Assembly: GCA_017556805.1 (NCBI GenBank) | Contig: JAFYMC010000009.1 | Span: forward strand, 1-56,905 | Origin: Lachnospiraceae bacterium | Lineage (GTDB): Bacteria; Bacillota; Clostridia; Lachnospirales; Lachnospiraceae | DNA length: 56,905 nucleotides | Direction of reading: 5' to 3' | In this document: positions 1 through 56,905 of the stretch, piece by piece | Numbering within the stretch: the stretch's first letter is position 1 | How the letters are laid out: each line of letters begins with the position of its first letter | Translations under genes and position numbers: made by a program | Notes under the pieces: model-generated | Seen by the model: the letters and a program-made list of their open reading frames with translations, nothing else | Told to the model about the DNA's origin: nothing | Databases searched by the model: none

Positions 1-366
1 ATGGCTAGAAACCTTCCGATCGAGTGCACCAACGGTACCCTCGAGGGAGATATCGCTCCGGGCAAGATTACGTTCTTCCGTCTTCAGTCTACTGCTGATG
101 CACAGATTCGTGCATACATTGCAGAGGGTGAAGTTCTTGACGTTCGTACCAAGTCCTTCGGTGCTATCGGCGTATTCGCTATTCCGGAGATGGGACGTTT
201 CTACCGTCACGTATTGATCGAGAGAAACTACCCGCACCACGGTGCAGTAGCATTCGGTCACTTCGGAAAGGCTCTCTTCGAGGTATTCAAGTATCTTGGT
301 GTTGAGGAAGTTAAGTTCAACCAGCCGAAGGGTATGTTATATCCGACCGAGAATCCGTTCGCTTAA
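1..366 (+). CDS. L-fucose isomerase-like protein, C-terminal part (cut by window edge)
   Basis: These are the last 121 codons of a sugar isomerase; the gene enters from the left edge, and the ATG at position 1 is probably an internal methionine. The segment IRAYIAEGEVLD, the stretch FGAIGVFAIPEM and the closing YPTENPFA resemble the C-terminal domain of the L-fucose/L-arabinose isomerase family, cytosolic enzymes of about 480-500 residues that convert aldoses to ketoses. The catalytic N-terminal and central domains are not visible, so the substrate is inferred only from overall resemblance. A strong terminator follows within 30 bases, so this is the last gene of its transcript. Confidence 0.72.
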   Translation: MARNLPIECTNGTLEGDIAPGKITFFRLQSTADAQIRAYIAEGEVLDVRTKSFGAIGVFAIPEMGRFYRHVLIERNYPHHGAVAFGHFGKALFEVFKYLGVEEVKFNQPKGMLYPTENPFA

Positions 367-392
367 TGCGCGAAGGCAAAACAGCATAATAC

Positions 393-424
393 AAGGCCGT
401 CCCGAAAGGGGCGGCCTTTTGTTG
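393..424 (+). terminator. Rho-independent terminator of the isomerase gene
   Basis: The arms aaggccgtccc and ggggcggcctt pair around a GAAA loop and are followed by TTTTGTTG. It lies 27 bases after the isomerase stop. On the opposite strand the T-run is poor, so it mainly serves the plus-strand gene. Confidence 0.9.
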
Positions 425-466
425 TCGTGTAGGCGGTGCTTCGCATCCTCGCCAAATCTACTTCTA

Positions 467-1216
467 CTATTTTCTTCTTCCCATAATGCGAATCAATCGA
501 AGGAAGATGTTGATAAAGTCCAGATACAACTGCATTCCGGTGTACAGTGCAATCCGGTTTGCCTCCTCTGCTCCTCCTTCATACGCCATCTGCTTCATCC
601 GGTACATATCGAATGCGGTAATACCCACAAAGAGCAACACCACTACATAATCCATAATCAAATCCATGCCGGAACTATGAATAAAGAAAGTGTTCACAAG
701 ACTTACCAGCAACACACCAATCAATCCCATACTGCATATGGAACCCACCGTACTCAAATCCTTCTTGGTAAAATATCCGAACGCTGCCATTACGCCGAAT
801 ATGATTGCTGTCAGCAGGAACGCTTCTTTTACGGAACCCAAATCATAGGCAAGGAACACGACACTCATGGTAATACCGTTGCTGATCGTGTACAACAAGT
901 ACATGATACCGGCCAACACCAGATTACTCTTACGAATCGCCCAACCGTTTATCAGCACAATCACAACCTCTGCCAGTAACAAAAAAGCAAATGCCCCGCT
1001 GGATAAAAGGTTATACAAAAACTCAGCGCTGGAAAGCGTCAAATAAGACGCAATCGTGGTAATAATCAAACCCACAAACACAACCGCAAAGGATCTGGTT
1101 GCCACCAAGGATGTCAAATCCTGCGCTTCTATATCCGCTACCGTTTCTGCCGTAAAGCGGGACACATACGGGGTATCCTGCCAGGCTCCGTTCTCCTGAT
1201 CCCAATTCTCGTTCAT
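467..1216 (-). CDS. Bax inhibitor-1/YccA family membrane protein
   Basis: The 249-residue protein has a soluble N-terminus of about 40 residues and then about seven hydrophobic segments, the pattern of the BI-1 (TMBIM) family. The C-terminal part has aspartates in FVGITAFDMYRMKQMA and LYLDFINIFLRLIRI, which correspond to the two conserved aspartates reported to form the pH-sensing pair in the Bacillus subtilis homologue YetJ, a calcium leak channel. The short basic tail GRRK is also typical. The ATG follows ACGGAGGATGAGTT, a good ribosome binding site. It is monocistronic, between the isomerase terminator and the chemotaxis receptor. The physiological role in this organism is inferred only from the family. 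Confidence 0.88.
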   Translation of the reverse strand: MNENWDQENGAWQDTPYVSRFTAETVADIEAQDLTSLVATRSFAVVFVGLIITTIASYLTLSSAEFLYNLLSSGAFAFLLLAEVVIVLINGWAIRKSNLVLAGIMYLLYTISNGITMSVVFLAYDLGSVKEAFLLTAIIFGVMAAFGYFTKKDLSTVGSICSMGLIGVLLVSLVNTFFIHSSGMDLIMDYVVVLLFVGITAFDMYRMKQMAYEGGAEEANRIALYTGMQLYLDFINIFLRLIRIMGRRK

Positions 1217-1330
1217 AACTCATCCTCCGTTATACATCGTGATAGGAAGCACCCTCTGTGCTTACATAAAAATACTACTATTTTTATCAAAGAATGTCAA
1301 GTTCTTCCGTCAAACCGTTTCCGACATCCG

Positions 1331-1370
1331 GACAAAAAGAAAGGGGCTGCACAGTCTCCTGCACAGCCCC
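1331..1370 (-). terminator. Rho-independent terminator downstream of the chemotaxis receptor
   Basis: Read on the minus strand, ggggctgtgcag and ctgtgcagcccc pair as a 12-bp stem with two G-U pairs around GAGA and are followed by TTTCTTTTTG. It lies 17 bases after the receptor stop codon. Confidence 0.88.
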
Positions 1371-1386
1371 CGGCTTATCATTCATT

Positions 1387-3099
1387 TTATACCTGGAATA
1401 CACTTAATCTCTTATTAATCTCCGCCGCAATTGCCTTTAAGACTGCGGACTGCTTGGAAATGCCCTTTACGACATCATTCACAACCGTAATGGATGCCAG
1501 GGTCTCTTCCGTACCCGCCGCATTCTCTTCAGCGATTGCCGTCAGACTCTGTACGATATCGATTACATTGGTACGTGCCTCGTCCATCTGCTCCGTCTGC
1601 TTCGTTACCTTATTCACCATTGCAAAGGAATCCTCGATACCACGCAGCACTTCGGTAAGCTTCACATTGGTTTCCTTCATATCGTTATCCTGAGTCTGCA
1701 CAATATCACGCACATACTGCATGGTTTCTACCGCCTCAGATGAGTCTGCCAATAAGGATTCCGCAATCGCAGAAATCTGAAGCGCAGATGCATTACATTG
1801 CTCCGCAAGCTTCTGAATCTGTGCCGCAACTACCGCAAAACCACGTCCCTGCTCTCCCGCTCTTGCGGCCTCAATGGATGCATTCAATGCAAGAAGATTG
1901 GTTTCGTCTGCGATAGAGGTAATAATCGCCGTTGCCTCCTGAATCTTCTGTGCGGAAACATTGGTGGTATTGGTCTGTTCGTGAATTCTTCCGATGGACT
2001 GCATCACCTTCTGATTCGTACGATTCAGCTCCTCAAAAGTCGCAATTGCAGCCTGGCCTTCCGCCTGCATCTTCGTCGCATTCTCACTCAACGCCTCGGT
2101 ATCCTGAAGATTGCCGCCGATCATATTGCCGATGGTAACTACATGATCCGTCGCATTCTGGGTCTCCTCTGCCTGATTTCCGGCACCCTCTGCAATCTCG
2201 CCTACTGCATTCTCAACCTGCATGATGCTGTCTACGGTCTCCCTGGTCTGCGTCTTTAACTGATCCGCCAGATCATCCATTGTCTCACACTGCTTTTTGA
2301 TTTCGGTAACGACTCCCAACAAATCCTCTTTCAACTTCGTAATCGCACGACCGATATTTCCGATTTCATCCGGTCGCTTCATCATCTTCTCGGCAACCTC
2401 TACATTCAGATTGCCTTCAGAAAGCTCCTCCAGCGCCACAATACCCTTATTTAATGCACGTGTCATATTGCTAACAATGAGAGCACCTGCAACTCCTGCA
2501 AAAATAAGCACGCAGAAAATAATTGTTGAAATGTTATAGGAGATAATCTTTCCTCCCTCGTCCACATGTTCTTGACCGACTCCCGTAAATACCATACCTA
2601 CCGGAGTCGTACCTCCCGCATTATAAAGCGGCATATAATACGCCAAATACGGCTTCCCGCCAAGCTCCAAATCTTCTATAAAAAGAGGCTCCCCGGACCG
2701 TAAAACGGTTGCTATCACCTCTTCGTCCGCCTTCTCACCGATTAAACGCTTACCTTCTTCATCCGTCAATGTTGTCACGTAACGGGTATCTCCGTAAAAC
2801 ACCGATACATCAACATCTGATTCGTTCTTAATGCGGTCTGCAAAATCGGCAGTCTTAGAAATATTAAACTCGCCCTTTACCAAATCCCCGGCTTCATTTA
2901 ACAGAAAGTCACCCTCACCCACATATGATAGTGTATTACTTACCGAAACCGCCGTAGCACTAAGGGATGTATTCAGCTTGTCCTCAAGAACGTTTGAAAC
3001 CGTCTCCTTACTCAGCTGCATCACCGCTATTCCCAACAGAACTACCGGAAATAGTATGATGCAAATTAACTTTCCACGCAACTTCATCTTAAATTTCAT
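1387..3099 (-). CDS. methyl-accepting chemotaxis protein with extracellular sensor domain
   Basis: This 570-residue receptor has an N-terminal membrane segment (about residues 5-25), a periplasm-facing sensor domain of about 170 residues that looks Cache-like ([35 protein letters not shown]), a second membrane segment (about 190-220), a HAMP linker and a long helical signalling domain. The hairpin tip carries [20 protein letters not shown], the hallmark that contacts CheA and CheW. The start at 3099 is chosen because GGAGGTGTACGA sits directly before it; an ATG 21 bases upstream lacks a ribosome binding site. No other chemotaxis genes are in the window, so this is an orphan receptor. The ligand is unknown. 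Confidence 0.93.
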
Positions 3100-3151
3100 T
3101 CGTACACCTCCAAAATTCACAAAAAAGCAAAATTTGCCCCTATATGCATTT

Positions 3152-3157
3152 CATTAT
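3152..3157 (-). promoter_or_regulatory. extended -10 promoter element of the chemotaxis receptor gene
   Basis: On the minus strand TATAAT is preceded by TGT, an extended -10, about 55 bases upstream of the receptor start. The -35 region (TAGAAA at a 17-base spacing) is weak. It does not look like the flagellar sigma-28 consensus. Confidence 0.45.
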
Positions 3158-3239
3158 AACACATTGTCTCAAATTTTTCTACATCTTTTTCAAATATATA
3201 TATTATATACAATATTTCAATATTCCACCTTAGTACGAG

Positions 3240-3270
3240 AAAGAAAAAGAGACGTCCTTCGATCGCCTCC
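3240..3270 (-). terminator. terminator of the cotJABC operon
   Basis: Minus-strand reading gives gaggcg-atcgaagga-cgtctc followed by TTTTTCTTTC. It stands about 40 bases after the cotJC stop codon at 3309 and would end the reconstituted cotJABC transcript. Confidence 0.7.
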
Positions 3271-3308
3271 CTTTCTTAATCTTATTCTAGCTCAGATACA
3301 GAAACCTT

Positions 3309-3734
3309 TTATCTTGCCTTATCCGCCAGAAACGCCGGATTAATTGCGTAGAAGTTCTTGGAATCCAAATTATCCTGCACAATACGAAGCCCCTCGCCAA
3401 ACCGCTGGAAGTGAACAATTTCACGTTCGCGAAGATACCGGATCGGGTCACATACATCATGGTCGTGTACCAAACGAAGGATGTTATCGTAGGTGGTGCG
3501 GGCCTTCTGCTCCGCTGCCATATCCTCGGTCAAATCCGTAATCGGGTCCCCCTTGGACTGGAAGAAGGTAGACGTAAACGGCACGCCTCCGGCTGCCTGC
3601 GGCCAAAGCCCCAAAGTATGGTCCACATAGTATTTGTCAAAGCCCGATGCCTGAATTTCTTCCGGCGTCAGGTCCTTGGTCAGCTGATGGATGATGGCAG
3701 AGATGATTTCCATATGGGCAAGTTCCTCGGTGCC
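3309..3734 (-). CDS. cotJC: cotJC, 3' segment (spore coat manganese-catalase family; gene split by element)
   Basis: This encodes the C-terminal 140 or so residues of CotJC, a spore coat protein of the manganese-catalase family. The helical-bundle metal-site motifs EELAHMEI and LREREIVHFQRFGE, and GVPFTSTFFQSKGDP, are intact. The frame stays open into the element up to position 3758 (MRNTDAPVGT), but no ribosome binding site stands there, so the stub is probably not translated alone. Joining at the shared GGCAC to the 5' segment at 14256-14440 gives one 202-codon protein, close to the roughly 190 residues of Bacillus CotJC, reading DIGTEELAHMEI across the seam. Apart from the insertion the sequence shows no decay, which argues for a gene that is still used after excision. 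Confidence 0.9.
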   Translation of the reverse strand, partial: GTEELAHMEIISAIIHQLTKDLTPEEIQASGFDKYYVDHTLGLWPQAAGGVPFTSTFFQSKGDPITDLTEDMAAEQKARTTYDNILRLVHDHDVCDPIRYLREREIVHFQRFGEGLRIVQDNLDSKNFYAINPAFLADKAR

Positions 3735-3742
3735 CACAGGTG
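3729..3742 (-). other. left attachment site (attL-like junction) inside cotJC
   Basis: Minus-strand reading gives CACCTGTG-GG-CACCG: element half-site, crossover dinucleotide GG (3733-3734), then cotJC coding sequence. GGCAC is shared with the right junction. The element half is the mirror image of the half found at the right end, as expected for two halves of one attP. Confidence 0.85.
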
Positions 3743-3771
3743 CATCGGTATTGCGCATCAATGAAATGCAG

Positions 3772-3786
3772 TAAAATCAAGGGTTT
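3772..3786 (+). repeat. 15-bp direct repeat, left copy
   Basis: TAAAATCAAGGGTTT lies 38 bases inside the left crossover point and recurs exactly at 14198-14212, in the same orientation, about 44 bases inside the right crossover. In the excised circle the two copies would flank attP as direct repeats about 80 bp apart. Confidence 0.85.
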
Positions 3787-3872
3787 GACGCATCACGGAA
3801 AATTTTAAAACGGAAAATCGGTAATTGAACGCGGTTAGCGTGTTTACAATATTTGGAAACGCTTTTCCTTTG

Positions 3873-3948
3873 TTTGAAGTGGATTCGAATTCAACTTCAA
3901 TAACTACTTCAAAGTCATTTCAATATAAATTTCAATTCAGTTTGAAGC
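3873..3948. repeat. cluster of TTGAAGT/ACTTCAA motifs in both orientations
   Basis: TTTGAAGT at 3873, AACTTCAA at 3893, ACTTCAAAGT at 3906 and TTTGAAGC at 3941 form inverted and direct pairs, with TTTCAAT variants at about 3918 and 3931. The block is non-coding on both strands and lies just inside the left end of the element. Confidence 0.7.
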
Positions 3949-3989
3949 AATAACATCATATTCCTGAAATAAACACCACAAAATCCTTT

Positions 3990-4057
3990 TCTTATTTCAG
4001 AAAGTCACCACTTTTTGAAATAAGAGCTCTAAAATACTCATTCTTATTTCAAAAAGT
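3990..4057. repeat. three 16-bp iterons in alternating orientation
   Basis: TCTTATTTCAGAAAGT at 3990-4005 (plus), the same 16-mer with one change at 4010-4025 (minus) and TCTTATTTCAAAAAGT at 4042-4057 (plus). Copies two and three are identical. A further partial CTGAAATAAA stands at 3964. The array is a candidate binding region for an element-encoded protein. Confidence 0.85.
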
Positions 4058-4084
4058 ATTGTCGACAATCCTTCCAAAACACAA

Positions 4085-4109
4085 CAGCCACCAACTTCTG
4101 TGGTGGCTG
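4085..4109 (-). terminator. terminator-like hairpin after the HepT-like gene
   Basis: Minus-strand cagccacca and tggtggctg pair around a short loop and are followed by TTGTGTTTTGG, about 40 bases after the stop codon at 4148. The T-run is imperfect. Confidence 0.6.
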
Positions 4110-4147
4110 AAAACATTTCGTTCCATTCATAATAATGCAAATCTTCA

Positions 4148-4534
4148 CTAGACTTCCCTCGTCCCCAAATACGCCTTCACCGCATCCAAGAACTCTTTCG
4201 CACAGTCTAGCTGCACCTCTGCATCCTGCTTCGATGCTATAAAGAAATCATCGTAATCGCACACATTTCGAATCTGGAATGCCGATTGCAAATACTTTGA
4301 ATACTTCACATCAAAAATCTTCGTCTTTACATACTCCTTTTGGAAATACGCTATCACACCGGCATGTTTGGAAAAGTCCACTCGGTCCACTGCCAACACC
4401 GCACGTACGGCAGAAAAGATTGCATAATAAGACCTTCCGATAGAGTCCTTATACTTTCCGGAATCCAATAAAATCTCCGCAGATTCCAACTTTTCCTGCG
4501 CATTATCCAATCGATACTTTACCAAATTATCCAA
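4148..4534 (-). CDS. HEPN-domain protein, HepT-like partner of a MNT nucleotidyltransferase
   Basis: The 128-residue all-helical protein (KYRLDNAQEKLESAEILL, SIGRSYYAIFSAVRAVL) matches the HEPN family that pairs with minimal nucleotidyltransferases. The start is taken as TTG at 4534: AGGGAGGGG sits 7 bases upstream, and the TTG overlaps the last codons of the nucleotidyltransferase gene, giving translational coupling. The in-frame ATG at 4594 would leave a long non-HEPN extension. In the toxin HepT a conserved R-X4-H is the RNase site; here the matching place reads R89-NVC-D93-YDDF, with no histidine, as in the UPF0332-like branch. RNase activity is therefore uncertain. It probably acts with the upstream gene as a toxin-antitoxin or defence pair. 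Confidence 0.82.
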   Translation of the reverse strand: MDNLVKYRLDNAQEKLESAEILLDSGKYKDSIGRSYYAIFSAVRAVLAVDRVDFSKHAGVIAYFQKEYVKTKIFDVKYSKYLQSAFQIRNVCDYDDFFIASKQDAEVQLDCAKEFLDAVKAYLGTREV

Positions 4535-4865
4535 TCCGCAGCCCCTCCCTTGCAATATTTCTGTAGTAAGGAAGGACTTCCTTGTACTCTTCAAATTCGT
4601 CGTACGGTATTACCGTCGGAGACACCACTGTATCATGCTCCAATCCGATATCCGCAGACAAATCCCATATTGTCCGCAACTTATCCTGTAACGCCAAACG
4701 TTCTCCCTTGACAATTGCCACGATATCCACATCGGAATCCTTTTCAAAATCGCCTCTGGCATAAGAACCGTACAAGAACACACCGGCCACAGCATCCCCA
4801 TAAATGTCCCGGTAAATCGAAACCATCTGTCCCGAAATGTCATTTAACTGATTTCTGGTACACAT
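4527..4865 (-). CDS. MntA-like minimal nucleotidyltransferase
   Basis: A 112-residue protein of the polymerase-beta nucleotidyltransferase superfamily. Residues 33-47 read GS-YARGDFEKDS-DVD, the exact GSX10DXD signature of MntA antitoxins, which AMPylate HepT toxins. The ATG follows GGAGGATGGACGT. The gene overlaps the HEPN gene by 8 bases. A sigma-A-like promoter lies 27 bases upstream. Family knowledge suggests it neutralises its HEPN partner by nucleotide transfer; the partner here keeps the DYDDF stretch, but which residue might be modified cannot be told from the sequence. Confidence 0.88.
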   Translation of the reverse strand: MCTRNQLNDISGQMVSIYRDIYGDAVAGVFLYGSYARGDFEKDSDVDIVAIVKGERLALQDKLRTIWDLSADIGLEHDTVVSPTVIPYDEFEEYKEVLPYYRNIAREGLRIG

Positions 4866-4891
4866 ACGTCCATCCTCCTTTCCTAAGAATA

Positions 4892-4920
4892 AGTATACGC
4901 TCTTTTAGGTGCAAATGCAA
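4892..4920 (-). promoter_or_regulatory. sigma-A-type promoter of the MntA/HepT-like pair
   Basis: Minus-strand TTGCAT (4915-4920), a 17-base spacer and TATACT (4892-4897) stand about 27 bases upstream of the MntA start codon. Confidence 0.7.
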
Positions 4921-4930
4921 GTTTAACCTT

Positions 4931-4954
4931 TAAAACAAGGGATGCTTGCCCTTA
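4931..4954 (-). terminator. weak terminator-like hairpin after the DPDNG gene
   Basis: Minus-strand AAGGG and CCCTT flank a 7-base loop and are followed by GTTTTAAA, 50 bases after the stop at 5004. The short stem makes this tentative. Confidence 0.4.
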
Positions 4955-5003
4955 ATGATTTACTTTGCCCTTATTTTCACCTACTTTTTAAGGGAAAGAA
5001 GAA

Positions 5004-5879
5004 TCATCTTATACAATCAACAAAGTCTTCTGCTTTTCTTCTTGAATTCTTTCTCGGATACTTTGACGAAACAACCTCCACCCAGCCATCATCACACATT
5101 CGTATGCAGACAACTTCTCCGCTATCCAATTCAATTTTCATGGTGTTACCTATTCTTTCTTGAGAAACAGTAGCAAGCTGAAACAATTCCGCTGAAAACA
5201 ACTGCTTTCTTCCCCAGCTTGTTTGTTCAAACACTCGTAATAGGTTCGCATATCGTTTCTCGTCCTCAGGGTGTATCACAAATATATAAGACCTTTGTGT
5301 CCCCCGATGAAAAGTCTGCACATATATCCTCGCATCCGGCAAATATTCCTTCATCTCTGCTTTCGTTGCAAGCCATGCTTCTTCGGTTCTTCTTGCTTTC
5401 TGACAATAGTACACTACGTTTTGCCCTCTATTATAGTAATCTACGATTTCACTCGGTGCTATATACTTGTCCGAATCCTTTGAGGTAATACTTTTCTTGC
5501 CTATCGGGCCATTGTCCGGATCGCAGAATATCAACTCCGCAGTTTCAAGACATCTCATAGCATCCTCATGCCAGCCGGCTCTATTCTTAATGCTTACAAT
5601 ATCGGGATAAAAAATCGCATTCGGAATTATCTTCGAATCCGCTACCATCTGCACTGATTTGTTTTGATGTTCTACTAAGGATGCCAGAAAATCAAACAGT
5701 TCTTCGTCGTGAATTCGGTCTTGTTCTTTCTTTAAGTAACCAATAAACTTTCCATCATTACTTCCGTCATCCTCCGTGAGATACCAGTTCACACCAATCT
5801 TAATTCCTTGCTTTGCAAGAAATCTAAGCAGCCCATATTTTCCATAATCACCGATATCTCCTAAATACTGATTTTTCAT
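5004..5879 (-). CDS. conserved protein of unknown function with DPDNG motif
   Basis: The 291-residue soluble protein starts MKNQYLGDIGDYGKYGLLRF and has NWYLTEDDGSNDG (residues 31-43) and FCDPDNG (118-124), a pattern I recognise from a conserved hypothetical family but cannot tie to a proven function. The DPDNG segment after a hydrophobic strand resembles the catalytic loop of Rossmann-type methyltransferases; that is only a resemblance. A C-terminal tail of about 65 residues forms a separate small beta-rich domain. The ATG at 5879 is chosen because GAAGGAGCAACC precedes it; upstream in-frame methionines lack such a site. It lies between a structured repeat and the MntA/HepT pair, so a defence role by association is possible. 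Confidence 0.6.
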   Translation of the reverse strand: MKNQYLGDIGDYGKYGLLRFLAKQGIKIGVNWYLTEDDGSNDGKFIGYLKKEQDRIHDEELFDFLASLVEHQNKSVQMVADSKIIPNAIFYPDIVSIKNRAGWHEDAMRCLETAELIFCDPDNGPIGKKSITSKDSDKYIAPSEIVDYYNRGQNVVYYCQKARRTEEAWLATKAEMKEYLPDARIYVQTFHRGTQRSYIFVIHPEDEKRYANLLRVFEQTSWGRKQLFSAELFQLATVSQERIGNTMKIELDSGEVVCIRMCDDGWVEVVSSKYPRKNSRRKAEDFVDCIR

Positions 5880-5952
5880 GGTTGCTCCTTCTCTCTTGTA
5901 ATACTCCTTCATCGTTCCCTGATTCTGCAAAGCACTAAAACACCTTTTCACA

Positions 5953-6080
5953 AACCAGCAAGCAGTGCATAATGCTAGCATTTTATGCATTTTTGCTCGC
6001 TGGTGTTATGCCCCAGGCCCCAAGAACATTCTCCTTCGGAGCACGGCTACGCGCTCATACTGAGCGCTGAGAACCGTCTT
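5953..6080. repeat. structured repeat, copy A
   Basis: This block lies directly after the RT-nitrilase stop and is a diverged copy of 10962-11090. It has an imperfect hairpin of about 50 bases at 5954-6004 with inner arms TGCATAA and TTATGCA, a CTCC-TTC-GGAG hairpin (6030-6040) and GCGCTCA-TAC-TGAGCGC (6051-6067). Outside the paired arms, AGCAAGCAGTGC, TTTTTGCT, CTCCTTCGGAG and CTGAGCGCT are shared with copy B. It has no convincing reading frame. Confidence 0.75.
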
Positions 6081-6083
6081 CAT

Positions 6084-9000
6084 CTAACCGTTTTTCAATA
6101 GGTCTTCACCCTTAATTTTCTGCAAAACAATCTCCGGATCAAATCCCGGCGGGGTTGGTTTAAAGCTTTTATCATATGCTTGCAAATTATATTCCTTCAG
6201 CTGAAACTCCCGTATCTTTCTGATGTCTATTTCATCCACTAAAATAGTACTGTTTATGCCACCTTTCGTTCTGATAATGTCCTTTTCTTCTGTTTTAGAC
6301 GGTTTCGTTATTCTACTATCACCATAATCAGAAGAATTGACCTGAACGCAATAACAATGAATGTCTCTACTCAAGGATTCAAGAATATTACTATAATAAT
6401 TTATATCCTTATTCCATTCAATCGCTACCAAGAAATCCGCATATGATTGAAAGATAGACCTCTCCATAATCGAAGTCAACTCATAACAACAATATACAGG
6501 GAAATAACAGTCATGCCACTGATATAATTCATAATGTTTGCCCGTCATCTCTTCAAGCCTGTATCCGTTAATCTCTTGCTTTTCCGCCGGAGCATAATGA
6601 GTTTTCAAATGAAATGAAATAAGTGCACTTTTATTTAACAAATCCTCATATGGCAATATAGTCGCTGTTAAATTAAAAACTTTCTTATCCACTTTCACAT
6701 GTTCTATTCCGGTAACAATTGCAAGATTATTCCTCGCACAGGTCCTAGCGACTGTCGCCAACCACTCAAAAGGCATATATGATTCCGGCATAATAAGCAT
6801 ATCTGCCTTCTCATCTATCGCCGCATTGACTATTCTAGACAAATCCTTATACCGTTGATAACTCCTATTAGGCTTATCTATTACCACCTTTTCAAAATTG
6901 TCATGATGCAAACGAACATTTGCTATTGCTATTCTTAATCTTTCTTTTTTCTCGCCACTCACTTGAACTACAAAAGCATTTTTATCATCAAACTTATTTA
7001 CTCGGATTAACTGCTCTACCACGCTTATATTATCCGAAACCACATAATTACTTATCACATAATTGTTAATTTGATCACTATATATGCTCTCCAGTTTACC
7101 AAAATGGTTTTCTGATGCTTTTAATTGTTCGATACAGGAAACCATCGAAAAGTCGTACATGGTTACCAAATAAGGATAATACACATAATCACTTTTCCAA
7201 GCATCTTTGCTATATAAAAGCATTTGTTGGAAATCGCATAGATTAAGAGTATCTTCTGTTTTATATATTTTTCCCATCTTCAACATATCAACCAAAATAG
7301 GCATTACAGATTTGTCAACCATTCTTGTTTTGCAATAATCTTTTCGATGCTTTTTCCATAATTGTTTCACAATCATTTGAGAGTTATAATTTCTACTTAT
7401 GTATTGCTCACATAAAAACTCGGTAAATTCATCTACCTCTGTACCCCATACTAATGCTAATGCCCTACTAAGTGTAGCATACAAATACAATTGCAAGGTT
7501 TTCTTTACTTCAGAAAGAATATCATTGTTACCATACTCAAGGGAATCTATAGCATCCGCAATACTATTAATTGTGTTCTTTAACGAATCCCACGATTCAT
7601 TTATCACCAATATTTCAATTATTTTTTCCCAAACATTATAATTCTCTATAATGACTCTCGGACTTAATATTTTGCATATCTGCCGCTCAAATCCAGTCTC
7701 TCTTACGTCACGAATCAACCCACCAATACGCAGATGCTTTCCCAACAATTTTGACAATTCGTATTTGTCTATTGAAATGCCGGATATACCTCTGAATTTA
7801 TTTATTGTTTCATCGTTCTGTAAATCATATATTTTGCTATAATCATCTTTTTGAAAAACTGCCTCATCTTCCGGCATATGACGAAACTCACTCTTGTTTT
7901 TTGCTATATTCTCTTTAAAGCAAGTAATCAGTGCATCCGACTCCCCAGCTCTAAAATAAAAAATCTTAACTTTATCATTCTGAATAACGATCTGAGAATC
8001 ATCATTTTTTACCGGATTATATAACTTGTTTAAAACATATTTGAACTTCTTATCCTTGTCATCTACATTTTCCTCATCGTATTCTAACTTATGCAACAGC
8101 GCATATCTAACGCCATATTCACACTCAACCCCATTTAAGCCTTTCCATCCCGAACATTGTTCTAAAAAGAAGCTTATTATATCATCTGCATTTAAATCAT
8201 TTTCTTGAGACTTTTTAAACAAGTCACTATTGGACTCGATTTTATCTACAATTATTACATCATCAACATATCTACCAAAATAAATAGGATTCCAACCGTC
8301 CAAAATGGCTTTATCAAAATTACGTAAAGCATAATTGGCCAAAACGTTTGAAGGTAAAAAACCAATCGGAAGTATGTTCTTTCCCTCAAATTCTACGCAA
8401 CATGAAGAATAGTTTTCAATAATCCGGAGCATAAAGTAATGCAATGCTTTCAATTCATCGCATTCTCCTTCTGTTGATTCAATTTCTTCTGCATATATCC
8501 CATCAAAAAGCTCTTTCGTAATATCTACAGAGTAATAGAATCTCCTAAAATCCAATGTAAGCACTACAACATCTTGTCCCGTATGCAAATGCTGCATTGC
8601 TTCATTCATCGCAGTATCACGCCAGCCTTCATACTGCTGAAAATACGGTTCAAACAAATACGGAGAATATGTAGGTGCTTCACTGAATTCATTATACAAA
8701 TTTTCACGAATTCGATTACCGTACGAATGCTTATACATGTTTTTGTCTACTCGATACCCAATCAAAAGAAGCCAAAGAACACCCAGAACATGCCCCCGGA
8801 TATCCATGTCTATGAAATATTGATTGTCCACAATGTCAATCTTTTTCATCGAGTAATTCTTAATCATATCTGCTTTTTCCGGTGCTAATCTTTTAGGAAA
8901 TGCATAATAAGAAATGCTTGATAGAATCTCCTCAAACATTTTTTCTCTTGTCTCTTCATTTAAGAACGCCTCTGCTATCTCTTCTAAATAGCTATCGATA

Positions 9001-9122
9001 TTTTTATATCCAACTTCAAAAGACACTAACTTGTCTCTTAATATAGTCTGGGTCTTGTCATAGTATAAACTTGATTTTAGTTTCTTATAGGCTATTTTAA
9101 ATAGTTTTGCATTGATCTCCAT
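6084..9122 (-). CDS. reverse transcriptase-nitrilase fusion, DRT type 1 (UG1) defence protein
   Basis: A 1012-residue two-domain protein. The N-terminal half is a reverse transcriptase of the UG/Abi type: motif A VVVLTLDFRRFYYSVD with D191, motif B IGFLPSNVLANYAL (253-266) and motif C FGRYVDDVIIV with D287 and D288. A long helical region (about 450-720) follows. The C-terminal part (about 728-1000) is a carbon-nitrogen hydrolase domain with an intact Glu-Lys-Cys triad: E780 in IMPESYMPF, K840 in FHLKTHYAP and C879 in VYCCYEL. RT plus nitrilase in this order defines the defence-associated reverse transcriptase type 1 (UG1), known to protect against phage. The template RNA and the nitrilase substrate are unknown. 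A HEPN gene ends 13 bases upstream, suggesting co-transcription. It is very AT-rich. Confidence 0.92.
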   Translation of the reverse strand: MEINAKLFKIAYKKLKSSLYYDKTQTILRDKLVSFEVGYKNIDSYLEEIAEAFLNEETREKMFEEILSSISYYAFPKRLAPEKADMIKNYSMKKIDIVDNQYFIDMDIRGHVLGVLWLLLIGYRVDKNMYKHSYGNRIRENLYNEFSEAPTYSPYLFEPYFQQYEGWRDTAMNEAMQHLHTGQDVVVLTLDFRRFYYSVDITKELFDGIYAEEIESTEGECDELKALHYFMLRIIENYSSCCVEFEGKNILPIGFLPSNVLANYALRNFDKAILDGWNPIYFGRYVDDVIIVDKIESNSDLFKKSQENDLNADDIISFFLEQCSGWKGLNGVECEYGVRYALLHKLEYDEENVDDKDKKFKYVLNKLYNPVKNDDSQIVIQNDKVKIFYFRAGESDALITCFKENIAKNKSEFRHMPEDEAVFQKDDYSKIYDLQNDETINKFRGISGISIDKYELSKLLGKHLRIGGLIRDVRETGFERQICKILSPRVIIENYNVWEKIIEILVINESWDSLKNTINSIADAIDSLEYGNNDILSEVKKTLQLYLYATLSRALALVWGTEVDEFTEFLCEQYISRNYNSQMIVKQLWKKHRKDYCKTRMVDKSVMPILVDMLKMGKIYKTEDTLNLCDFQQMLLYSKDAWKSDYVYYPYLVTMYDFSMVSCIEQLKASENHFGKLESIYSDQINNYVISNYVVSDNISVVEQLIRVNKFDDKNAFVVQVSGEKKERLRIAIANVRLHHDNFEKVVIDKPNRSYQRYKDLSRIVNAAIDEKADMLIMPESYMPFEWLATVARTCARNNLAIVTGIEHVKVDKKVFNLTATILPYEDLLNKSALISFHLKTHYAPAEKQEINGYRLEEMTGKHYELYQWHDCYFPVYCCYELTSIMERSIFQSYADFLVAIEWNKDINYYSNILESLSRDIHCYCVQVNSSDYGDSRITKPSKTEEKDIIRTKGGINSTILVDEIDIRKIREFQLKEYNLQAYDKSFKPTPPGFDPEIVLQKIKGEDLLKNG

Positions 9123-9135
9123 TTATCCATTCCCT

Positions 9136-9729
9136 TCATTTATCTTCTGCTTTTCCAACAAGTTCTTTTAGCAACTCCTTATATTTATCTCCTTCATTGC
9201 CAAATAAAATTTCATTAATAACTGATAGCATTATTGCCTGTCCGCCACAAACGCCATCCTTATCATAATCTTCCGGTATATCCTCCCCTGATATTGGTAT
9301 CTCAATTTCGTTTATCCACCACTTGTCAAGTTTATTATATATTCTCAACATTTCCGCGAATAACTGTGCCTCTTCTTCTTTAAATCCCATACATAGGTTT
9401 TTAAGTAATTCGTGTGTAATATCATTCCTTTTTTTACGTATTTTTTGATATGTACTATAATCTTCCTCTGTAATAGCGCCTGCTTCAACAAACCATTTTA
9501 ACGATGCATTTTCAAGATTCTTATCTAGTCCCCTAACATTCTTTTTAAAGTCATCGGACTCATCACATATAAATTTTTCATCCTCCATATAAAAATGCTC
9601 AGAATAAAGGCTTCTAACTTGCTCTATCACAAACTCTTTCAAGCATTCATAGTACATAACAAAAACAGCCGCAAAATTCACATTAAACTTTAAAATATCC
9701 TCATCCAGAATATTCTTCCACTTATCCAC
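9136..9729 (-). CDS. HEPN-superfamily protein with RX4H motif, adjacent to the RT-nitrilase
   Basis: The 197-residue, largely helical acidic protein has KIRKKRNDITHELLKNL; R101 and H106 form the R-X4-H signature of catalytically active HEPN ribonucleases, with the usual polar residue after the Arg (N102). The start is GTG at 9729, preceded by AAGGAG at 7 bases. It ends 13 bases before the RT-nitrilase gene and starts 39 bases after the membrane-anchored gene, so the three appear to form one operon. As family knowledge, HEPN RNases often act as effectors in abortive defence. That this one works with the RT is inference. The C-terminal half (about 135-197) is not recognised. Confidence 0.72.
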   Translation of the reverse strand: MDKWKNILDEDILKFNVNFAAVFVMYYECLKEFVIEQVRSLYSEHFYMEDEKFICDESDDFKKNVRGLDKNLENASLKWFVEAGAITEEDYSTYQKIRKKRNDITHELLKNLCMGFKEEEAQLFAEMLRIYNKLDKWWINEIEIPISGEDIPEDYDKDGVCGGQAIMLSVINEILFGNEGDKYKELLKELVGKAEDK

Positions 9730-9768
9730 AAACGCACTCCTTAAATTCTCTAAAGATACTCTTCTTTA

Positions 9769-10812
9769 TCACTCATAATACCTTACCAGTACCTCCAGCC
9801 TATCATCATCAACATTGTGTTTTACAATCTGCCCATATGCAATTATTTCAGTACCTTTTTTTAACGATAACACATCCATGTCTTCTGTATTTTTGAAATA
9901 TAAAAATACATACCTTGATGTTGGTAACACATAGCTCTCACTTCTCTCATTATATAAAACGCAGTTCCAAACATTATCATGTATATTCTCTGGCGACTCC
10001 CACTGTCCTAAATATTTTCTTTTAGCTTCGTCTCCTGTAAACCGTTCGCCGTAGCTTGTTTTTACATGAATTTTTACATGTCTTCCAGTCAACGCATACT
10101 TTGAGCTTACAATATCATACATGCACATAGAATCACAATATTGGATATAATCTTCCAACGGCAATTCACTCATCCCTTCAATGTTTTTTGTTACTCCTGT
10201 ATAATCCGAGTTTATTGCATCCTTTTTGGCATATTCCTCTTCTTCTGCCTTTCTCTCTTCTTCTATTTCTTCCAAATTCTTAGCTTGTTCAGGTTTTTCC
10301 CCATACTGTCTGATATAGTCTGCGTAATACATTCTGATTATAGGCACATTCTTTCCGTTCTTCTGATTGTATGTAATATCTTCAACAATACCATAGACTC
10401 TCATGATATCCTCTGACTGCATATCATAATCATCCCATAACCGATAATCCCTCAATTTATATACCCTATATGTATTTTGAAAAGCATCTAAATCCTCAAT
10501 GAAATCTTCTAACGCAGCTCCTGTATATACCCGACACCCGTCTTCTGGCTCTTTGTGTTCAAAAGCAACCAACTCTTTTGTTACATACTTACCTATATAA
10601 CTTTCGTCAATATCATTATAGATAATTTCTTCGCATGCCATCTTAAATGCTACAGAATCGTAAACTATCTCTGGCGTTTCTACCGAAGAAAATACTTCAT
10701 CTTTTTTATTTTCATCTTCCTTATCTTCTCTTTTATCCGCCGTTTTCCCAAAAAACAAAAAAATCAACAGCACAATCAGCGTAACGATATACAGTTTCCA
10801 CTTTTTATTCAT
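9769..10812 (-). CDS. membrane-anchored protein with two OB-like domains, unknown function
   Basis: The 347-residue protein has a single N-terminal membrane segment (about 6-22), a charged linker (KREDKEDENKKDE), a first domain (about 48-170) and a second domain (about 205-347) joined by a Glu-rich helix (EEIEEERKAEEEEYAKK). Both domains share a plan, helix then a strand such as YIGKYV or LTGRHVKI and a closing strand such as VYGIVEDI or AYGQIVKH, resembling duplicated OB-fold (tRNA_anti-like) domains; this is a weak structural guess. It is the first gene of the operon with the HEPN and RT-nitrilase genes and has its own extended -10 promoter. It could be a membrane sensor or anchor for the defence system. 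Confidence 0.55.
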   Translation of the reverse strand: MNKKWKLYIVTLIVLLIFLFFGKTADKREDKEDENKKDEVFSSVETPEIVYDSVAFKMACEEIIYNDIDESYIGKYVTKELVAFEHKEPEDGCRVYTGAALEDFIEDLDAFQNTYRVYKLRDYRLWDDYDMQSEDIMRVYGIVEDITYNQKNGKNVPIIRMYYADYIRQYGEKPEQAKNLEEIEEERKAEEEEYAKKDAINSDYTGVTKNIEGMSELPLEDYIQYCDSMCMYDIVSSKYALTGRHVKIHVKTSYGERFTGDEAKRKYLGQWESPENIHDNVWNCVLYNERSESYVLPTSRYVFLYFKNTEDMDVLSLKKGTEIIAYGQIVKHNVDDDRLEVLVRYYE

Positions 10813-10856
10813 GTTCTCCCTCTCAAATTTGAAAAATTCACTGCGTCTACATTTAA

Positions 10857-10862
10857 ATTATA
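10857..10862 (-). promoter_or_regulatory. extended -10 promoter of the RT-nitrilase operon
   Basis: Minus-strand TGGTATAAT stands about 45 bases upstream of the membrane-protein start. A good -35 is not evident (TATGAC at 18 bases). It would drive the membrane protein, HEPN and RT-nitrilase genes. Confidence 0.55.
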
Positions 10863-10961
10863 CCATACTCTTCCCTATTCGTCATAAAAAACTTAATCCT
10901 TCAAAACCTTTATCCATATATACAAATCTCATCAACCTCGCCACCCAAAACTTGCTCAAAA

Positions 10962-11090
10962 CCAACCCAGCAAGCAGTGCCTCCTGGTACCAATCCGGCA
11001 TTTTTGCTTGTTGGTTCTCCTGCCCCAATCCCCAAAATCGTTCTCCTTCGGAGTCCGGCTACGCACTCATTCTGAGCGCTAAGGACGTTT
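10962..11090. repeat. structured repeat, copy B
   Basis: Located just after the XRE regulator stop and before the RT operon promoter. The hairpin (10962-11014) has outer arms AACC/GGTT, then AGCAAGCA/TGCTTGTT, inner arms TGCC/GGCA and a GGTACC loop. In copy A the inner arms are TGCATAA/TTATGCA, so the stem is kept while its sequence changes. It is followed by the same CTCCTTCGGAG, CGGCTACGC and CTGAGCGCT segments. Confidence 0.75.
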
Positions 11091-11097
11091 GAGATTT

Positions 11098-11919
11098 TTA
11101 TATTTTCTCCTTCCCCATCCTCTCAAGAATATGCCGAAACAACTCGTGAAACATCTGTGTCTCCGTCTCATCCAAGTCCGCCATCCCGGAGCCGGTCAGC
11201 ACAGAAGTGACGATGTCTGCCATCTCGGTTTCGGATACTTTTCGCGTCAGTTGTATCTGATCGCTTTGCGTTTTTATCTCTGTGAGCTGCTCCTTAAATT
11301 CCGTGCGACTAATATCCTCCGGTGTGTTCTGATAGTCTGCTTTGATGTCCTTTACCATGGACAGGAAGATGTTCCGCAGTTTGTTTAGGTCCGCTTCCTC
11401 TCCGCTGATTTTCTCCAAATTCAGACGTCGCACATCCCCGGCGATTTCATTCTTTTTCTCCGGGTGATCCTTGGCAATGTCTTTGAGGCTGGCGGTTGCC
11501 AGATTGATAATATCGTTTCGGGATTGTAGTCCTTCCTTGTGGTCATCTTTAAAATAGGCCTCAGCCGCATCCAGTAAAAGTGCAAAGCGCGGATGCTCCA
11601 TCAGGCGACTTAACATTGCTCCGTCCACCTTCCCTGAGAGGAGTAAAAGAAGTGCCTTGTTTGACAGGCCCAACTCCTCCAGTTCCGCATTTTTCGCTGT
11701 CGTCACCTTCGTCATTCCCAGCAAATAGTCCGTGGACACCCGGAAGTATTTTGCCAGCTTTACAAGAATGTCGTTGCTGACATTTGTAATTTCTCCCCGC
11801 TCGATACGACTGAGAGAAGATGCCGGGATGCCGATGGCTGCGCACAATTCTTTTTGCGAAAGTCCCGCCTGCACCCGCAGGTCGGTGATCTTTTCATTTA
11901 TGGTCAAATTTGTATTCAT
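11098..11919 (-). CDS. XRE-family transcriptional regulator
   Basis: A 273-residue protein with an N-terminal helix-turn-helix of the Cro/C1 type (about residues 9-66: LSQKELCAAIGIPASSLSRIERGEI, YFRVSTDYLLGM) and a long helical, charged C-terminal region without a recognised enzymatic or peptidase motif. It is divergent from the SHOCT-like gene and the recombinase across a 331-bp intergenic region holding two palindromes, so it probably controls these promoters and its own. Its base composition is closer to that of the recombinase than to the AT-rich cargo, suggesting it belongs to the element's core module. Confidence 0.85.
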   Translation of the reverse strand: MNTNLTINEKITDLRVQAGLSQKELCAAIGIPASSLSRIERGEITNVSNDILVKLAKYFRVSTDYLLGMTKVTTAKNAELEELGLSNKALLLLLSGKVDGAMLSRLMEHPRFALLLDAAEAYFKDDHKEGLQSRNDIINLATASLKDIAKDHPEKKNEIAGDVRRLNLEKISGEEADLNKLRNIFLSMVKDIKADYQNTPEDISRTEFKEQLTEIKTQSDQIQLTRKVSETEMADIVTSVLTGSGMADLDETETQMFHELFRHILERMGKEKI

Positions 11920-12250
11920 GTAATCTCCCTTCTTATAGAAACACTGATTGACTCAGTGTGACCCGGAATTCTTCGACAGACAACACTACACAATATGTCC
12001 CCGCAAAAAAATTTCCGAAAGCACCAAATCTCTCCGTCCCTCCACAATTCCAGTTTAACATTCCCCGCCTTTGCCTGTCAATTGCAAATCTGCAATTCCA
12101 ACTCTCCCAGAAAGCACCACATTTGCAACTCTGCCCAAACCACGGTTTTTCGAAAATTTCATGGTATCCTTTCCTCACAACCGGTTGTTATGCGCATAGA
12201 ACAAAACGGCACTCATAGACTCTAATAACCGGATTTTTAGGGAGTATGCG
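11920..12250. promoter_or_regulatory. divergent control region with two palindromes
   Basis: This 331-bp non-coding stretch lies between the XRE gene and the SHOCT-like gene. It holds a perfect 12-bp palindrome, ACAACCGGTTGT, at 12177-12188, with a half-site TAACCGG at about 12228, and an inverted repeat ATTGCA-AATC-TGCAAT at 12081-12096, with a related ATTTGCAA at 12121. These are candidate operators for the XRE protein. No clear sigma-A promoter was assigned. Confidence 0.5.
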
Positions 12251-12430
12251 ATGCCAGAACCAAAAGGACTTTCAGAGACAGAAAAGGAGAATCGCATGGA
12301 GAATTATTTTACCAAAGAACAGCGGGAGCTGATTCATAAACAGTTAAAGCGCGGCATTTACCATGAATTATATTTGCGGGAACTCATTACCGACGAGCAG
12401 TTAGATTACTTGCTTAGCCACAATGTGTAA
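12251..12430 (+). CDS. small SHOCT-like protein upstream of the recombinase
   Basis: This 59-codon gene starts at ATG 12251, six bases after AGGGAG. The product has an acidic start, then NYFTKEQRELIHKQLKRG and a C-terminal LRELITDEQLDYLLSH, which resembles the SHOCT-type oligomerisation helix pair. It ends 74 bases before the recombinase start, in the same direction. Small charged proteins beside large serine recombinases can be recombination directionality factors or regulators; no such activity can be shown from sequence. Confidence 0.6.
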   Translation: MPEPKGLSETEKENRMENYFTKEQRELIHKQLKRGIYHELYLRELITDEQLDYLLSHNV

Positions 12431-12437
12431 CTTTTAC

Positions 12438-12481
12438 TTGCACATCACCGGAATCGGTACTATACTGAAACTGGTGATGTG
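12438..12481 (+). promoter_or_regulatory. recombinase promoter bracketed by a 9-bp inverted repeat
   Basis: TTGCAC (12438-12443), a 17-base spacer and TATACT (12461-12466) form a sigma-A-like promoter. CACATCACC (12441-12449) and GGTGATGTG (12473-12481) are exact inverted repeats whose centres are 32 bp apart and that flank the -10 box. This is a likely repressor site controlling recombinase synthesis. Confidence 0.75.
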
Positions 12482-12504
12482 TCATTCCCGAAAAGGAGGA
12501 CACA

Positions 12505-14157
12505 ATGAATCATAAAAAACTTAGAGTTGCCGCATATTGCAGAGTTTCAACAGACAAAGACGACCAGACCAATTCCTTACTCAGCCAGCGCAAGTATTTT
12601 ACGGAATACATCACACGTCACGAGGATTGGATTTTGCAGGACGTGTATTACGATGAGGGCATCAGCGGTACCCAGACAAAGAAGCGTATCGGCTTCAACA
12701 CCATGATTGAGGAGGCCCTGCGGGGCGGTATCGACCTAATCCTCACAAAGGAGGTGTGCCGGTTCGCACGAAATACCGTGGACACCCTCCACTACACCAG
12801 ACTGCTTAAGGACAAGGGCATCGGCGTGATCTTTACCATCGATAACATCGACACCAGAGACGCCGACGTGGAGCTTCGTTTGACCATTATGGCCAGCATC
12901 GCGCAGGAGGAGAGCCGTAAGACCTCCGAGCGTGTGAAATGGGGTCAGAAGCGTCGCATGGAGCAGGGCGTAGTGTTCGGCAGAGACATGATTGGGTACA
13001 CCGTCCGGAACGGCGAGCTGACCGTGAACGAAGCGGAGGTTTCTCTCGTTCGTGCCGTCTTTCACAAGTACACCAACGAAGGAAAGGGCACCCACGTTAT
13101 CGCAAGGGAGCTGATGGAGGAAGGGCTTCGCCCACCCCGGGTAAAGCTTTGGTCCAACACCGTAATCTTGCGGATGCTTCGGAACGAAAAGTATGTAGGT
13201 GACCTGTGTCAGAAGAAAACCTACACCCCCAACTACCTGACACATGCAAAGAAATACAATCGGGGTGCCGAAGAGATGGTCTATATCAAGGGCCACCACG
13301 AACCCATCATCGACCGGGAGCTTTGGAACCGCACCCAGGCGGAGCTGAAACGTCGCTCCCCTTCCGAGGCGATTAAAACCAAGCACAGCAACCGTTACTG
13401 GTGTAGCGGAAAGCTCTGTTGCGGCGCATGCGGGCATCACTTTGTCAGCCGTACCAAAAAGCTGGCTGATGGTAGCACCTACAAGGCATGGCGCTGTTAC
13501 GCCTTTGCCAACCACGGCACCGCAAAAACCATGGACACCGGCGAGGCCGTCGGATGTAGCAACGGTTCCATCAACGAACGGGCTTTGCTGAGCTGCGTAC
13601 ATCATTGCATCCGCCAGTTTCAGGCAAACCGCAAGGCACTGAAACAAGAGCTTTTGCAGGAGCTCACCGGAGCCAAAAGTGTAAACGATACCGGGATCGA
13701 CGTTTCCGGCATTCACGAAAAGCTGGAGGCGTTAAACACCAAGAAGCGAAAAGCCGTGGATTTAATGTTGGATGGCTTGATTTCCAAGGTGGAATTACAA
13801 GAGCAGACCAAATGGTACGATGACCAGATCGAGAAATTGAACAAGCTGTTACAGGGCGTGCAAAAGGAAGACGATATGCGAAGCCGGCAGCTGAACCTGT
13901 TCCGGCAGTATAACTCCGTCTTGGACGAGATTATGACCTTCGACGAATCGAACCTTGGCTTGTACCGGGAGCTGGTAGAGAAAATCACCGTCTATCCCGG
14001 CAGTGTGGTAGAGATTTGGTTCCGTGAAATTCCCTTCGGCATGAAACTAAAAATTCGGTCCCATGGAAGGGCCGAAGACTACACCACAGAAATTCTTGAA
14101 ACCGAAATTTTAACGCAACCTACCGAAAATAGCATTTATGCCCCAGAGGCTTCTTAA
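12505..14157 (+). CDS. large serine recombinase of the element
   Basis: A 550-residue site-specific recombinase that would integrate and excise the element. The N-terminal resolvase domain (about 6-150) begins RVAAYCRVSTDKDDQTNSL with catalytic S15, and has RFARNTVDTL and the helix E leading SERVKWGQKRR. The recombinase domain (about 160-270, WSNTVILRMLRNEKYVGD) and a zinc ribbon follow, with C306, C309, C331 and C351. A coiled-coil insert lies at about 365-460. The length is normal for the family and the frame is intact. AAAGGAGGACACA precedes the ATG. It is the gene nearest the right attachment site, 98 bases away, the usual position for such an integrase. It runs antiparallel to cotJC. Confidence 0.95.
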   Translation: MNHKKLRVAAYCRVSTDKDDQTNSLLSQRKYFTEYITRHEDWILQDVYYDEGISGTQTKKRIGFNTMIEEALRGGIDLILTKEVCRFARNTVDTLHYTRLLKDKGIGVIFTIDNIDTRDADVELRLTIMASIAQEESRKTSERVKWGQKRRMEQGVVFGRDMIGYTVRNGELTVNEAEVSLVRAVFHKYTNEGKGTHVIARELMEEGLRPPRVKLWSNTVILRMLRNEKYVGDLCQKKTYTPNYLTHAKKYNRGAEEMVYIKGHHEPIIDRELWNRTQAELKRRSPSEAIKTKHSNRYWCSGKLCCGACGHHFVSRTKKLADGSTYKAWRCYAFANHGTAKTMDTGEAVGCSNGSINERALLSCVHHCIRQFQANRKALKQELLQELTGAKSVNDTGIDVSGIHEKLEALNTKKRKAVDLMLDGLISKVELQEQTKWYDDQIEKLNKLLQGVQKEDDMRSRQLNLFRQYNSVLDEIMTFDESNLGLYRELVEKITVYPGSVVEIWFREIPFGMKLKIRSHGRAEDYTTEILETEILTQPTENSIYAPEAS

Positions 14158-14184
14158 AAAGCATCCCTACAAAGCAAAAGCAGT

Positions 14185-14217
14185 CTCTGAAACCCGCTAA
14201 AATCAAGGGTTTCAGAG
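14185..14217 (+). terminator. hairpin after the recombinase gene
   Basis: CTCTGAAACCC and GGGTTTCAGAG are exact inverted repeats of 11 bp around an 11-base loop, 28 bases after the recombinase stop. No T-run follows, so it may be a weak terminator or a protein-binding site near attR. Confidence 0.5.
14198..14212 (+). repeat. 15-bp direct repeat, right copy
   Basis: TAAAATCAAGGGTTT, identical to 3772-3786. It forms the loop and part of the 3' arm of the hairpin at 14185-14217. Confidence 0.85.
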
Positions 14218-14247
14218 GTCCCCGCGCCCTGTGGGGCACCAGCGAAT

Positions 14248-14262
14248 CACCTGTGCCGATAT
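14248..14262 (-). other. right attachment site (attR-like junction) inside cotJC
   Basis: Minus-strand reading gives cotJC sequence GATATC, the dinucleotide GG (14256-14257), then CACAGGTG from the element. Combined with the left junction this gives an attP reading CACCTGTG-GG-CACAGGTG, a perfect inverted repeat, and an attB reading GATATC-GG-CACCGAGG. Confidence 0.85.
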
Positions 14263-14440
14263 CCGTCAGTAACCCTGCCACTTCCCGGTACGGCATAGCA
14301 TATCTCTGGGAAAGGTAACGCATACTCGCCGCCAATTCACCGTCCGGTCCTCCAAACTGGCTCATGATGACCATAGCTAACTTCGGGTTAGTCTGCTTAA
14401 TGTTTACCGGATACTGTAATCTTCTTTCATAACTCCACAT
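14256..14440 (-). CDS. cotJC: cotJC, 5' segment (split gene)
   Basis: The first 61 codons of CotJC plus the shared core: MWSYERRLQYPV, SQFGGPDGELAASMRYLSQR and VAGLLTDIGT match the N-terminus of the CotJC/manganese-catalase family, including the first metal-site helix. Past the junction the frame continues into the element as GDSLVPHRARGP and ends at 14120 inside the recombinase gene on the other strand; this tail is foreign. The ATG at 14440 overlaps the cotJB stop as TAATG, so translation is coupled. In the integrated state the encoded protein lacks two thirds of the catalase domain and should be inactive. Confidence 0.9.
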
Positions 14441-14703
14441 TACTTACACGCTCCTTCCCACGGCCACGGGTATTCTACCCATTTCCAACAATCATCGCAA
14501 AAACAATCATAGGAGGAAAGCGGTCCGTAACATGCCGTATATTCCTTTACCATCTGCTCTCTTACCGCGCACATATTCCGGTAATAGGCTAATGCCTCCT
14601 CACACTTCGGATGTGTATCCAAAAACAGGCGCGCCTCGTCCATGGCAAAGCTTGCTTCGTTTATCTTGTGCAGCAACGTCATTCTTTCTTTTTCAGCGCC
14701 CAT
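14440..14703 (-). CDS. cotJB: spore coat protein CotJB
   Basis: An 87-residue protein with the CotJB pattern: LLHKINEASFAMDEARLFLD, then LDTHPKCEEALAYYR and a tail rich in aromatic residues ending WKWVEYPWPWE. CotJB is a small coat component made in the mother cell with CotJA and CotJC. Its ATG overlaps the cotJA stop (TGATG) and its stop overlaps the cotJC start (TAATG), so the three genes are translationally coupled. There are five cysteines, more than a typical housekeeping protein of this size. Confidence 0.88.
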   Translation of the reverse strand: MGAEKERMTLLHKINEASFAMDEARLFLDTHPKCEEALAYYRNMCAVREQMVKEYTACYGPLSSYDCFCDDCWKWVEYPWPWEGACK

Positions 14704-15185
14704 CAGTTACATCTCCTTCCATAGAATTCAAGATCAAGCTCCTTAAAAATCGTACCGGTAGAGAACCCTTCACATACCTCATACAATTTTCTCCAGCTTT
14801 GCCACGGTACATATGCCATCGCAAGTGCCTTTCCCGGCATATCCTCATCGCAACAAACGCCATGCTTCTTTACTTCCCGATACATGGATTCCACCGCACA
14901 ACCGCAGTAGTCCTCCTTCTTCTCCTCTTTCTTACAGCCACAATCCATACCCGGCATAACATCCGGTTTCTTACAACCGCAGTCCATATCCGGCTTCCTG
15001 CAATCGCAGTCCATGCCGCCCATGACATCCGGTTTCTTACAGCCGCAATCCATGTCGCCTATTACTTCCGGCTTCTTACAGCCGCAATCCATGCCACCCA
15101 TTGCGTCCGGTTTCTTACAGCCACAGTCCATGCCGCCGGCATATCTTCTGTTTCCGTAGTTGCCATAATTCCTATAATTATTCAT
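14703..15185 (-). CDS. cotJA: CotJA-type spore coat protein with N-terminal Cys-rich repeats
   Basis: The C-terminal 60 residues (ALAMAYVPWQSWRKLYEV, STGTIFKELDLEF) are a standard CotJA domain. The preceding region is unusual: six units of about 13 residues beginning MDCGCKKPD, one shortened to 9, giving many CxC pairs beside lysines. The very start is Asn/Tyr/Gly-rich (MNNYRNYGNYGNRRYAGG). The start at 15185 is chosen because GAAAGGAGTATTCT precedes it; the frame is open further upstream but without a ribosome binding site. CxC repeats suggest metal binding or disulfide cross-linking in the coat, beside the metal enzyme CotJC; that is inference. The total of 160 residues is about twice the usual length. 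Confidence 0.85.
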   Translation of the reverse strand: MNNYRNYGNYGNRRYAGGMDCGCKKPDAMGGMDCGCKKPEVIGDMDCGCKKPDVMGGMDCDCRKPDMDCGCKKPDVMPGMDCGCKKEEKKEDYCGCAVESMYREVKKHGVCCDEDMPGKALAMAYVPWQSWRKLYEVCEGFSTGTIFKELDLEFYGRRCN

Positions 15186-15215
15186 AGAATACTCCTTTCT
15201 TTGCTCTCCGTAATC

Positions 15216-15242
15216 TATCATATGAACCCCTTGCGGTTTTGT
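15216..15242 (-). promoter_or_regulatory. candidate mother-cell (sigma-K/E-type) promoter of cotJABC
   Basis: Minus-strand CATATGATA (15216-15224) fits the sigma-K -10 consensus CATAnnnTA, with AC (15241-15242) 16 bases upstream as a minimal -35. It also resembles the sigma-E -10. It is 31 bases from the cotJA start. A short consensus, so tentative. Confidence 0.45.
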
Positions 15243-15258
15243 GCAACACGAATTTCCC

Positions 15259-15287
15259 TTGCAAATCATTTGCTGTAGAATTATAAT
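15259..15287 (+). promoter_or_regulatory. sigma-A promoter of the zinc-ribbon membrane protein gene
   Basis: TTGCAA (15259-15264), a 17-base spacer and TATAAT (15282-15287). It lies back to back with the candidate cotJ promoter. Confidence 0.8.
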
Positions 15288-15349
15288 AAATCTTGGAAAA
15301 CACTTACAGATATTTTTGAAAAGCTCGGATTAAAAAGGAGAACTACACT

Positions 15350-16648
15350 ATGGCAAGTACGGGAAAATGCGAATATTGCGGCGGAGTCATCCTCAGTAGC
15401 GACAAGACCTGTCCTACCTGTGGTGCTACCAACCTTCACTACGTGGAGGACGCACCCTCTGTGGTTCTGACACCGCATACCATAGAAGAGTTGGCGGAAT
15501 ATTGTGCGGAACGCAATATGCCCCTGCAGCGCATGCGATTCTTTATCGGAGAAAACTATCAAAAACCGAAAGCCTTCGGTATTTATCAAAACGGTGCAGG
15601 AGAGTTTGTCGTATATAAAAACAAAGCCGACGGCTCCCGCTCCATACGATATCTGGGACGTGATGAAGAATATGCGGTACAGGAGCTGTATCTGAAATTG
15701 CTGGACGAATGCCACAAGCGAAACATCTGGCCGGACACCCCGGACGGCAAGCCGCCGAAGATCACAAAAACTGCTCCTCCCAAGGGAAAGCAAAAGAGCT
15801 CCAAAGGCTGGTTGTTCTTTTTGCTCCTGTTTTTCGGTTTGATTGTAGCATATGTCGGTTATCTCTTTACAAGGGCCCTTTTTGTCAACATGGGCATTTT
15901 AGAGGAAGTCAAATTATGTATCTCTTCTTTTTTCGGTTTTGGCTTGTATTCTCTCTATAACCTGATTTATGTACGCATCGTACAAGTGGAACGGGAAAAA
16001 CAAACAGGAACACACCGCCCGGATAAAAATACGTTCCTCAGAAAAGAACATTTTATTATCGGTGCCCTGTTCGCCACGGCAGTTACTGTTCTCAACCTGC
16101 TGTTAAGGCATCCGGTGTTTTACATGAATCTTTTGTTACTTGCCGGATTTTCCCTGTTTGGTTCCTGGTTACTCCCTCTGGGATTTATTATTTTAAATGA
16201 TCTTCTGCGCTCACTGTTCAGAAAACTGTTTTCTAAGAAGAAACGAGCAAAGAAGAAGAAAGCAGAGGAATTTTCCTGGAAAACCATGGCCGTTATGTTA
16301 GCTGTCAGCACCCTTTTTATTACCGCCGTACCGATGATTGACGGCAATAAAAAGGAGGGCTACTATCAAACCTCCACCGGCATCTTTTATAAAATAGACA
16401 ATGATGTGTACGAATACACCGATTCCGGTTGGGATTATACCGACTATTCTGCCGACTACCTGGACCCGGACGATTACGTCTATATGTACGATGACTCCTG
16501 GGACTCCGACTGGGGGATGAACTCTTACGACCGGTTCGAGGATTCTTCCTATTATGACAATTATAATAGTTCGGATTCCGACTACGACTCCGGCAGCAGT
16601 TTTGATTCCTGGGACAGCGGCGGAACCGACTGGGACAGTGATTGGTAA
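15350..16648 (+). CDS. zinc-ribbon membrane protein of unknown function
   Basis: This 432-residue protein opens with a zinc ribbon (CEYCGG at residues 7-12 and CPTCGA at 22-27), followed by a soluble region with a motif like RMRFFIGENYQKPKAFGIYQ. It then has four or so membrane segments between about residues 155 and 325 (GWLFFLLLFFGLIVAYVGYL and others) separated by a Lys-rich loop. The C-terminal 100 residues are extracellular in this model and strongly Asp/Ser/Tyr-rich (repeated DSDWD-type motifs), which would carry heavy negative charge. The ribosome binding site AAAAGGAG precedes the ATG. The function is not recognised. It has its own promoter and terminator. Confidence 0.75.
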   Translation: MASTGKCEYCGGVILSSDKTCPTCGATNLHYVEDAPSVVLTPHTIEELAEYCAERNMPLQRMRFFIGENYQKPKAFGIYQNGAGEFVVYKNKADGSRSIRYLGRDEEYAVQELYLKLLDECHKRNIWPDTPDGKPPKITKTAPPKGKQKSSKGWLFFLLLFFGLIVAYVGYLFTRALFVNMGILEEVKLCISSFFGFGLYSLYNLIYVRIVQVEREKQTGTHRPDKNTFLRKEHFIIGALFATAVTVLNLLLRHPVFYMNLLLLAGFSLFGSWLLPLGFIILNDLLRSLFRKLFSKKKRAKKKKAEEFSWKTMAVMLAVSTLFITAVPMIDGNKKEGYYQTSTGIFYKIDNDVYEYTDSGWDYTDYSADYLDPDDYVYMYDDSWDSDWGMNSYDRFEDSSYYDNYNSSDSDYDSGSSFDSWDSGGTDWDSDW

Positions 16649-16670
16649 TTTCCCATACAACAACAACAAA

Positions 16671-16711
16671 GAGCGATACATCCGACCTTCTTCGGATATA
16701 CCGCTCTTTTA
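16671..16711 (+). terminator. terminator of the zinc-ribbon protein gene
   Basis: GAGCG and TACATCCGA pair with TCGGATATA and CGCTC in an imperfect stem followed by TTTTACATTT. It sits between converging genes and may also stop the minus-strand SASP transcript. Confidence 0.75.
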
Positions 16712-16725
16712 CATTTCCGTTCGCC

Positions 16726-16935
16726 TTACATAGCTTCGGATTCCTCCGGCACTTGCGCCGCCGCCTTCCGTCTCTTCGCCAATATCCCGCCGATACGTCC
16801 CGTTTCCTTTGCGGAAAGTGATCCCCAACCGTTTGCCATGACCCGGTCAAACACTCCCAATTCCTTGGCAATTTCGTACTTTACCAGCTCCTCCGGCGAT
16901 AATTCCTCCAACACAATCGGTTTCTTTTTCTTCAT
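16726..16935 (-). CDS. small acid-soluble spore protein, alpha/beta-type
   Basis: A 69-residue basic protein. LVKYEIAKELGVFDRV corresponds to the conserved EIA-E-G motif and ETGRIGGILAKRRK to the second conserved motif (GxxGG-KR) of alpha/beta-type SASPs, which coat spore DNA and protect it from damage. The middle is shorter and lacks the classical ADTTSRANGSVG sequence, in the divergent style seen in Lachnospiraceae. The start is taken at ATG 16935; a GTG 39 bases upstream is open but has no ribosome binding site. A single-gene unit, expected to be expressed in the forespore, though no sigma-G promoter was identified with confidence. Confidence 0.8.
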   Translation of the reverse strand: MKKKKPIVLEELSPEELVKYEIAKELGVFDRVMANGWGSLSAKETGRIGGILAKRRKAAAQVPEESEAM

Positions 16936-17019
16936 TCCGTCACCTGTTCCTTCCGTCTGTTTTTCGCCCCGCACCTTAGACGTAGGCCTTCCCTTACAGT
17001 ATTTACCGATTCTGCCGCT

Positions 17020-17895
17020 TTATACCGCGTTTTTCTTTTTCTTTAAACTTCCCTTAAATTCCTCCCAGGCCTCACGAACTCCCGGCTCCGCCGCCACCAC
17101 GTTCAGTTCCGCTCCGATAAACATAATGTACATACAGGCATACAGCCAGACCATACAAAGTACAATGGCAGTCAGGCTGCCGTACATGGCGGAAAAATTC
17201 GACATCCGGTCAATATAAAAGGAGTACAGATAAGAAAACCCCAGCCACCCGGCGGCACTAAGCACTGCCCCCGGAAGTTCTGTGGTGGCATGGTTCGATT
17301 TCCGGTTCGGAATCAACAAATACAGTCCCCAGAAAAAGCCGGTCAAAGCAAGAAAGGAAACCACGGTCCGCAAACTGATAATCAAAAAAGCCGCATGTTC
17401 CGGCAAAGGTAGCCGGCTCTGGATGTGTACATAAATCCGGTTTCCGAATACCAACAAAAGTAACGTTAACACCAATACCACCGCAAACACCAGCGTATAT
17501 CCCACAGACCAGAACCGTAGTATAAAATAGTTTCGCGTTTCCTTATTTCCGTACACTGCATTCATTCCCCGGATAATGACGAGAAATCCCCGGGAGGCCG
17601 ACCAAAGAGCCGCTGCCACCGAAATCGAAAGCAATGCTCCCGAGGTCTTTTGCAATACCTCATACAGCAGTACCCCGATAAAATCATGTACCGCCTGCGG
17701 AAATGCTGTTTGCACTGCCGCCAGAAGCCTCTCCGTTTCCACCGGCAAAAAACGCACCAGTGTCAACAAAAAAATCAGAAAGGGCAGAAAGGAGAGAATG
17801 ACAAAAAAGGCGGTCTGAGCCGCGAAGGCTGACACGGTGTCCTCCCGCAGCTTCCTTAGAAACGCTTTTATCATACCATAACCGGCCCGTACCAT
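17020..17895 (-). CDS. YihY/virulence factor BrkB family membrane protein
   Basis: The 291-residue protein has about six membrane segments with the YihY pattern: SAFAAQTAFFVILSFLPFLIFL near the N-terminus, LLSISVAAALWSASRGFLVI with the family's A-W-S-R segment, and LPGAVLSAAGWLGFSYLYSFYI. The short basic tail (KGSLKKKKNAV) faces the cytoplasm. The ATG follows AAAGGAGAGGGT. It begins 26 bases after the SpoIID-like gene ends, so it may be co-transcribed. The family function is unknown; the old RNase BN label is considered wrong. Confidence 0.88.
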   Translation of the reverse strand: MVRAGYGMIKAFLRKLREDTVSAFAAQTAFFVILSFLPFLIFLLTLVRFLPVETERLLAAVQTAFPQAVHDFIGVLLYEVLQKTSGALLSISVAAALWSASRGFLVIIRGMNAVYGNKETRNYFILRFWSVGYTLVFAVVLVLTLLLLVFGNRIYVHIQSRLPLPEHAAFLIISLRTVVSFLALTGFFWGLYLLIPNRKSNHATTELPGAVLSAAGWLGFSYLYSFYIDRMSNFSAMYGSLTAIVLCMVWLYACMYIMFIGAELNVVAAEPGVREAWEEFKGSLKKKKNAV

Positions 17896-17921
17896 ACCCT
17901 CTCCTTTCTGCCCTGCCTTAC

Positions 17922-19667
17922 TCAGTCATAAATAAACCCAAGCTCCGTCCCCGGATAATACTCTCCGATAATATCCTCACAGGTCTTTCCCTGTCGCGCC
18001 ATGGCATCTGCACCGCACTGGCTCATACCCACGCCGTGTCCGTAGCCTCCGCCGGCCACCAGATACCCCGTGACGCCCCGATAGGTTCCCTTCTGCAGGG
18101 TAATAAACCCGCTGGGAAGTAACGCCGCACCTTCTACCTTCTCGCCGTTCTCCCGGTAAATCGTCGCATTTACCGGCGCCAGCACACTACGGATATTATA
18201 TTCGTTTTTGATTAAGAATACTCCTTTTTCCGCTACCAAAAGCAGCTTTGTGACAATCTCTCCCTTTCCCTTTTCCTGCACCCGAATACTTTTTATTTCA
18301 CCGACCGACTCTATGGTCTTACTGATATAATCCCCGGTAGTCCCATCGTAGGTTAATATCTGCTCCGGCACCGTCCGGTACCGCTCCTTCAATGTGGCTT
18401 CTACCCGTTCCGACAAATCTTCCAGGGAGAGAAAGGTCTGCCAGCGATACCAAGGGCTTTCCGTATCGTAACCGGTCTCCTTTGCCTGTAAATAAGGCAC
18501 TGCCTCTGCATTTTCCCATACATCCTCCGCTGCCGCGGTATGCCCCGAGGAGGTGGAATAATAATAGCATTGTGCCACCTCACCCTCATAAAACAACACC
18601 TGCCCATGGGTTTCTTTCACCGCCAGTATGGCTTCCTCCGTCTCCGGGGTATTGTTGTACACCTGGCAGGCCGTGCTGTCATCCACATGGGCGCCGTAGG
18701 CCGCATACCGATTGGCCAAAAACTCGGTATAGGCATAGCTCCGGGCGCAAATCGCCTGAGCCTTCAACGCCTCCGCTCCGAAGGAAGAGGGCATCTCACT
18801 GGGCAGCACCGCATACAAATACTCCTCCATGGTCACTTCATTCACCAGAAGCAGACCTTCCTCCCTTGCCTCGATCTCCAGTGTCCCCCGGTACGAGGGT
18901 ATTCCCCCTGCACGTGTGATGCTGTACACAGTGATTTTCCCATCCGCTTTATCCGGCGTCACTACCTTTCTTCCCGCCTCCATGTCAAACTCTTTTTCCG
19001 ATAAACTGCATCGTTCTCCCGCCCCGAAATGCTTTTTTTCTTCCCCTGTCTCCACCGTAAAGCCGCAATCCGCCGTAAACTCTACCGTTTCATGATAATA
19101 TCCCCGGTAGCCGTCCGTTCCCAACAGCACCCGGATCTTCTTAAGCTCCGGCGCCTTTGTAAGCAGTGCCGCACAAAGCGTTCCGTTCTCTAAAATAAAC
19201 TCCGTTTCTTCGGAGCCCACCAGCACCTTCCCTGTAGGTTCCTCCGCCAAACCGCCGTACAGCCGATATACCCGGAAGCTTTCTGCCAAAGGAAGTACTC
19301 CGTAACCTGCCAGTTCGATACCGTTCTCATCCGCCTGCAATACCTTTGCCGTAATTTTATCCGGTTTTATAACAAGAGCTGTGATTTTATCTCCCTGTAC
19401 CGTCAAATCCCCCACACACTCCGAAAGCGCCTCCTGCACCTTCCCTTTTGTGGAAAAGGTCTGCTCCTTCCCCTCATAAAAAAAGGTGATACTCTCCTCC
19501 GATGATGCCATTATCCACACATTTTTTAACTCCCGAGGCTCTGTCACCGCCGGTGTCGGTGTTCCGGATGGGGCTTCCCCTTCTCTCCCAATCCCCTTTT
19601 CCCTCAAAAAAAACAGCAGTACCGCAAAAAGAAGTACCGCCGTCAGAACTATGATTCTTTTTTTCAT
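17922..19667 (-). CDS. SpoIID/LytB-domain protein
   Basis: A 581-residue exported protein with an N-terminal signal anchor (IIVLTAVLLFAVLLFFL), a Thr/Pro linker, a beta-rich region of about 200 residues not recognised, and a SpoIID domain (about 260-580). The SpoIID hallmarks are present: VTMEEYLYAVLPSEMPSSFG, ALKAQAICARSYAYT, YYYSTSSGHTA and the C-terminal GYGHGVGMSQCGADAMA. SpoIID is a lytic transglycosylase needed for engulfment; many clostridia also carry vegetative SpoIID-domain proteins. The N-terminal extra domain and location away from spoIIQ/spoIIID suggest a paralogue rather than spoIID itself. The start at 19667 is preceded by GGAGGGAGT. Confidence 0.85.
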   Translation of the reverse strand: MKKRIIVLTAVLLFAVLLFFLREKGIGREGEAPSGTPTPAVTEPRELKNVWIMASSEESITFFYEGKEQTFSTKGKVQEALSECVGDLTVQGDKITALVIKPDKITAKVLQADENGIELAGYGVLPLAESFRVYRLYGGLAEEPTGKVLVGSEETEFILENGTLCAALLTKAPELKKIRVLLGTDGYRGYYHETVEFTADCGFTVETGEEKKHFGAGERCSLSEKEFDMEAGRKVVTPDKADGKITVYSITRAGGIPSYRGTLEIEAREEGLLLVNEVTMEEYLYAVLPSEMPSSFGAEALKAQAICARSYAYTEFLANRYAAYGAHVDDSTACQVYNNTPETEEAILAVKETHGQVLFYEGEVAQCYYYSTSSGHTAAAEDVWENAEAVPYLQAKETGYDTESPWYRWQTFLSLEDLSERVEATLKERYRTVPEQILTYDGTTGDYISKTIESVGEIKSIRVQEKGKGEIVTKLLLVAEKGVFLIKNEYNIRSVLAPVNATIYRENGEKVEGAALLPSGFITLQKGTYRGVTGYLVAGGGYGHGVGMSQCGADAMARQGKTCEDIIGEYYPGTELGFIYD

Positions 19668-19762
19668 ACTCCCTCCGGACAATCTTTTTTATAAACCTAT
19701 GATGTCCGAAAGTAAAATATACCAGTCCGATGAGGGCCTGTTTCTCCTCACCGTATTCCTCC

Positions 19763-20434
19763 CTACTCTTCCTCTTCCCCTGTCAATCTTCTTCCCAAGC
19801 GTGAGAAAACCGCCTCAATCAGAAGCTGTAACAGTAAATAGAACATCACCGCACATGCAAGGGCAAAGAACGGATACCGGGTCTTCAAACCGTTTACAAG
19901 CATCACCTGTGCCAAATCATTGACGCCGATGAGTCCTACCAAAGAAGACATCTGCAGTAAAATGCAAACCAGACGCTTGATTTCAAACAGGGACTGCTCC
20001 GTCACAAACGGGAGCAGTGCCGAGAAAAACTCTCTTCTGGCTCTGCGATTGACTGCTGCACTTCGGGCCTCCGCTTCCTTTTTGATGTTCCTGGATAAAA
20101 TGTCCGAAAGGTGTCCGCCGGCATACAGTCCGAACACAAGCACCGCAATTAACAAACCGCCCCGGTGCATTCCGCCGAGAAAGGTATAGTACCACAGCAA
20201 AAGTGCCAGATAAAGCGGCGTTCCTTTCGTCAAAAAGGCAACGGCCGTTCCCAGACGTCGCAACCACTTATACCCGGAGGTACGCAAAAACGATAACACC
20301 GCCGCAACTACAGCACCTACCGTCAGAGCCAATACAAAGACAAGGAGCGTAAATACGCAGCCTTTTATAATACGCAGATATGCTCCGCCTCCGATTAAAT
20401 TGTTATATACCGCATCATAAATATTCCGTATCAT
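19763..20434 (-). CDS. amino-acid-type ABC transporter permease
   Basis: A 223-residue integral membrane protein of the HisM/GlnP-type permease family: GAYLRIIKGCVFTLLVFVLAL at the N-terminus, LTKGTPLYLALLLWYYTFLGG and the EAA-like region ARREFFSALLPFVTEQSLFEIK-derived loop that contacts the ATPase. There is no ATPase gene in the window. It starts 41 bases after the end of the lobe-swapped binding-protein gene, so the two form a transport pair. The EAA loop is degenerate (no clear GA-S-Q core), hence the permease may have drifted from standard transport. Confidence 0.75.
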   Translation of the reverse strand: MIRNIYDAVYNNLIGGGAYLRIIKGCVFTLLVFVLALTVGAVVAAVLSFLRTSGYKWLRRLGTAVAFLTKGTPLYLALLLWYYTFLGGMHRGGLLIAVLVFGLYAGGHLSDILSRNIKKEAEARSAAVNRRARREFFSALLPFVTEQSLFEIKRLVCILLQMSSLVGLIGVNDLAQVMLVNGLKTRYPFFALACAVMFYLLLQLLIEAVFSRLGRRLTGEEEE

Positions 20435-20475
20435 GCTTTTGATTCCTCCGTTTCCCTTTTCCTTCCACCGATCCG

Positions 20476-21333
20476 TTATTCCAACACCAGGTACTCATAT
20501 TCCTGCATGGTGTAATATCCCTTGGTTACAAGATAGTCCTTCTTCCCCGGGGATGTATTTTTACTGGTACCGTAGGCAAACAGCAAATCCACCTTCCCGC
20601 TGTTCAGTACGGTAAAACTGTCCCTCGGTTCTATCACCACCGTCTCAAACCGGTATCCGGTCCGTTTTTCCAATTCTTCCAAAAATGCCACGGAAAATCC
20701 GCACGGAGTGCCGTTCTCATCCACACAGTCAAGAGGCGGTACCGTCCCCGTTACTCCCACATACAAAGGTCTCTTCCCGGAGGAAGCTTTGTTTTCATAC
20801 AATTTCAACGGTTCCTCTGCCTCTACATAAGCCACCGTCAGTGTTTCTAACATTCCGTCCTCGGAAAGCTCCGTAATCGCCGCATTCAGTTCCGCACACA
20901 GTGCCTCGTCTTCGTTACGTAACGCCATGGCAAAGGAAAGGCGTCCGCCTCCCTCTACGCCGTTTGATGTATCTGCCGGTGCCTGCACACGGCTAAGTCC
21001 TTCCTCCGTCCGAAGCAAATACTCTGCCGTCACATCCGGACAGCAAATCACATCCGCACGACCGCTTCTTAACTCATACAACAATTCATCCATATCCGAT
21101 ACCCCATGGTATCCGGAAAGCTTCGTCCCGAGAATGGTTTCAAACAATACCTCCGCATTCTCCTCCGGGAGTCCGGCCGCATCAATTCCCGCCATCACAC
21201 AGCCTGTCAACTGCTCCGACGATGTGATTGCCTTTCCTTTTGCATCCGGCTTTGCAAAGCCCGTCGCCGTCGCAATCAGTAACAGTATCACCGCTACCGC
21301 CACGGCCCAAAAACCGATTACACCTTTCTTCAT
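20476..21333 (-). CDS. solute-binding protein (SBP family 3) with the two lobes in reversed order
   Basis: A 285-residue protein anchored by an N-terminal segment (FWAVAVAVILLLIATATGF). Residues of about 35-165 look like the second lobe of a family 3 binding protein (ITSSEQLTG, DELLYELRSGRADVICC, ALCAELNAAITELSEDGML). Residues of about 185-285 look like the first lobe (LYVGVTGTVPPLDCVDENG, GFSVAFLEELEKRTGY, LNSGKVDLLFAYG) and end where lobe two would normally begin. The order is thus lobe 2 then lobe 1. This may be a circular permutation, or the remains of a fused tandem pair that lost its outer halves. It overlaps no neighbour and is followed by the permease. Confidence 0.72.
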   Translation of the reverse strand: MKKGVIGFWAVAVAVILLLIATATGFAKPDAKGKAITSSEQLTGCVMAGIDAAGLPEENAEVLFETILGTKLSGYHGVSDMDELLYELRSGRADVICCPDVTAEYLLRTEEGLSRVQAPADTSNGVEGGGRLSFAMALRNEDEALCAELNAAITELSEDGMLETLTVAYVEAEEPLKLYENKASSGKRPLYVGVTGTVPPLDCVDENGTPCGFSVAFLEELEKRTGYRFETVVIEPRDSFTVLNSGKVDLLFAYGTSKNTSPGKKDYLVTKGYYTMQEYEYLVLE

Positions 21334-21345
21334 GTCTACCTCCCT

Positions 21346-23097
21346 TTACTCTACCCTAAGTCCGATAATCCGCTCATCTCTGGTTCCTACCACAATCGTA
21401 TTTCCGAACACCGCCGGTGTTGCCTCCAACGTTGTGTTCAGTGCTACGGAATCCAGTAATGTTCCGTTTGTTCCGTTAAACAGCAGCACCGTTCCGTCGG
21501 AACAACACTGTACCAGATATACGTTCCCGTTTTCGGCATACAGCGTCGCGGTGGAGCTCCACGCATAATTTGCAAGCTCCGTCAACCATACCGACTCTCC
21601 GGTCTTACGATCCAAGGAAACCAGATAACCGGAAGCCAGACTCGGGGTCCGGGATACAGAATAAATAATCTGTCCTTTGATAGCTCCCTGCCCCAGTACA
21701 CCGGTAGCCAGGATGCCGCCCTCCACGCCGTCCACATTGTGACAAGAAAAAGGCTTCTTCCAGACAACACTTCCGTTTGCCGCATTTAACTTATAAATCG
21801 CCACTTCCCCCATAGAATGCTCATCTAACATTGCCTCTGTCAGGGTTGTTGCCAAATAAATAAAATCTCCGTCCTCTTCCTCGGAATAAATCGGAGAGGA
21901 GTTCACATCTCCGTACACATCCTGAGCCCATACCATGGACATGGTATTCACATCCAGGCAGTAAAATACGCCGCCGTTATCGCCCACATACAAATAGTTG
22001 TCGTTTACTACCGCGGAGTTTTCCATTCCCCAGGTAAAAGCATCTTCGGTCGCTCTTGTTGTAGTATAAGTATAATCCGCCACATGCTCCGGATTTACCG
22101 AAAGCGTACCTGCCTCGGCATCATACTCCGTATTTAATTTTACGGTATACAATACACCGTTTTCTCCCGGATAAAAGAGGGTGTCCGTCTTTGCATCAAT
22201 CACCGGAGAACTGTCATACGCGTGGAATGTACGGTGAGCCATTTCATCGTTATAGCCGAACTCGTACAGCTTTGTCCCGTCAATCAGGCTGTAAATATAG
22301 GCTCTTGGACTCACATTCTCCCCAAACAATCCTGTCTGGGCATCTCCGGACCCTAACACCAGAAGCGGAATTCCCATTGGGTGCAGGGACGCCGTCCCTT
22401 TAAATACCATACCTACATGAATCGCAGGTCTGCTCTCGCTACCATCCTCTAAGTCAAGGAAATGAATATATCCGTCCATACCGGAATAAATCACTTCCGT
22501 AAAATTCTCCTTTGCTTTCTTTTCCGGATACAAATTCATAATTTGCTTTGTCTCCTCCGGCCAGGAAATAATGAGCGGCTGTCCGGTCCAGCCGTTACCG
22601 GACCAATAGCTTGTCCCGCTTGACTTAAGAAGCCTTCCGGTATCATAGGACCAGAAGTCTTCTGCAAACCGTTCGTTTTCAATCTGCGCCGTTCCGTAAG
22701 AGGTGGCGGTTCTGTGATAATTTCCCCGGAAGGTAAAGATACCCTCTACCTGCCCGGTAATCAGCTCATCCTCAAAGGAAACCGGCTCCGGACGCATATA
22801 CGCATAATCCTCGTTCCACACAAGGGTCTCACCACTCTTTGTAAAACGGATGGTCTCGGTAATTCCCAATACGGAAGGGTCCGTAAGGGTCGTACAAGTG
22901 GCCCTGCCGTCCGCACCGGCCGTATTCTCCGGATGATACTCCGTGGCCGCCATTCCCGTAGTATCATGTTTTAAATTATATAAATAGCGGATACCCCCCG
23001 CCGATGAAATCTTTTTGAACATAAGCAATCCCGCTCCGCAACCGAGCAGAAAAAGACCGCAAAGCACAACTATCGCAATCTTTGTACGTTTCTTCAT
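21346..23097 (-). CDS. exported PQQ-type beta-propeller protein
   Basis: A 583-residue protein with an N-terminal membrane anchor (IAIVVLCGLFLLGCGAGLLMF) and a propeller of PQQ-like repeats, visible in SSPVIDAKTDTLFYPGENGV, SAVVNDNYLYVGDNGGVFYC, SSPIYSEEEDGDFIYL and TPAVFGNTIVVGTRDERI. The repeated pattern of a hydrophobic strand, G-D/N-turn and strand is that of PQQ/YncE/BamB-like propellers. No dehydrogenase cofactor site is evident, so a binding or structural role at the cell surface is more likely. The start at 23097 follows GGAGGATGTTGGGA. It ends 12 bases before the binding-protein gene, so the propeller, binding protein and permease may act together. Confidence 0.78.
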   Translation of the reverse strand: MKKRTKIAIVVLCGLFLLGCGAGLLMFKKISSAGGIRYLYNLKHDTTGMAATEYHPENTAGADGRATCTTLTDPSVLGITETIRFTKSGETLVWNEDYAYMRPEPVSFEDELITGQVEGIFTFRGNYHRTATSYGTAQIENERFAEDFWSYDTGRLLKSSGTSYWSGNGWTGQPLIISWPEETKQIMNLYPEKKAKENFTEVIYSGMDGYIHFLDLEDGSESRPAIHVGMVFKGTASLHPMGIPLLVLGSGDAQTGLFGENVSPRAYIYSLIDGTKLYEFGYNDEMAHRTFHAYDSSPVIDAKTDTLFYPGENGVLYTVKLNTEYDAEAGTLSVNPEHVADYTYTTTRATEDAFTWGMENSAVVNDNYLYVGDNGGVFYCLDVNTMSMVWAQDVYGDVNSSPIYSEEEDGDFIYLATTLTEAMLDEHSMGEVAIYKLNAANGSVVWKKPFSCHNVDGVEGGILATGVLGQGAIKGQIIYSVSRTPSLASGYLVSLDRKTGESVWLTELANYAWSSTATLYAENGNVYLVQCCSDGTVLLFNGTNGTLLDSVALNTTLEATPAVFGNTIVVGTRDERIIGLRVE

Positions 23098-23190
23098 TCC
23101 CAACATCCTCCTGTTCCCATTCTCCCACACACTTTGCCGGGTGTGTCCTTTCCGATAACACCCGCCTCTACGTCCTCTTCCGCCCTACAC

Positions 23191-24561
23191 TTACAGGTTT
23201 CTCAGTACCGACTGCAAATCCTGCACCGTCGCCACTTCAATAACCTGAATCTTTTCAACCTTTTTCTCACCCTCGACCTTCTTCCGCTTCGGTACAATAA
23301 CGGTACGGTATCCCATCTTTTCCGCCTCCGCAATCCGGGCCTGCATCATATTCACCGCACGAATCTCACCGGTCAATCCGACTTCACCGAAGGCTACCGT
23401 TCTCGGCGGAAGCGGTCGGTTGCGATAGCTGGAGAGTAACGCCAGCACAATCGCCAGGTCCAAAGACGGTTCTGTTATCTTCATACCGCCTGCCACGTTA
23501 ACATAGGCATCACAGCCTGCCAGAGAAATACCGAGGCGCTTCTCCAACACCGCCATCAAAAGCGTGACACGATTATAATCCGTGCCTGCCGCCGTACGAC
23601 GCGGCATATTAAAACTGGTAGGAGAAACAAGTGCCTGCACCTCCACCAAAATCGGACGGGTCCCTTCCATTGCCGCGGTCACAACAGAACCGGGCTCGTC
23701 CTCGGGACGCCCCTCCAACATATATTCCGACGGGTTCTTCACCTCTCGAAGTCCCGCACCTGCCATTTCAAACACACCGATTTCGTTGGTGGAACCAAAC
23801 CGGTTCTTCACTGCACGGAGAATACGATAGGAGATGTGGCTCTCACCCTCGAAATACAGCACTGTATCCACCATATGCTCCAACATACGCGGTCCTGCCA
23901 CCACGCCCTCTTTGGTCACGTGGCCGATAATAAATATGGTAATTCCCAGACCCTTTGCCAGACGAAGCAGGGACGCCGTCGCCTCCTTAATCTGTCCCGG
24001 GCTGCCCGGTGCCGCTTCCGTCTCCTCCCGGTATATGGTTTGGATGGAATCGATAATCACTACTTCCGGCGTAATCTGCCGGATGGTTTCTTCCACACGA
24101 TTTAAGCTCGTCTCCGCCAACAGAAGCGTACTGCCATCCGTTACCTGTAAGCGGTCCGCCCGCATCCTTATCTGGCGGATGGACTCCTCACCGGATACAT
24201 ACAGCACCTTCCGCTCCTTCTTTGCCAATGCATAACACATCTGAAGCAAAAGCGTAGACTTACCGATACCCGGGTCGCCGCCTACCAGAACAAGAGAGCC
24301 TATCACGATACCGCCGCCCAGCACCCGGTCCAGTTCCCCGATACCGGTAACCATCCTCTCTTCTTCCCCAGTGTCTACCTCGGACAGAAGCACCGGCTCT
24401 GCCGCAGATAACGACGAAACGCCGTAAGCAGACTTCACTTTCCCTGCTTGCGGCGCTTCTACCAAAGAATTCCACGCCTTACAGCCCGGACACTGTCCGA
24501 GCCATTTCGGCGATTCCATTCCACATTCTTTACAAAAAAATACTGCTTTCCCTTTTGCCAT
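23191..24561 (-). CDS. radA: DNA repair protein RadA (Sms)
   Basis: A 456-residue protein with all RadA features: a four-cysteine zinc finger (C10, C13, C24, C27 in FFCKECGMESPKWLGQCPGC), a RecA-like ATPase with Walker A GGDPGIGKST (94-103) and Walker B VVIIDSIQ, the RadA-specific KNRFG motif, and a C-terminal Lon-protease-like domain (GCDAYVNVAGGMKITEPSLDLA). RadA is a helicase that drives branch migration during recombinational repair. The length is normal. It starts 16 bases after the preceding small gene ends and is probably co-transcribed with it. Confidence 0.96.
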   Translation of the reverse strand: MAKGKAVFFCKECGMESPKWLGQCPGCKAWNSLVEAPQAGKVKSAYGVSSLSAAEPVLLSEVDTGEEERMVTGIGELDRVLGGGIVIGSLVLVGGDPGIGKSTLLLQMCYALAKKERKVLYVSGEESIRQIRMRADRLQVTDGSTLLLAETSLNRVEETIRQITPEVVIIDSIQTIYREETEAAPGSPGQIKEATASLLRLAKGLGITIFIIGHVTKEGVVAGPRMLEHMVDTVLYFEGESHISYRILRAVKNRFGSTNEIGVFEMAGAGLREVKNPSEYMLEGRPEDEPGSVVTAAMEGTRPILVEVQALVSPTSFNMPRRTAAGTDYNRVTLLMAVLEKRLGISLAGCDAYVNVAGGMKITEPSLDLAIVLALLSSYRNRPLPPRTVAFGEVGLTGEIRAVNMMQARIAEAEKMGYRTVIVPKRKKVEGEKKVEKIQVIEVATVQDLQSVLRNL

Positions 24562-24577
24562 AACTCCCCCGCATACC

Positions 24578-24982
24578 TTACTGCTTTACTACGCGTACCT
24601 CGGAACCTCTTCCCGCTGTAAGCTCCAGGCTGAATACCAGCTTACCGCCCAGATTCGTCTTCATCTTACCGATGTTGGTACCGTCGATATAGAGCTTATA
24701 TTCGGTCTCTGCCTCTAAGCCCAATGCCACCTGGGTATCGGTGGTGCCTTTCACGGTCATCGTAACTTCTTTATCGTTTGCGGAAAACTCGGTTACATCC
24801 GTACCCGGTACCGACTCGTAGGCGAACATGCCGTTGCGCTCCAGCTTCGTAATCTCCTGGAACGTCTTCACTTTATACAAATCCCCGCCAAACTCAAAAC
24901 CGTCGGCCTTCGCCTTTGCTGCCAGCGTATAATCTCCGAACGCAAGCTTTCCGTTATCCTGAACATAAATCAATTCTGCCAT
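24578..24982 (-). CDS. small conserved protein of unknown function (often labelled endosialidase)
   Basis: The 134-residue beta-rich protein opens MAELIYVQDNGKLAFGDYTL and has VKTFQEITKLERNGMFAYESVPG and IGKMKTNLGGKLVFSLEL. I recognise it as a protein widespread in Lachnospiraceae that is often annotated endosialidase, but it is far too short for that enzyme and shows no catalytic motif. The pattern suggests one or two small beta-sandwich domains. No signal peptide. It has an extended -10 promoter, a hairpin at 24998-25017 beside the ribosome binding site, and leads into radA. Confidence 0.7.
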   Translation of the reverse strand: MAELIYVQDNGKLAFGDYTLAAKAKADGFEFGGDLYKVKTFQEITKLERNGMFAYESVPGTDVTEFSANDKEVTMTVKGTTDTQVALGLEAETEYKLYIDGTNIGKMKTNLGGKLVFSLELTAGRGSEVRVVKQ

Positions 24983-24997
24983 TTCTTTATCCTCCTG

Positions 24998-25037
24998 TAA
25001 CAGCCGTCCATCTGTTATTTGTTACAATATCAGTATA
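24998..25037 (-). promoter_or_regulatory. promoter and leader hairpin of the small gene-radA unit
   Basis: Minus-strand TGC-TATACT (extended -10, 25032-25037) with a weak -35. The transcript would carry TAACAG-8 bases-CTGTTA (24998-25017) directly before the AGGAGG site, which could modulate initiation. Confidence 0.45.
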
Positions 25038-25097
25038 GCACAACTTCCGCTGATTTTCCACAAATTTTCACAGATTCATAAAAAGCTAACAAATCCT

Positions 25098-27554
25098 TTA
25101 CATTTTCTTCGCTTTCCTGATTCTGCGCAGATAAAGAGCCTCCTGTGTTGCATCCTTTGACTGAACCGAAAGTGCAACCGTATCACCGCTTTCGATTTTG
25201 CCGCTTAAAATCTCCTCTGCCAGCATATCCTCCAGATGTACCTGCACCGCACGACGAATCGGTCTTGCACCGTACTTTTCGTCAGAGCCCTTCTTTACAA
25301 TGAACTCCGCAACGGCGGTATCCGGCTTTAAGGTAATGGCAAGCTGTTCCTTGCAACGCTTTACCACCTCTGCCACCTGAAGGCCCGCGATCTCCTTTAA
25401 TGCCTCCGCGCCCAACGGCTTAAATACGATGGTTTCATCAATACGATTGATGAACTCCGGTTTGAAGTTATGTTTTACCTCCTCCATCACCGCACTGCGC
25501 ATCCGCTCGTAATCCGCCGTCTCATCCGGCTTATTTAAAAAGCCCAGATTCTTCGGCTCCATAATCCGGCCCGCACCGGTATTGGAGGTCATAATAATAA
25601 TCGTATTCTTAAAGCTGACCCGTCTGCCCTGGGCGTCCGTGATATGACCGTCCTCCAGCACCTGAAGTAAAATATTAAACACATCCGGATGTGCCTTTTC
25701 CAATTCATCAAACAGCACCACAGAGTACGGATTCCTGCGAATCTGCTCACTTAACTGACCGCCCTCATCATGGCCCACATACCCCGGCGGAGAACCGATC
25801 ATTTTGGACACACTGTGCTTCTCCATATACTCAGACATATCCACGCGAATCAGGGCATCTTCTTTTCCGAATACCGCTTCCGCAAGTGCCTTTGACAGCT
25901 CTGTTTTACCCACACCAGTCGGTCCCAGGAATAAAAAGGAACCAATCGGGCGCTGCGGATTCTGCAAGCCCACACGGGCACGACGAATGGCTCTGGCCAC
26001 TGCCAGCACCGCATCCTCCTGACCGATCACACGCTTACGTAAAATCTCCGGAAGCTTCAAGAGCCGCTCGCTCTCTTCCTCGCAAAGCTTAGCTAACGGA
26101 ACCTTCGTCCATGCGGAAATTACATCCGCAATCATATCCTCATGAAGCACCGGCAGGACCTTCTCTTCCGTCTCCTGCGCTTCCAAGCGCGTCTTCAAGC
26201 GTTTTTGCTTTGCTGCTACCGCAATGGCACCTTCACTGTCACCGGATAATAACAAACGCTCCTTCTCTGCCTGAAGCTCTGCCAGTTGTTTTCTTTTATC
26301 CTTCTCTGCCGGCGCCGCCGTAAACTCCGTCAAGCGAAGCTTAGAAGCAGCCTCATCCAGCACGTCGATTGCTTTATCCGGTAAAAAGCGGTCATTAATA
26401 TAACGCTCGGACAGCTTCACTGCAGCCTTTACCGCTTCATCGCTGATGACAATCCCGTGATGTTTCTCATAAGTCTCCCGAAGGCCGAATAAAATCGCCT
26501 CCGCCTCGGAAAGAGACGGTTCCTCTATGACAACCGGCTGGAATCTCCGTTCCAACGCCGCATCCTTCTCAATGTATTTGCGATACTCTTCTCTTGTGGT
26601 AGCTCCTACCACCTGAAACTCTCCCCGCGCCAGTGCCGGCTTCATAATATTGGAAGCATCCAAAGCACCCTCTGCACCACCGGCTCCGATAATCGTGTGC
26701 AACTCATCAATAAAAATCAACACGTTGCCGTCTGTAATCGCCTCGTCCATAACCCGCTTAATCCGCTCCTCGAACTCACCGCGGTACTTGGTCCCTGCTA
26801 CCATAGCAGACAAATCCAATGACAACAGACGCTTTTTCTTCATATTCTCCGGCACATTCCCATCCGCAATACGTCGCGCAAGACCTTCCGCCACTGCCGT
26901 CTTACCCACACCCGGCTCACCTACCAGGCAAGGATTATTTTTGGTTCTACGGCTTAAAATCCGAATGACACGACTGATTTCTTCCTCTCGTCCGATGACC
27001 GGGTCCAACTTCCCGTTCCGTGCCGCCTCTGTAAGATCCTTACTGTATTTTTCCAGAAGTCCGCTCTCTGTCTTCTGGGTACGACTGCGACTTGTAGCAT
27101 ACTCCGCCTTGGCCCGGTTCGCATCGATTCCCATGGCTTCCAGCGTCGCAAAATAAAGTTTCTGCCCCTGAATGCCCAAAGTATTTAACAAACGTACCGC
27201 AATACAGTCCGTCTCCTGTAACACCGCCAGCAATAAATGCTCCGTTCCTATCTTTTCACTATTGTACCGGCCGGCCTCTGCCTCCGCCTGTTCTAAAATC
27301 CGTCCGAGCCGTGGTGTATTCTGTATCTTCTTTCTCCGGTCACCCTTTTGCGGAGTAATGAGCTGCGCAATCAGTTCATCCAGCTTCCCTGCCTGAATCC
27401 CGTTATTTTGCAGCACTTCCTTTGCCACACATTCTTCCCGAAGCAACGCTACCAGCAAATGTTCACTACCGATATATCCGTGAGACAAATGCTCCGCCGC
27501 CTGTCTTGCGTATCGTAATACCTGTTCTGCCTGTTCGGTATACAACTTTCCCAT
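25098..27554 (-). CDS. clpC: ATP-dependent Clp protease ATP-binding subunit ClpC
   Basis: An 818-residue AAA+ unfoldase with an N-terminal double Clp_N domain (RYARQAAEHLSHGYIGSEHL and YNSEKIGTEHLLLAVLQET), two ATPase domains with Walker A motifs GEPGVGKTAVAEGLARR and GPTGVGKTELSKALA, and a short UVR-like coiled coil between them (LAELQAEKERLLLSGDSEGA). The C-terminal domain has the usual PIRRAVQ segment. ClpC feeds substrates to ClpP. Unlike in Bacillus, it is not in a ctsR-mcsA-mcsB operon but is preceded by a GntR-type gene 25 bases upstream. A CtsR operator was not seen. Confidence 0.95.
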   Translation of the reverse strand: MGKLYTEQAEQVLRYARQAAEHLSHGYIGSEHLLVALLREECVAKEVLQNNGIQAGKLDELIAQLITPQKGDRRKKIQNTPRLGRILEQAEAEAGRYNSEKIGTEHLLLAVLQETDCIAVRLLNTLGIQGQKLYFATLEAMGIDANRAKAEYATSRSRTQKTESGLLEKYSKDLTEAARNGKLDPVIGREEEISRVIRILSRRTKNNPCLVGEPGVGKTAVAEGLARRIADGNVPENMKKKRLLSLDLSAMVAGTKYRGEFEERIKRVMDEAITDGNVLIFIDELHTIIGAGGAEGALDASNIMKPALARGEFQVVGATTREEYRKYIEKDAALERRFQPVVIEEPSLSEAEAILFGLRETYEKHHGIVISDEAVKAAVKLSERYINDRFLPDKAIDVLDEAASKLRLTEFTAAPAEKDKRKQLAELQAEKERLLLSGDSEGAIAVAAKQKRLKTRLEAQETEEKVLPVLHEDMIADVISAWTKVPLAKLCEEESERLLKLPEILRKRVIGQEDAVLAVARAIRRARVGLQNPQRPIGSFLFLGPTGVGKTELSKALAEAVFGKEDALIRVDMSEYMEKHSVSKMIGSPPGYVGHDEGGQLSEQIRRNPYSVVLFDELEKAHPDVFNILLQVLEDGHITDAQGRRVSFKNTIIIMTSNTGAGRIMEPKNLGFLNKPDETADYERMRSAVMEEVKHNFKPEFINRIDETIVFKPLGAEALKEIAGLQVAEVVKRCKEQLAITLKPDTAVAEFIVKKGSDEKYGARPIRRAVQVHLEDMLAEEILSGKIESGDTVALSVQSKDATQEALYLRRIRKAKKM

Positions 27555-27579
27555 ACTGTTCCCTTTCTGCCGTCAAAAA

Positions 27580-27951
27580 CTAAACTTGAAACTCCCGTAA
27601 CACCTCATCCGTTACCCCGTGAATCTCCTCCTCGGAAAGCCCCCGGCACAGGGCCTTCGCCAAAGAAATACGCATTTCGTTTTTCAATTGCTCCATGGCC
27701 CGCAGCTTATCCGCCGTAACTGCGATTACCGCGCCGTTTCTGCGGTCCAGGCGTAAATAGCCCTCCTGGCGCAAAATCGCATAGGCCTTGTTCACCGTAT
27801 GCATATTGATGCCGATATCCTCCGCCAGATCTCTTACCGACGGTAAGGTTTCTCCCGGCAACAGCTGGGCATTGGCGATCCCGTAAATAATCTGATTGTA
27901 AAGCTGTACATACAGTGCTTCCTGACTTCCGAAATCAATTCGAATTACCAT
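27580..27951 (-). CDS. GntR-family regulator, YtrA subfamily
   Basis: A 123-residue regulator: a winged helix (about 10-75; LYNQIIYGIANAQLLPGETL, SVRDLAEDIGINMHTVNKAY) plus a short C-terminal helical tail of about 45 residues. This size is that of the YtrA subfamily, which usually controls ABC transporters or envelope-stress genes and binds no large effector. Here it sits between the cohesin-type surface protein (26 bases upstream) and clpC (25 bases downstream), so it may govern this operon. No inverted repeat of the expected operator type was assigned. Confidence 0.88.
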   Translation of the reverse strand: MVIRIDFGSQEALYVQLYNQIIYGIANAQLLPGETLPSVRDLAEDIGINMHTVNKAYAILRQEGYLRLDRRNGAVIAVTADKLRAMEQLKNEMRISLAKALCRGLSEEEIHGVTDEVLREFQV

Positions 27952-27977
27952 CTGTCACCGACCTCCCTTCCTGTCCG

Positions 27978-29243
27978 TTATATACTGTCATCCAAATCCG
28001 AGTCTCCCGACTGACCCTGTCGGTATAATTTTACTACAACTAAAAGCAAAAGTACACTAAGTCCCAAAAACATTGCCAGCATAAAAATTAAAAATACCTG
28101 CTGTCCTTTATATTGATCCAGCATTTCGTAAAGAGCATGATTGTCTTCCTCCACCACCTGCCGGATTTCGATTCTCTCTTCATCATAGCGCTGCAGCGTC
28201 TGCTGTCGTCTGTCGTAGCGGTAATATCCGCTGATTCCAAACTCATCCTCCAGCACCAATACATAAAACTCGCTGTCCGGCTTGTCACGCTTCACATACG
28301 CCTTAATACGGACTCCGTCCACATACAATACCGTTTCCTCGTATCCTGTCGGCGCCACATAGGCCCCCGGCTCCTCGGATACCTTGTACTCACCGGCAAA
28401 AGATATCACCACCCTGCCGTCCTCATCCGTGGCATGAAGCCCCGGCTCGTATCCATCGATTGCAGGCACTGCCGGCGCTTTGGTGGGTTCCGGTGTCTCT
28501 TCCTGTCTGGTCACATATAGATAATAGTGCTTTTCGGTCCCGTTCTCGGCGGTTACCGTTACAACTACCGTATTGCGGCCCACCTTAAGCCCCGTACTTC
28601 CGTTTACGCCTACCACCGCATTCTCGTCCTCGGTCAAGGCGCTGACTACAATCCGCTCGGACTCATATGGTACGGTCACCTCGTACTCCCGCACCGTCGT
28701 GGCAAAGGCCGGAGAAATCTTTCCGGGACTCACCTTCAAAGCGGACAAATTTGCGTTATCGGACGCATCCTGCGCCGCCTCTACCGCAAGCGTCAGTACA
28801 TTACTGGATACGGACATGGCACCGTCTATCCCGTAGGTATACACAATGGGACGGCTGTCCAAAGACAGGTCACATACACCTCTGGACAAAGCGCGAAACC
28901 TCATCACATACTTTCTGCTGCCTACACTTGGAGAAGCTCCCATATCCGCGATTTTTAACATACCGGCACCTCCCGTAAAACAGGAAGGTGCCGTCACAAA
29001 TTCTATTACATCTGCATTGTAAATAAGATAAGCCTCAAAATCTCCGATGACGGCCGCCTGCGCAGACTCTCCCTCCGCCGGCTGTACGTTAATCCAGAGA
29101 GTTACTTCAAACTCCTCTCCCACACGTACCGCATCGTTTTCCGCCTGCAACTCAATGGTTGCTACCGCTGCCTGTGCCTGCTTCGGTGCACAAAAGAGCA
29201 ACCCCGCAAACACAAGCAAAACCAAAACCGGAACCCGTTTCAT
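27978..29243 (-). CDS. exported membrane-anchored protein with cohesin-like and cadherin-like domains
   Basis: The 421-residue protein has a signal peptide ending about AQA-AV, a cohesin-like beta-sandwich (about 30-150; RVGEEFEVTLWINV, FEAYLIYNADVIEF), a cadherin-like beta-sandwich (about 165-245; LSALKVSPGKISPAF, NTVVVTVTAENGTEKHYYLYV), a Pro-rich link, a second beta region and a C-terminal membrane segment (VFLIFMLAMFLGLSVLLLLVV). The cohesin could bind a dockerin partner, but no dockerin is in this window. The cadherin-like domain recurs at the end of the glucosaminidase encoded 15 bases upstream, so the two products probably work together at the envelope. Confidence 0.8.
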   Translation of the reverse strand: MKRVPVLVLLVFAGLLFCAPKQAQAAVATIELQAENDAVRVGEEFEVTLWINVQPAEGESAQAAVIGDFEAYLIYNADVIEFVTAPSCFTGGAGMLKIADMGASPSVGSRKYVMRFRALSRGVCDLSLDSRPIVYTYGIDGAMSVSSNVLTLAVEAAQDASDNANLSALKVSPGKISPAFATTVREYEVTVPYESERIVVSALTEDENAVVGVNGSTGLKVGRNTVVVTVTAENGTEKHYYLYVTRQEETPEPTKAPAVPAIDGYEPGLHATDEDGRVVISFAGEYKVSEEPGAYVAPTGYEETVLYVDGVRIKAYVKRDKPDSEFYVLVLEDEFGISGYYRYDRRQQTLQRYDEERIEIRQVVEEDNHALYEMLDQYKGQQVFLIFMLAMFLGLSVLLLLVVVKLYRQGQSGDSDLDDSI

Positions 29244-29258
29244 TTTAAATCTCCTCTG

Positions 29259-32200
29259 CTATTCTCTTACCACACACAATACATACTCTCTCTTGGAACC
29301 GTCTTCTGCAATGACCGCCACAATAAAGGTATTCATTCCTACGGAAAGAGACTGATATCCTCCTCCGAATACCGTAGCCTTTTTGCTTACGGTCGTGGCA
29401 TCGATGGTAATCACCTCCGTGCTGTTCGGTACAATAATGGAATAATCCGTTACGGTCGTTCCGTTAAAGCTCGGCGTCAATGCATAATTGGTGCCGTCTA
29501 CCGACTTCACGGTCAGCTTTGACAGGTAATTGTTCGGATTGTATGCAACCGTCGGTTCAGGGCATGCCTGGGCCGGCATATTCAAATATACCGGTACGGA
29601 GAATACAACCGGACTATCCGTTGCCCCCGCATAAGCCTGGGCGGTCTTTTTACCCTCCGAAGACGGAGCCGCCACGTTTGCCATGTACTGATGACTGTAT
29701 GTATACGTCGGAGTCATATTAAACTTCTGTAAATAAATCGTATTCTGTCCGCGGTTAATGTAAGAGCTGCCGATAATATAAGCACCACCCACAATCGCAC
29801 TATAGCGATTATCCCACGGAATCAAAGAAGCATCGTTTAACGCATCATTGGTACTGCTTCCGTACTTTGCATACTTCAGACCGTTTGCAATCGCACCGCC
29901 GGCCTGTGTACTATGGTATGCCCCGATATTGTAAAAATTATACAAGCCTTCGAAGCCTTTTACCGTACCGGTGACACTGTTACTTACCGTAGAAGTACCG
30001 GTTACAACCTCCTGCTTTACACGGGTGGCAAGATGATACGGACTGACGCCGGAATATTCCGCCGCCTTAATAAAGGTCTCCGCATAGCTGATGGTTTGCT
30101 TTTCTCCGGAAGCATCCTCATATACATAGGTACTTCGGTACAATGGGGTATACTTTAAAATATTTTCTACACCGTCCACATCCTGATAAGACGGTTCGTA
30201 GTTTAATACCTCAAACTGGAACACCGACTTTTCGTCTAAGAAATTACGCGGGTCCATATAGTACTCCAACGCTGCCTTTGAGGCCGTCACCCAGGTAGAA
30301 CCGTCATATACGATAAAACTGTCCGTCTTCCAGTTATACGCGCCCTCTTCTAAGGACTTCCATGCAATACCGGAGCTGTTCGGAATCAAATTCTTACCCG
30401 GAATATTTTCTTCTTCAATTGCATCATCCCAATATAAATTCGTATGGTATGCCTTAAACACCCAGTTCGGGTATTGAATATGTAATGCACGCAAATACGG
30501 TTTATAAGACTCCGGGAACCGCTGTAATTTCAGGTTCAACTCAAAGTCTGCACTCACCTCCGGAGAATCATCCTCATCTCCCCAAATATCAATACTCGGA
30601 GACGAGGTCGGTCTCGGGGTAGGAGTAGGAGGTGCTTCGCATGCGGTGAGACGCTCCTCTAAAATGTACCCGTAATAGTTCAAATTCAAGTAGGTTACGC
30701 CTACATGGCAGTATACAGAACCCTTCTCATCCACATAACGGTCATATACCTTCAGATAAGTATCTTTTGTAACAATAACCGCCCGGCTGGCACTTCCTTT
30801 TACTTTTACGCTTCCGGAACTGCTCTCCGGTAAACTCTTTAAAACCATAGAAGAAGCATTCGGATGTGACGCATGAGCCCAGCCCGTCTGTACCCCAGCC
30901 ATATTTTCCTTTGCTTCGGTCCAAGGCGTCGGTCCGGATGTCGGTGTTGCACTCGGTGTAAGTCCCGGTGCCGCCGTCGGACGAGGAGCCGCCGTAACCG
31001 GAGCCTCGCACTCCGTAACATAATCCGCCAAAATATATCCGTAATAGGTCGTTCCTCCGCTTGTAAAGCCTACATGGCGGTATAACCTGCCGTTATCACT
31101 TTCGTACACATCATACAGCATCAAGAAATTATCTGCTTTTATGGTAACCGGATTGGAACCACCTTTTTTCTTTACACTCTCCGCGTCACTTTGCGGTAAC
31201 GCTTTCAGCACCATGGCGGAAGCATTCGGGTGCTTCGCATGTCCCCAGCCCTGCTGGGTTCCTTCCGTATTCTCCTTTGCCTCGGATCCCGGACGTGCTG
31301 CCGGTGTCGGTGAAGGCGTCGGCGTCGCGGTCGCCTTCGGGGTTGCCGTCGGCTTCGGTGTCGCAGTAGCATCCGGTACCGGTGTCGCCGTCGGTTCCGG
31401 TGTCGTATCCGGCTTCGGCGTTGCGGTCGGTTCCGGTTCCGCTGTTACATCCGGAGTCGGTGTCGCCGTCGGCTCCGGCGTCGGGGTAGGTGTCGGTACT
31501 ACTACCGGCTTACCCAACCTCAATGCATCGGCCGGTGCAAAACCTGTAATCCGTTCGCCTTCCTTTTCTACAACCACGGAAAACCATTTCCCATCAACCG
31601 CAGTCTGCTCTCCTGTGAGGGAAATCACCGTATCCTTCGAAAGTACCGCTACAGCACCATCGGCAGTCTTTACATATGCCGCACTGTCGGAAGCCTCGGA
31701 ACGAAGGCGTACTTGCTTGGTCAATACCGCATCCGGATAAGTCGTATACTCTAAACGGATGTAATCACTCAATACATAGCCCCGGGCTTCGCCCACACTG
31801 ACCTGATACCATTTATCCTCTCCATCGTAGGTCTCCCCCACGACAGTCACTTTATCGTTCATTACAAGAACCCGGACAATATCATACCCCGTACCGGCCC
31901 CGCCACGCAAATTCAACTGAGTAGCCGAAACTGTTGCCGGATACGCATAAGACGCCTCTCCCGACGGAGTTTGTGTCGGCACCGGCGTAGCCGTCGGAGT
32001 CGGTGTAGCTGTCGGTGTCGGAGTGGCTGTCGGAATCGGTGTAGGTGTCGGTTCCGGCTGAGACAGTTGCAAATACTCACCGAATACATAACCGGTCTTC
32101 TTTACACCGTCAATCTCCACTTCGATACAATACCATTTATCATTTCCCGTATAACAACTGCCGGTAGCGGTAACCTTCTGATTATTGCTCAAAACAGCCA

Positions 32201-33296
32201 CAATTCCACTATTTGTATTCGGCTTTTCACGCATATTCAGACTGGTGGCAGTAACCGTAGCAGACACCCTGTAATCCGCTATCAAACCATCCGGAACAGG
32301 CGTTGCCGTCGGTACCGGGGTTGCGGTCGGTGTCGGAGTAGCCGTCGGCATCGGTGTCGCCGTCGGAACCGGCTGATCTAACGTAATATACAAACCATAC
32401 ACATAGCCGGTCTTTGTCACACCGCCCTCCGTAAAGGAAATGCGATACCATGTATCTCCGTTTACTGTAGCAATTCCTATAGCAGTTACGGAAGCACCGT
32501 AACGCAGAGAAGTAATGAGTGCATTGCTTGTTCCCGCTCCGTCACGTACATTTAATGTACCTGCCGTAACCGTTGCCGGGACGGAGAACTCAGCCGCATA
32601 ATTTCCGCCGGACTGTGTCGGCGCATTGGTCGGTGCAGGCGGCGCGGTCGGCTTCGGCGTTGCTGTCGGAATCGGTGCATTCAAGGTCACATACGGTGCA
32701 TAAGCATAGCCGGTCTTTGTGGTTCCTCCGGACTCATAGGACACCTTGTACCATTTCTCACTGCCGGAATAGGTCTCACCAAGGACCGTTACCTTCGCTC
32801 CGCTCTTTAACGTATCTAAAAGCGCTCCGGATGTCCCGGCGCTCTGTCTGATGTTTAATTCCGTTACCCAGATTTGTCCCGGAAGCGTATACTCCGTTGC
32901 CAAATTTCCGGAGGAAACCGGGGCCTTTGTTGCAGTCGGCGCTTTTGTCGGCGGCGGAGCCACCGTCTCCTCTACTTCTACGTACTTGCCGCTGATATAC
33001 CCCTTTACGGTCTTGCCGCCAAAGGCAGTTACGATATAATACCAGCCGTTCTCTTCCCCTAAAATGTCTACCACGGCATTCTTTGACAAATATACATCCT
33101 GGCCATCCACCGTCAGCTTACTGTAGCTGGTGCTCGGGCCGCTTCTCACATACAAACTGGACGCAATAATCGTACCTTCCTGTGCCGCTTGCGGTCTCAC
33201 AGGAGCTAAGCCTACCGTATTTCCGAACAACAGTCCCGCACACAGTAGCATTGCAATCGCCCGGTGGCTGCGTCTCCATCCTTCTCGTAACTTCAT
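29259..33296 (-). CDS. large exported multi-SH3 protein with glucosaminidase-like domain
   Basis: A 1345-residue cell-wall protein. After a signal peptide it has six bacterial SH3 domains (each with a LxVRxxxxT-like start and a GYVxxxYI-like end), then two copies of a larger SH3-like unit containing HPNASAMVLKALP or HPNASSMVLKSLP. Thr-Pro-Ala linkers with many TPTATP units separate them. Toward the C-terminus (about 970-1220) there is a glucosaminidase-type domain (FKAYHTNLYWDDAIEEEN, YYMDPRNFLDEKSVFQFE, EAAEYSGVSPYHLATRVKQE-like), likely cleaving the glycan strand, followed by a cadherin-like domain. The ATG follows AAAGGAGAGAGTTAA. It leads an apparent operon with the cohesin protein, GntR and clpC. 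Confidence 0.85.
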   Translation of the reverse strand: MKLREGWRRSHRAIAMLLCAGLLFGNTVGLAPVRPQAAQEGTIIASSLYVRSGPSTSYSKLTVDGQDVYLSKNAVVDILGEENGWYYIVTAFGGKTVKGYISGKYVEVEETVAPPPTKAPTATKAPVSSGNLATEYTLPGQIWVTELNIRQSAGTSGALLDTLKSGAKVTVLGETYSGSEKWYKVSYESGGTTKTGYAYAPYVTLNAPIPTATPKPTAPPAPTNAPTQSGGNYAAEFSVPATVTAGTLNVRDGAGTSNALITSLRYGASVTAIGIATVNGDTWYRISFTEGGVTKTGYVYGLYITLDQPVPTATPMPTATPTPTATPVPTATPVPDGLIADYRVSATVTATSLNMREKPNTNSGIVAVLSNNQKVTATGSCYTGNDKWYCIEVEIDGVKKTGYVFGEYLQLSQPEPTPTPIPTATPTPTATPTPTATPVPTQTPSGEASYAYPATVSATQLNLRGGAGTGYDIVRVLVMNDKVTVVGETYDGEDKWYQVSVGEARGYVLSDYIRLEYTTYPDAVLTKQVRLRSEASDSAAYVKTADGAVAVLSKDTVISLTGEQTAVDGKWFSVVVEKEGERITGFAPADALRLGKPVVVPTPTPTPEPTATPTPDVTAEPEPTATPKPDTTPEPTATPVPDATATPKPTATPKATATPTPSPTPAARPGSEAKENTEGTQQGWGHAKHPNASAMVLKALPQSDAESVKKKGGSNPVTIKADNFLMLYDVYESDNGRLYRHVGFTSGGTTYYGYILADYVTECEAPVTAAPRPTAAPGLTPSATPTSGPTPWTEAKENMAGVQTGWAHASHPNASSMVLKSLPESSSGSVKVKGSASRAVIVTKDTYLKVYDRYVDEKGSVYCHVGVTYLNLNYYGYILEERLTACEAPPTPTPRPTSSPSIDIWGDEDDSPEVSADFELNLKLQRFPESYKPYLRALHIQYPNWVFKAYHTNLYWDDAIEEENIPGKNLIPNSSGIAWKSLEEGAYNWKTDSFIVYDGSTWVTASKAALEYYMDPRNFLDEKSVFQFEVLNYEPSYQDVDGVENILKYTPLYRSTYVYEDASGEKQTISYAETFIKAAEYSGVSPYHLATRVKQEVVTGTSTVSNSVTGTVKGFEGLYNFYNIGAYHSTQAGGAIANGLKYAKYGSSTNDALNDASLIPWDNRYSAIVGGAYIIGSSYINRGQNTIYLQKFNMTPTYTYSHQYMANVAAPSSEGKKTAQAYAGATDSPVVFSVPVYLNMPAQACPEPTVAYNPNNYLSKLTVKSVDGTNYALTPSFNGTTVTDYSIIVPNSTEVITIDATTVSKKATVFGGGYQSLSVGMNTFIVAVIAEDGSKREYVLCVVRE
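31288..31508 (-). repeat. Thr-Pro-Ala coding repeats (linker of the SH3 protein)
   Basis: Degenerate 6- to 12-bp units encode TPxPTATP-like linkers between the sixth SH3 domain and the SH3-like units. Shorter blocks of the same kind lie at about 31975-32055, 32290-32375 and 32615-32675. They have no spacers and are a protein linker, prone to slippage in length. Confidence 0.85.
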
Positions 33297-33428
33297 TTAA
33301 CTCTCTCCTTTATTAACGTATCTTACTAAACCTCATCTATTGTTCCATATCTTGTAGATATACCATATCCATTCTACCATTGTAAGTATAAGACTACTAT
33401 ATGTCAGATTCATGTCAGTAATAAAAAA

Positions 33429-33477
33429 AGACGCCGGGGAACCCTGTCTCCGCAATACAGAGAGGAACACTCCCCGA
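33429..33477 (-). terminator. terminator of the O-antigen-ligase-like gene
   Basis: Minus-strand CGGGGAGTG and GGTTCCCCG with inner CTCTCTG/GAGACAGGG pairing, followed by GCGTCTTTTTTTA, 16 bases after the stop at 33493. Confidence 0.85.
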
Positions 33478-33492
33478 CTATCTGTCGTTTCC

Positions 33493-35547
33493 TTATCTTC
33501 TTTTCTTATTCGTCTTTTTCTTCTGTGTTGCATTTTTCGTAGACGTTGCTTTTGCATCCTGCACACCATCCGCTTTGACATCTTGCAAAGCTTCTGCCGT
33601 CTGTAGCACAACCGCTTTTGCCTCCTTGGAGGTTGTCACGTTCACTGCCTGCAAAGCTTCCTGCTCACGGCTCTTTGCCACCAGCACATTTGCCGACAGT
33701 CCCAGTGCAATCATGCCCCAAAATACCGGCGCCGTTACTACCATAGAGTCATTGGAAATGCCGGAAATCACATAGCCGATACTACCGATAAGTGCTGCAA
33801 TACCAAAGGCCTCCGTCTGGGTACTAAGCTTACGGAACGCATACAAACGCAGACTCCACACCGCATACCAGCCGTAGAACACCAACAGACAAAGCAGAGA
33901 CAGTACACCGGTCTGTACGCCCACCTGAAGGTACCAGCTGTGCGGTTTCGTCATGACCTGTCCTACAAAGCCCATCTCTCTCATCTTTAAATAATCATTC
34001 TGCGGATATTCCAAAATAAAGGTATCCGGTCCGGAACCGAGGAAAATGTGCTTCTTTAACAGCGGAATCGTTCTGCTCCAAATATAACCTCGCCCGGAGA
34101 AGAACTTCTGATAATTTTCAAACCCTACAGAGTCCGCCATTACCACATCCGACTGTTTATATACTTCACTGCCATCCTCTGCCTGATACTTTGTCACATA
34201 CTGATAGGTCTCGCGTTCTGCGTTATAGGTAAACGGCCATTCCCCGTCAGCCTTTAACAGCATTCCCCAAGTGCCTTCCTCATCTACCGGCACCGGAAGC
34301 ACCTGCAGCTCCGTTAGGGCCGGATGCTCGAAGCGGAAAATATCCTCCGTCTCCTCTTTCACTACAGCAATCTGTTCGCCGCCCTTCTCTGCTGCATAAA
34401 CACCATAATACCCATCTTCCGTATACAAATACAAATCTACTGTCACATCATTATAGGTGAAAACCACACTTTTCTCTGTGGTGTAAATCTCCGTAAGACC
34501 GGTTTTCCGCACCGTTGTACCGTCCACTACTACAGTTTCCACCACTTTTTCTTCATCCATATTGAAAATATTTTTCAAACGGTCAAAAATCAAATTATCA
34601 TTATATGCATTTACCAGTAATACAATTACAACTGCCAGATTTACTGCCGGTATGGATAAATACCAATACTTAATAATTCCTTTAAAGCAAACAACCAAAG
34701 CAATGCAAAGAGCCACAATTGCAGCAATTAAACCGGCACGGGAACGGCTGGACAACAGCGCCACCGTCACCAAAACAAAATCCGCAATATGCCAGATGCG
34801 ACGCCACTTATTCTTTTCATATAACACCAATAATGCTAAGAAAGGGACCACAAAGGATCCGTACACACCGAGATAGTTCGGGTTATACATGGTGGCCATG
34901 GCCTGTCCGTCTACAAAGTTTAAAGACAATTTTCCTCCGACAGCATCCAAGAAGCGCTCGGTTGTAATTAACTTCTGCGTCAAACCGTTTGCCAAAAAGT
35001 CAAGGCCCAAGCCCTGAAGCGTACCGAGAAGACCGATAATCGTAGCACTAAAACAGATAGCATCCGTCACTACCTGTAGCTCCAGCTCCTCCTGCGCGTA
35101 CAAATACACATAATAAACAATGGCCACATAGCCCAGCAATACCCATACGGTCTCAAACTGCTCGTATCCGCCACCGAAAGAAAAGCTGTGATGAACGGAA
35201 AAGAGTGCCGATAAAAGGCACAGTGCACCGTAACCCAACAGCGGAATCATTAGCTTCAGAAATGGAATCTTTTTCTTATCCTTCCGCAGACGCACCACTA
35301 TGCAACCTGCCATCACAAACATCAACAGCATCAGCACCAGCGACTTGGAGGCCAGGAAAAACTCGTAATACACCTCCGTTGTTCCGAACCATCCGTACGA
35401 TGTCAGCTCCGTCTCATGCGTATACTGCCTTACAATCAACGGCACAATACCAACCATAAGAAGAACCGGCAACATCCGTAACAACGCTCCCAAATATCCT
35501 TCCTTCGGTAAATTCCATTTCGATTTATGATAATACTTTTTTCCCAT
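33493..35547 (-). CDS. O-antigen ligase family membrane protein
   Basis: A 684-residue polytopic protein with about twelve membrane segments and one long extracytoplasmic loop (about 325-480). Features of the Wzy/WaaL-type ligase family are present: NPNYLGVYGSFVVPFLALLVLY, SSRSRAGLIAAIVALCIALVV and, after the loop, FLGSGPDTFILEYPQND with a following PHSWYLQVGVQTGVLSLL. Such proteins polymerise or transfer glycans on the outer face of the membrane. The C-terminal 50 residues are Ala/Lys-rich and cytoplasmic. The long loop is rich in beta strands and not usual for the family. It is monocistronic, with its own promoter and terminator; the acceptor is unknown. Confidence 0.82.
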   Translation of the reverse strand: MGKKYYHKSKWNLPKEGYLGALLRMLPVLLMVGIVPLIVRQYTHETELTSYGWFGTTEVYYEFFLASKSLVLMLLMFVMAGCIVVRLRKDKKKIPFLKLMIPLLGYGALCLLSALFSVHHSFSFGGGYEQFETVWVLLGYVAIVYYVYLYAQEELELQVVTDAICFSATIIGLLGTLQGLGLDFLANGLTQKLITTERFLDAVGGKLSLNFVDGQAMATMYNPNYLGVYGSFVVPFLALLVLYEKNKWRRIWHIADFVLVTVALLSSRSRAGLIAAIVALCIALVVCFKGIIKYWYLSIPAVNLAVVIVLLVNAYNDNLIFDRLKNIFNMDEEKVVETVVVDGTTVRKTGLTEIYTTEKSVVFTYNDVTVDLYLYTEDGYYGVYAAEKGGEQIAVVKEETEDIFRFEHPALTELQVLPVPVDEEGTWGMLLKADGEWPFTYNAERETYQYVTKYQAEDGSEVYKQSDVVMADSVGFENYQKFFSGRGYIWSRTIPLLKKHIFLGSGPDTFILEYPQNDYLKMREMGFVGQVMTKPHSWYLQVGVQTGVLSLLCLLVFYGWYAVWSLRLYAFRKLSTQTEAFGIAALIGSIGYVISGISNDSMVVTAPVFWGMIALGLSANVLVAKSREQEALQAVNVTTSKEAKAVVLQTAEALQDVKADGVQDAKATSTKNATQKKKTNKKRR

Positions 35548-35594
35548 CTCTAATCATTCCCTTTTATTATTTGGGACAAACCATCCCACATACC

Positions 35595-35622
35595 ATTATA
35601 CACATTTTATGAATTTGTTCAA
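35595..35622 (-). promoter_or_regulatory. sigma-A promoter of the O-antigen-ligase-like gene
   Basis: Minus-strand TTGAAC (35617-35622), a 16-base spacer and TATAAT (35595-35600), about 48 bases upstream of the start codon. Confidence 0.75.
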
Positions 35623-35689
35623 GTTATTTATTTTTCCACTCCCGGCAAGTACCAATACCTTCCTATCCCTTGATAAAGAGGAACATAGA

Positions 35690-35722
35690 AAAAAAGCCCC
35701 CGCGGTTACCCGCGAGGGCTTG
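35690..35722 (-). terminator. terminator of the Ig-like surface protein gene
   Basis: Minus-strand AGCCCTCGCGGG-TAA-CCGCGGGGGCT followed by TTTTTTTC, a very strong hairpin 45 bases after the stop codon. Confidence 0.92.
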
Positions 35723-35766
35723 ATTTTAGTTATGAACGATACTCGTTTCGATAACGATGGTATTAA

Positions 35767-38568
35767 TTACTTTCTAACTAATACTACGTTAACCGGAATC
35801 TCGTATGCTACATACTCGTTGGTAGCAACAGCCTCGTAAACGGTGATGGACTCAACGTATACAGAACCGGTACCTACAGTAGCATCATACTTAACATCAA
35901 CCATCTTGCCTTCTGCAGTAAGATCTACTTCCTTACCATCTCTGCCGTTGAACTTGAAGCACTTAAGAAGTGCAGTCTTGTAATCAGCAACATAACCGTT
36001 TCCGATTGCATGATTGAAGCTATCACTCATATCGATTTCGTTCTTCTCCTGGCCTGCAAGAGTGTATGCACCCTTATCACCTACGGATACGTAGCAGGAG
36101 TTAACGTCAACCTGAGTAAGGTCACCGTCAGCATAGCTGAGGTAGAGCTCGAATACATAGTTACCAGCACCGGTGGTGTTGTAGGTAACAAGCTTCTTAC
36201 CTGCACCGATTGCACTGCCGCTTGCTGCATCAGAAAGCTCACTGAGCTTAATGGATACGCTGGTGCCATCAGTGGTTACCATGTTGCCATCTGCCTTAAC
36301 TTCCTTGCCATCCTTGAGTAACTTGAAGTAGTACTGACCTTCAGATACAGCACTGAGATCGTTGCCCGGATGTGCAGTAAAGTTAATCTTGCCAACCTTG
36401 GTGTTGTTGCTCATCTCATATACAGTGAAGGTTAAAGTCTTCAGATCCTCAGTATTGGTGTTACCATCATTGGTTACTACTCTGAGAGCATCGGTCTTGC
36501 CGTTGTTCTCTACTGCAAAGTAGTTATCATCTGCAGCACCCTTATCCTGAACTACTACGCTGAAGTACTGCTCAGAGTTGCCAATCTTAACCTTGAACTC
36601 AAGGTAAGCAGCATCGCCTGCAGCGATAGCGAAGTTAGTATTTCCGCTTAATGCGGTCTTAATTGCAGAACCATCGATGAGAATCTTCTGCTCTGCACCG
36701 GAACCGCTCTTGCCAAGGGTTACGATCTTCGCATTATCAGATACACCTTCGATAGCGATGGTATCTGCGCCTGCAAACTTGTTACCATACTGATCATAAG
36801 CAGTTACCTTAATCTCAGCGGTATCGTACGGATCAACAACACCTACGGTTGCATCGTACTTATCAATAGTAATGTGGTCGAACTTAGAGTTTGCCTTAAC
36901 CTCTACGTATACTTCGCCGAACGGCTCAACAACCTTGGTACCATTCTTCTGAATAGTAACAGTGTTTACATAGAAGCCAGCAACACCTTCCTTGTACGGA
37001 ACTAAAGTACCATCTGCGGTGATGTTACATACACTCGGATCTAAAGCGGTGAAGCTAAGGGTAGTAGCTACCGGCTTAGTCTCTAACGGACCGTTTGCAT
37101 AAACACCGTTCTTAGAAGAAGAACCGTTGTCATAAGCAACCTTTACGGATAACTTATTGGTCTTGTTCTTTACCTGAATGGACTGTGCCTTGTTGTTATC
37201 ATACTTATCATTTACGCTGAAGTCAGCTACGCCAACTGCGTAAACCGGAGCCTCGTCCTCTGCGGTGAAGTAGAATACTTCCTCAAGATTAACAACAAGC
37301 TTGCCGTTCTCGTACTTCTGGCACTTAGCCTTAACGCCAACAACCTCGCCAGCCTTCTTAATCTTTAAGGTGGTACCTGCTAAAGTATAACCGCCGTTCT
37401 TGGAGTACTCTACAAGAGAGAAGGTAGCCTTGTAACCCTTAGCGGTAACATCAACACCGTTCTCATCGTAGAACTTAGCATCAAGAGTAGCATCTACATT
37501 GGTGGTTAATACATCAAGAACCTTGTTCTGAGCATCCTTAGCGAATACTTCCATAGCTACCGGATAACCTACGGTTGCGGTAAGCGGGAAGGACTCCTCG
37601 GAACCCTTAACAGTAATCTTGTAAGTAACGCCATCCTCTAATGCGTTGAAAAGCTCAACAGTAGCAGCATCCTTAGCCTCGTTAAGTGCAACGGACTTAA
37701 CGGTAACCTTGGTGTAGTATTCCTTCTCGTTAGCTACGCGAACCTTCTGAACAGTTACATCACTCTTTGCAAGAGCCTCTACAGCGCTGTCAAAGTTGAT
37801 AGTGAACTTGGTCAAAGAATCCTGAGTAGCGGTGAAGCCGTTATCCTTTACAAGAACAACCTTAACCACGTCAGACTTAGCGGTGGTAGCGGTGTACTTC
37901 TTGGACTGATAAGTCTCACACCAGAAGGTGTACTCGCCAGCCTCAGCCTCCTCAGTGAAGGTGAACTTACCGTTCTTCTGGTTGATTTCAACACCGGTAG
38001 CCGGATCAGCAACCCACTTCGTATAGTCGGTTACATACTCACCTCTGGTGGTGGTCTTAACGCCAGCAGCGTCATACATAGCTCTGTTAAGATCAACAGT
38101 CTCGCCTACTTCATAAGCTAAATTAGCCCAATCGTCAGCGTTGGTAATCTCAACCTTAGCTGCGTTAGCCTTAACGGTAACGTCAGTCTTTAAAGTGGTT
38201 ACTTCCTTAGTAGCCTTATTGGTAACCTTACAATATACGGTAGCCTCACCTACGCCAACAGCAGTAGTAACGCCACCCTTTCCAACAGTTACAACATCTT
38301 CGTCACTGGAGGACCAAGCAAAGCTATATGCGGTCTTCCAATCAGCCGGCTTGTTCTTTACGCTGAAATCGTAAGTAGAAACATTGCCCTTGCCGCCACC
38401 AACCTGAGCAGCATCATTGATTCCCTTACCATCGGTAACGTAGAGAATCTTATCCTGCTTGTTGATAGCCATTTCACTAGCTGCCTCTGCCTTAGCTGCC
38501 GGAGCAAATGCGGTAACAACCATTGCTGCTGCTAAAACGAAAGCAAGCTTCTTAGAGAAACTTCTCAT
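35767..38568 (-). CDS. large secreted protein with Ig-like domains, probable abundant surface protein
   Basis: The 933-residue protein has a signal peptide (MRSFSKKLAFVLAAAMVVTA, cleaved after about AEAA) and a chain of beta-sandwich domains. The first is a bacterial Ig-like domain (SFAWSSSDEDVVTVGKGGVT, VGEATVYCKVTNKATKEV); others have SKFDHITIDKYDATVGV or LSFTALDPSVCNIT. No LPXTG motif, S-layer homology repeats or C-terminal anchor are visible. A consensus promoter, a structured leader, a perfect AAGGAGGA site, strongly uniform codon choice (GTTACC, AAG, GCA) and a strong terminator all point to high expression, as for an S-layer-like protein. That function is inferred, not shown. Confidence 0.8.
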   Translation of the reverse strand: MRSFSKKLAFVLAAAMVVTAFAPAAKAEAASEMAINKQDKILYVTDGKGINDAAQVGGGKGNVSTYDFSVKNKPADWKTAYSFAWSSSDEDVVTVGKGGVTTAVGVGEATVYCKVTNKATKEVTTLKTDVTVKANAAKVEITNADDWANLAYEVGETVDLNRAMYDAAGVKTTTRGEYVTDYTKWVADPATGVEINQKNGKFTFTEEAEAGEYTFWCETYQSKKYTATTAKSDVVKVVLVKDNGFTATQDSLTKFTINFDSAVEALAKSDVTVQKVRVANEKEYYTKVTVKSVALNEAKDAATVELFNALEDGVTYKITVKGSEESFPLTATVGYPVAMEVFAKDAQNKVLDVLTTNVDATLDAKFYDENGVDVTAKGYKATFSLVEYSKNGGYTLAGTTLKIKKAGEVVGVKAKCQKYENGKLVVNLEEVFYFTAEDEAPVYAVGVADFSVNDKYDNNKAQSIQVKNKTNKLSVKVAYDNGSSSKNGVYANGPLETKPVATTLSFTALDPSVCNITADGTLVPYKEGVAGFYVNTVTIQKNGTKVVEPFGEVYVEVKANSKFDHITIDKYDATVGVVDPYDTAEIKVTAYDQYGNKFAGADTIAIEGVSDNAKIVTLGKSGSGAEQKILIDGSAIKTALSGNTNFAIAAGDAAYLEFKVKIGNSEQYFSVVVQDKGAADDNYFAVENNGKTDALRVVTNDGNTNTEDLKTLTFTVYEMSNNTKVGKINFTAHPGNDLSAVSEGQYYFKLLKDGKEVKADGNMVTTDGTSVSIKLSELSDAASGSAIGAGKKLVTYNTTGAGNYVFELYLSYADGDLTQVDVNSCYVSVGDKGAYTLAGQEKNEIDMSDSFNHAIGNGYVADYKTALLKCFKFNGRDGKEVDLTAEGKMVDVKYDATVGTGSVYVESITVYEAVATNEYVAYEIPVNVVLVRK

Positions 38569-38576
38569 CTTTTATC

Positions 38577-38691
38577 TTCCTCCTTAAATAATATGGTGTT
38601 ATGTCCCGGTAAAAAAGTCGTTCGAATTCTCCCTGGCTACTAGTTCGAAGTCTCACATCTTCTGTCTCGAGGACATAACCGTTCCAATAAC
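38577..38691 (-). promoter_or_regulatory. structured 5' leader of the Ig-like surface protein gene
   Basis: The predicted transcript has a leader of about 120 bases. GTTATGTCC (38671-38679, plus strand ggacataac) pairs exactly with GGACATAAC (38598-38606), closing a 64-base domain in which two TTCGAA segments (38643-38648 and 38621-38626) can pair. A single-stranded tail then leads to AAGGAGGA. This may be an mRNA-stabilising leader or a regulatory RNA; it fits no riboswitch I know. Confidence 0.6.
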
Positions 38692-38697
38692 AAGATG

Positions 38698-38726
38698 ATT
38701 ATAACAACAAACGCGTCAAAGGTCAA
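38698..38726 (-). promoter_or_regulatory. strong sigma-A promoter of the Ig-like surface protein gene
   Basis: Minus-strand TTGACC (38721-38726), a 17-base spacer and the perfect TATAAT (38698-38703). Start of transcription expected at about 38691. Confidence 0.9.
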
Positions 38727-39019
38727 GTACTTTCGTCCATATTTTGAACAAATCATGTACTTTTACCCCTCCCTCGGTCCGTGTTATTTCTTGCCTCGGA
38801 AACATTGAGTTAATGCAAATGTAGTTATGTATCACCGACAGCGTGTGTCTCAGATATCGCAATATCTAATTTAGGATGTGACACGCGGTTCCCAAGATGC
38901 CGTCAGAGCATACCTTGTACATTCGCTCATTCCTATAATGCAATTTGTTTGTGTCAAATTTATGTCAGCCCTTTGTCATATTTGGACTTTTTTCGTGCAG
39001 ACAAAGCGAATATTCGTGA
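38727..39019. other. non-coding stretch with one imperfect stem-loop
   Basis: No gene is seen in these 293 bases. AGATAT-CGCA-ATATCT (38852-38867) forms a perfect hairpin, and flanking CGTGTGTC (38842-38849) and GACACGCG (38880-38887) can close it from outside as a larger stem. The rest is AT-rich and featureless. It lies upstream of the surface-protein promoter and downstream of the thrC terminator. Confidence 0.4.
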
Positions 39020-39049
39020 TTTTTCAAAAAGCAAAGGCTTTTTGAAAAA
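39020..39049. repeat. 13-bp inverted repeat hairpin
   Basis: TTTTTCAAAAAGC and GCTTTTTGAAAAA are exact inverted repeats around AAAG. The A- and T-rich outer arms make it look like a two-way terminator, but no gene ends close by. Confidence 0.75.
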
Positions 39050-39055
39050 ATACGA

Positions 39056-39231
39056 ATGTGAGCGCGTCCACGACTGAGCGCCTGTTAAGGCGCGATGTTC
39101 GTGGCGATGCGAAGCATCGAAGGCTGCACGAAAATGCCCTTTTGCAAAACACCATGTGAGCGCGTCCACGACTGAGTGTCCGTCAGGGCACGAAGTGAGT
39201 GGCGGCGCGTAGCGACGGGGTCTGCACAAAA
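39056..39231. repeat. two tandem copies of a structured repeat of about 79 bp
   Basis: Copies at 39056-39134 and 39154-39231 share an identical first 23 bases (ATGTGAGCGCGTCCACGACT then GAG). They then differ in ways that keep stems: CGCC-TGTTAA-GGCG versus TGTCC-GTCA-GGGCA, and CGATGC-GAA-GCATCG versus CGGCGC-GTA-GCGACG; both end CTGCAC-AAAA. This is a REP-like dispersed element. The open frame that spans it on the minus strand is a by-product. Confidence 0.75.
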
Positions 39232-39262
39232 AGCGGCAGAGACCCTTTCGAATCTCTGCCGC
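39226..39262 (-). terminator. terminator of thrC
   Basis: Minus-strand GCGGCAGAGA-10 bases-TCTCTGCCGC, an exact 10-bp stem, followed by TTTTTGTGC, 20 bases after the thrC stop. Confidence 0.92.
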
Positions 39263-39282
39263 ATAAAATCTTCTCTATTCTT

Positions 39283-40770
39283 TTACAGTCCCAGGAACTT
39301 TTCTACTTCCGCCTGCATCTTTTCGGTCTCGCATACGGTGTCGTGAAGTACCGGAGCGGTGCGAATCTCTTCAATGGCATTCGGAACCGCAACCTTTGCG
39401 ATGCGGGACAGCTCGTCAACCAAATCAAAGTCGCTCCAGCTCTCATATTTCTCATCGATAGCACCCATGACGCTTCTGGTAAACTTGTACGGGCTTGCGG
39501 TGGATGCGATTACAGTCACCTTATCGTCACCGGTTGCCTTCTTGTACTCGTTGTATACATGAGCCGCAACTGCGGTATGGGTATCCATTACATATCCGGT
39601 CTTCTCGTAGAGGTCCTTGATTACCGCTGCGGTCTGAGCTTCGGTAGCGTAGCCGCCGGTGAAGTCAAGAAGACGTGCCTTCATCTCATCGGTAATGGTA
39701 TACTTGCCGGTCTTCTTTAAGGAATCCATCAGCTCCGTGGTCTTCGTTGCGTCACAGCCTGCAATCATGTAGATGAGACGCTCAAGGTTACTGGAAATCA
39801 AAATATCCATAGACGGAGAGGTGGTCAAAATAAACTCACGGTTCTTGTCATAGGTACCGGTCATAAAGAAATCGTACAATACCTTGTTGTCGTTGGATGC
39901 GCAAACAAGCTTGCCGATCGGGGTGCCCATTAACTTTGCGTAGTAAGCCGCAAGGATGTTACCGAAGTTACCGGTCGGAACCGTAACGTTCATCTCTTCG
40001 CCTGCCTTTAAGGTACCGTCAGCCAAAAGACGGGTGTATGCGTATACATAATATGCCACCTGCGGAACAAGACGGCCGATATTGATGGAGTTTGCGGAGG
40101 AGAAACAGAAACCTGCCTTTGCCATACGCTCCTTTAACTCTTCGTTACCGAACATCATCTTTACGCCGGTCTGGGCATCATCGAAGTTACCGGTAATACC
40201 AATCACGTGGGTATTTGCACCCTTCTGGGTAACCATCTGCTTTTCCTGAATACGGCTGACACCGTTCTTCGGGTAAAATACAATAATACGGGTGCCCGGT
40301 ACATCCGCAAATCCTGCCAAAGCAGCCTTACCGGTGTCACCGGAGGTAGCGGTAAGGATTACAATCTCGCCCTCATTGTTGTTCTTCTTTGCCGCAGTAG
40401 TCAAAAGGTGCGGCAAAATGGAAAGTGCCATATCCTTGAACGCAATGGTTGCGCCGTGGAACAGCTCTAAGTAATAAGCACCGTCTGCCTTCTTAATCGG
40501 TGCGATTTCTTTCACATCAAACTTCTCGTCATAGGCACTGTTGATGCAATGCTTTAATTCTGCCTCGGTATAGTCCGTCAGGAACAACTTCAACACTTCA
40601 TATGCCACTTCCTGATAAGACATGGTGGCAAGCTTTTCTAAACTAACGTCGAGCTTCGGAATGGCGGTCGGCACAAACAAACCTCCGTCCTTCGCAAGAC
40701 CCTGCAACACTGCCTGAGACGCAGTTACGGTTTCATTTTCGTTTCTCGTACTCTTATAAAGAATTTCCAT
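39283..40770 (-). CDS. thrC: threonine synthase
   Basis: A 495-residue PLP enzyme converting O-phosphohomoserine to threonine. The N-terminus MEILYKSTRNENETVTASQAV and GLAKDGGLFVP are those of the long (fungal/proteobacterial-type) threonine synthase class. The PLP lysine is K112 in LFHGATIAFKDMALS; the phosphate-binding region reads ATSGDTGKAALAGF. The length and closing region are complete. Own promoter (TTGCAA-17-TACAAT) and terminator, with a leader of about 60 bases, so no T-box is present. The ribosome binding site is GAGGAGGAACT. Confidence 0.96.
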   Translation of the reverse strand: MEILYKSTRNENETVTASQAVLQGLAKDGGLFVPTAIPKLDVSLEKLATMSYQEVAYEVLKLFLTDYTEAELKHCINSAYDEKFDVKEIAPIKKADGAYYLELFHGATIAFKDMALSILPHLLTTAAKKNNNEGEIVILTATSGDTGKAALAGFADVPGTRIIVFYPKNGVSRIQEKQMVTQKGANTHVIGITGNFDDAQTGVKMMFGNEELKERMAKAGFCFSSANSINIGRLVPQVAYYVYAYTRLLADGTLKAGEEMNVTVPTGNFGNILAAYYAKLMGTPIGKLVCASNDNKVLYDFFMTGTYDKNREFILTTSPSMDILISSNLERLIYMIAGCDATKTTELMDSLKKTGKYTITDEMKARLLDFTGGYATEAQTAAVIKDLYEKTGYVMDTHTAVAAHVYNEYKKATGDDKVTVIASTASPYKFTRSVMGAIDEKYESWSDFDLVDELSRIAKVAVPNAIEEIRTAPVLHDTVCETEKMQAEVEKFLGL

Positions 40771-40834
40771 AGTTCCTCCTCTTTCGGCCTCTCTTCTTCC
40801 GGAGTCCGCGGTATTCTACCTTTTTTCTCCGCTC

Positions 40835-40863
40835 ATTGTAGCACAGAACGTGCGGTGTTGCAA
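40835..40863 (-). promoter_or_regulatory. sigma-A promoter of thrC
   Basis: Minus-strand TTGCAA (40858-40863), a 17-base spacer and TACAAT (40835-40840) with an extended -10 TGC. Confidence 0.8.
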
Positions 40864-40881
40864 GAAGATTTCCCGCTTTTT

Positions 40882-41709
40882 TTATTTATCCGTAAAAAAT
40901 TCATGACAACCGTAACGGAACAAAAATTTCAAAGAGGTATCAAACCAGCTCATCGCTTTCTTATTTGCCAATTTACGTGCGGCAAAATACAATGCGCCCT
41001 GGGAATAATCCTCTCCCGCAAGCACACGGTCTACCGCTTCTCTTGTTTTTTCGGACACCGTCACCGACCAGTAACGTCCGTCCTTAATCGGAGAAAACTG
41101 ATAGGTCTTTCCGTTATTCTGGAACACTACTTCCGCAATGCTGTTCGGAAACTTCTTGGATACTACTCGATTTAAAATAACATTTGCCACCAGCATACGG
41201 CCCTTCACGTCCTCACCGGTTGCCTCAGCCTCTACAATACGGAGAAGCACTTCCTTATCCTCTTCCGTAATCAAAAGCGGAGTTTCTCCTGCATATACCT
41301 TAATCTTTCCGCCCCAGACCGTTCCTGCCGGAGAAGCCATCAGCTCCAGCTCGCCCTGCTCATAGGTTTCCAGGACTCCCTGTGCAAATGCAAAGGTAGA
41401 AATCGTCTCATATAACTCTTCTTCCTCTGCTTCACCGTCTTCCAAACGTCCGGTCTCGATACTGTATGCCGCCACCTGCAACAAACTGCCGGAGGCTGTA
41501 TCGGTAAATACTTGTTCTTCGTTAAGGATCTGATATTGCGCTGCCTTTTTTTCTTCCGTTTGCTCTGCTGCATTTTCCTCAGCCGCCAACGCCTTTGCGC
41601 CCGCATCGTAAGCTTGTCCGTTCCATACCTGTCTGCCGAAACCGATTCCCAAGCCGGCCAGCACCAGTACTGCAACTATTACAATCGCTGCGGTCTTTCC
41701 TTTTTTCAT
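40882..41709 (-). CDS. SleB-type cell wall hydrolase
   Basis: A 275-residue exported protein: N-terminal membrane segment (TAAIVIVAVLVLAGLGIGFG), a spacer rich in Glu and Ala, and a C-terminal Hydrolase_2 domain (about 160-275). The family motif is visible in LLRIVEAEATGEDVKGRMLVA (E-A-E at the catalytic start), ANVILNRVVSKKFPNSI and TYQFSPIKDGRYW. SleB-like lytic transglycosylases act on spore cortex or vegetative wall. Without a peptidoglycan-binding domain or forespore promoter, which it is cannot be told; the promoter found is sigma-A-like. The start at 41709 follows AGGAGC; a longer frame to 41847 has no ribosome binding site. Confidence 0.87.
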   Translation of the reverse strand: MKKGKTAAIVIVAVLVLAGLGIGFGRQVWNGQAYDAGAKALAAEENAAEQTEEKKAAQYQILNEEQVFTDTASGSLLQVAAYSIETGRLEDGEAEEEELYETISTFAFAQGVLETYEQGELELMASPAGTVWGGKIKVYAGETPLLITEEDKEVLLRIVEAEATGEDVKGRMLVANVILNRVVSKKFPNSIAEVVFQNNGKTYQFSPIKDGRYWSVTVSEKTREAVDRVLAGEDYSQGALYFAARKLANKKAMSWFDTSLKFLFRYGCHEFFTDK

Positions 41710-41786
41710 AAATGCTCCTATTCTCTCATATCCACATGCATTCCCTATCGTGTCTGCCCTCTCCCTCGCAAAAACACTCGGGTTTG

Positions 41787-41814
41787 ATTTTATCATCGAT
41801 TTCCGGCTTGTCAA
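41787..41814 (-). promoter_or_regulatory. sigma-A promoter of the SleB-type gene
   Basis: Minus-strand TTGACA (41809-41814), a 16-base spacer and TAAAAT (41787-41792). The stretch between this and the AP2 gene promoter holds nothing else recognisable. Confidence 0.75.
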
Positions 41815-41983
41815 TAACTTTTGCCGTTTTTCGTGAATTCCGCTCACCAGACTGACTATTTTTTCACAATCTCTTTTAGCTTATTGTGTATTTTGCATAA
41901 TTTGCATGTATTGTTTTTGTATATTTTTAACAAAAACTGCTATGACAAGATTTTTATTCTTATGCTGTCGTCTCTATTTGTCC

Positions 41984-42012
41984 TTGCCAGAAAGACAAAA
42001 GTACGCTATACT
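41984..42012 (+). promoter_or_regulatory. sigma-A promoter of the AP2-domain gene
   Basis: TTGCCA (41984-41989), a 17-base spacer and TATACT (42007-42012), 45 bases before the ATG. Confidence 0.78.
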
Positions 42013-42057
42013 GATAACAGTAGAACTCGATGATTTCGCACAGATGAGGAGAATTTC

Positions 42058-42855
42058 ATGGTTGCCGGCGTATACGAAACAACAAAAAAAGACGGAACAC
42101 CTTCCTACCGTGCTTCCTTTACCTACAAAGGAAAGCATATCAGTCTGGGAAGCTTCCCCACCAAAGAAGGGGCACACCGCGCCTATCTGACCGCAGAACT
42201 TTTGCTGCGTTCCCCGGAGGGTCACTTGTTGTCTTTGTCCGATTATGCCGCTGCCGGCAAACCCCTTTCTTATGAAAAGTGGGTGATTCTTCTAAACCTT
42301 CGTGACAACGGTATCTACTTTAAAACACCGATTTATTTGTATCGCCGATACTTCGTCTATCATTATAGCGAAGACATCCACTTAAAATTCGACGCAGATG
42401 ATTTGTTTTACTATTCCAATCACAAAATCATGAAACGGGGCGGTCACCTGTTTGTAGCGGATTACGGCATGCAGGTCACCCTGACTTCCCGCTACGGCAT
42501 CAAGTCCCATGCGGTTGAGGGCCGGGACTATCGTTTTATCAACGGCGACTCCACCGACTTCCGCTACGGCAATTTGGAAATATTTAACCGTTATGCCGGC
42601 GTTACCGCCGAGTACAGAAAAGGCCGCCTTGTCTATCTTTCCAAAATCCATGTGAACGGCGACTATATTATAGGAAGATACGACACCGAAGAAGAAGCCG
42701 CCATTGCCTACAACAAAGCCGCAGATTTGTTAAACAAACTCGGAATTCAAAAGAATTATTCCAGAAATTATGTGGAAGGACTTACGGAGGAAGAGGCTTC
42801 CTATATATATAAGAAGATACGCATTTCGCCGAAATTAAAACTGGCAGCTCCGTAA
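42058..42855 (+). CDS. AP2-domain protein with degenerate HNH-like centre
   Basis: A 265-residue protein with two AP2/ERF-type DNA-binding units, at about 3-50 (YRASFTYKGKHISLGSFPTK, EGAHRAYLTAE) and at about 190-240 (YLSKIHVNGDYIIGRYDTEE, EAAIAYNKAADLLNKLG). Between them GRDYRFINGDSTDFRYGNLEI resembles the core of HNH homing endonucleases (xxINGDxxDxRxxNLx) but the first catalytic histidine is not at the expected place, so the nuclease seems lost. This suggests a homing endonuclease recruited as a DNA-binding protein. The ATG follows GAGGAGAATTTC. It lies directly upstream of rnpB, transcribed the same way. Confidence 0.75.
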   Translation: MVAGVYETTKKDGTPSYRASFTYKGKHISLGSFPTKEGAHRAYLTAELLLRSPEGHLLSLSDYAAAGKPLSYEKWVILLNLRDNGIYFKTPIYLYRRYFVYHYSEDIHLKFDADDLFYYSNHKIMKRGGHLFVADYGMQVTLTSRYGIKSHAVEGRDYRFINGDSTDFRYGNLEIFNRYAGVTAEYRKGRLVYLSKIHVNGDYIIGRYDTEEEAAIAYNKAADLLNKLGIQKNYSRNYVEGLTEEEASYIYKKIRISPKLKLAAP

Positions 42856-42863
42856 AACGACCC

Positions 42864-42892
42864 TTTACATCCGAAAAAAAATGTGCTAGGAT
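42864..42892 (+). promoter_or_regulatory. promoter of rnpB
   Basis: TTTACA (42864-42869), a 17-base spacer and TAGGAT (42887-42892) with an extended -10 TGC, six bases before the RNase P RNA 5' end. Confidence 0.8.
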
Positions 42893-42898
42893 AGAGCA

Positions 42899-43250
42899 GA
42901 GTAGCACAGATGATCGCGCCCTTTTGGGTGAGGAAAGTCCGGGCTCCACAGGGCAGGGTGCCGGATAACGTCCGGTCGGGGCGACCCGAAGGCCAGTGCA
43001 ACAGAAAAGAAACCGCCGACTTTACGTCGGTAAGGGTGGAATGGCGGTGTAAGAGACCACCGCTCTTGCGGTAACGTAAGAGGCTGTGTAAACCCCACTC
43101 GGAGCAAGACAAAACAGAAAGCGAAACGGCGGCCCGTCGTGCTTTCGGGTATGTCGCGTTTTGTACCGTAAGGTGCAAAGGAGCTGTGCGGTAACGTACA
43201 GTCAAGATAGATGATCATCTGATACAGAACCCGGCTTACAGTGCTACTCA
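42899..43250 (+). ncRNA. rnpB: RNase P RNA (type A)
   Basis: The RNA component of RNase P, which matures tRNA 5' ends. Conserved elements are present: GAGGAAAGTCCGGGCTCC near the 5' end, the GCAACAGAAA-type region, AGAGACCACCGC, and the universally conserved 3' part GATGATCATCTGATACAGAA with CCCGGCTTAC. The 5' arm GAGTAGCAC (42899-42907) pairs with GTGCTACTC (43241-43249) to form P1. The length of about 352 bases and layout fit the ancestral (A) type usual for clostridia. Own promoter and terminator. Confidence 0.95.
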
Positions 43251-43265
43251 TCCTTCTGAAACAAG

Positions 43266-43317
43266 AAAGAGGGTGCCCCTCAAGTCATACCGACTTTTGG
43301 GATGCCCTCTTTTTCTT
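43266..43317 (+). terminator. terminator of rnpB
   Basis: AGAGGGTGCCCCTCAAGTC and GACTTTTGGGATGCCCTCT pair with G-U and small internal mismatches, followed by TTTTTCTTATTTCTT. Confidence 0.85.
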
Positions 43318-43369
43318 ATTTCTTGCAATCCGATTCAATTTTACACTGTTTCATCCACGAAACAAACCT

Positions 43370-43708
43370 TTATGCGATTCCTATTTTTTCCTTAACCATC
43401 CTCATGTCATTCTCCAAAACATTTACGCGCAGATGCATCAATTCCTTCTCACGCTCCGTCTTTAAAGCCTCATCCAGCTTTCTGTTCAAGTCAAGATGCC
43501 CTTCTGCAATAATGCGGATATTTCTGTTGGTCTCATTCTCAAGGGTAAGTTGTAAATTTCTCACTTCGCCCTTCAAGAATCGCAAGTCACCATTCATTTC
43601 CTGAACAAATTCATTCGTGGCCTGTACTTCGTCTTTCAACGACTGGATGTCGTCCTTCATCAACCGCATGTCGTCGTAAATCGCTTTTAGCATCTGGTTT
43701 TCTGTCAT
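43370..43708 (-). CDS. small coiled-coil protein of unknown function
   Basis: The 112-residue protein is almost entirely a predicted coiled coil, with heptad-like spacing (MLKAIYDDMRLMKDDIQSLK, ENDMRMVKEKIGIA) and no membrane segment or enzymatic motif. Proteins of this size and composition are common in clostridia, often next to regulators. The ATG follows GGAGGAGACGGT. The function is not recognised. It stands alone between rnpB and the nucleoside kinase gene. Confidence 0.7.
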   Translation of the reverse strand: MTENQMLKAIYDDMRLMKDDIQSLKDEVQATNEFVQEMNGDLRFLKGEVRNLQLTLENETNRNIRIIAEGHLDLNRKLDEALKTEREKELMHLRVNVLENDMRMVKEKIGIA

Positions 43709-43790
43709 ACCGTCTCCTCCTATCGTATTCGTATTGTTCTTTCTTCCCCTACGACCAGTCTACCACCTTGGACATACAATGCAAAGTGAA

Positions 43791-43830
43791 TTTTGGGATA
43801 ATGTCTGCTGCATTAGACATTATCCCAAAA
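43791..43830 (-). terminator. terminator of the dgt-to-kinase operon
   Basis: TTTTGGGATAATGTCT and AGACATTATCCCAAAA are exact 16-bp inverted repeats around an 8-base loop, ending in T-runs on both strands, 12 bases after the kinase stop. Confidence 0.9.
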
Positions 43831-43841
43831 AGCATTTCTTA

Positions 43842-45506
43842 TCACACCTTAAAACAGCTTCCTCCCACAAACTCTCGTAAAATCGAATTATGCGGAATAT
43901 CATCGCTTCCCGCTCCCAAGAAATAATCCAAAAACTTAAGCAGGCGCTTTGCTTCGGTATAGGCCGGAGAATCCACCGGCACGCTGAACAAAAGCGGCTC
44001 CGCGTATTGCTTCAACACTGCAAGCTCATACAAAAGTGCGGAGTTAAACATAACGTCGCAATCCTCCTGGTATGGGAAGATATTGTCCTGTTCACCGCGA
44101 CGAACCGACGGCCACATCATAATCGTGCGCTCTGCCGAGGAACCGCGGGTCCGCGCATCCCGCACAATACGGCGAATCAATCGGCCGTCCGTAGTCGGGA
44201 TTCGATTGTGCTCGTCAACATTTAACTGAGTCAATGCACTGATATAGATCTTAAACTTATTCTTTCGCGGCAAGGAATGGGACAGCAAATCATTGAGACC
44301 GTGAATGCCCTCGATTACAAGAATATCGTCCTTACCCAGTCTCTTTTTATTTCCCTTATACTCCCGCTTGCCGGTTTTGAAATTAAAGCTCGGAAGCTCT
44401 ACCTCCTCGCCCTGCAAAAGCGCCGTCATATCCGCATTAAACTGCTCCACATCAATGGCTCCCAGACACTCAAAGTCATAATTGCCATCTGCATCCCGCG
44501 GTGTTTTTTCACGGTCCACAAAATAGTCGTCCACCGCAATCGGATGCGGATGCAAACCTACTGCGCGCAACTGAATGGACAAGCGATGGGAAAAGGTCGT
44601 CTTTCCGGAGGAAGAAGGTCCCGCAATCATAACAAACTTTACATTGCCCTTCTTTACAATTTCTTCCGCCACTTCCGCAATCTTCTTTTCCTGAAGTGCT
44701 TCCTGAATTAACGCAATATCATTAAACTCGCCGTTGGTAATCGCCTCATTCAAATCGCCGACTGTACCGATACCCATACGTCTGCACCACATATTCGACT
44801 CCTGGAAGGTCGCGAACAGCTTCTCTCTCTGGATAAAACCCGCCATACAGTTCGGCTGCTTAATATCCGGGAGCAACAACAAGAAACCCTCCTTATACGG
44901 AAAGAAATCAAAATAACGAAGCACTTCCGTAGACTCCGGCATATATCCGTAAAAATAGTCTTCAAAGCCTCCCAGATTGTAAATATTCGTCTTAGATACA
45001 CGACGGAACTTGAACAGTTTCTCCTTATCGTACATCTTATGCTTACAGAACATCTCCATCGCTTCGGTGGTCGGCACGGAGCGCTTATGAAATACCACCT
45101 TCTCCGAAACCAGACGACGCATTTCCTTCTTTACCAAACGGGCTGCGTCCTCGTCCAGTACCACGTTGCCGTCGATTTCTCCGTAATATCCGTTTCCGAT
45201 GGCATGCTCAATACGGACCTTGTTGATTTTATCCTTGCCGAACACCTTATAAATAGCACATATCATCATAAAGAACATACCACGGACATAGGTGCGGTTG
45301 CCGTCCTTATCCGCCGTTGTCAAAAACTCCAGCTCGCAATCCCGGTCCAACGTCTTACTAAGCTCACAAAGATTTCCGTCTCTGTTGGCTAAAATAATAT
45401 CATAGGTATACTCTTTCTCAAACTGCTTTGCAAACTCCGACACTTTTGTGCCTCTTGCTACCTTATGTACTTTTCCCTTTACGGTTACATTTACCATGCT
45501 CTCCAT
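43842..45506 (-). CDS. nucleoside kinase with TGS and ThrRS-like N-terminal domains
   Basis: A 554-residue protein with three parts: a TGS domain (about 5-65, VNVTVKGKVHKVARGTKVSE), a domain like the second additional domain of threonyl-tRNA synthetase (about 75-230, RIEHAIGNGYYGEID, DEDAARLVKKEMRRLV), and a C-terminal phosphoribulokinase/uridine kinase fold (about 280-554) with P-loop GPSSSGKTTF and VIEGIHGLND. The family is annotated as nucleoside kinase; the substrate is most likely uridine or cytidine, by analogy. It follows trmK by 42 bases. The start follows GGAAAGGTGG. Confidence 0.88.
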   Translation of the reverse strand: MESMVNVTVKGKVHKVARGTKVSEFAKQFEKEYTYDIILANRDGNLCELSKTLDRDCELEFLTTADKDGNRTYVRGMFFMMICAIYKVFGKDKINKVRIEHAIGNGYYGEIDGNVVLDEDAARLVKKEMRRLVSEKVVFHKRSVPTTEAMEMFCKHKMYDKEKLFKFRRVSKTNIYNLGGFEDYFYGYMPESTEVLRYFDFFPYKEGFLLLLPDIKQPNCMAGFIQREKLFATFQESNMWCRRMGIGTVGDLNEAITNGEFNDIALIQEALQEKKIAEVAEEIVKKGNVKFVMIAGPSSSGKTTFSHRLSIQLRAVGLHPHPIAVDDYFVDREKTPRDADGNYDFECLGAIDVEQFNADMTALLQGEEVELPSFNFKTGKREYKGNKKRLGKDDILVIEGIHGLNDLLSHSLPRKNKFKIYISALTQLNVDEHNRIPTTDGRLIRRIVRDARTRGSSAERTIMMWPSVRRGEQDNIFPYQEDCDVMFNSALLYELAVLKQYAEPLLFSVPVDSPAYTEAKRLLKFLDYFLGAGSDDIPHNSILREFVGGSCFKV

Positions 45507-45548
45507 AAGAAACCACCTTTCCGAACTCCGCCCTCTCTGCGGATTCTG

Positions 45549-46280
45549 TTATTTTGCAAGTTTCTCTGCCACTATTTCATTTTTCGCAAGACGGAGCAGC
45601 AATTCTTCCTTGCGTCCTTCTGCTTTTTCGGTACCTGCCGCAGACAATCCCGCCAGCACTTCCTGCATCTTCCGGCGTTCCTCTGTCAAAAACTCCCGCA
45701 ACACCGGCAATGCCGTCTCTTTTAAACGCTTGCCGTACAAATACTCCTCCTCGGTCCAAAGCTCCTCCGTACCATGCTCCGCTCGCAGAATCGTATAATA
45801 CTTTCCGTCCTCAAACAGCATATCCTCTTCCGTAATCCGGAAGCCGATGTTCTGCACAAAACGGCGAAATTCAGCAATTTCCGACTGTGGTTGTAATACC
45901 AGTTCCTTTACCGCAGCCACCGTTTCCGGATGCGCGGTCAAAATCCGCTCCATCAGCGGCCCGCCCATACCGGCAATCAGCACCGTATCCGCCTCGCCCG
46001 GCAAAAGCTTTGCCAAACCGTCCGAAAGTCTGAGGTCTACCGTTTCCTCCACACCGAATTTCCGGACATTTTCCTTTGCTCTGGCTAACGGCCCCGCATT
46101 CACATCCATGGCAATCACCCTTGGTGCAATGCCCTGCTCTATCAAATAAATCGACGTGTAGGCGTGATCACAGCCCACATCCGCCGTGCGGTTTCCGCGG
46201 CTGACAAAGCCTGCCGTCCGAAGCATGCGCTCCGACAAAAAGCCTGCTACGCCAACCCGGTTTCCCACTCTTTCTTCCAT
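45549..46280 (-). CDS. trmK: tRNA (adenine(22)-N(1))-methyltransferase TrmK
   Basis: A 243-residue SAM-dependent methyltransferase of the TrmK/COG2384 family. The SAM-binding start reads ADVGCDHAYTSIYLIEQG, the next strand VIAMDVNAGPLARAKENV, and the family's VLIAGMGGPLMERIL follows, with the QPQSE-containing stretch thereafter. A C-terminal helical domain matches B. subtilis TrmK, which methylates A22 of tRNAs. It is placed directly after rpoD (10 bases), a conserved neighbourhood in Firmicutes. Confidence 0.92.
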   Translation of the reverse strand: MEERVGNRVGVAGFLSERMLRTAGFVSRGNRTADVGCDHAYTSIYLIEQGIAPRVIAMDVNAGPLARAKENVRKFGVEETVDLRLSDGLAKLLPGEADTVLIAGMGGPLMERILTAHPETVAAVKELVLQPQSEIAEFRRFVQNIGFRITEEDMLFEDGKYYTILRAEHGTEELWTEEEYLYGKRLKETALPVLREFLTEERRKMQEVLAGLSAAGTEKAEGRKEELLLRLAKNEIVAEKLAK

Positions 46281-46290
46281 TGTATTCTCC

Positions 46291-47415
46291 TTACTCCAAA
46301 TAATCCCTTAACTTTTTGGAACGGCTCGGATGACGTAACTTACGAAGAGCCTTCGCCTCAATCTGACGGATACGCTCTCTTGTTACGTTAAACTCACGTC
46401 CTACTTCCTCTAAGGTTCTGCCTCTGCCGTCGTCCAGACCGAAGCGCAGACGAAGTACATTCCGTTCTCTCTCGGTGAGGGTGTCCAGCACCTCGCTGAT
46501 TTGCTCGCGCAAAAGCGTAAACGCCGCCTGCTCCGCCGGCACCGGAATGTGGTCATCCTGAATGAAGTCGCCCAAATGGCTGTCTTCCTCTTCACCGATC
46601 GGAGTCTCCAAAGACACCGGCTCCTGGGCAATCTTCTGAATCTCCCGCACACGATCAAGAGACATATGCATTTCTTTTGCAATCTCCTCCGGAAGCGGTT
46701 CTCTTCCGTACTCCTGCAGGAGCTGACGTTGTACACGGATTAATTTGTTAATGGTTTCCACCATATGCACCGGAATACGAATGGTACGGGCCTGGTCCGC
46801 AATCGCTCTTGTAATGGCCTGACGAATCCACCAGGTGGCATAGGTAGAAAACTTATAACCTTTGCGGTAGTCAAACTTTTCCACCGCCTTAATAAGTCCT
46901 AAGTTACCTTCCTGAATCAAATCCAAAAACTGCATACCGCGGCCCACGTAACGTTTTGCAATGCTGACTACAAGACGCAGGTTTGCCTCGGACAAACGCT
47001 TCTTTGCCGCCTCGTCTCCTGCTTCCATCTTAATGGCCAGCTCCATCTCTTCTTCCGCAGAGAGAAGCGGCACTTTACCGATTTCTTTTAAATACATGCG
47101 CACCGGGTCTTCAAGACTGACACCCTCCGGCACCGTAAGATCCAGATTCTCCAGTTCCTCGGTCTCGGCATCATCCTCCAACAAAAGCGCATCATCCGGC
47201 TCGTCATCCCCGTCCAGATTGATATCGCTGATGCGGAGTACATCCACATTATTGGCCTCCAAAAACTCGTACACGCGCTCGGTAGCCGCCTCATCCATTT
47301 CCACATCTGCCATGAAATCCGCGATTTCCTGAAACTCCAATACATTCTTCTTCTTTGCCGCATACGCCAGCAAATCCTTCATCTTTGCCTGAAAACGTTC
47401 CATATTTCCTTCCAT
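46291..47415 (-). CDS. rpoD: primary sigma factor RpoD/SigA
   Basis: The 374-residue housekeeping sigma-70. A short region 1.1 (about 1-70) and an acidic linker ([20 protein letters not shown]) precede [20 protein letters not shown] (region 1.2). Region 2 reads [20 protein letters not shown] and the -10-binding [20 protein letters not shown]; region 4.2 reads [20 protein letters not shown] then [19 protein letters not shown]. The size is typical of Firmicutes SigA. It lies in the conserved order dnaG-rpoD-trmK. Confidence 0.97.
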
Positions 47416-47471
47416 ATGCTTCCTCCATATTGCACATTCTTTCCGACATTGCGGAAAAATATACCTTCTGC

Positions 47472-49247
47472 CTACAGTCCTGCCTTTTGTAACGTTGTAT
47501 TTAAAGATGCCTGTTCCGCAATGGCCTTCTGCATTGCCTCCAGGTCCCCTGTTTCCGCCGCTTGTCCCATCCGCATTTCGATACTGCTTTGCTTCACCTT
47601 CCGAACCGTTTCCGCAAAGGCCTTTGCCTTCTGGGCTTCGTCCAAATCACCCAAAAGCGTGGTCTGGAACAACTCCGCAGCCTTGGCCTGCTCCTCCTTC
47701 GTCTCGTAACGGTTAAGGATACGCGCCGGTGTAACCGTTCCCTCCTTTTCGTATTGTTCAAACACTTCCTTTGCCGCCCCACAGTAGAACTCGTCCGTAA
47801 AATCCTCTGCCGTCAGTATCCCCTTCACTTTACCGAGCAGGGCCGGCTCCGTAGTCAACCACGTCAGCAACAGCTTCTGGGAAGTGTTAAGTCCGCTCTC
47901 CTGTTTTTGCTTTTTCCGTTCCGTATAGGATGATTCCTTCTTCTCCTCCGTCGGCATTTCCGCACTTCCGTACTGATTTACCAAACGATTTAACATATCA
48001 AAGCTGATTTGATATTCCTTGGCAATGGCTTCCGTATAGGTTCTGCGCTCCAGCTCCTCCGTAAATTGCAGGAGCTTTTTCGCCGTTTCTCTAAAAAACT
48101 TCGTCTTCTGCTCCGGGTCCGAAAAATCAAACTCGCTCTTTAATACATCAATTTCGAAATAAAAGCTGTTTCTGGCACTTTGAATGCGCTTTTCGTATTC
48201 CTCCGCACCTAACGCCTTAATAAACTCATCCGGGTCCTTGTACGGCTTCATATTGATAACCTTGGCGGAAATCCCTGCCGCACGTAATATCGGAATCGCA
48301 CGAAGCGCCGCCTTTTGTCCCGCCCCGTCACTATCGTAGGTAATGTATACCTCCTTTACGTACCGGGCAATGAGATTCGCCTGCAGACCTGTAAACGCCG
48401 TACCGAGAGATGCCACTGCATTGGTAAACCCGGCCTGATGCAACGAAATCACATCCATATATCCTTCGCAAAGAAGAAAATAACTCTTCCTTGACTGTCT
48501 CGCATAATTTAACGCGTACAGATTCCGGCTCTTATCAAAAATCGGTGTCTCCGGAGAGTTCAGATACTTCGGTTCACCGTCTCCCATAACACGACCGCCG
48601 AAGCCGATAACCTTGCTGTTACCGTCCATAATCGGAAACATGGCACGATTCCAGAACTTATCGTATACACCTCTCTTTTCATCAAAGGTGAACAGACCGC
48701 TTTCCTTTAAAATATCGTCATCAAAGCCCTGAGATTTCAGATACGCATACAGCTCTCTGCCGCCCTTATCCGAATACCCGAGGCCGAACTTGGTAATGGT
48801 CTCATCGGACAATCCACGTTTCTTAAAATAACCGTAGGCCGTCTGTCCCGGATCCTTTTTCATCCGGACATAGTAAAACTTCGCCGCCTCTTTATTAATA
48901 TCAAACAGACGCATACGCCTGTCAGCCTTTTTCTTTGCCTCCGGGGTAAACTCCTGCTCCGGGAGTTTAATCCCCGCCCGGTCCGCCAGATGCTGGATAG
49001 CCTCCGGGAACGAAAAATTCTCATACTCCATCAAAAAGGTAAACACATTACCGCCTACACCGCAACCGAAGCAATGATACATCTGTCTGCTTCCGCTGAC
49101 GGAAAAGCTGGGGGTCTTCTCTCCGTGAAACGGACAAAGCCCCATGTAGTTGGAACCCTTCTTCTGAAGTTTTATATACGTGCCGATGACATCCACAATG
49201 TCACTGCCGGACCGTACCTCTTCCACCACTTCATCCGAGTAGTACAT
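47472..49247 (-). CDS. dnaG: DNA primase DnaG
   Basis: A 591-residue primase. The N-terminal CHC2 zinc finger is C38, H41, C59 and C62 ([15 protein letters not shown]...YHCFGCG). The RNA-polymerase/TOPRIM domain has [35 protein letters not shown] and [12 protein letters not shown] with the metal-binding acids. The C-terminal helicase-binding part (about 440-591) is present and Lys/Glu-rich. It makes RNA primers for DNA replication. The start follows GAGGTGACTT. It stands 56 bases upstream of rpoD, in the macromolecular synthesis operon. Confidence 0.97.
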
Positions 49248-49272
49248 AAGTCACCTCTTTATTCTAATAATC

Positions 49273-49292
49273 AAGACTCGCTTGCGAATCTT
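49273..49292. repeat. CGCTTGCG hairpin between dgt and dnaG
   Basis: AAGACTCG-CTTG-CGAATCTT is an imperfect palindrome with the octamer CGCTTGCG at its centre, followed by GGCGCG. The same octamer centres two hairpins in the glgP leader at 53086-53103 and 53118-53129. Confidence 0.6.
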
Positions 49293-49306
49293 GGCGCGGG
49301 GTTCGG

Positions 49307-50314
49307 TTAATACACACTCCACGCATCCGGAATCATAATCTCCGTATAGGTTACCGTAGCGAAACGGTCCGACATTCCGGCAATGTAATCGCACACTACC
49401 CGGGAAACCGTTTCCCCTCCTTCTATCATCCGGAGAAATTTCCCCGGCAAAAGCTCTGTATGATCCATAAAATACTCATACAACTGCTCAATCATCTTTT
49501 CTGCCTTTTTCTCCTCACCCTTTGCCTTCGGATTCGTATAGACACTTTCAAACATATACAACCGCAGGTTTAACATGGCCTCTTCCACCGCCGGCGACAT
49601 ACAAATATCCCCTGCTTCCTCACTGCTGATAATAATATCGTGAATGAGGGTATTCAAACGTTCTCTCGGAGAATGGCCCAATACGCTGGTATACAGCGTC
49701 GGGATGTCCTCTTCTCTGATAATCTGTCCCCGGATAGCGTCGTCAATATCATGGTTGATATAGGCAATTTTATCCGAAAGTCGTACAATTTTTCCTTCCA
49801 ACGTGGAAGGCTTACCCTCCGTCTGATGGTTCAAAATGCCGTCCCGCACTTCCTTGGTCAAATTCAGCCCCCGGCCCTGTTTTTCCAGGCGTTCCACCAC
49901 ACGGATACTTTGGATATGATGCTCAAAGCCACCCTCACATACCCGGTTTAACGCCCGCTCCCCGGCATGTCCGAAAGGGGTATGTCCCAAATCGTGGCCA
50001 AGAGCAATCGCTTCCGTCAAATCCTCATTTAACCTTAGCGCCTTCGCAATGGTTCTGGCATTTTGGGAAACCTCCAACGTATGGGTCAAACGGTTCCGGT
50101 AATGGTCGCCTTCCGGCGCCAGAAACACCTGGGTCTTTCCCTTTAACCGCCGAAATGCCTTACAATGCAAGATACGATCCCGATCTCTTTGATACTCCGG
50201 ACGCAGGTCACACATCTCCTCCGGTACATCCCGCCCCTGGGTCTCGTCACTAAAGGCTGCCTTCGGGCTGAGATATTCGTGTTCTCGTTGCTCCATTCTC
50301 TCGCGAATCGTCAT
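49307..50314 (-). CDS. dgt: deoxyguanosinetriphosphate triphosphohydrolase family protein
   Basis: A 335-residue HD-domain dNTPase that removes triphosphate from dGTP or other dNTPs. Metal-site motifs are visible: RNRLTHTLEVSQNARTIA (H), EAIALGHDLGHTPFGHAGE (HD) and LSDKIAYINHDIDD (D). The N-terminal DRDRILHCKAFRRLKGKTQV is typical of the short clostridial form. The start is taken at ATG 50314, 5 bases after AGGAGG; the open frame extends 32 codons further without a better site. It is first in line before dnaG and rpoD. Confidence 0.93.
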   Translation of the reverse strand: MTIRERMEQREHEYLSPKAAFSDETQGRDVPEEMCDLRPEYQRDRDRILHCKAFRRLKGKTQVFLAPEGDHYRNRLTHTLEVSQNARTIAKALRLNEDLTEAIALGHDLGHTPFGHAGERALNRVCEGGFEHHIQSIRVVERLEKQGRGLNLTKEVRDGILNHQTEGKPSTLEGKIVRLSDKIAYINHDIDDAIRGQIIREEDIPTLYTSVLGHSPRERLNTLIHDIIISSEEAGDICMSPAVEEAMLNLRLYMFESVYTNPKAKGEEKKAEKMIEQLYEYFMDHTELLPGKFLRMIEGGETVSRVVCDYIAGMSDRFATVTYTEIMIPDAWSVY

Positions 50315-50481
50315 CTTGTCCTCCTGTTCGTTCACATACGCTGTTTCACTATAGAAAATGTAAGGTTTCCTATAGAGCAAAAAATCTCCCGTATTAGTAT
50401 AATACGACAAAAAAAAGGAATTTCCTCTTTTCCGAATTAATAAATTATAAAAACTTAGAAAATTGCGTCATTTCCCACAAT

Positions 50482-50518
50482 AAAAAAATGGCGCCTCGTA
50501 CTTGTACGAAAGCGCCAT
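50482..50518 (-). terminator. terminator of glgP
   Basis: Minus-strand ATGGCGC and GCGCCAT flank an inner CGTAC/GTACG stem and are followed by TTTTTTTATTG. A second weaker hairpin (CGTAGGG/CCCTACG) lies between it and the stop codon. Confidence 0.9.
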
Positions 50519-50582
50519 CTACATTTCTCAATTGTGAGCACACGTAGGGCGAAACCATTTGTAATCACCCCCTACGCTCTTA

Positions 50583-53015
50583 TTACATCTCCACCGTTAC
50601 CTTCTCCAAGTGCCAGATATCCTTTACATACTCCTCGATGGTACGATCGGAAGAGAACTTACCGCAGCAAGCCACATTTAAGATTGCGGACTTTGCCCAG
50701 CCTTCACGGTCACGATACTTTGCCTCTACCTGCTTCTGTGCCTCTTCGTAGGAACGGAAATCCTTCAGGATGAAGTACTGGTCCTCATCCAGTAAGGAAG
50801 TATACAGTTCGCGGAAGAGTTCCTTATCTACGGAGTAGGTACCGTCCACAAGACGGTCTACCACACGATGAATCTCTCTGTCCTGCTCGTAGATGCTGCG
50901 CGGACGGTAGCTGCGATTCTTCTCAAGCTCAATAACTTCATCGGCACTCATACCGAAGATTACCGCATGCTCTCTGCCTACCTCTTCCACAATTTCCACA
51001 TTTGCGCCGTCCATGGTGCCGAGAGTAACCGCACCGTTTAACATAAACTTCATATTACCGGTACCGGATGCTTCCTTACTTGCGGTGGAAATCTGCTCGG
51101 ATACATCGGATGCCGCAAAAATCCACTCTGCGTTGGATACACGGTAGTTCTCGATGAATACCACCTTAATTCTGCCTGCAACCACCGGATCGTCATTTAC
51201 CACATCACCCACACTGTTGATGAGCTTAATGATAGCCTTTGCTCTACGATAGCCTGCGGAAGCCTTCGCACCGAAAATAAAGGTACGTGGGAAGAACTCC
51301 ATACCCGGATTTTCCTTAATTCTTTCATACAAGTGCATGACATGCAAAATATTCAAAAGCTGACGCTTATACTCGTGGAGACGCTTTACCTGTACATCGA
51401 AAATGGAATTCGGGTCCACATCAATGCCGTTATACTCTTTAATATATTTCGCAAGACGAAGCTTATTCTCGTACTTAATCTTCATAAACTCTTCCTGCGC
51501 CTTCTTATCATCGGCGTACGGTGCAATGCCCTTAATCACCGGCAAATCGGTGATCCAGCCGTCACCCACCTTTTCGGTCACCCATTTTGCAAGAAGCGGA
51601 TTGCCGTGAAGCAGGAATCTTCTCTGGGTAATACCGTTGGTCTTATTGGAAAACTTCTCCGGCCACAGCTCGTAGAAGTCCTTTAACTGCTCCTTCTTTA
51701 AAATCTCGGTGTGCAGTGCCGCAACACCGTTTACGGAGAAACCGCCTACGATGGCAAGGTTTGCCATACGCACCTGTCCGTCGTAGAGAATTGCCATCTG
51801 CTTAATCTTCTCTGCATTGCCCGGATACTTCTCCTTTAACATAGCTTCAAACTGGCGGTTGATTTCTTCCACAATCTGGTACACACGCGGAAGCAATGCC
51901 TTAAACAGGGAAATCGGCCACTTCTCCAATGCTTCTGCCATAATAGTGTGGTTGGTGTAAGCACAGGTCTTACGAACCACTTCCCAAGCCTCATCCCATT
52001 CAAGGAAATAATCATCCAAAAGAATACGCATCAGCTCTGCCACCGTTACGGTCGGATGAGTATCGTTTAACTGGAAGCATACCTTCTCATGAAGCTTACG
52101 AATATCGTCATGATTCTTCATATACTTTGTCACCGCACTCTGTACACTTGCTGATACAAAGAAATACTGCTGCTTTAAGCGAAGCTCTTTACCTGCCATA
52201 TGGTTGTCATTCGGGTACAGCACCTCACAAATGGTTCTGGCAAGATTCTCCTGCTCTACCGCCTTCTGATAATCCCCCTTATCAAAGGACTCTAAGTTAA
52301 AGTCGTTAATTGCCTCCGCATCCCAGATACGAAGGGTATTGACTACGTTATTGCCATAACCAACTACCGGCAAATCATACGGTACCGCCAGAACGGAATT
52401 ACATCCCTCCTGTACGAACTTATCGCGGCCGGTGGCCTCGTCACGTACCAGCTTTACATAGCCGCCGAATTTTACCTCTACCGCATACTCCGCACGCTTA
52501 ATTTCAAACGGATTGCCGTGCTTTAACCAGTTGTCCGGTGCCTCCACCTGGAAACCGTCCTTAATCTTCTGCTTAAACATACCGTACTTATAACGGATAC
52601 CGCAGCCGTACGCCGGGTAACCGAGGCTGGATAAGGAATCCAAAAAGCAGGCTGCCAAACGACCGAGACCGCCGTTACCGAGCGCCGCATCCGGCTCCGT
52701 ATCCTCGATGGCATCCGGATCGATACCAAGCTCTACAAGAGCCTCTCTGATTTCATCATATGCCTTTAAATTAATCATACAGTTGCCAAGAGCCCGTCCC
52801 ATCAAAAACTCCATAGAAAGATAGTACACAGTCTTCGCATCCTGCTCCTCGTACTGCTTATGGGTCTCCATCCACATATCTACGATGTAGTCCTTTACCG
52901 CAAAGGCTACCGCCTGGAACAACTGTACCTGGGTTGCATCCTCAATGCTTCTGCGGAACAATGTCTTTAAATTGTCTTTGACTTCCTGTTTGAACTCTTC
53001 CTTGCAAAACTTCAT
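50583..53015 (-). CDS. glgP: glycogen/starch/alpha-glucan phosphorylase
   Basis: An 810-residue GT35 enzyme that releases glucose-1-phosphate from glycogen or maltodextrin. MEFLMGRALGNCMINL, the region DAALGNGGLGRLAACFLDS and CFQLNDTHPTV are conserved, and the PLP-binding lysine is K656 in EASGTGNMKFMLNGAVTLGT. Full length, with a short N-terminus lacking the regulatory extension of eukaryotic enzymes. It is monocistronic with an unusually long hairpin-rich leader of about 215 bases and a strong terminator. No other glycogen genes are in the window. Confidence 0.97.
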   Translation of the reverse strand: MKFCKEEFKQEVKDNLKTLFRRSIEDATQVQLFQAVAFAVKDYIVDMWMETHKQYEEQDAKTVYYLSMEFLMGRALGNCMINLKAYDEIREALVELGIDPDAIEDTEPDAALGNGGLGRLAACFLDSLSSLGYPAYGCGIRYKYGMFKQKIKDGFQVEAPDNWLKHGNPFEIKRAEYAVEVKFGGYVKLVRDEATGRDKFVQEGCNSVLAVPYDLPVVGYGNNVVNTLRIWDAEAINDFNLESFDKGDYQKAVEQENLARTICEVLYPNDNHMAGKELRLKQQYFFVSASVQSAVTKYMKNHDDIRKLHEKVCFQLNDTHPTVTVAELMRILLDDYFLEWDEAWEVVRKTCAYTNHTIMAEALEKWPISLFKALLPRVYQIVEEINRQFEAMLKEKYPGNAEKIKQMAILYDGQVRMANLAIVGGFSVNGVAALHTEILKKEQLKDFYELWPEKFSNKTNGITQRRFLLHGNPLLAKWVTEKVGDGWITDLPVIKGIAPYADDKKAQEEFMKIKYENKLRLAKYIKEYNGIDVDPNSIFDVQVKRLHEYKRQLLNILHVMHLYERIKENPGMEFFPRTFIFGAKASAGYRRAKAIIKLINSVGDVVNDDPVVAGRIKVVFIENYRVSNAEWIFAASDVSEQISTASKEASGTGNMKFMLNGAVTLGTMDGANVEIVEEVGREHAVIFGMSADEVIELEKNRSYRPRSIYEQDREIHRVVDRLVDGTYSVDKELFRELYTSLLDEDQYFILKDFRSYEEAQKQVEAKYRDREGWAKSAILNVACCGKFSSDRTIEEYVKDIWHLEKVTVEM

Positions 53016-53085
53016 GGTTCTGTCCTCCGTTCGATTTCGTCAATTCTCTACTATCGTTCTCCACCAATACAATCATATTTAATAA

Positions 53086-53206
53086 GAGTCCGCTTGCGGA
53101 CTCTCGCGCCGAGCGCGGTCGCTTGCGACATTTTCCATTCGCGCGAGTGCGCATCAATGCGCGAAGTGCTTTCAGACGAAAGGAAGTACTTCCTTTTCGT
53201 CTGAAA
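53086..53206 (-). promoter_or_regulatory. array of hairpins in the glgP leader
   Basis: Between the glgP promoter and start codon lie five hairpins in a row (plus-strand positions): 53169-53206 (17-bp arms around AGTACT, TTTCAGACGAAAGGA inverted), 53149-53162 (GCGCAT-CA-ATGCGC), 53118-53129 (GTCGCTTGCGAC), 53106-53116 (GCGC-CGA-GCGC) and 53086-53103 (GAGTCCGCTTGCGGACTC). The first may end transcription from the DUF554 gene. The rest form a GC-rich RNA domain with no known riboswitch pattern. Confidence 0.65.
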
Positions 53207-53237
53207 ATAGGACAATGGGCCTATTCGTATTTTATAT

Positions 53238-53265
53238 AGTATACCACAAATTTAAAAAATTACAA
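53238..53265 (-). promoter_or_regulatory. sigma-A promoter of glgP
   Basis: Minus-strand TTGTAA (53260-53265), a 16-base spacer and TATACT (53238-53243) with extended -10 TGG. It predicts a leader of about 215 bases. Confidence 0.7.
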
Positions 53266-53324
53266 CACTTGAACAAGCAACTTTAAAACGTTCGCACGTT
53301 AGTACTCTGACGCAATGCGAAATA

Positions 53325-54104
53325 TCACATAAACCGGCACAATAAAATCGGCAAAAAGATGGCCGGCACTAAATTCATCACCTTAAACTTTGAAATCCCC
53401 AGCATATTCAACGCAACACCGATAATAATAACATTTCCCACGCAGTTCATTTCCGCAATGACCGGGTCCGTTAAAAACGGCTCCACAAACCGAGCCAGAA
53501 GTGTAATGCTCCCCTGATACACAAACAACAAACCGGCGGAAAGCATCACTCCGGTCCCCAGTGTAGACGCAAAAATAATCGCCGCCACACCGTCTATGGT
53601 AGCCTTTGCAAACAGTGTTTCATGATTTTCGGTGAGCCCGCTTTGCAGGGAACCTACAATCGCCATAGCGCCCACACAGAACAAGAGACTGGAGGTCACA
53701 AAGCCTTCCGCAAGGGAAACCTTCCTCGCCGGAATTCCCGCAACGTTTTTCACACCCGCCGGATTTTCCTTCGAAACAGCATCCGTCTCCGTAACATCCC
53801 CACCGATTACTTCCGCTACTTCTTCCGTTTTCCTCGCAAACTTCTTCTCCAGAAAATCTCCCAGCTTATTGATCTTATCATCCAAATCAATGGCTTCACC
53901 GATTATGGTGCCCACCACCATGGAAACAATCAGCACCAACGTATTATCTCCCGCAAGACACCCGCTGATACCGATATAAAGGGTACAAAGTCCCAAACCG
54001 ATCATCAGCGTATCCGCCATCTTCTTCGGAAGGCCTTTTTTGAGTAATAAACCGACTGCGCCACCAAGAACAATAGCACCTGCATTTACTAATGTACCTA
54101 ACAT
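53325..54104 (-). CDS. DUF554 membrane protein
   Basis: A 259-residue polytopic protein of the DUF554 (YdfK/YqgA) family: MLGTLVNAGAIVLGGAVGLL at the start, GLGLCTLYIGISGC, FVTSSLLFCVGAMAIVGSLQ and a closing NVIIIGVALNMLGISKFKVM. It has about seven hydrophobic segments with a charged cytoplasmic loop of about 60 residues (about 85-145) that is longer than usual and carries a run of Glu and Val. The family has no proven function. It starts after GGAGGAAGT and stands alone between ileS and glgP. Confidence 0.88.
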   Translation of the reverse strand: MLGTLVNAGAIVLGGAVGLLLKKGLPKKMADTLMIGLGLCTLYIGISGCLAGDNTLVLIVSMVVGTIIGEAIDLDDKINKLGDFLEKKFARKTEEVAEVIGGDVTETDAVSKENPAGVKNVAGIPARKVSLAEGFVTSSLLFCVGAMAIVGSLQSGLTENHETLFAKATIDGVAAIIFASTLGTGVMLSAGLLFVYQGSITLLARFVEPFLTDPVIAEMNCVGNVIIIGVALNMLGISKFKVMNLVPAIFLPILLCRFM

Positions 54105-54125
54105 ACTTCCTCCAACCTATGAAAG

Positions 54126-54158
54126 GAGCCGCCGCACAGCTTATCTGCACGGCAGCTC
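54126..54158 (-). terminator. terminator-like hairpin after ileS
   Basis: Minus-strand GAGCTGCCGTGCAG and CTGTGCGGCGGCTC pair with two G-U pairs as a 14-bp stem, followed by CTTTCAT. The T-run is weak. It lies 15 bases after the ileS stop. Confidence 0.7.
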
Positions 54159-54173
54159 TTACTCTTCACAATA

Positions 54174-56905
54174 TTAGTTCTTCTTTACAGCCAGAGTTAC
54201 ATTCTCGCCGTTTAGATCCCATTCCTTTACAAAGCCGTCGGTGCTGCCGAATACCAGACTGTCTGCCAGTACTACAGACTTCACTTCTGCTTCATTCTTT
54301 GCGAACAGGTCAGCCAGCTTGTCGTTACCGGTCACATACAGAGTGATGTGGTCCATAACCTCAAAGCCTGCTTCCTTACGCATGGTCTGTACCTTGGAAA
54401 TAAGCTCTCTTACATAACCCTCTTCGATGAGCTCATCGGTCAGGTTCGTATCAAGCACAACGGTTACACCGTTATCTGCCTCGGATACATAGCCTTCCTT
54501 CTGCGCGGACTCGATTAACAGATCCTCTGCGGTCAAATCCTCAGCCACACCTTCTACGGTAACGGTGAGCTTCCCGGTGTTGTTCAGCTCATCCATAGCT
54601 GCATTGCCGTCAAGCTCGGTTAATACGGTACGCAGTGCATTTAAACGGCTGCCGAAACGCTTACCGAGAGTCTTTAACTGCGGCTTAAAGGTATAAGAGG
54701 TGAAATCACGTACGTCGGTGGTAAATGCCACATTCTTTACGTTTAACTCGTCGGCAATAATCTCGTTAAAGAATGCGGTCAGTTCGCCCTCCTCGGACTT
54801 TACATACATGGTACCGATCGGCTGACGCTGCTTGATGTTTGCGGTATTTCTTGCCGCACGACCAAGAACAACGATGTTCAGCACGCGCTCCATATTCTCC
54901 TCTAATTCCTTATCAATCCAAGCGGTATTTACTACCGGGAAGTCGCAAAGGTGTACGCTCTCCGGTGCGGTCTTATCCAGGCTGCAAACAAGATTGCGGT
55001 AGATTTCCTCTGCCATAAACGGAATCATCGGCGCTGCGGTCTTTGCAATGGTCACAAGCGCGGTGTACAGGGTCATATATGCGTTAATCTTATCCTGCTC
55101 CATGCCCTTTGCCCAGAAACGCTCTCTGCCGCGGCGCACATACCAGTTACTCATTTCATCCACGAACTCCTGCAATGCTCTTGCAGCTTCCGGGATACGG
55201 TAGTTCTCTAAATTGTTATCAACCGCTGCCACTACACTGTTTAACTTGGAAAGGAGCCACTTATCCATTACGGAAAGCTTCTCATAGTCCAGGGTGTACT
55301 TGGTAGCGTCGAATTCGTCAATGTTTGCATACAGTACGAAGAATGCATAGGTATTCCAAAGGGTACCCATGAACTTTCTCTGGCCTTCCACAACCGCCTT
55401 ATCGTGGAAACGGTTCGGCAACCACGGAGCGGAGTTGATGTAGAAGTACCAACGGATGGCGTCCGCACCGAACTTCTCCAATGCATCAAACGGGTCCACC
55501 GCATTTCCCTTACTCTTACTCATCTTCTGGCCGTTCTCATCCTGCACGTGACCGAGAACAATTACGTTCTCGTACGGAGCCTTGTTAAACAATAAAGTAG
55601 ACTCTGCAAGGAGAGAATGGAACCAACCTCTGGTCTGGTCCACCGCCTCGGAAATGAACTGTGCCGGGAACTGCTTCTCGAACAATTCCTTATTTTCAAA
55701 CGGATAATGATGCTGTGCAAACGGCATGGCACCGGAGTCAAACCAACAGTCCAGAACTTCCGGCACACGGGTCATCTTCTTGCCGCACTCCGGACAATTT
55801 AAGGTGATGGCATCGATGTACGGACGATGGAACTCTACGGTCTTAGCCTCTTCCATACCACTCATACGGTACAACTCGTCACGGCCTTCGATACAATGTC
55901 TATGACCGCACTCACACTCCCAGATGTTCAGCGGAGTACCCCAGTAACGGTTACGGGAAATCGCCCAGTCCTGAATGTTTTCCAGCCAGTTGCCGAAACG
56001 GCCCTTACCGATGGATTCCGGAATCCAGTTGATGGTGTTGTTGTTACGGATCAAGTCGTCCTTTACCGCAGTTTCCTTGATGTACCAGGACTCACGTGCA
56101 TAGTAGATGAGCGGGGTATCACATCTCCAACAATGCGGATAGCTGTGCTCAAACTTCGGTGCGTCAAAGAGAAGTCCCTTCTTATCAAGGTCGGTCAGAA
56201 CCATCGGGTCTGCCTTCTTTACAAATACGCCTGCATACGGAGTCTCGGCGGTCATCTCACCCTTACCGTCAACCAACTGAACAAACGGCAGGTCATACTT
56301 TCTGCCGACGTTGGCATCGTCTTCACCGAAGGCCGGAGCAATATGTACCACGCCGGTACCGTCGGTTAAGGTAACGTAATTGTCACAAACTACATAATGA
56401 GCCTTTTTGCCCTGCTTTGCACAAATCTCGATTGCACAGTCAAACAGTGGCTCGTATTCCTTGTATTCCAAATCCTTACCTACATAGGTCTCCAGCACGG
56501 TGTATGCCGGCTTCTCTTCGGTAGCAAGCTTTCCGAGCACGGTGTCAAGCAAAGCCTCTGCCATGTAGTAGGTATAGCCGTCAGCAGCTGCCACCTTTGC
56601 GTAGCGCTCATCCGGATTTACACAGAGAGCCACGTTACTCGGCAGGGTCCACGGGGTGGTGGTCCATGCTAAGATGTAAGCGTCCTCGCCCACTACCTTA
56701 AAGCGTGCCACTGCGGAACGTTCCTTCACGTCCTTATAGCCCTGTGCCACTTCCGCGGAAGAAAGCGGAGTACCGCAACGCGGACAATACGGCACAATCT
56801 TAAAGCCCTTATACAATAAGCCCTTATCCCAACTCTGGCGAAGTGCCCACCACTCGGACTCGATGTAGTTGTCATGATAGGTTACGTACGGGTCGTCCAT
56901 GTCAG
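54174..56905 (-). CDS. ileS: isoleucyl-tRNA synthetase, C-terminal 909 residues (runs off right edge)
   Basis: The gene continues beyond position 56905; the frame before MDDPYVTYHDNYIESEWWAL is open (codon GAC), so that methionine is internal. The N-terminal part with the HIGH motif is outside the window. Visible parts include the editing domain (AYILAWTTTPWTLPSNVALC), the class I KMSKS signature in ENGQKMSKSKGNAVDPFDAL, DQTRGWFHSLLAES, the anticodon-binding domain and a C-terminal domain with VVLDTNLTDELIEEGYVREL. This is the long form with a C-terminal domain and no zinc-finger tail, the eukaryote-like type also found in many clostridia and often less sensitive to mupirocin. Confidence 0.96.
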   Translation of the reverse strand, partial: DMDDPYVTYHDNYIESEWWALRQSWDKGLLYKGFKIVPYCPRCGTPLSSAEVAQGYKDVKERSAVARFKVVGEDAYILAWTTTPWTLPSNVALCVNPDERYAKVAAADGYTYYMAEALLDTVLGKLATEEKPAYTVLETYVGKDLEYKEYEPLFDCAIEICAKQGKKAHYVVCDNYVTLTDGTGVVHIAPAFGEDDANVGRKYDLPFVQLVDGKGEMTAETPYAGVFVKKADPMVLTDLDKKGLLFDAPKFEHSYPHCWRCDTPLIYYARESWYIKETAVKDDLIRNNNTINWIPESIGKGRFGNWLENIQDWAISRNRYWGTPLNIWECECGHRHCIEGRDELYRMSGMEEAKTVEFHRPYIDAITLNCPECGKKMTRVPEVLDCWFDSGAMPFAQHHYPFENKELFEKQFPAQFISEAVDQTRGWFHSLLAESTLLFNKAPYENVIVLGHVQDENGQKMSKSKGNAVDPFDALEKFGADAIRWYFYINSAPWLPNRFHDKAVVEGQRKFMGTLWNTYAFFVLYANIDEFDATKYTLDYEKLSVMDKWLLSKLNSVVAAVDNNLENYRIPEAARALQEFVDEMSNWYVRRGRERFWAKGMEQDKINAYMTLYTALVTIAKTAAPMIPFMAEEIYRNLVCSLDKTAPESVHLCDFPVVNTAWIDKELEENMERVLNIVVLGRAARNTANIKQRQPIGTMYVKSEEGELTAFFNEIIADELNVKNVAFTTDVRDFTSYTFKPQLKTLGKRFGSRLNALRTVLTELDGNAAMDELNNTGKLTVTVEGVAEDLTAEDLLIESAQKEGYVSEADNGVTVVLDTNLTDELIEEGYVRELISKVQTMRKEAGFEVMDHITLYVTGNDKLADLFAKNEAEVKSVVLADSLVFGSTDGFVKEWDLNGENVTLAVKKN

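What the first reader, a model, noticed from the sequence alone, without database searches (positions are those of the whole stretch)
3733..14257. Skin-like element splits the spore coat gene cotJC and is excisable in frame
The sequence shows cotJA and cotJB intact and coupled, then cotJC broken into 61 codons at 14440-14258 and 140 codons at 3729-3309, with a serine recombinase beside the right break. Removing exactly 10,523 bp between the shared GGCAC cores restores 202 codons without a frameshift, with the family sequence DIGTEELAHMEI across the seam. Known skin-type elements in sigK and spsM behave this way and are excised in the mother cell. Here the passenger is a defence island, so the germline would keep immunity while the dying mother cell rebuilds a coat enzyme. 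I cannot verify whether cotJC interruption by such an element has been reported.
Basis: partly seen in the sequence, partly recalled or inferred. Interest (0 to 1): 0.95.

Follow-up and report, generated by a model that had tools for sequence, protein, structure and literature searches.

The report
Spore-coat gene split by mobile islands
A gene for a spore-coat enzyme is cut in two by a 10.5-kb anti-phage island that could be snipped out without a scar, and relatives have the same gene cut at four different places by several different DNA-cutting enzymes, which suggests, but does not yet prove, that the gene is pieced together only in the dying mother cell of a spore.

Summary
cotJC is split at codon Gly62 by a 10,523-bp element whose ends share GGCAC; removing it gives an uninterrupted 202-codon gene, and five relatives carry that intact gene. 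The large serine recombinase (LSR) at the right end belongs to a cotJC-targeting clade: 57 of 80 named relatives have cotJC pieces within 10 kb. In 33 of 33 half-pairs a GG core rejoins the frame. Relatives show four break sites (codons ~30, 62, 136, ~173) served by at least five LSR lineages. Of 125 cotJC-bearing genomes in a 200-genome family sample, 43 have a cotJC break beside an LSR (hand count); some genes are cut twice or more. Cargo is defence-like and swappable. Programmed mother-cell excision, as for skin, is the likeliest working but is not shown: I found no excised form, no sigma-E enrichment and no identified directionality factor. A plain safe-harbour island is the main rival. 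My searches of an open-licence library showed no report of an interrupted cotJC. Verdict: a new, widespread, multi-site variant of the skin-like kind.

The parts
14703..15269 (-). cotJA (first possible start; the true start is probably the ATG at about 15185)
   Evidence: conserved upstream of cotJB in relatives
14440..14703 (-). cotJB
14253..14440 (-). cotJC 5' part (codons 1-62, to the core)
   Evidence: all of G001's 5' part matches
14253..14257 (-). attR core GGCAC; P' arm CACAGGTGATTCGCTGG follows
12505..14157 (+). large serine recombinase, 550 aa (Resolvase, Recombinase, Zn-ribbon domains)
   Evidence: clade membership
12438..12481 (+). sigma-A-like promoter TTGCAC-17-TATACT inside the inverted repeat CACATCACC...GGTGATGTG (possible operator)
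   Evidence: read; function inferred
12251..12430 (+). 59-aa ORF upstream of the recombinase; candidate accessory or directionality factor
   Evidence: 95% in G001, 41-50% over 36-51 aa upstream of the recombinase in L096, L097, L098, L049/L099/L320 and L051/L266; no family; role inferred
11098..11919 (-). HTH (Cro/C1-type) regulator kept in G001 (95%)
9769..10812 (-). 347-aa ORF, no family found
9136..9729 (-). 197-aa ORF, no family found
6084..9122 (-). UG5-nitrilase reverse transcriptase (DRT class), 1012 aa
   Evidence: PADLOC E 4.4e-246
5004..5990 (-). 328-aa ORF, no family found
4527..4865 (-). MNT-type nucleotidyltransferase (antitoxin-like)
   Evidence: Pfam NTP_transf_2, PADLOC PDC-S09
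4148..4594 (-). HEPN protein, partner of the MNT gene
   Evidence: Pfam HEPN
3730..3760 (-). attL: P arm TGATGCGCAATACCGATGCACCTGTG followed by core GGCAC (3734-3730)
3309..3734 (-). cotJC 3' part (from the core to the stop)

Best explanation
The 10.5-kb segment is a site-specific mobile element. Its large serine recombinase integrates at the codons for the metal-binding GTEELAH motif of cotJC, a gene that (recalled from Bacillus) is expressed only in the sporulating mother cell. Recombination between attL and attR at the central GG would remove the element and restore the 202-codon catalase exactly. Most likely this happens in the mother cell during sporulation, as for skin, SPbeta and gin: the germ line keeps the element and its defence genes while the terminal cell rebuilds the coat enzyme. 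Shown: the halves, the att sites, the seamless join, uninterrupted relatives, recurrence across genera, and at least five recombinase lineages at four sites of the same gene. Inferred: that excision occurs, that it is timed to sporulation by a directionality factor not yet identified, and that cotJC works afterwards.
For: Exact in-frame join and intact relatives. 33 of 33 distinct B-site half-pairs have GG at codon 62 in both halves and rejoin in frame; 30 of 33 reconstituted attP sites are more palindromic than shuffles, p<0.05 each, uncorrected. 57 of 80 named recombinase relatives lie within 10 kb of a cotJC piece. Four sites with different recombinases beside them and in-phase cores at A, C and D in 4 of 5, 6 of 7 and 4 of 5 pairs examined. 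Metal ligands kept: E35 in 69 of 69 distinct 5' pieces of site B; E65, H68 and H169 in 42 of 42 and E136 in 41 of 42 3' pieces. No enrichment of a full-length second copy in split genomes: 12 of 52 against 15 of 71 (hand count). A related recombinase (41%) splits another sporulation gene, dpaA, with a 13-bp in-phase core.
Against: No excised junction or free attP was found: three patterns in viral contigs, one pattern in 397 genomes. Sigma-E sites 4 of 93 against 1.9 shuffled, sigma-A-like 22 of 93 against 7.1 upstream of cotJC-linked recombinases; recombinases not near cotJC had more sigma-E-like sites, 7 of 53 against 1.1. No convincing sigma-E site in the element (3 in 14 kb against 1.6 expected). 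No directionality factor identified. Elements move between genera and insertions may be young, so conserved halves do not prove use after insertion. 4 of 42 B-site 3' pieces have an in-frame stop. One element carries its own intact cotJC (L121) and some hosts have a second copy.
Confidence: 0.6

Rival explanations
1. A plain safe-harbour island or mobilizable element. cotJC is conserved, silent in growing cells and dispensable, so recombinases use it as a harmless attB. Excision serves only transfer, is rare and unrelated to sporulation, and carriers make spores without this CotJC.
For: Recombinase promoters look vegetative; the recombinase is less diverged than the host gene it sits in, in each pair at least 94% identical in the recombinase, so the elements are mobile; mobilization and replication genes in the Pusillibacter element; cotB/cotD-type catalase mutants of C. 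difficile show no strong coat defect (PMC11222575, passages); no excised form seen.
Against: Reading frames and metal ligands of the promoterless 3' pieces are kept in nearly all loci; at least five lineages at four sites of one gene; split genomes are not enriched for backup copies (hand count); a related recombinase uses another sporulation gene; in three congeners whose arrays lack this recombinase, a cotJC stands upstream again (complete in G005, cut by contig edges in G003 and G004).
Confidence: 0.35
2. Assembly artefact: two unrelated stretches wrongly joined inside cotJC.
For: The window's genome is a set of 37 contigs, 86% complete.
Against: The same junction type recurs in G001 of the genus, in Lactonifactor longoviformis DSM 17459 with both halves on one contig, in Pusillibacter faecalis MM59 with both halves on one 504-kb replicon and, at site A, as two pieces of a 6.9-Mb single-contig genome (G055). 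The reconstituted attP is palindromic.
Confidence: 0.02
3. Dead gene: the insertion killed cotJC long ago and the halves are relics.
For: A few pieces have stops (L315, L017, L163, L082) and one orphan 3' half in G005 is decayed.
Against: In the window both halves are open and as conserved as intact genes (3' half against five intact congeners dN/dS 0.016-0.044), although the age of the insertion is unknown.
Confidence: 0.03

Closest known systems
skin elements in sigK (B. subtilis, C. difficile)
   Same: Serine recombinase element inside a mother-cell sporulation gene, rejoined in frame; the C. difficile recombinase is sigma-A driven, with a small sigma-E-controlled directionality factor (PMC5025042, passages)
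   Different: Target is a coat enzyme, not a sigma factor; non-phage defence cargo; excision and directionality factor not shown here; four insertion sites in the gene family
gin element in gerE (B. cereus ATCC10987)
   Same: Non-prophage element with restriction-modification genes, serine recombinases and a directionality factor; gene rebuilt during sporulation (PMC5595907, passages)
   Different: 28.6 kb with three recombinases, one species; here one recombinase per element, many genera, other gene
SPbeta in spsM, vfbin in spoVFB, vrin in spoVR, yin in yabG
   Same: Elements in spore genes excised in sporulation or at certain growth phases (PMC4191935, PMC10747680, passages)
   Different: Prophage or prophage-like and other genes; the dpaA (spoVFA) case in L174 is a neighbour of vfbin's target
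XisF / fdxN-type elements of heterocyst cyanobacteria
   Same: Developmental genes rebuilt in a terminal cell; NCBIfam XisF matches the window's recombinase at E 2.2e-25, below its cut-off
   Different: Other phylum and development; that some such genes carry several elements is recalled, not checked
phi027 prophage of C. difficile
   Same: An integrated element next to a CotJC homologue (PMC11222575, PMC12122855, passages)
   Different: The catalase gene lies downstream of attR and is described as whole, not split

Membership tests
Sporulation-gene intervening (skin-like) elements | Element interrupts a gene expressed in the mother cell | tested here: met
   cotJC split; mother-cell expression of cotJ is recalled from Bacillus, not tested
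Sporulation-gene intervening (skin-like) elements | att sites allow precise in-frame restoration of the gene | tested here: met
Sporulation-gene intervening (skin-like) elements | Element-borne serine recombinase | tested here: met
Sporulation-gene intervening (skin-like) elements | Directionality factor or recombinase under sporulation control | tested here: inconclusive
   no sigma-E enrichment, no convincing site in the element; the 59-aa ORF is only a candidate
Sporulation-gene intervening (skin-like) elements | Excision observed in sporulating cells | not testable with these tools
   indirect look for excised forms was negative
Large serine integrases | Resolvase, recombinase and zinc-ribbon domains | tested here: met
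   the zinc-ribbon match is just under the Pfam cut-off (24.2 against 25.3 bits)
Large serine integrases | Palindromic attP around a central dinucleotide | tested here: met
   18 of 26 positions in the window; 30 of 33 sites p<0.05
CotJC (Mn catalase) | Metal ligands present in the rejoined protein | tested here: met
   E35, E65, H68, E136, H169 mapped from the alignment to solved Mn catalases; which residues are ligands is recalled
Prophage | Phage structural or replication genes in the element | tested here: not met
   no such family among the element ORFs scanned with Pfam, PADLOC and, for five of them, NCBIfam; PHROGs was not run

The most novel reading that the evidence does not exclude
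cotJC is a standing docking gene of the mother-cell genome in Clostridia: at least five recombinase lineages have converged on four motifs inside one 600-bp gene, so that in many genera it exists only in two, three or perhaps four pieces and must be assembled anew by one to three precise DNA excisions each time a spore is made. Swappable anti-phage islands use this germline-soma split as a cost-free home.
Probability: 0.5. Interest if true: 0.92.

Novelty: new variant of a known kind. Interest (0 to 1): 0.8.

Why it matters
Skin-like rearrangements have looked like isolated curiosities of a few species. Here about a third (43 of 125, hand count) of the cotJC-bearing genomes in one family sample have the gene broken beside a serine recombinase, several of them at two or more sites. 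If excision is programmed, this would be among the commonest developmental DNA rearrangements in bacteria; it would link anti-phage defence to sporulation and supply several families of serine integrases with natural, well-defined att sites. Even as a mere safe harbour it explains why such genomes can look as if they lacked CotJC, and it warns against calling split genes pseudogenes.

Tried and rejected
Vertical inheritance of the window's insertion as proof of use: rejected. The recombinase of G000 and G001 differs by dS 0.21 (HTH 0.35) while host genes differ by 0.36-0.83; in each other pair at least 94% identical in the recombinase its dS is below that of the cotJC 5' part, or the latter is saturated. 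So the low dN/dS of the 3' half cannot show selection after insertion.

Sigma-E or sigma-K control: three one-mismatch sigma-E-like sites in 14 kb against 1.6 expected, maximum 4 in 30 shuffles. Across loci no clear enrichment upstream of cotJC-linked recombinases; more in those not near cotJC. Not pursued.

Free attP as a sign of excised circles: three patterns in viral contigs, one pattern in 397 genomes: none. The patterns cover the window's arms and two other arm groups only.

Phage origin: no close phage. The two best 'phage' records (51.5% and 43.0%) are unannotated faecal scaffolds that carry a cotJC piece themselves.

Other targets of the clade: 23 of 80 named loci have no cotJC match in the stretch held. 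One, L174, is in dpaA. For the others I only looked by eye at neighbouring ORFs and saw no further sporulation gene; some end at contig edges.

Counts are by hand from a listing that stops near E 1e-46. 52 of 125 genomes have at least one truncated piece (50 from the listing, plus G174 and G181). 43 have a recombinase within 3.5 kb of the break. Nine are unresolved: G042, G055, G180, G140, G106, G104, G107, G156, G046 (contig edge, other side not fetched, stops, or in G046 an apparent frameshift). G066 and G236 could not be classified and are left out of the 71 unsplit.

Ligand check: 39 pieces fell outside the classes; 12 of them deviate at a ligand position, some where the alignment runs past the break; not resolved one by one. 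An earlier version with wrong positions was discarded.
Full report
WHAT IS THERE. The window carries cotJA, cotJB and the first 62 codons of cotJC on the minus strand at 15269-14253, and the remaining codons of cotJC at 3734-3309. The two parts share GGCAC. Removing 10,523 bp between the two copies gives an uninterrupted 202-codon gene reading LLTDIGTEELAHMEI at the seam. The 3' part matches Pfam Mn_catalase. By alignment to solved Mn catalases the metal ligands are E35, E65, H68, E136 and H169 (positions; which residues are ligands in the family is recalled). The break falls between E35 and E65, so neither half alone could hold the two-metal site.

RELATIVES WITHOUT THE ELEMENT. Of nine other genomes of the genus searched, five (G002, G005, G007, G008, G009) have a full 202-aa gene, 87-98% identical, with an uninterrupted seam. 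G003 and G004 have pieces running to contig edges, G006 has no match, and G001 has the same break, with its 3' half not found. In G002 cotJC is followed directly by the chemotaxis-receptor region that in the window follows the 3' half, which I take as the native order.

ATT SITES. The element's two ends put together give CACCTGTG-GG-CACAGGTG, a perfect 8-bp inverted repeat around GG with further partial symmetry (18 of 26 positions). This is what a serine-integrase attP looks like, with GG as the probable crossover dinucleotide. I repeated the reconstruction for the fetched loci with both B-site halves and for three pairs of adjoining loci, after dropping repeats of the same arms. In 33 of 33, GG stands at codon 62 in both halves and the join reads D-[I/V]-G-T-E-E. 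In 30 of 33 the reconstituted attP is more palindromic than shuffles (p<0.05 each, uncorrected); the exceptions are L308, L311 and L117.

A RECOMBINASE CLADE FOR cotJC. In 397 genomes of the family, 19 (own included) have a recombinase matching at E<=1e-120. The 18 others plus G001 were searched with joined CotJC, and 19 of 19 carry at least one truncated cotJC piece. In ten of them (G250, G278, G251, G141, G396, G203, G174, G270, G357, G291) the 5' piece, the recombinase and the next piece lie on one contig. In a scan of named GTDB genomes, 57 of the best 80 relatives of the recombinase have a cotJC match within the stretch held, up to 10 kb on each side. Their titles include Lachnospiraceae, Oscillospiraceae, Ruminococcus, Peptococcaceae and Defluviitaleaceae. 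Cultured examples: Lactonifactor longoviformis DSM 17459 (L104, both halves), Ruminiclostridium papyrosolvens C7 (L111, 3' piece), Eubacterium sp. 14-2 (L149, 5' piece), and, found separately, Pusillibacter faecalis MM59, where 5' piece, recombinase and 3' piece span 30 kb of one replicon. By contrast only 3 of the 80 best viral-contig relatives hold a cotJC match.

FOUR SITES, SEVERAL LINEAGES. A sample of 200 genomes of the family, asked for at 90% completeness (the own genome, 86%, is in it) and nearly one per genus, gave 125 with a cotJC match. By hand count 52 have at least one truncated piece. Breakpoints cluster at codons about 30 (A), 62 (B), 136 (C) and 173 (D). Regions fetched around the pieces show a recombinase within 3.5 kb of the break in 43 of the 52: 16 at A, 17 more at B, 5 more at C, 5 more at D, each genome counted once; nine stay unresolved. 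The recombinases differ by site: lineages A, B, C, D, and a further lineage X that also uses site B. Shared cores keep the phase: A, at Gly-Gly-Pro, in 4 of 5 pairs examined (L283 not); D, 8-13 bases at Arg-Phe-Gly-Glu, in 4 of 5 (L291 not); C, as little as the GA of codon 136, in 6 of 7 (G107 not resolved). Some genes are cut more than once, with both recombinases seen beside pieces: A+B in G120 and G202, A+C in G068, B+D in G270 and G357. In G181 recombinases of A, B and D each stand beside a cotJC piece, but the piece between B and D was not found. In G127, G144 and G291 a second break is inferred from where the piece ends. In G068 a 109-codon piece stands between an A-type and a C-type recombinase (L280). 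21 of 21 split genomes queried again have a match to the 5' end, and 17 of these 21 showed a recombinase beside a break.

CARGO. In the window: a UG5-type reverse transcriptase-nitrilase (PADLOC E 4.4e-246), an MNT/HEPN pair, an HTH regulator and three ORFs without family. G001 keeps the recombinase (97%), the 59-aa ORF (95%) and the HTH (95%) but carries instead CBASS-type genes (cyclase, 2TM effector), an Argonaute, a SNF2-type helicase and a WYL regulator. So a common integration module carries exchangeable defence genes, in two cases examined. The P. faecalis element has restriction-modification genes, MobC, a replication initiator and ParB.

DOES IT EXCISE IN THE MOTHER CELL? For: the target (recalled as a mother-cell gene); seamless joins; retained ligands (E35 in 69 of 69 distinct 5' pieces of site B; E65, H68, H169 in 42 of 42 and E136 in 41 of 42 3' pieces; 4 of these 42 have an in-frame stop); no enrichment of a second full-length copy in split genomes (12 of 52 against 15 of 71, hand count); and a related recombinase (41%) that splits another sporulation gene, dpaA, with a 13-bp in-phase core (L174). 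Against or open: no excised form seen; sigma-E-like sites 4 of 93 against 1.9 shuffled, sigma-A-like 22 of 93 against 7.1, upstream of cotJC-linked recombinases, and 7 of 53 against 1.1 for sigma-E in recombinases not near cotJC; no directionality factor identified; insertions are mobile and may be young. The C. difficile skin element is the precedent for a sigma-A recombinase with a small sigma-E factor (PMC5025042, passages). I put programmed excision at 0.6.

AN UNEXPLAINED SIDE PATTERN. In G003, G004 and G005 there are extra cotJC 3' halves that begin exactly at the core and are preceded by the same P arm (ATGCGCAATACCGATGC[A/G]CCTGTG), while a cotJC with both halves stands upstream or elsewhere (complete in G005; the G003 and G004 copies run to contig edges). 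In the genus search G005 has no recombinase match, G003 and G004 only distant ones (24-31% identity). I read these as immobilised descendants in which cotJC was made whole again, perhaps by homologous recombination through the 3' half; this is inference.

LITERATURE. Known intervening elements named in the passages I read: sigK, spsM, spoVFB, spoVR, gerE, yabG (PMC5595907, PMC4191935, PMC10747680). Searches for cotJC with skin element, prophage or integrase terms, for cotJC alone (48 papers, 40 titles listed) and broader ones showed no title or passage about an interrupted cotJC. A survey of large serine recombinases and their targets (PMC10083194) has no occurrence of 'cotJ' or 'catalase' in its main text; its supplements were not seen. 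The nearest is phi027 of C. difficile beside a CotJC homologue (passages). The library holds open-licence papers only, so this is not proof of novelty.

VERDICT.

Noticed in passing
L174 (Defluviitaleaceae MAG, WQVY01000014.1), 8059-12023: A related recombinase splits dpaA (spoVFA): pieces matching TIGR02853 positions 4-134 and 128-286 (each below the full-length cut-off), in-phase shared ATGCCATCCCAAC, 2.9 kb apart; dpaB follows.
   Followed up: partly
L121 (Lachnospiraceae MAG SUG1763), 6892-11872: A 5' half, a complete cotJC (74%) and a 3' half in one array with the recombinase: an element that seems to carry its own intact cotJC.
   Followed up: no
L041 12909, L043 7682 (G005), L035 11798 (G003), L039 14472 (G004): Extra cotJC 3' halves starting exactly at the core behind the same P arm, each followed by different downstream DNA: tandem accretion at one site without the window's recombinase.
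   Followed up: partly
L292 (G069), 6651-10643: Two tandem cotJC 3' halves, both starting near codon 53-55, as in G005.
   Followed up: no
recombinases not near cotJC (53 upstream regions): Seven of 53 have a sigma-E-like site against 1.1 after shuffling; some may sit in other sporulation genes.
   Followed up: no
MT837874.1 and MT839280.1 (L334, L335): Two faecal 'Bacteriophage sp.' records are pieces of cotJC elements, with recombinase and cotJC piece, not evident phages.
   Followed up: partly
window 12441-12481: Inverted repeat CACATCACC/GGTGATGTG around the recombinase promoter, a possible operator for the element's HTH regulator.
   Followed up: no
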